Assembly (NCBI GenBank): GCA_937959095.1
Contig: CALGLY010000080.1
Location: forward strand, 1 to 20,703
Origin: an uncultured Saprospiraceae bacterium
Lineage (GTDB): Bacteria > Bacteroidota > Bacteroidia > Chitinophagales > Saprospiraceae
Direction of reading: 5' to 3'
Length of the DNA: 20,703 bases
The notes beneath the pieces are model-generated. The model saw only the letters and a list, made by a program, of their open reading frames with translations, was not told the DNA's origin and ran no database searches. Positions 1-20,703 of this stretch are shown here, in pieces. The position numbers were made by a program, and so were the translations under genes. Every line of letters begins with the position of its first letter. Within the stretch, counting starts at the first letter, position 1.

Positions 1-387
1 CCTACGTAAGATAGCGTAGGATTTTTTAGCTTAATCAAGGCAAAAAACGTAGGCATAGCTGGTTCTGTCGAGGCTTTTTAACGAAGAATAAGCTGAAAAA
101 GACAAGCTAGATGCGTAGGTTATTATTTGCGAAGTCCCTTAGTACCTTGTAGTGGGTGAAAATAGATTCAGAACCAGTCTGTTCTATACTGTTGGGTACC
201 TTCGGTGTATTTTGAGCCTGCACTTCGTTGGAGAACCGTTCCTATAGTCAGTTATAATCACGAACTTCCGCCTTGTTCAGATTCAAACTACACTCAAATC
301 TACCCGACAGTCTTAACTTGAAGGACTAATCTAAGAGCATGTTTGGGATTTTTACGAACTGAAAACTCCAAACATGCTCTAAACCAA
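1..387. other. Intergenic region, no convincing gene
   Basis: No reading frame here looks like a real protein. The first 20 bases contain CCTACG/CGTAGG arms around an 8-nt loop, followed by ATTTTTT, which could be a terminator for a gene left of the window. The word CGTAGG recurs near 48-53 and 113-118, suggesting a degenerate short repeat or a mobile-element remnant. The last part (324-393) is an inverted repeat listed separately. I cannot assign a function to the middle of the region. Confidence 0.5.
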
Positions 388-393
388 TTAGTC
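324..393. repeat. Interrupted inverted repeat at the 3' end of the VOC gene
   Basis: The arms AGAGCATGTTTGG (334-346) and CCAAACATGCTCT (368-380) match perfectly over 13 bp around a 21-nt loop. An outer pair, GACTAAT (324-330) and ATTAGTC (387-393), extends the symmetry and overlaps the stop codon of the minus-strand VOC gene. There is no clear T-run, so a classical terminator is only one option; a dispersed palindromic repeat or mRNA 3'-end protection are others. Confidence 0.6.
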
Positions 394-804
394 TGTCGCA
401 AAAATCTGACTAAAATCTTTGAAGGATTTAAATTCTAGCGCATTGCCACTCGGATCGAAGAAGAACATCGTTGCTTGTTCGCCTACTTCGCCCTCGAAGC
501 GCGTGTAGGGTTCTATGATGAATTCCGTGCCGTGGGCTTTTAGTTTTTCGGCGAGGGCTTGCCATTCGTCCCATTTCAGAATTGCTCCGAAATGCTTCAC
601 GGGTACTTTTTTGCCATCTACGGCATTGGTCGGCGCGGCATTGTCCGCAGCATCTACCAAGTGTGCCGAAATTTGACTGCCCCAAAAATTAAAATCTATC
701 CAACGCTCTGCTGTCCGCCCGACTTGGCAGCCGAGTAAGCCTTCATAAAAAGAACGCGTCGCTGGAAGATTATGTACTGGAAATGCTAAATGAAATGGTG
801 CCAT
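388..804 (-). CDS. VOC / glyoxalase-fold family protein
   Basis: A 138-residue protein of the vicinal oxygen chelate superfamily, cytoplasmic, made of paired beta-alpha-beta-beta-beta modules. The N-terminus reads [10 protein letters not shown], then a helix with [14 protein letters not shown], which is the usual first module. The second module ends in [15 protein letters not shown], the typical VOC C-terminal strand. Candidate metal ligands are H5, H71 and E124. An upstream extension to 912 is open, but its 36 residues (rich in Lys, Phe and Asn) do not fit the fold and would overlap the next gene, so I start at the internal ATG, where the family fold begins. Substrate and reaction cannot be told: the fold covers glyoxalases, dioxygenases and resistance proteins. 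Confidence 0.85.
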
Positions 805-898
805 ATTATAGTGGAATAGTGAATTTGTAAGAACGCTGTTTTCATGGAATTTGGCAAATATAAATAGGTAGATTATTTTTCGACCGTTATTTTTTTCC

Positions 899-2491
899 CT
901 ACTCCACGACAAGAATCTTTATCTGCACACTATCTCTTCCACGCACCCGAAGAAGATACACACCTGCCTCCAGTTTTGTAATATCCAAACGATACATAGT
1001 ACTTCTCAGTTGCTGGTGTTGCAGAAGTTGTCCATCTATACTTAACAACTCAATTTTGTCGCCTATTTCTGCGCGTATAAGCACACTTTCTGTAGCAGGA
1101 TTTGGGAATATATTTAGAGAAGTTGCTTCTAGTTCAGTAGTGCTAGTGATGGTATTATCATCACAATTGCCTGGCAGATTTTCATCCATCCAACGGAGGC
1201 GATTGCTTATCCAGGTTTTCAGTACGGCTATTTCTGCTTCGTAAGATTGCGGTATCGGAGAAGGCTCTATCCAGATCCGTTCGCCGATGAAATCCAAACG
1301 TTCAAAATTGCGCTCAATGGCATCGCTAATATCCGCGCGATGCGTATCTATCCATTGCAGAACGCTATCTTGATGAAGTGGACCTGATCGAAATGCTTCC
1401 CAACGACAAGCTAAATAATTCGTGAAAACAGGATCGGACATCATAGCGCGCCACCAAAGCGGCATACTTTCAAGATCTTCGCAGTCGGCTTGATTTTGGA
1501 GATACGTCCATCCTTCATAATCATAATTGGAACAGACTTCGGATACGCCATAGGTTTGGTCAAAATCCCAAATTGGGCCAGCTGCTAATTTGCCGCCCTT
1601 GCTGTCGCGCTCCTTATGGAGATACGAACTTAGTTTATAGCCATCTGCGTTTTTACTTAATTCATTGATAAGCAAAAAATCGGTAAAGGAAGCCACATCA
1701 ATATAATCCGTGTAGCGCGTGCCATTATGCGTAAAGTCATCCGAGAAAACAGCGGTTTCAAATTGATTTATCCATTCTTCTATATATTCAGCTTGCTCGT
1801 CTTGTATCTTCTCCGCTTTCGGGTAATACCATTGATAAGTCATAGGTTCACCCCCTTGCGATTCGTAGCGCGAACGAAATCCTTCCTCATCATCCAACCA
1901 ATCAATACGGAGTATATAGCCACCTGTCAGCGGATCCCCTGCAATATCGTCTTCGTCCATTTTGGCGATGTCTACTCGGTTTTTATCCCGCTTTATTTTT
2001 TCTGTCAAAATATAAAGCCCTCTATAATCGCCATCTACTATAAGTTCTACATACCGCCAATTGGCAGCATAATGCCCCATGCGCTGAAAGAAATAAAAAC
2101 TCATCGGAATCCTCAATTGGGTCTTATCAATCACCATAGCGTGCAATATCCAATCCTCTTCTTTGCCCATGCCCAGTAGCTCTACTGCTTGGTCGTCCCA
2201 GTCTTCATCGCGTGTTTCTAAGGAATAGGTTTTCTTCTCGAAGCCTTGTGTGGAATTGCCGCGCGTTTCTATCCCAATATTGCCTTCATAGTGTAAGATT
2301 GCGTCATTGATACTATTGAGTTGGCCAGTAGTATTAGCAATGATTCGCATCTGTGCTTCTACCTTCGGCTCATCAGGTATTTCTTCTCCTTCTGTTGTGA
2401 TGATAACGATTGGATGCTTGCTCGTTGTGAAGTTTTGCGCCTGCGCGCTCACGATAAATAGGAGGCAGTAGAAAGTAAGTTTGTAGTACAT
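899..2491 (-). CDS. Secreted CotH-like kinase family protein with T9SS sorting domain
   Basis: A 530-residue exported protein. Residues 1-19 are a signal peptide ending in SAQAQ. The central part (about 65-430) matches the CotH family, with [20 protein letters not shown] (146-165) and the hallmark WDFDQTYG (308-315), whose acidic residues bind metal-ATP in characterised CotH kinases. Residues about 457-530 form a type IX secretion C-terminal domain, starting around IFPNPA (461-466) and ending in [13 protein letters not shown]...IKILVVE, so the protein is probably released or anchored on the cell surface. In spore formers CotH phosphorylates coat proteins; the substrate here is unknown. It stands about 90 bp upstream of the VOC gene on the same strand and is preceded by a terminator, so it is probably its own transcript or a short operon with VOC. 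Confidence 0.88.
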
Positions 2492-2524
2492 AAGATGGAT
2501 TTGAAATGTGTGTAAATTAGAAAA

Positions 2525-2577
2525 GGGTAGAACGATTTTAAAATCATTCTACCCTCTACCAACTTGCGAAGCAAGTT
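2525..2577 (-). terminator. Rho-independent terminator after the PspA-like gene
   Basis: Read on the minus strand just after the stop at 2583, two hairpins follow. The first is a short AACTTGC/GCAAGTT stem (2561-2577). The second is GGGTAGAA (2525-2532) pairing with TTCTACCC (2547-2554), around the internal palindrome GATTTTAAAATC, and then TTTTC. This would end transcription of the PspA-like gene before the CotH gene. Confidence 0.7.
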
Positions 2578-2582
2578 ATATC

Positions 2583-3611
2583 TTAATCGAAAAAAGTATC
2601 GTAATTATTATCATTTGAGCGAGTTTGCTTTTCAGGACGCGCTACTTTCTGATTCAAATCCAACGAACCTGTCTCCATTCCTGAATCTAAGAGGCTTGCT
2701 GTCTTATCATCCATCAAGATCATGCTGCTTTGCTGCTCCCATTTTTCAAGCATTTCCAAGCCTTGCTCCTCGAAGACCCCATTTTGCAAATCTATAGAAT
2801 CCATGAAATTGGCAGATTGCTCCATGAAACGTTCCATCTCGCCCACTTTGTTTGCCACATCTTCTGTGATACTTTCCAATGCCTGATCGAACATTGCGCG
2901 CTTATCTGGATCACCTGAAATCACACTTCTTGCCGACTTCATAGCAGAATGTGAAGCACGTATTGCTTTACGTTCTTGCTCCTTCACCGCCACTTGGTCT
3001 TTCATGTCGATAATCATGATTTCGGAGTTTTGGTGCATCTTTTTCAAAATGCGCTCCATCACATCCAGTCGCTTATAGAGCGAATCATATTTTCCATTCG
3101 ACTCCTTCAAACGAGCTGCTTTACGCGAGTGCAAAATCATTTGCTGTTGCTTATTTGTTTCTTTTGCTTTGCTCGCTAGGCGCATACTCGATTTTATATC
3201 CGCCGTATTTTTATCCATGATGCTTTTCAATTGGCGTTTTTGCCCTTTCAAGCCACCAATTTGCTTGCCCAATTTTCTAAAATTGTCTTCCAAGTCAGAA
3301 ATGTAACTCTTCAAAATCCCAATAGGATCCATCTGAACGAACATTCCTGTAATGCCACGCATCACGCTCTTATACATATACCACACTAGGTTACGCATAC
3401 GCGGATCAAGCACCATATAGATCACTGCTGCCAACACCCCTAGGGTCACCATCAATCCTACACCAGCTATCATGAGTGGCCAAAGCATCGATACTAAGTA
3501 ACCACCTCCTATCAGTAAGCCCGCCAATACAATACCTCCAGTTACGCCTTCTGGGCGTTTCCAAAACGATTTTTCCTTAGAGATCGGACTTTTAAATTGA
3601 ACATCTGCCAT
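2583..3611 (-). CDS. Membrane-anchored coiled-coil protein, PspA/IM30-like
   Basis: A 342-residue protein. Residues about 24-68 form two adjacent hydrophobic helices, followed by a short basic loop and a long charged helical region (about 95-290). The start of that region, VQMDPIGILKSYISDLEDN (92-110), resembles the opening of PspA/Vipp1 proteins (DP...L...I.ELE), which line membranes under envelope stress. The extra N-terminal transmembrane hairpin is not in classical PspA. The C-terminus is acidic and Asp/Asn-rich. A 157-bp gap separates it from the coiled-coil gene upstream on the same strand, and the two are probably functionally linked. A role in envelope stress is inferred from weak resemblance only; a conserved Bacteroidota protein of unknown function is the safe label. 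Confidence 0.7.
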   Translation of the reverse strand: MADVQFKSPISKEKSFWKRPEGVTGGIVLAGLLIGGGYLVSMLWPLMIAGVGLMVTLGVLAAVIYMVLDPRMRNLVWYMYKSVMRGITGMFVQMDPIGILKSYISDLEDNFRKLGKQIGGLKGQKRQLKSIMDKNTADIKSSMRLASKAKETNKQQQMILHSRKAARLKESNGKYDSLYKRLDVMERILKKMHQNSEIMIIDMKDQVAVKEQERKAIRASHSAMKSARSVISGDPDKRAMFDQALESITEDVANKVGEMERFMEQSANFMDSIDLQNGVFEEQGLEMLEKWEQQSSMILMDDKTASLLDSGMETGSLDLNQKVARPEKQTRSNDNNYDTFFD

Positions 3612-3690
3612 TTTTACTAAAATTTATGTGCCAAAATAAATGGACAATTTAAAATTGACAATTGACAACGATTTTAATTTGTCTAATTAC

Positions 3691-3710
3691 TTATCTTTGC
3701 TCAAAGATAA
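3691..3710. promoter_or_regulatory. Palindrome carrying a -7-like box on both strands
   Basis: TTATCTTTG (3691-3699) and CAAAGATAA (3702-3710) are perfect 9-bp arms with a 2-nt spacer. Each strand therefore reads TATCTTTG, matching the Bacteroidota -7 consensus TAnnTTTG. The minus-strand copy is placed to transcribe the PspA-like gene about 90 nt away. No good -33 TTTG lies at the right distance, so this could instead be an operator. Confidence 0.4.
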
Positions 3711-3768
3711 CATTTTGCACCATTTCTTAATGAAGACAAGTCAAACAAAATGAAGCCCCCTAAGAAAG

Positions 3769-4317
3769 CTACAAATACTGCTCAATATTTTGAATATCAA
3801 TATTGATTTGGTTCATAATACTTTGATGCGTAAAATCGAATGCTTCTCTCGTTGATTCTATCTTTGTTTTCGCACTTTCAATCTGAGCATCTGCTTGCTC
3901 TATCGTCGTAGTCGCGCTTTCTATGCGTTGTTTTAGCTCTTCTATTTTCTTCTCGTATTCTACTACTTGTTTTTTCAGTCGCTCTACTTCTGTGTGTTTG
4001 CCTTCTACGCGCTGCACCATTTGTTTTTTTAGCGCATTATCAAACTGCGCCTTTTCTTTGGTCAATATTTTTTGGTAGTGCAAAGCCGTTTGCTTGAGTT
4101 TATCTTTCGTCACGCCCACCGTAGAAGCAGTTGCGTAAGCCGACTTAAAAGCCGTCGATTCATCCATATCCATCGCCAATAACTTCGATAAGGATTGTTT
4201 GAATTCTATATAATCGAAACCCGGTAGGTTATTCTTTTCTAAGGCACTTATCAAAAATTGAAGGCTTTTCTCATCCAGTCCGTGCATTGCGCCAAAAAAG
4301 GCTTTCATATCTTTCAT
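3769..4317 (-). CDS. Small coiled-coil protein of unknown function
   Basis: A 182-residue soluble protein with no signal peptide or membrane segment. Residues 1-60 look like a small helical domain (MKDMKAFFGAMHGLDEKSLQ...). Residues about 85-165 are a continuous heptad-rich coiled coil (EVERLKKQVVEYEKKIEELK...). It precedes the PspA-like membrane protein on the same strand, which suggests that the two coiled coils interact or respond to the same stress. ATG at 4317 is the first in frame; a second ATG at 4308 is an alternative start. I do not recognise a named family. Confidence 0.72.
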   Translation of the reverse strand: MKDMKAFFGAMHGLDEKSLQFLISALEKNNLPGFDYIEFKQSLSKLLAMDMDESTAFKSAYATASTVGVTKDKLKQTALHYQKILTKEKAQFDNALKKQMVQRVEGKHTEVERLKKQVVEYEKKIEELKQRIESATTTIEQADAQIESAKTKIESTREAFDFTHQSIMNQINIDIQNIEQYL

Positions 4318-4515
4318 GGTATAAAATATATTTAGTTCTTTGATAAATTCCCGTGACCAAAGAACGAGGTGTTTTTTACAAGTCCAAATAAAGCATATTT
4401 ACGTAGGAGAAGCTACTTGGTTCGACGATTTCTTGTTTTAGTTCGACTAATCGCTAAATCATACAATTTCCATTCGTTTTTATACGTCTTAAAGAACATA
4501 CAAAACTTCAACATT

Positions 4516-4947
4516 ATGAATCACCTGACAGTTTTCTCCGCGTTCTTTTTCCTTCTCTTTTCTGCCTGTACAAGCGACGAAACGGCTGAGCCTATTCCCA
4601 ATTGTGAGCAAAAGGTAGTGCTAGATGGCGATCTATTCCAAACCGCCCCTAGTGATCGCGCGGTTATCATTAGTGCGAGTATTGGGGAGGAATGCCTTGA
4701 AATAGAATTTTCGGCATCGGGCTGCGATGGAAATAGTTGGACAGTAAGTTTGATAGACTCCGAAGCTATCGCCGAATCACTTCCCATGCAGCGCAGTCTG
4801 CGGCTATCACTAGAGAATCTAGAGGTCTGTACCGCTATAATAACACAGAAAATTTCCTTCGATATAAATGCACTACAAGTAGAAGGACACGATGAATTAA
4901 TTTTAAACTTGAAGGATTGGGCTGATCCTATTCGGTATGAGTATTAG
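4516..4947 (+). CDS. Small predicted lipoprotein
   Basis: A 143-residue protein starting MNHLTVFSAFFFLLFSACTSDE. The hydrophobic stretch followed by FSAC (Cys18) and then Ser/Asp/Glu is a lipoprotein signal, so the mature protein is probably lipid-anchored with its N-terminus at Cys18. The open frame extends upstream to 4369, but those residues are basic and lie before the signal peptide, so ATG 4516 is the sensible start. The mature part is mostly beta-rich and contains four more cysteines that could form disulfides. There is no recognisable domain. It stands alone on the plus strand, divergent from the coiled-coil gene. Confidence 0.75.
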   Translation: MNHLTVFSAFFFLLFSACTSDETAEPIPNCEQKVVLDGDLFQTAPSDRAVIISASIGEECLEIEFSASGCDGNSWTVSLIDSEAIAESLPMQRSLRLSLENLEVCTAIITQKISFDINALQVEGHDELILNLKDWADPIRYEY

Positions 4948-5117
4948 AAACGGTGGACGGTAAGACGGTGGACGAGCAACTATCTACGATAGCTTTGGCG
5001 GTAGACGGCTTTTATTTTTTTAGAAAAAAGGGAACTAAAGACAGTCAATTATAGTTTTGAAATCACATTCAAAAAGCCTCTTTGTATTCAATAGAATGAA
5101 AAAATAAATAATGTAAG

Positions 5118-5615
5118 ATGGATTTCAAACTACGCCCGTGGCAAATGAGTGACCTTGATACCTTAGTCGTAATTGCAAATAATTTTAAAATTGCAAACAA
5201 CCTCACCAATAGATTTCCTTACCCTTATACCCGCGAAAGTGGAGAAGGCTTCATTAAAATGGCCTTGTCCAATGACCCAATCCATATTTTAGCCATCGAA
5301 ATAGAAGGAAAAGTAGCAGGCGGAATCGGCGTGCATCAGCAAGAAGATGTTTTTTGCAAAAATGCAGAATTGGGTTATTGGCTGGCAGAACCCTACTGGG
5401 GCAAAGGCATCATGACGGATGCGGTGCGCCAAATCGTAGCTTATGGGTTTCGCAGGTTTGATATTGACCGCATTTTTGCGCGCCCGTTTGGTTCTAATAT
5501 CGGTTCGCAGCGCGTCCTCGAAAAAGCAGGATTTCTACTAGAAGCAAGGTTCGAAAAGACCCTCTTCAAAAATGGACGCTACGAGGACGAATTCGTGTAT
5601 GCTACGCGGCGATAA
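5118..5615 (+). CDS. GNAT family N-acetyltransferase (RimJ/RimL-like)
   Basis: A 165-residue acetyltransferase that should transfer acetyl from acetyl-CoA to an amine, either a protein N-terminus or a small molecule. It opens with MDFKLRPWQMSDLDTLVVIA, the usual first strand and helix. It has the acetyl-CoA pyrophosphate loop YWGKGIMTDAV (93-103) and the C-terminal SQRVLEKAGF (130-139), followed by the strand with GRYEDEFVYA, as in RimJ/RimL-type enzymes. The length fits the family. The substrate is not predictable. Convergent with the large sensor kinase, with a nested inverted repeat between them. Confidence 0.9.
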   Translation: MDFKLRPWQMSDLDTLVVIANNFKIANNLTNRFPYPYTRESGEGFIKMALSNDPIHILAIEIEGKVAGGIGVHQQEDVFCKNAELGYWLAEPYWGKGIMTDAVRQIVAYGFRRFDIDRIFARPFGSNIGSQRVLEKAGFLLEARFEKTLFKNGRYEDEFVYATRR

Positions 5616-5627
5616 AACTATGCTTTT

Positions 5628-5819
5628 AGGGAATCGGCAAAAAATAATCTACCCACTCTGACTTGTTCTTCCTGCCCGAACAAGCGGAGCAGGCGGGTTT
5701 CCTTCTAAAAAAATCGAAAAAATAAGTCCGTAGCTATGGCTATGCAATGATTTTTTCAATTCTTTAGAAGAAGAAAACACCTGCGCCATAATGGGTACCT
5801 TATTTATTGCCGATTCCCT
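5628..5819. repeat. Nested palindromic element between convergent genes
   Basis: Terminal arms AGGGAATCGGCAA (5628-5640) and TTGCCGATTCCCT (5807-5819) match perfectly over 13 bp. Inside lies a second pair, CTTCTAAA (5702-5709) with TTTAGAAG (5763-5770), flanked by A- and T-runs, and a GC-rich CCTGC/GCAGG pair near 5672-5694. No target-site duplication or transposase is visible. It could be a MITE-like insertion, or simply a large bidirectional terminator for the GNAT and kinase genes. Confidence 0.55.
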
Positions 5820-5856
5820 TACAAAAAAACATTGGTTCTTCGACAAATCCCGTTCC

Positions 5857-8800
5857 TTATTCAATAAAAGGCAATAAAATTCGTGCTTTCACGCCTGTTG
5901 TATTAGGATTTTCGTCTTGAAGATTAAGGATAGTCAAGTCCGTTTTTATATTAAATTCCTCTTCAAGTAAGTCGAGGCGTTGTTGGGTAATAGTCATTGC
6001 TTTTGATTCGTGATCGGCTTGTTTTTTCGTTGAATAGCCTACGCCATTGTCTTCTACTTCACATAGGAGTTGTTCTCCCAATTGCTTAAAACGAATTGTA
6101 ATTTGCCCCGGTCCATCTTTGGGTTTTATACCATGCAGAATCGCATTCTCAATAAAGGGCTGCAAAAGCATAGAAGGTAGCATTGCATCATCAAGTGTTT
6201 CTTCGTACTCAAATTGGTAACTTAATTGATTATCCAAACGGATGTTTTCTACTTCCATATATTGCTTTAGCAGGTCTACTTCATCTGCAATATAATTATA
6301 AGATTCGTCCGATAAATTTAAAACCTTCCGCATTACTTTAGAAAATTGGAGGGTGAAATTTTGTGCGGTTTTAGGATCTTTTGCAATGTAGTTATTGATA
6401 GATACTAGGGCATTGAAAATGAAGTGAGGCTGCATCTGTAGGCGCAAAATATCCAGCTTTGTTTTAGCTTTAGTTCGCTGTTCTTCTGCTTGTGCTTGTT
6501 TCTTTTCTGCTTGCTTAGTTTCTGCCACTAAGCGTTTCATTTTTTCTGCTCGGCGTTTTTCTTCTTCTTGCTTTTTTACCCGCGCCAATCGTGTCTGATA
6601 TAATTGATACAAAATAAACAAACCTAGTAAGGCTAAAAAGCCTTTGAATATATTTGTTTCATACCAATAAGGAGTTACTGTAACGCGAAGCTGCGTACTA
6701 TAAGGGGATAACATATTATCCGAATTATAGGCTTTTAATACAAATTTATACTCACCATGTGGCAGATTCGGGTAGCGTGCAAAATTGCTTGTTGTCTGCA
6801 CAAAATTATTGTCAACTCCTTCTAGCTGATATTCAAATTTAGTATTAGAAGGATCACTATAATCCAAAGAGGCAAACCCAAAGGTGAGCGTGTTCCGTCC
6901 TTTTTCTACTTCGATGTATTCTAGTTCGCTTACATTCGCAATTCCTTGATGCTCTTCCTTAGTTAAAGAATCAGTGCCATTGACTAGAATACTCGTTATG
7001 ATAGGAAATACAGATTTATCAAGTAATTCTATTTTTAAAGGGTCAAATATATTGCAGCCTTTTGTGCCTCCAAAGAGGAACTTGCCATCACTCGCTTCAA
7101 GGGCGCACTGAAATTGAAAATTCATTGATTGCAAACCGTCAGCCTCATTGAATTGCCAGTATTCTTTCGTGCTAGGGTTATATTTCCAAAGCCCTGCATT
7201 GCTACTTATCCAGAGATTGCCATTTGGATCTTGAAGAATAGATTTTGCAGAAAAATTGGATAATGCGGCATGTTTTGTAACTATTTTTCCTGCTGCCAAT
7301 TCGTATAAGCCTATATTAGTAGCCAGCCAAAGTTTATCGCCTGTTTGGTCTTGTATTACATCATTTACATTTGGTAGAAAAGGAACAGTATCTCTCTCCC
7401 ACTCACTCCCTTTTTCTTGCAATACAAGAAGGTGTTTTTCAGGCAGAAATCCATAGATTCTACCTTCAGAGTCTTCTATCTTAAAGGTATATAAAGTAGA
7501 ATTCTTTCCTAGGGCTTTGAACGGTTTTAATCCATCATCAGTAGATAAAATGCGTGGGCCTTCAATTGTGCTAACTAAGATAGTTCCATCTGATAACCTA
7601 AGCATATCATAAGCGTGATTTGTATATCTAGTATTTGTACTACTCCCTTTTGTATTATTTTTCACCTTCTCATGCTCCACAAAAAAAAGACCATTAGTAG
7701 CATCACTAATCCAAGTAGTATCAGCATCATGAAGTATAGAAAATATTCTACCTCCTCCTTCATGTTTGATGTGCGTAGTCGTTTGATTAGCTTTATTTTT
7801 TATATAAATAGTGCCTTCTGTGGCTATCCAAATATCACCATGTTGGTCTTCGGATATATAATCAATCAAGCCTAAATTTTTCTCAGCTAATGCGAGATCA
7901 AACTTAGTATTTATTAAATTAGTGAAATAGACTCCCTTCCCTTCAACAGCTACCCAAAGTGTTTTATCCGCATCTAAATAAATATTCTGAGTTTTGATCG
8001 CAAAAGACTTTAATTCAGTGTCCTTTCTGTGATGAATTTCAGCAGTAATGCTTTGCGTTCTTTTATCAAAAAAGAAGATGCCTTGCTTTTTTGCAAGCAA
8101 AATAAGGGTGTGTTCATCAAAAGGAACTATTTGGGCTATATCTTTAACCTCTTTCCCTTCAAATGGAAGCGAAACAATAGCAATCTGCTCGGTTGAAAAT
8201 TTATAATGAACTAATCCTTTCGTAGTACCGAACCATATATTGTCGTTATCTTCTATTAGCGTACACGAGGCTTTTCCTATTTCTTCTGCGGAAAGATGAC
8301 GCTCTAGAATAAATTTTTTATTTTCATATAATTTGATAAGGGTTTCTTCTCTCTGTGGAACGACTAGGTAGGTTGTGTTTTTAAATTTATCTACGGAGGC
8401 AGAAATGCCCATTTCGATCTTTTCTAACGCCCTATAATTTGATGGGTCTTCCAGATTTACTATATATAAGGCTTTGTCATCCCTTACCCATAGCTCTCCT
8501 GTCTCCTTATCAAGAAACAATATAGCATAATATATCCCTTTTTTGTCTAGATCAAAACGTTGGAAACTAGCCGTTTTTCTATCATATTTTTGAATATAAT
8601 TGGGTACTGCAAACCAGATATTTCCTTTTTTATCTTCAAAAAGATCACTATGTATATATCCACTTGCCAATTTCTGCTTATCATCAGATAAGGGGCGGAA
8701 TTGTAAGGTATTTTGTCCATCAAAACAATTTAATCCATCCATAGAACTAATCCAGACAAAACCTTTACTATCTTTTTTTAGGTATGAATTATAGGTATTA

Positions 8801-9021
8801 GAGGTGAGTTCTTCCACGAGATGGAAGTGATATACAGATTTTTGACCATATAGAATATGTGCGAATGCCAGTATATATATGAATAATATACTTAATGTTT
8901 TCACCTTTGAACTATTTTTTGAATTCGTTGATAATCTTGATAGTGGTAAAATCATTGGAGAACATTTTTTATAGAAATGATACCTCAAGATAAAAATAAT
9001 TGTTGTAGAACTATTTTTCAT
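5857..9021 (-). CDS. Hybrid sensor: two-component propeller, Y_Y_Y domain, LytS-type histidine kinase
   Basis: A sensor of about 1054 residues. An N-terminal hydrophobic export segment (SILFIYILAFAHILYGQ) leads to a periplasmic propeller of repeated strands such as DSKGFVWISSMDGLNCFDG, DPNGNLWISSNAGLWKYNP and QTGDKLWLATNIGLYEL. A Y_Y_Y domain follows (FEYQLEGVDNNFVQTT ... LPHGEYKFVLKAYN), then one membrane helix near residues 795-812 and a coiled-coil linker. The His_kinase (LytS) box LQMQPHFIFNAL has its phospho-acceptor His at about 866, and the ATPase N-box is LLQPFIENAILHGI with DNGVG downstream. No LytTR regulator gene is adjacent, so it is an orphan in this window. Start: the frame opens with TTG at 9030 and ATG at 9021. 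ATG 8955 or GTG 8904 (MKTLSILFIY...) would give a more normal signal peptide, so the start is uncertain. Confidence 0.9.
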   Translation of the reverse strand: MKNSSTTIIFILRYHFYKKCSPMILPLSRLSTNSKNSSKVKTLSILFIYILAFAHILYGQKSVYHFHLVEELTSNTYNSYLKKDSKGFVWISSMDGLNCFDGQNTLQFRPLSDDKQKLASGYIHSDLFEDKKGNIWFAVPNYIQKYDRKTASFQRFDLDKKGIYYAILFLDKETGELWVRDDKALYIVNLEDPSNYRALEKIEMGISASVDKFKNTTYLVVPQREETLIKLYENKKFILERHLSAEEIGKASCTLIEDNDNIWFGTTKGLVHYKFSTEQIAIVSLPFEGKEVKDIAQIVPFDEHTLILLAKKQGIFFFDKRTQSITAEIHHRKDTELKSFAIKTQNIYLDADKTLWVAVEGKGVYFTNLINTKFDLALAEKNLGLIDYISEDQHGDIWIATEGTIYIKNKANQTTTHIKHEGGGRIFSILHDADTTWISDATNGLFFVEHEKVKNNTKGSSTNTRYTNHAYDMLRLSDGTILVSTIEGPRILSTDDGLKPFKALGKNSTLYTFKIEDSEGRIYGFLPEKHLLVLQEKGSEWERDTVPFLPNVNDVIQDQTGDKLWLATNIGLYELAAGKIVTKHAALSNFSAKSILQDPNGNLWISSNAGLWKYNPSTKEYWQFNEADGLQSMNFQFQCALEASDGKFLFGGTKGCNIFDPLKIELLDKSVFPIITSILVNGTDSLTKEEHQGIANVSELEYIEVEKGRNTLTFGFASLDYSDPSNTKFEYQLEGVDNNFVQTTSNFARYPNLPHGEYKFVLKAYNSDNMLSPYSTQLRVTVTPYWYETNIFKGFLALLGLFILYQLYQTRLARVKKQEEEKRRAEKMKRLVAETKQAEKKQAQAEEQRTKAKTKLDILRLQMQPHFIFNALVSINNYIAKDPKTAQNFTLQFSKVMRKVLNLSDESYNYIADEVDLLKQYMEVENIRLDNQLSYQFEYEETLDDAMLPSMLLQPFIENAILHGIKPKDGPGQITIRFKQLGEQLLCEVEDNGVGYSTKKQADHESKAMTITQQRLDLLEEEFNIKTDLTILNLQDENPNTTGVKARILLPFIE

Positions 9022-9392
9022 TTTTTTCAAAGCTAAGAAGCTGTTTGAGTTTAAGTAAAAATCAAATTAATCGTATCGTTTTTAACTTGCTTAGAATATG
9101 TTAGGGTTTTCCTTCCTGAAAACCGCAAGCTATTGATTTGCAGTTGGTAAAAAATCCCCAACAAGTTCTTAAATAAAGGTTATCTTATAAAAAAATCAAG
9201 TGGTAATATTTATAGATGTCAGGCACCTAAATATTTCCAAAATATATAAAATATCCAAAAAAGTTATAAATTGAATATATTTCACTTTTTTGATAAAATA
9301 GTTGGTTTGAAATTTGGATAATTAATAGTGTCACCATATCTTTGTAATGTAATCAATAAGTAACTTATTTGAAAACATAAATTACTTTTAGA
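9022..9392. other. AT-rich divergent intergenic region
   Basis: This gap separates the minus-strand kinase from the plus-strand retron cassette. It contains small hairpins: GGTTTTC/GAAAACC (9105-9111 with 9118-9124), followed by GTTGG/CCAAC around 9142-9161. The rest is strongly AT-rich with no coding frame of note. A candidate plus-strand promoter at its right side is listed separately. Confidence 0.5.
9313..9344 (+). promoter_or_regulatory. Candidate Bacteroidota promoter for the HEAT-SWIM operon
   Basis: TTTG at 9313-9316 and TATCTTTG at 9337-9344, separated by 20 nt, match the Bacteroidota -33/-7 pattern (TTTG, 17-23 nt, TAnnTTTG). Transcription would start near 9351, about 40 nt before the ATG at 9393. 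Confidence 0.5.
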
Positions 9393-12356
9393 ATGAACAC
9401 CACCAACACTATTACAAATCAGCAAGAACGCAAAGAAGCGATAGCGGCACGATTGGATTTCGTGTTGGAAAGTAGTCATACTTCTACTCCAAAAAGTAAG
9501 TATACCCTTCCATCTACAGGGAAACAGATTGATTTTGCAAAACAAAAAAATTCTTGGAAATTAGGACGTTTAATCTGGCGAATAGGCGAATTACGCATTA
9601 CAGCATGTCGTGATAAACTATTAAATACTAAGCCGCTTCTAGAAACAGAACTAGAGAAGTACAGCTTCATATGGACACTAGGAAGAATAGGAAAGACAGA
9701 AGATGCAGCCGTAGTGAAAGAGGTCTTAAATGCTAATCTCGAATCCGATACTTTAATAGCTGTTTGCTTTCAAAGTCTACTATTATTAGATGTAGAGACA
9801 GACATTAAAAAAGGATTGCTAAAAGATATTCCCGAAAAAGTAGTAAATAGTATAAAAAATAACCTTTTTGATGATTTGCTATCTACCTTACAAGTCGCTT
9901 TAACGCCTGATAAGTGCAATAATTGGCTCTATTGGTTATACCTCTTGCATTGGGAAACGCCAAAAGTAAAAGCAGCTTTGCAAAGCCTATTAAGCGAACT
10001 TCCATTAAAAGGCAATTACTTCAAGCCATTCCGAAAAATATTGAAAGCCGCCGAGCATTTTGAAGATATGGAAACCCTCGCTTTGCTCTACTGGAAAATA
10101 CAACATAGCGATGCCTACTGCAATGTACTGTTGCGCGGCGATTGGGAGCGCAAAGCAGATGGAACGTGGTATCAAAAGGACGTTCAAAAATTTGCTGTCA
10201 CTCATGGAAATAGCTACCAAAGTGTACCACTAAAAGAAGTCTTAAAAGCAGCTAGTAGCGACTTTGGATTTACTCTAAAAAGCAAAAAATATTTCAAGAC
10301 TAGATTTCTACGAATTTTATTTCGGAGCGGCGACGCGGACAGTCCCTTATTTACAACACTCGCAACAGCCTATCTTTTGCAAGTGAAGGACGAACAGGCA
10401 AAAGCCGCTTATTCCGACCGTCGATACACCTATGTGCATAACGACACCACAAATCGTTGGGAAAGTCGTGTACAGCAATTATACTATCCAATACATAGCG
10501 ATAAAGTGGCAATGTATCGTCTGCTCTACACCAATTCGGAGCAATATTTAATTTCTTCTGCTAGTGTTCGTATTCTGAAAGATAAGAAGGCTACAGCAGG
10601 CAGAACGGAACTATTTCCTGAGCTTTGGAATGCTGCGCCACGTGCTATCATTCGCCTATTGGCAGGAAGTAAAGCAGTTTTAATACAAGATTTCGCAGCC
10701 ACTGTATTTGAAGATAATCCAAATTTTGTAGATACAATCCAATCAGAAGATGTAATCCAGATGTTGGCGCGTCCTTATCTGAAAACACAGCAAATTGCGA
10801 TAGTTGCAATTCGTAAAAACTACGCGCAATTCGAGCAAGAAAAAGCAGTCTTTTTAGCTTTGCTAGATTGCGGAATCGTGGAAGGACAACAACTCGCTAT
10901 CAACTGGCTGAACACGAGAAAAAAAACGCTTTTAGAAGACCTAGAATTCATTACACATTTAATAATACACCCACAGTCAAATGCAAACAAGTGGATAGCT
11001 TCGGCTATCAATACACCTGATTTTGCAGCACCTCAAAAGCCAAAACTTTTACAACATTTGTTACAGTTTATACAAGTCGACTCATCGGCTGAACATATCC
11101 AGAACGTGCTTGCATTCATTGAAACGCATCTTAAGTCGCAAGCACAGCAAGTGAGCGAGCAAGAGTTGAGGCAATTAGTGGGACATCCATCCCCTGTACT
11201 CAATTTATTTGCTGCAAAATTAATGCAGCAACATAAAAAGAGTATAACTAAATTGCCTTCTGAACTCTTGCTGCAGCTCATGGAATCGGAGCATCCTGAA
11301 GTCCGTGCGGCAGGTATCGAACTCTTTGGTCAGTTGCCCGAAGAAGAACTATATCGCCAACAAGTGGTGGTTTCTAATTGCTGTGTGTCGCCTATCGAAG
11401 AGGTGCGCCAAGCAATTAAACCAACAGCCTTAAAGTTGAGCCAAAAATATCCCGATTTTGGCTTGGATTTGAGTGAAATTTTGAGCGATTTTCTATTGAT
11501 GCGTGGTAAGGCGAATGACGTACACACCTCCATTGCGGAGCTATTGGCTACTCCTGAAATGAAGGCATTCATCGTACAGTTTCCGACTACTAAAATGTGG
11601 CGATTGCTACGCTCCAAGAAATATCCTACACAGCAAGTCGGCTTTGCGATACTAGCCGCTACCACCGATTCAACCAAACTCGATATGGAAGACATCGTAG
11701 CACTTGGCAAGCACGAATTGAAAGCAGTGCGTGTGTGGGCGCAAGAGGCTATCCAACAGCAAGCAACTCGTGCGGTGTATGAAGCCGACAAAACGCTTCG
11801 CTTGCTCGAAACCGATTGGGAAGACAGCCGCCATTTTATGATGCAATTCGCAACGACCGAATTCAAAGCCCGCGATTGGACACCCGAACTTTTAGTAAGT
11901 CTCTGCGATAGTACCCGCGATGAAGTGCAGGCTTTCGGCTTGCAGCAAATACAGACTTATTTCAAGGAAGAAAATGCAATCCAGTTCCTAAATCAATTGA
12001 GTCAACATCCTGCGGCGCGCGTACAACTGATGGCGACAGTTTGGCTAGAAGAACACGCTTCTAATAATTTAGAACAGCTACGAAAACTAAGCCCTTTTTT
12101 CTTGACTATTCTTTCGCAAATCAACAAGAGTAGAAGCGCGAAAAAATATGTCTACGCCTTCCTCGAAGAAGAAGCTTTGCGTGCACCTGAATTTGCGGAG
12201 GTCATCATCCCTATGCTAGAGCGTTTGGTGCTAACGGTAGCGGTAGGCGATAGAGCGAATTGTATTCTATTGCTGAATAAAGTACGGCGCAAATATCCGC
12301 ATTTAACAATGCGATTGCAGGCTAATAAATTAGAAGTTACTAAGTGTGAGACTTGA
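9393..12356 (+). CDS. Large HEAT/ARM-like repeat protein, retron-associated
   Basis: A 987-residue, almost wholly helical protein with no signal peptide, membrane segment or recognisable catalytic motif. Helical-repeat character is clear in several places, for example YSFIWTLGRIGKTEDAAVVK (about 88-107) and HPEVRAAGIELFGQLPEEEL (about 633-652), which has the HEAT pattern of a hydrophobic helix pair with a turn. Such solenoids usually bind proteins or nucleic acids. It begins the plus-strand cassette: the SWIM protein follows after 61 bp and the retron RNAs and RT after that. I recall a retron class with an ARM/HEAT-repeat partner (DUF6493-type) beside a WHSWIM protein, and this gene fits that slot; family membership was not tested. 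A role as effector or scaffold is inference. Confidence 0.75.
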   Translation: MNTTNTITNQQERKEAIAARLDFVLESSHTSTPKSKYTLPSTGKQIDFAKQKNSWKLGRLIWRIGELRITACRDKLLNTKPLLETELEKYSFIWTLGRIGKTEDAAVVKEVLNANLESDTLIAVCFQSLLLLDVETDIKKGLLKDIPEKVVNSIKNNLFDDLLSTLQVALTPDKCNNWLYWLYLLHWETPKVKAALQSLLSELPLKGNYFKPFRKILKAAEHFEDMETLALLYWKIQHSDAYCNVLLRGDWERKADGTWYQKDVQKFAVTHGNSYQSVPLKEVLKAASSDFGFTLKSKKYFKTRFLRILFRSGDADSPLFTTLATAYLLQVKDEQAKAAYSDRRYTYVHNDTTNRWESRVQQLYYPIHSDKVAMYRLLYTNSEQYLISSASVRILKDKKATAGRTELFPELWNAAPRAIIRLLAGSKAVLIQDFAATVFEDNPNFVDTIQSEDVIQMLARPYLKTQQIAIVAIRKNYAQFEQEKAVFLALLDCGIVEGQQLAINWLNTRKKTLLEDLEFITHLIIHPQSNANKWIASAINTPDFAAPQKPKLLQHLLQFIQVDSSAEHIQNVLAFIETHLKSQAQQVSEQELRQLVGHPSPVLNLFAAKLMQQHKKSITKLPSELLLQLMESEHPEVRAAGIELFGQLPEEELYRQQVVVSNCCVSPIEEVRQAIKPTALKLSQKYPDFGLDLSEILSDFLLMRGKANDVHTSIAELLATPEMKAFIVQFPTTKMWRLLRSKKYPTQQVGFAILAATTDSTKLDMEDIVALGKHELKAVRVWAQEAIQQQATRAVYEADKTLRLLETDWEDSRHFMMQFATTEFKARDWTPELLVSLCDSTRDEVQAFGLQQIQTYFKEENAIQFLNQLSQHPAARVQLMATVWLEEHASNNLEQLRKLSPFFLTILSQINKSRSAKKYVYAFLEEEALRAPEFAEVIIPMLERLVLTVAVGDRANCILLLNKVRRKYPHLTMRLQANKLEVTKCET

Positions 12357-12375
12357 GATTTTGCTTAGTTATTAA

Positions 12376-12409
12376 ACGTCTCAAATCTAGTATTTCACGT
12401 CTCAAATCT
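12376..12409 (+). repeat. 13-bp direct repeat between the HEAT and SWIM genes
   Basis: ACGTCTCAAATCT occurs at 12376-12388 and again at 12397-12409. An inverted relative, TTGAGATTTTG, lies just upstream over the HEAT stop codon, so a TTGAGA/TCTCAA hairpin can form. The second copy ends 8 nt before the SWIM start codon. It could be a short dispersed repeat or a local regulatory hairpin. Confidence 0.55.
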
Positions 12410-12417
12410 TAGAAAAA

Positions 12418-14058
12418 ATGATTTTCAACTATAAATATGGCGGTCAATCAGGCATCGTCAATACAGCCAATCGTGTCGGTATTTCTTTCGCGCCCGACCT
12501 GCTTCGAGAACCTACTTTTTTTGTAGGCAATTTGAATCAAAAAATCCCTTTTCGGGAAGCGATGTCGGCTTTACATTCGGTGGTGGTTTCGGACTTGCGT
12601 TTTCAGCCAAAAGATAAAACCGAATATAAAGAATGGGCAAAGCAACAGGAAGAAATCTGGTTGGCGGAATACATGGCGCAGCAGCCTGACTTAAAGGAAC
12701 GGATTGGCGGAATGAAGACGGAATTGAATACGTTGCGCGCACATAAGCAGAAAATCTTACAGCCTTTTAATAAAGCAAAATGGGCATTTTTCAAATATAT
12801 CCGTAAGCGTGATTATGATGCTTGGTTTGTGCTAGATCCTGTGATTACGGTGCATCCAGATGAATTATTTTTTGAATGTTTCAGTCAAGATGAATCGACT
12901 TATGCGCGCCTAGCTTGCGACTATAATGTATTCGATAAAATAAACACCTTCGAGTGCGGCACGACCAATATTGATTACTCTTCGGCACTCTATAATGAAT
13001 TTCAAAAAATCAGAACCTACAAAGACACTCAGTTTAAAATTGACCCTTCGGGCTTTGAAGTACAAACCGAAGGCGAGGACGATTACAAAGAGGAAAAAAT
13101 AGATTTACCCGATACGTGGGTACGCGGCTTTTTGCAAGTTAGTACGGCGATGACTTTGCCTGCGGTTTCCTTTGAGTTGCATCCGATGGATTTGTGGAAT
13201 GTCTTGTTTTTGCTTCGCAGAAATAAAGCACAAAGCAGCCCGCGCTATATGCAATACATCCTGAAGCCAGGCGAACCAATTCGCATTCGCTTCAAGCCCT
13301 GGGATAAAGAAATCACTTGTGTGCGATCCATCTATCAGGGTGCAGAGGCGCGTGAAATTAAGGTTTGGGGTCGTCGCCGTTTGCTGACACTAGAGCGTCT
13401 AATGCCAATAGCGCAAAGCGTGAAAGTACATTTACTAGGCGATGGTTTGCCTTCTTTTTATATCGTCGGCATGGATGATTTGCACTTCACCCTCGGACTT
13501 TCGGGCTGGACAAGCAACGATTGGTCACGTACAGGACAATTCAACCTAATGGGCAGTATGCAGCAAGTAGATAGCACGAGCAAAGGGGCTATTTATCAAG
13601 CCTTGCGCCAAAGTTGGTCGCTTACTACAGATGAATTGTCGAAAACAACAGGCTTTGATAAAGCTACCGTACATACTGCCATGACTGCTCACGCACAGGA
13701 AGGCAATGCGATTTTTGACTTAACAAAGAATTGCTATCGCGCTCGCGAATTGAGTAAAGATGGCATTCCAGTAGAAAAGCTGCGCTATAGCTCGCCGCTA
13801 GAGGAACAAGCCCACGCTTGGCAACAAGCGGGTGCGGTGCGGATCTTATCGAGAGGCGAAAATAAAGAGGTGCGATTGCTAAAAGGAGAGGTGCGTGTCG
13901 ATGACACTACTTTCCAAAGCGAACTGACGATTAATGAAGACCAAAAACTTGTGCAAGCAACCTGTAGCTGTACCGATTTTAAAGAAAATGGTTTGCGAAA
14001 AGGACCTTGCGCGCACTTGTTGGCAGTACGAATACAATCAGAATTTTCGGGATTGTAG
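12418..14058 (+). CDS. WHSWIM-type protein: winged helix plus SWIM zinc finger, retron-associated
   Basis: A 546-residue cytoplasmic protein. The first ~370 residues show no motif I recognise. Residues about 391-440 (GAIYQALRQSWSLTTDELSK..., then KATVHTAMTAHAQEGNAIFD) look like a winged helix-turn-helix. The C-terminus has a SWIM zinc finger, CSC at 516-518 and CAH at 531-533 (CxC...CxH), a fold that binds DNA or proteins. It lies 61 bp after the HEAT gene on the same strand, so the two are probably one operon, and it ends where the ncRNA array region begins. The last codons (QSEFSGL and the stop) are embedded in palindromic repeat H1, suggesting that the repeat replaced the original 3' end. 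I recall WHSWIM proteins as partners of one retron class; DNA binding and any effector role are inferred. Confidence 0.82.
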   Translation: MIFNYKYGGQSGIVNTANRVGISFAPDLLREPTFFVGNLNQKIPFREAMSALHSVVVSDLRFQPKDKTEYKEWAKQQEEIWLAEYMAQQPDLKERIGGMKTELNTLRAHKQKILQPFNKAKWAFFKYIRKRDYDAWFVLDPVITVHPDELFFECFSQDESTYARLACDYNVFDKINTFECGTTNIDYSSALYNEFQKIRTYKDTQFKIDPSGFEVQTEGEDDYKEEKIDLPDTWVRGFLQVSTAMTLPAVSFELHPMDLWNVLFLLRRNKAQSSPRYMQYILKPGEPIRIRFKPWDKEITCVRSIYQGAEAREIKVWGRRRLLTLERLMPIAQSVKVHLLGDGLPSFYIVGMDDLHFTLGLSGWTSNDWSRTGQFNLMGSMQQVDSTSKGAIYQALRQSWSLTTDELSKTTGFDKATVHTAMTAHAQEGNAIFDLTKNCYRARELSKDGIPVEKLRYSSPLEEQAHAWQQAGAVRILSRGENKEVRLLKGEVRVDDTTFQSELTINEDQKLVQATCSCTDFKENGLRKGPCAHLLAVRIQSEFSGL

Positions 14059-14133
14059 AATTAGCAGAATTATAATTAGTAGACGTCTTTGACGTCAATT
14101 TTGCTAATTCTGTAATCCTGAAAACCCTGATTC
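14036..14133. repeat. Palindromic repeat H1, overlapping the SWIM stop codon
   Basis: One of three related ~100-bp imperfect palindromes. The left arm (AATCAGAATTTTCGGGATT, then AGAATTAGCA) pairs with the right arm (TGCTAATTCT, then AATCCTGAAA and CCTGATT). The tip is AT-rich with GACGTC words. The left arm begins inside the SWIM coding sequence and supplies its last residues and stop codon. It may also end the upstream transcript. Confidence 0.75.
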
Positions 14134-14137
14134 AGAT

Positions 14138-14369
14138 AAAAAGGGAAGTCAATCCATCAAAGATCTTGCTTTTGGAATGATGAAAGCGTCATTCGAGTTT
14201 TTTACTTATCCATTCGCCATCACAGCTATCGTATGGATGCACTTCGTCACTATAATACAGTTCTTTTCGGTGCTACCTCGTAGAGGCAAAAGAACGTATT
14301 ATAGTTGAAGTGCGGAGTTGATAACTTTGATTCTTGGTTTGTCGAAGATTGGATTGGTTTTCTCTTTTT
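14138..14369 (+). ncRNA. Retron-like msr-msd RNA, unit C1
   Basis: a1 (14138-14167) pairs with a2 (14345-14369): AAAAAG with CTTTTT, CAATCC with GGATTG, ATCTT with AAGAT. G14168, directly after a1 in the conserved CTTGC, is the candidate branching guanosine. The msr hairpin is GAATGATG (14175-14182), loop AAAG, CGTCATTC (14187-14194). A second stem is ATCCAT (14208-14213) with ATGGAT (14233-14238). The msd hairpin is GCACTTC/GAAGTGC (14239-14245, 14307-14313), then ACTATAATAC/GTATTATAGT, then GTTCTTTT/AAAAGAAC, with tip CCTC-GTA-GAGG (14276-14286). The layout matches retron ncRNAs; processing was not observed. Confidence 0.82.
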
Positions 14370-14376
14370 CTTATTT

Positions 14377-14476
14377 GAATCAGGATTTTCAGGATTACAG
14401 AATTGGCAGAATTATAATATCAGAGGCATCTAAGATGCCAATTCTGAAAATTCTACAATCCCAAAAATCCTGATTC
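14377..14476. repeat. Palindromic repeat H2 between C1 and C2
   Basis: The left arm (GAATCAGGATTTTCAGGATT, then AGAATTGGCA) pairs with the right arm (TGCCAATTCT, then AATC and AATCCTGATTC). The tip is GGCATC-TAA-GATGCC. It is followed by CAACTATAAACGTT, closely matching the sequence after H3. It starts 7 nt after the a2 of C1. Confidence 0.78.
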
Positions 14477-14500
14477 AACTATAAACGTTCTTTTACATAC

Positions 14501-14847
14501 GGGAAACTGACACATCAAAGATCTTGCTTTTGGAATGATGAGTAGTTCAAAAAATCAATTCGACATTTCATAAACTATACGAAAATGGAGCGACAATTAA
14601 GGAGCGACATTTCGTATCGCTTTGTGAAATCTAAGGAGGATTGATTTTTGAACAAATAATACATAGCGTCATTCGAGTTTTTTACTTATCCATTCGTCAC
14701 TAGACGCATCGTGTGGTTGTACTTCTTAAACTAGTAGTACACTTTGCGGTGAGTTTGCGGAGCAAACAAAATGTACTACTAGTTTGAAGTACGGAGTTGA
14801 TTCGCCTAGTGCCTTGGTTGTCGAAGATGGTGTCGGTTTCTCTTTTT
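14501..14847 (+). ncRNA. Retron-like msr-msd RNA, unit C2 (with an insertion in the msr loop)
   Basis: a1 (GGGAAACTGACAC, 14501-14513, plus ATCTT 14521-14525) pairs with a2 (AAGATGGTGTCGGTTTCTC, from 14824) with only G-U changes and a bulge. The candidate branch guanosine is G14526. The msr stem GAATGATG (14533-14540) / CGTCATTC (14667-14674) is intact, but its loop holds a ~109-bp palindromic insertion. The msd hairpin is GTACTTC/GAAGTAC (14719-14725, 14786-14792), a 14-bp stem AAACTAGTAGTACA/TGTACTACTAGTTT, and tip GTTTGC-GGA-GCAAAC (14753-14767). The central stem shares no sequence with C1. Confidence 0.82.
14545..14653. mobile_element. MITE-like palindromic insertion in the C2 msr loop
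   Basis: Termini GTTCAAAAAATCAA (14545-14558) and TTGATTTTTGAAC (14641-14653) are inverted repeats differing by one A. Nested pairs inside are ATTTCA/TGAAAT and ATACGAAA/TTTCGTAT, so the whole ~109 bp folds into one long hairpin. C1, C3 and C4 have only a 4-nt loop here, so this is an insertion. No transposase is encoded, and no clear target duplication is visible. Confidence 0.7.
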
Positions 14848-14945
14848 AATCAGGATTTTCAGAATTATAGAATCAGCAGAATTCTAATATAGGAGGCATC
14901 TAAGATGCCAATTCTGAAAATCCTGTAATCCTGAAAATCCTGATT
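14848..14945. repeat. Palindromic repeat H3 between C2 and C3
   Basis: The left arm AATCAGGATTTTCAGAATT pairs with the right arm GTAATCCTGAAAATCCTGATT (partly), and GGCATC-TAA-GATGCC forms the tip, as in H2. It abuts the end of the C2 a2 arm and is followed by CAACTATAAATGTT, as after H2. Confidence 0.78.
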
Positions 14946-14963
14946 CAACTATAAATGTTTTTT

Positions 14964-15194
14964 CTACAATGGATTTCCTTATGAATGGTTCTTGCTTTTG
15001 GGATGATGGTAGCGTCATTCAAGTTATTTACTAACACATAGTTCCCCATTGCTATCGGGTGGATAGCGATGCTTTGAATATAAATTTAATTCGGTTGATC
15101 TTCGTAGAAGACATTAGAATTTATATTCAATATCGCTGGAGTTGATAGCTATGGTTCTTGGATAGTCGAAGAGATTCATGTTTTCCGATTGTAG
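14964..15194 (+). ncRNA. Retron-like msr-msd RNA, unit C3
   Basis: The most divergent unit. a1 contains CTACAAT (14964-14970) and ATGAAT (14981-14986), which pair with ATTGTAG (15188-15194) and ATTCAT (15174-15179). TTCTT before G14994 pairs with AAGAG. The msr hairpin is GGATGATG (15001-15008), loop GTAG, CGTCATTC (15013-15020); the G-T pair replaces A-T of the others. The msd hairpin is AGCGAT/ATCGCT (15065-15070, 15132-15137), TTGAATATAAATT/AATTTATATTCAA (15074-15086, 15118-15130), and tip TCTTC-GTA-GAAGA (15099-15111). Even the outer clamp has changed on both sides, so pairing and not sequence is kept. Confidence 0.8.
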
Positions 15195-15200
15195 TATACT

Positions 15201-15423
15201 GGGAAAATTGGGCAGCTAAAGAGCTTGCTTTAGGAATGATGTTAGCGTCATTCAAGTTACTTACTTATCCATTCTCCACTGGTCTCATCGCGTGGATGCA
15301 CTTCTGTACGGGTATAGTGCATTTTGCGGTGGGTTTGCGTAGCAAACAAATTGCACTATACCCGTGAAGTGCGGAGTAGATGCGCCCAGTACTTGGTTTG
15401 TCGAAGTTGCTGCCCGTTTTCCC
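15201..15423 (+). ncRNA. Retron-like msr-msd RNA, unit C4 (next to the RT)
   Basis: a1 GGGAAAATTGGGCAGC (15201-15216) pairs with a2 GCTGCCCGTTTTCCC (15409-15423), 14 pairs around one small bulge; GCTT before G15227 pairs with AAGT. The msr hairpin is GAATGATG (15234-15241), loop TTAG, CGTCATTC (15246-15253). The msd hairpin is GCACTTC/GAAGTGC (15298-15304, 15366-15372), ACGGGTATAGTGCA/TGCACTATACCCGT (15308-15321, 15352-15365), and tip GTTTGC-GTA-GCAAAC (15333-15347). It ends 31 nt before the RT start codon, the position of a normal retron ncRNA. Confidence 0.85.
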
Positions 15424-15454
15424 TTTTTGTTATTAGGTATCAAAATTCAATAAA

Positions 15455-16939
15455 ATGAACACCACACCTATCAACGAGCAAGAAATTCCAAAGCGAAGTC
15501 GTAAGGAATTGATGAAAATCATTCAGGAAACTTCCCGTTCGCAATTCATTTTGGAGGAGATGCAACGCTATGGTTTTTGGCCCGATGAGGAAGGCGAACC
15601 GACTTTGCAAGAGGAACTCATTCGGAAAGAAACGAGCTTGCAAAAAGACCTGAACACCCTCTTGCGCGAGCAACGCAAACAAGACAATGCCAAGGTCATG
15701 ATGCGCCGTATGCGAAAAGAACGCATGAAAGCAGCAAAAGCACGACGCGCAGAAACCAAAGCCAAACGCGAAGCCGATAAAAAAGCGCGCGCCGAAGCTT
15801 GGAAAGTCCGTCAAGCAACAGATATTACCTACTTGGGTGAGGAAGTATCTTATGGGTTAAAAAATAAAGAAACCGATATTGAAAAATTGGAAGCGAAAGG
15901 CTTACCAATTTACGAAAATATAGAAAACCTAGCTGCCGCGATGAGCCTAAGCGTAGGGAAGTTGCGTTGGTTGGTATTCAATAAGAAAGTAGCAACTACG
16001 AGTCATTACAAACGCTTTGAAATTCCAAAAAATAAGGGGAGTGTACGCGTCATTTCTGCGCCTATGTATTTGTTGAAAAACGCACAACATTGGTTGCTCG
16101 AAAATATTCTCTACAAACATGCCATCGAGGAAGAAGCGCATGGTTTTGTGCCACAAAAATCGATTCTTTCTAATGCCAAAATCCATGTAGGACAGACTTT
16201 GGTGATTAATTTAGATATGAAAGATTTCTTCCCAACGATTAGCTATCCGCGCATCAAAGGAATGTTTTGCAAAATGGGCTATTCCGAACAAATGGCGACC
16301 GTTTTCGCGCTGCTTTGCTCCGAACCCGAAAGTGATGTCGTGGAAATAGATGGCACGACTTATTATGTACAAACAGGTGAACGCTACTTACCACAAGGCG
16401 CACCTACGAGTCCTGCTATCACGAACATTATCTGCCGCCGCTTGGATAGACGCATGGCGGGTGTGGCTGCAAAAATCGGATTTCGATATAGCCGCTATGC
16501 CGATGATTTGACTTTTTCGGCTATGGAATCCGAAGGGCAAGATAAGATTGGGGGATTGCTGTGGCAAGTGAAACAAATCGTACAAGATGAAGGCTTCCGC
16601 TTGCACCCTGATAAGTTGCAAATTATGCGAAAAGGCGCGCGGCGCGAAGTGACAGGCATCGTGGTCAATGAAAAACCAAATATCAGTCGCCGAAAATTGA
16701 AAGAATTTCGGGCGGTCTTGTATAAAATAGAACAAAACGGTCCAGCAGGGAGAACTTGGGGGAAAGGCAAAAATTTATTTTTGTCTTTACAGAGTTTTGC
16801 AGCTTATGTAGCGATGGTCAATCCTGAAAAAGGGAAACCTTTACTCCAACGTGTACGAGCAATTCGCAAGAAACATGACTCCAATTTTTCGACTTCCGTA
16901 TGGAAAGGTTTTTGGACCCGTGTTTTTGGGAAGGCATGA
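15455..16939 (+). CDS. Retron-type reverse transcriptase
   Basis: A 494-residue RT that should use a guanosine 2'-OH of the ncRNA as primer and copy the msd into cDNA. Retron hallmarks are present: NAKIH (240-244, the NAxxH motif), catalytic LDMKDFF (253-259), LPQGAPTSPAITN (312-324), the YADD box (348-351, preceded by RYSR) and VTG (399-401), followed by the C-terminal region linked in retron RTs to specific ncRNA recognition. The core starts near residue 150. The first ~140 residues are an unusually long, highly charged helical extension with a basic stretch (about 71-120, many Arg/Lys/Ala), longer than in typical 300-400-residue retron RTs; it may bind RNA. It follows unit C4 by 31 nt and ends before a strong terminator. 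All catalytic aspartates (D254, D350, D351) are present, so it is probably active. Confidence 0.95.
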   Translation: MNTTPINEQEIPKRSRKELMKIIQETSRSQFILEEMQRYGFWPDEEGEPTLQEELIRKETSLQKDLNTLLREQRKQDNAKVMMRRMRKERMKAAKARRAETKAKREADKKARAEAWKVRQATDITYLGEEVSYGLKNKETDIEKLEAKGLPIYENIENLAAAMSLSVGKLRWLVFNKKVATTSHYKRFEIPKNKGSVRVISAPMYLLKNAQHWLLENILYKHAIEEEAHGFVPQKSILSNAKIHVGQTLVINLDMKDFFPTISYPRIKGMFCKMGYSEQMATVFALLCSEPESDVVEIDGTTYYVQTGERYLPQGAPTSPAITNIICRRLDRRMAGVAAKIGFRYSRYADDLTFSAMESEGQDKIGGLLWQVKQIVQDEGFRLHPDKLQIMRKGARREVTGIVVNEKPNISRRKLKEFRAVLYKIEQNGPAGRTWGKGKNLFLSLQSFAAYVAMVNPEKGKPLLQRVRAIRKKHDSNFSTSVWKGFWTRVFGKA

Positions 16940-16948
16940 TTGAGCAGG

Positions 16949-16981
16949 AGCCTTTTGAAGATTTAAAACCTTCAAAAGGCT
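16949..16981 (+). terminator. Terminator after the retron RT
   Basis: AGCCTTTTGAAG (16949-16960) and CTTCAAAAGGCT (16970-16981) form a perfect 12-bp stem with a 9-nt loop, then TTT. It lies just after the RT stop codon and marks the right end of the cassette. Confidence 0.8.
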
Positions 16982-17053
16982 TTTCAATTTGTAGACTATC
17001 GCTATTATTTTTTTCTAGAAAGTTGTAATTTTAGCCATCTAAAACCACACCAC

Positions 17054-17299
17054 ATGTCATCAGTCACACGTCGTTTTTTGATACTCCTTGCTTCTATTCT
17101 TCTAATTGTAATAGCTGCGGGTTCTTTATTAGCTACCGCCTTATTATTCCGAGCCTTCGTATTTGAGACCTATAACAAAGACTTCCTGATGCAATTTGTT
17201 ACTATCGTATTTTTGCCGTTAATGACCTTTTGCCTTGCTACTTTAGCTGTAGTTATGTTGGATAGAATGAGTATTTCAAAGGGGAAAAAGAAGAAATAA
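17054..17299 (+). CDS. Small two-helix membrane protein
   Basis: An 81-residue protein with two strong hydrophobic helices (about 7-32 and 45-69), a short polar loop with FETYNKDF, and a Lys-rich tail (SKGKKKK) that should lie in the cytoplasm. It follows the retron terminator and precedes a hairpin, so it is probably transcribed alone. I recognise no family. Small membrane proteins accompany some defence systems, but the terminator in between argues that it is not part of the retron cassette. Confidence 0.65.
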   Translation: MSSVTRRFLILLASILLIVIAAGSLLATALLFRAFVFETYNKDFLMQFVTIVFLPLMTFCLATLAVVMLDRMSISKGKKKK

Positions 17300-17317
17300 A
17301 AAAGCCCTAAAACGAAG

Positions 17318-17354
17318 GAAGCCCCATCTTATGCAGGCGATAAGATAGGGCTTC
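17318..17354. terminator. Hairpin between the small membrane protein and adk
   Basis: GAAGCCCCATCTTAT (17318-17332) pairs with ATAAGATAGGGCTTC (17340-17354), 15 positions with one mismatch and a 7-nt loop. An upstream AAGCCCTA (17302-17309) could compete for the right arm. A T-run is lacking on the plus side, so the exact role as terminator is uncertain. Confidence 0.55.
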
Positions 17355-17560
17355 TAAAGGTTCACATAGTTAGAAACCAGGTTATAGAAACTCTATGAAA
17401 AAGTTCTATTTATGGCGTAAAAATACATTTTTTTTTTATATCGTCCAACTTCTTCCAAAAATCGGAGTTTTCTATACTATTTTTTTCTTAGAAACTACTT
17501 AAAAATCCGAGTGAAAAGCCGTAAAATTTTCGCAGAAAAAGTAAGCGTATTATCTTCTCT

Positions 17561-18133
17561 TCATAGAGCTTTTACAGCCGTCTCTAGGCGATTGGCGATG
17601 GCCTCTATATCTCCCATGCCATCTATTTTTATACCTTTTCCCTTTGTATCATAAAAATTAAAGACAGGAGCAGTTTCTTTATGATATACACTTATTCGGT
17701 TACGAATAATTGTTTCATCTTGGTCATCGGCACGCCCCGAATCTTTACCTCTTAACAGTAACCGTTGTACAATTTCTTCTTCTGCCACTTCCAATGAAAT
17801 AATACCATTCACTTCTGCTTCGCTTGCTCCTAATAATTGGTCTAATGCCTCTGCCTGTGCTATGGTGCGCGGAAAACCATCAAAAATAACGCCTTTCACG
17901 TCTGTGTTGGCATCCAACTTATTCTTTAGCATTCCTATGGTCACCGAATCAGGAACTAACGCGCCCTTTTCAATGTAACTCTTTGCTTCCAATCCTAATG
18001 GCGTATTATTCCCTATTTCATAGCGAAACAAATCGCCCGTAGAGATGTGTAATAAGCCAAATTTTTCTGCAAGAAACTTCGCTTGCGTTCCTTTTCCTGA
18101 ACCCGGAGGGCCAAATAAAATAATATTAGTCAT
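17561..18133 (-). CDS. adk: Adenylate kinase
   Basis: A 190-residue cytoplasmic adenylate kinase catalysing ATP + AMP to 2 ADP. It has the P-loop GPPGSGKGT (8-16), the AMP-site STGDLFR (31-37), DGFPRT (85-90) and the RLLLRGKDSGRADD stretch before the C-terminal ATP-site region. The LID is the short type without zinc-binding cysteines, as in many Bacteroidota. Length is normal and the start ATG is unambiguous. It lies downstream of the purF-like gene on the same strand with a ~240-bp gap, so both serve purine nucleotide metabolism but need not share a transcript. Confidence 0.97.
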   Translation of the reverse strand: MTNIILFGPPGSGKGTQAKFLAEKFGLLHISTGDLFRYEIGNNTPLGLEAKSYIEKGALVPDSVTIGMLKNKLDANTDVKGVIFDGFPRTIAQAEALDQLLGASEAEVNGIISLEVAEEEIVQRLLLRGKDSGRADDQDETIIRNRISVYHKETAPVFNFYDTKGKGIKIDGMGDIEAIANRLETAVKAL

Positions 18134-18238
18134 TCCTAATTTGATATATGCGTTAATTCAGAACGACTGCGAAGATACGAATTGTTAAGGACAAAAAAGG
18201 AAGGGAAATTTTTGGAAACTCCAATGGCGAGAGGGAAT

Positions 18239-18391
18239 TTAAGGAGAAAAGAGGGGTGAAGAAGTTGTCATTTTAATTTTTGTCTCACTACTTACTGCTT
18301 TTAAAATACCGTTCATTCTTCCTGTCAAAGAGTTTTTGTCATCAATGTTAACTTTCATCTTGTTTAGCTCGACTTTAATACCCTCGTTCAT
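18239..18391 (-). CDS. Possible 50-residue ORF overlapping the purF-like stop
   Basis: An ATG at 18391 overlaps the last codons of the purF-like gene in another frame and opens a 50-codon ORF, MNEGIKVELNKMKVNIDDKN... It has a plausible amino-acid mix and could be translated by re-initiation. The gap between purF and adk has no other gene. No family is recognised, and chance is quite possible at this length. Confidence 0.25.
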   Translation of the reverse strand: MNEGIKVELNKMKVNIDDKNSLTGRMNGILKAVSSETKIKMTTSSPLFSP

Positions 18392-20267
18392 CTCGTTGTT
18401 CCATATAGTTTATGAAAGCCTTGTTCACCACCTTAGTGCCTCCTGCTGTAGGATATTCGCCAGAAAAATACCAATCGCCATTATTATTTGGACAAGCTTT
18501 GTGTAAGTCTTCGATGGTCTGATAAATTACCTTTACTTTGGGCTTAATGCCTTTTGGACACACAATTTCTGCAATTTTATCCGATACTTCCTTATAGCTA
18601 AATTGATCGTACAAGGCTTGGACTTTATTCTTCATTTTTTCTTTGGGTAAGTTTTCTTGTGCTTTGCATCGCTGATAGGTTTCTTGGAGAAGGTGCGTTT
18701 TTTTGCGCTCTTTCAGCAAAGCTACCAAGGCTTGGAAAGCAACAAAATCTTTCATCTTCGACATATCAATGCCATAGCAATCGGGATAGCGAATTTGAGG
18801 CGCAGAAGACACCACGACGATACGCTTGGGGCGCAGGCGCGAAAGCATCCGTAGAATACTACTCCGCAGCGTAGTACCACGCACGATGGAGTCATCTAAT
18901 ATCACGATAGTATCCACCTCATTCTCGATGACCCCATAGGTCACATCGTAGGCATGTGATACCAATTCGTCGCGCGAAGCATCCTCTGTGATAAAGGTTC
19001 TCAACTTAGCATCCTTCACAATCAACTTATCGGAACGGAGTTTCTGACTAAGTATTTTTTGTAGTTTTTTAGGTTTTATATTATTTCCAAGAGCTAATAT
19101 CTCTTTTTCTTTGAGTTCATTTAATTTTTTCTCTACGCCATCCAATAGTCCAAAAAATGCAGCTTCTGCTGTGTTTGGAACAAAGGAAAAGACGGTGTTT
19201 TTAAAGTCATAATCTACCGCTTCTAGCACTTGTTCGGTGAGGAGTTCGCCTAGTTTTTTTCGTTCCAAATAAATATCTCTATCCGTGCCTCTAGAGAAAT
19301 AAATGCGCTCGAAAGAACAGGCTTTACGCTTTTGTTTTTTAGTAAATGCTTCTTCACTAATCATTCCATTTTTCTTGATAATGAGGGCATGACCAGGCGT
19401 GACTTCTTTCACTTTATTAATATTAATATCAAAAGCCGTTTGCAGAGCAGGTCGCTCCGAAGCTACCGCAGCTACTTCCTCATCGGCATAATAAAAAGCA
19501 GGGCGAATTCCGCCCGGATCGCGCATAATAAAGGCATCTCCATGTCCTATGAGACCAGCCATCACATAGCCACCGTCAAAATCTCTGCTCGCTCGCTTTA
19601 GGAGTCGCTGAATATCGAGGTTGTCGAAAATGAGGTTATTGATTTCTGAATTGGTATAGCCATCAGGCTTAAACCAAGTGTGCAGACGTTGGACTTCATC
19701 ATCGAGAAAATGTCCTATTTTTTCGAGTACGGTGATAGTATCTGATTTCTCGCGAGGAGCTTGCCCCAAGCCTACCAATTGCCCAAAAAGCTCATCTACA
19801 TTAGTAAGATTGAAATTGCCTGCTAAGATAAGATTCCGTGCAATCCAGTTGTTTTTTCGGATAAAAGGATGGCAATTTTCTTTAGCATTTACACCATGTG
19901 TACCATAGCGCAAGTGACCCAAAAGCAATTCACCCATGAAATCTTTATTCGCCTTTAACCATTCGGTGTCCCGAAGTTTTTTAGCTTTTACGCCCTTAAA
20001 ATCTTTATAGACCTTCTTAAATAAATCTTCTAGATAATTCGGTCCATCGGAGCGCACTCGATTCATATACTCTTTCCCTGGTGGCATATCTAGCTTGATA
20101 GTAGCAAGACCTGCTCCGTCTTGACCTCTGTTGCGTTGTTTTTGCATCAGTAGGCGTAGCTTATTCATGCCATAAAGCGCCGTTCCATACTTTTGCTCAT
20201 AGTAGGCCAATGGCTTCAACAATCGGACTACTGCAATACCACATTCGTGTTTTATTAAGTCGCTCAT
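18375..20267 (-). CDS. purF: Amidophosphoribosyltransferase, long Bacteroidota form
   Basis: A 630-residue enzyme for the first step of purine synthesis, making phosphoribosylamine from PRPP and glutamine. An N-terminal class II glutaminase domain begins with MSDLIKHECGIA; Cys9 would become the nucleophile after removal of eight residues. It continues with QRNRGQDGAGLAT, LLGHLRYGTHG and a GNFNLTN strand, as in PurF. The phosphoribosyltransferase half carries the PRPP motif VDTIVILDDSIVRGTTL (about 448-464). It is some 130-160 residues longer than the E. coli enzyme, with inserts in the glutaminase domain, in the linker and at the C-terminus. Bacteroidota often have such a long copy besides a standard PurF, so a specialised paralogue is possible. 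Confidence 0.88.
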   Translation of the reverse strand: MSDLIKHECGIAVVRLLKPLAYYEQKYGTALYGMNKLRLLMQKQRNRGQDGAGLATIKLDMPPGKEYMNRVRSDGPNYLEDLFKKVYKDFKGVKAKKLRDTEWLKANKDFMGELLLGHLRYGTHGVNAKENCHPFIRKNNWIARNLILAGNFNLTNVDELFGQLVGLGQAPREKSDTITVLEKIGHFLDDEVQRLHTWFKPDGYTNSEINNLIFDNLDIQRLLKRASRDFDGGYVMAGLIGHGDAFIMRDPGGIRPAFYYADEEVAAVASERPALQTAFDININKVKEVTPGHALIIKKNGMISEEAFTKKQKRKACSFERIYFSRGTDRDIYLERKKLGELLTEQVLEAVDYDFKNTVFSFVPNTAEAAFFGLLDGVEKKLNELKEKEILALGNNIKPKKLQKILSQKLRSDKLIVKDAKLRTFITEDASRDELVSHAYDVTYGVIENEVDTIVILDDSIVRGTTLRSSILRMLSRLRPKRIVVVSSAPQIRYPDCYGIDMSKMKDFVAFQALVALLKERKKTHLLQETYQRCKAQENLPKEKMKNKVQALYDQFSYKEVSDKIAEIVCPKGIKPKVKVIYQTIEDLHKACPNNNGDWYFSGEYPTAGGTKVVNKAFINYMEQRDERGY

Positions 20268-20596
20268 GATAGGATGCTATGAAACGCAGAAGTGCGCTTT
20301 TAAGTAAAAGAATGAAAGCTATATTTTTTGCCCTCTAGAAGAAAGGCGCAAAAGTAGTCGAAATCTATTAGACTTGCTTAAGATTTTCGCTTTGGGGTGA
20401 TTTTTATTTCTTTTCAACTAAACGCTTCTTGGCTCTAAGAAATATTGCTTTCTGTTCTTCATGTTTGGAAGTTATGATCTTCCTGTAAATTCATAGCTTC
20501 TGGGTGCTATAGAAGTCAAGACTATGATTACCTTTGTGACTGGAAAATATTCCCTTTCTACTAAATCGTGACAATCATAACAATACTTGAATCGAA
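20268..20596. other. Divergent intergenic region before the last gene
   Basis: This 329-bp gap separates the minus-strand purF-like gene from a plus-strand gene. TACCTTTG at 20529-20536 resembles a -7 box for the plus gene, with transcription starting ~54 nt before its ATG, but no good -33 element is visible. I see no RNA gene or coding frame here. Confidence 0.35.
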
Positions 20597-20703
20597 ATGA
20601 AGAAAATCGGTATCTTATTTGGACAAGAACGCACCTTTCCAGAGGCTTTCATTGAGCGCGTGAATAGCAAAAATGTGAAAGGTATCCAAGCAGAAGCAGT
20701 AAC
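20597..20703 (+). CDS. Start of an unidentified protein (cut by the window end)
   Basis: ATG at 20597 opens a frame that runs off the window: MKKIGILFGQERTFPEAFIE..., at least 35 residues. The first strand (KKIGILFG) followed by a helix suggests a nucleotide-binding-type or ATP-grasp-like N-terminus, but too little is visible to name it. No Shine-Dalgarno is present, as usual here. Confidence 0.6.
   Translation, partial: MKKIGILFGQERTFPEAFIERVNSKNVKGIQAEAV

Follow-up and report, generated by a model that had tools for sequence, protein, structure and literature searches.

The canonical retron combines a1/a2 sequences, a branch G, and an msr followed by an msd with a reverse transcriptase (RT) that carries NAxxH and VTG motifs, and the msDNA that retrons make has a 2'-5' branch. 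The common view of these elements is one RT, one RNA, and one msDNA. Retrons are sorted into types, type XIII among them, under a naming credited to Mestre et al. 2020, and we found no study of type XIII function or anti-phage activity among the literature matches listed. In the parts available of a 2019 review, msr and msd are described as lying inside a single transcriptional cassette in all validated retrons (PMC6868368). Here, we analyzed a 20,703-nt stretch of DNA from an uncultured Saprospiraceae bacterium (the window), in which a single retron RT gene is preceded by four candidate msr-msd units. A natural multi-RNA retron departs from the common view, and the literature matches listed, mostly at abstract level and with little subscription literature among them, contained no description of a natural array with several msr-msd units.

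RESULTS

The locus is a predicted type XIII retron

The locus contains three protein-coding genes:

9393..12356, + strand: WGR/HEAT-repeat protein of type XIII retrons, 987 aa (PADLOC WGR_XIII, E 1.3e-221, 737 bits; Pfam HEAT_2)
12418..14058, + strand: SWIM zinc-finger protein of type XIII retrons, 546 aa (PADLOC SWIM_XIII, E 8.2e-224, 742 bits; Pfam SWIM)
15455..16939, + strand: retron reverse transcriptase, type XIII, 494 aa (PADLOC RT_XIII, E 3.4e-184; RVT_1), with NAxxH at residues 240-244, YADD at 348-351, and VTG at 399-401

NAxxH, YxDD, and VTG are the names of the retron-RT motifs. Residues N240, A241, H244, Y348, D350, D351, and V399-T400-G401 were invariant in an alignment of six sequences (A1), and these motifs, together with the matches to PADLOC retron RT models, mark the protein as a retron RT. 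Its type was clear from the scores, 611 bits for RT_XIII versus 305 bits for the runner-up PADLOC model. The RT belongs to the type XIII clade, the SWIM and WGR/HEAT accessory proteins are adjacent, and the RNA is of the type XIII family; judged by these features, the locus is a type XIII retron made up of a HEAT/WGR protein, a SWIM protein, and an RT. In the nearest relative with DNA that we examined, locus L098, RT identity was 72%; RT proteins nearer than this exist, at 85% and 84% identity. A scan of viral contigs gave no close relatives of the RT.

Four candidate msr-msd units lie between the SWIM and RT genes

The array spans positions 14138-15423, between the SWIM gene and the RT gene, and all of these elements are on the + strand. 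Its units are as follows:

14138..14369, + strand: unit C1; a1 14138-14154, CTTGC starting at 14165, candidate branch G 14168, msr hairpin 14175-14194, msd hairpin 14239-14313, GTCGAAG 14341-14347, a2 14347-14369
14501..14840, + strand: unit C2; a1 14501-14516, CTTGC starting at 14523, candidate branch G 14526, msr halves 14533-14540 and 14667-14674, msd hairpin 14718-14793, GTCGAAG 14820-14826, a2 14826-14840
14966..15192, + strand: unit C3; a1 14966-14988, CTTGC starting at 14991, candidate branch G 14994, msr hairpin 15001-15020, msd hairpin 15065-15137, GTCGAAG 15165-15171, a2 15171-15192
15201..15423, + strand: unit C4; a1 15201-15216, CTTGC starting at 15224, candidate branch G 15227, msr hairpin 15234-15253, msd hairpin 15298-15372, GTCGAAG 15400-15406, a2 15407-15423

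Each unit runs from a1 through CTTGC, the msr hairpin, the long msd hairpin, a GGAGTTGA-like box, and GTCGAAG to a2, an order common to all four. The initial annotation had described a set of landmarks common to all of them, including an 8-bp msr hairpin. We confirmed four units at the same place and on the same strand, but the 8-bp msr hairpin is uninterrupted only in C1, C3, and C4. By the unit boundaries adopted here, 8 nt separate C3 from C4.

An insert separates the two halves of the msr hairpin of C2; outside this insert, a1, a2, the msd hairpin, and the tail are all in place. Palindromic repeats also lie before and between the units:

14541..14666, + strand: C2 insert, 126 nt replacing the 4-nt msr loop; a hairpin (fold z -7.1 for 14535-14665)
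14036..14132, strand not given: dispersed palindromic repeat of ~100 nt, AATCCTGAAAATCCTGATT-like, before C1
~14372-14481 (C1/C2 gap) and 14845-14951 (C2/C3 gap): related copies of this palindrome

Over most of its length, the C2 insert matches a sequence on another contig of the genome, C344, at 69% (E 7.6e-5), and the insert is perhaps a second mobile palindrome. For the palindromic repeat, 24 of the 30 matches listed were on other contigs of the genome, some of them clustered (contig C23).

The units match an RNA model built from relatives

We built a covariance model, R1, from 26 aligned units of relatives, three of them from the close relative L098. Because the window was left out of the training set, the test of its units was non-circular. 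R1 matched C1 at 14159-14350 with the best score (E 6.8e-21, 85.9 bits), C4 at 15218-15409 (E 6.1e-20), C3 at 14985-15174 (E 1e-14), and C2 at 14640-14829 (E 1.2e-12), the last of these matches starting within the C2 insert. No further R1 units were found in the window (20.7 kb, both strands, E up to 1). Across the 26 units of the relatives, 96.3% of cells were paired and 13 of 21 pairs changed on both sides. The covariation score was 0.505 versus at most 0.142 in slid structures, and changes on both sides were seen in 99 cells, whereas shuffles gave 23.1 and slid structures no more than 11. One measure of covariation, further pair types, was not above shuffles (155 of 500 as high). When the msd hairpins of C1 to C4 were folded as DNA strands, the z scores were -4.8, -8.0, -6.3, and -8.8, and for each hairpin none of 200 shuffles folded as well; the input stretch for C1 was missing part of the stem base. 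A search of Rfam gave six miRNA-named matches, all far under the gathering scores, which we took as chance.

The dispersed palindrome between the units and the relative of the C2 insert elsewhere in the genome would fit another explanation, that the units are not retron RNAs and that a repeat family of recombination sites or palindromes came to lie before the RT by chance. Against this, C4 used as a query matched the array alone in the host genome (73.85% complete), the units match a model of the RNA found beside type XIII RTs, and the structure of that RNA covaries. We therefore regard a chance repeat family as extremely improbable.

Each unit is predicted to close with its own a1/a2 duplex

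We then compared a1:a2 pairing within and between units. The energies of the own pairs were -29.8 kcal/mol for C1, -24.2 for C2, -16.6 for C3, and -28.1 for C4. In the 4x4 matrix of the window, the own pair was best in four of four rows and three of four columns, the exception being C3, whose a2 forms a stronger duplex with a1 from C4 than with a1 from its own unit (-20.2 versus -16.6). Over 17 arrays with 50 units, own pairs had a mean of -23.3 kcal/mol (n=50) versus -11.1 for swapped pairs (n=110), and the own pair was best in 44 of 50 rows. Self-pairing was weak in units 1 and 3 of L130 and in unit 1 of L021. By these predicted energies, most units in an array would close with their own a1/a2 duplex.

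The initial annotation had proposed one retron RT with four msr-msd RNAs. The matches to the held-out model, the cognate a1/a2 pairing, and the arrays in relatives described below strongly support this proposal. With four units, covariation, a1:a2 pairing, and the model matches, the units have the features of retron RNAs, the branch G being a candidate by position only; the canonical arrangement of a single msr-msd per RT does not describe this locus.

If only the RT-proximal C4 were copied, C1 to C3 could be old duplicates that are being lost. C4 does adjoin the RT, with one of the two best R1 scores, and C2 carries an interruption and C3 has a lower score. However, C1, the unit farthest from the RT, has both the top R1 score and the strongest a1:a2 pair of its own, each of the four msd hairpins beats all 200 shuffles, and arrays with full-length units recur in relatives. 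Decayed and unpaired copies in relatives, an outcome that the initial annotation had raised, are not the picture either: L098 carries three full-length units (all three in the R1 training set). Relics of duplication thus seem very unlikely.

Arrays recur among relatives of the RT

When run on 2.3 Mb of control sequence, a pattern-and-fold detector gave 30 matches, and on 5.8 Mb of Markov sequence it gave 89. Because this detector matches control sequence, our census rests on the covariance model. One set of 88 loci combined 80 from named genomes, identified by the similarity of their RTs, with 8 from another search; 74 of the 88 had an R1 match at E up to 0.01, and 9 had at least two units. 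An order-level search gave 29 loci, 24 with a match and 7 with at least two units. In total, R1 matched at 98 of 117 loci (training loci included), with at least two units at 16 of the 98; a few genomes are counted twice in these numbers, Saprospira grandis (L034 and L107) being one of them. Training units match R1 by construction, and 9 of the 16 arrays contain at least one; the seven without are L018, L021, L079, L083, L099, L100, and L117. The 19 loci without a match include distant RTs (L008-L010) and the RT_XIII locus L007. L116 also had no match, yet a wider stretch of it, L137, shows one unit, and L130 and L131 had four units each once their flanks were lengthened. The flanks searched held one unit only at 82 of the 98 matching loci. 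Thus, an array is not needed for function.

Within the family to which the window belongs, 38 of 398 genomes had an R1 match, and 26 of these had at least two. Since genome G736 holds its two on separate contigs, the number of family genomes with at least two units on one contig, as counted by R1 matches and with the window's own genome included, is 25 of 38. By title or taxonomy, the hosts of arrays include Saprospiraceae, Acidobacteriota (L058, L081, and L083), and an Anaerolineales genome (L048); the array at L079 comes from a bin labelled Nealsonbacteria, a label that we doubt. Eight of the nine named array loci are titled MAG, L048 being the one that is not. When the presence of an array is mapped onto a tree of 87 RTs, nine changes are required, at least five of them forced on well-supported branches, and gain and loss are indistinguishable there. 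The tree omits 13 single-unit near copies (L020, L024, L031, L032, L050, L057, L076, L085, L089, L103, L107, L108, and L109), and its unit numbers include one truncated unit for L018 (4) and one pattern-only unit for L021 (3). On the sequences compared, arrays recur among type XIII retrons and are not confined to the RT of the window.

Some loci were arranged in other ways. An array of at least four units in genome G991 is apparently split by a contig end (L170 and L171): three matches follow a SWIM-sized frame on one contig, and one match plus a fragment precede the RT frame on the other. In G736, whose RT system sits on another contig, an R1 match on contig C92 (L169:4655-4892) has no RT frame in view and lies ~1 kb off the contig end, a possible orphan unit. 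In the family genome of L137, the unit (4348-4561) is between frames that we named by size as HEAT-sized and SWIM-sized, and not before the RT. In two cyanobacterial loci, the RNA does not adjoin the RT but lies ~4 kb (L064:5865-6057) and ~2 kb (L077:7800-7991) upstream. The Saprospira-type loci L034, L102, L104, L107, and L109 have a single unit with a far longer msd stem of 43-44 pairs.

Predicted msd cores vary on a constant scaffold

To compare the parts of units within arrays, we used mean identities over the 16 arrays. Identity was 0.86 for the msr, 0.88 for the tail, 0.78 for the loop, 0.72 for the basal msd stem, and 0.52 for the core, for which the baseline was 0.45 both in shuffled sequence and between arrays. 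In L081, the msr parts were 99-100% alike versus 41-60% for the cores. Five units were left out of this comparison (C2 of the window, units 1 and 3 of L130, unit 2 of L131, and unit 1 of L021). The hairpin starts of L132_4, L134_2, and L135_1 were misplaced in it, and therefore the values for these three are unreliable. As far as these alignments go, the centre of the msd stem varies among the units of an array and the msr and tail are kept.

These identities bear on an explanation by dosage, in which all units make msDNA, the cores are interchangeable, and the array raises the amount of msDNA. Cores and a1/a2 would then drift, because only pairing must be kept. The kept parts, msr and tail, are indeed those expected to touch the RT, and a1/a2 diverges as well. 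Dosage fits several msDNAs, not several sensors.

We compared cores between related loci in 13 pairs from eight sets, taking as the core 20 nt that include some conserved loop letters. No core was common to relatives in three comparisons, L134/L148, L151/L153, and L058/L081 (at most 0.70 alike), as dosage would have it. Elsewhere, however, 9 of the 30 best core pairs were 0.95-1.00 alike, which argues against interchangeable cores; four of these pairs had a1 and a2 that were each only 0.42-0.56 alike (0.64-0.96 in the other five). Near-identical cores at differing positions in sister genomes were found in three genera. L139 and L140 have a core that is 0.95 alike at different positions. Between L132 and L133, one core is 1.00 alike at positions 3 and 4, another 0.80 at positions 4 and 3, and a third 0.90 at the same position. 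Among four same-genus genomes (L141-L144), the position-1 scaffolds are 98-100% alike and carry two core families, each in two genomes, and the position-2 core of L142 equals the position-1 core of L144 on scaffolds just 0.87 alike. L163 and L164 have cores in common at the same positions. For the window and L129, only C4 has a clear counterpart core (0.81). In some sister genomes, then, near-identical predicted cores are present at other positions and on other scaffolds, and cores on exchanged scaffolds likewise speak against dosage.

Core words also recurred between distant loci. Core 7-mers within three positions of each other were shared in 93 of 2082 locus pairs with RTs less than 50% identical, versus an expectation of 26.8 (sd 5.5) from Markov shuffles and 9.4 (sd 2.9) from column shuffles; ACTAGTA is one such word. 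This recurrence above shuffles is a further point against dosage, which we consider unlikely. The word ACYA was present in 44 of 82 msd arms versus 19.8 in Markov sequence. Per-column information in the cores was low, at most 0.3 bit, and therefore we claim no strict motif despite the ACYA enrichment. The core words share a loose common pattern, and this may reflect structure or a preference of the RT instead of targets. Hairpins longer than 86 nt were excluded from the 7-mer analysis and from the analyses of arms, which kept 110 of 130 arms for ACYA and palindromes and 95 of 130 for per-column information; three units without a recognisable box were left out of the stem-arm analyses.

Phage inhibitors of retrons exist. 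Diverse cores could thus be a means of escape, hindering any one phage inhibitor of the msDNA or its RNA. Such escape predicts diverse cores on constant scaffolds and exchange between species as well, but the same core words between distant RTs fit fixed targets better than diversification. We judge this explanation to be quite unlikely.

A reading of the stems as restriction sites found no support: 6-bp palindromes were present in 26 of 82 arms versus 27.2 in shuffled and 33.5 in Markov sequence. A small sample of three msd-stem strings (from L018, from L034, and from the C1 arm) had 0 exact matches each in viral contigs. On these strings, a phage origin of the cores is without support.

DISCUSSION

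A single RT probably works with the constant msr scaffold in more than one unit, and msDNAs with different double-stranded cores would then coexist. The RT would recognise the constant scaffold, more than one unit could serve it, and the units would then yield msDNAs that differ in the core of the stem.

In the retrons that have been studied, msDNA is a sensor; several cores would therefore supply one effector pair with several sensors. The parts available of one report describe Retron-Asa1 and -Squ1 as triggered by a phage adenine methyltransferase through a GATC motif, which in Retron-Asa1 lies in the reverse-transcribed part (PMC12548924). In the portion available of a commentary, the stem-loop of Ec86 is modified by a phage methyltransferase, the msDNA of Ec83 is degraded, and that of Eco8 is bound by phage SSB (PMC13158370). 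By analogy, each core in an array could be targeted by a phage factor, be it a methyltransferase, a nuclease, or a DNA-binding protein. That each core presents a different phage target, with one effector pair held by several sensors, is to us a reasonable possibility, short of an even chance. We put forward more tentatively that arrays might be a modular bait repertoire, in which exchangeable msd cores of ~12-16 bp on constant scaffolds form an evolvable library of DNA sensors. The core set of a strain would then be reshuffled by recombination between scaffolds and species. Constant scaffolds with exchangeable cores make it directly testable what the msDNA sequence senses.

CRISPR and TIGR arrays, in the descriptions partly available, offer an analogy only, in that each unit joins a constant scaffold to a variable segment. 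However, the variable part in the window is the core of a self-paired hairpin, the three test strings had no viral match, and the acquisition of new segments has no support in the retron arrays analyzed here. Dispersed msDNA-like repeats, with partial copies and possible retrotransposition, are reported for Nannocystis exedens, to go by the titles of Lampson and Rice 1997 and Lampson et al. 2002. That organism, like the window, has more than one msDNA-related sequence per genome, but the same titles do not point to complete units arranged in tandem ahead of a single RT.

The locus shares with canonical single-RNA retrons (Eco1/Ec86) the a1/a2 sequences, the branch G position, the order of msr and msd, and an RT with NAxxH and VTG, and differs in having one RT with four different predicted msr-msd units. 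With other type XIII retrons it has in common three proteins that all match their models at E <1e-180 (RT_XIII, SWIM_XIII, and WGR/HEAT-ARM_XIII) and an RNA family found also in the single-unit relatives; four units lie between SWIM and RT here, whereas 82 of 98 loci show one. Engineered retron arrays, in which several edits are reportedly made from arrayed templates (Gonzalez-Delgado et al. 2024, by title), were built for multi-site editing. The array in the window, in contrast, is natural, has an msr and a1/a2 of its own for each unit, and lies beside defence-type genes; it would be a natural layout for several different single-stranded DNAs from one RT.
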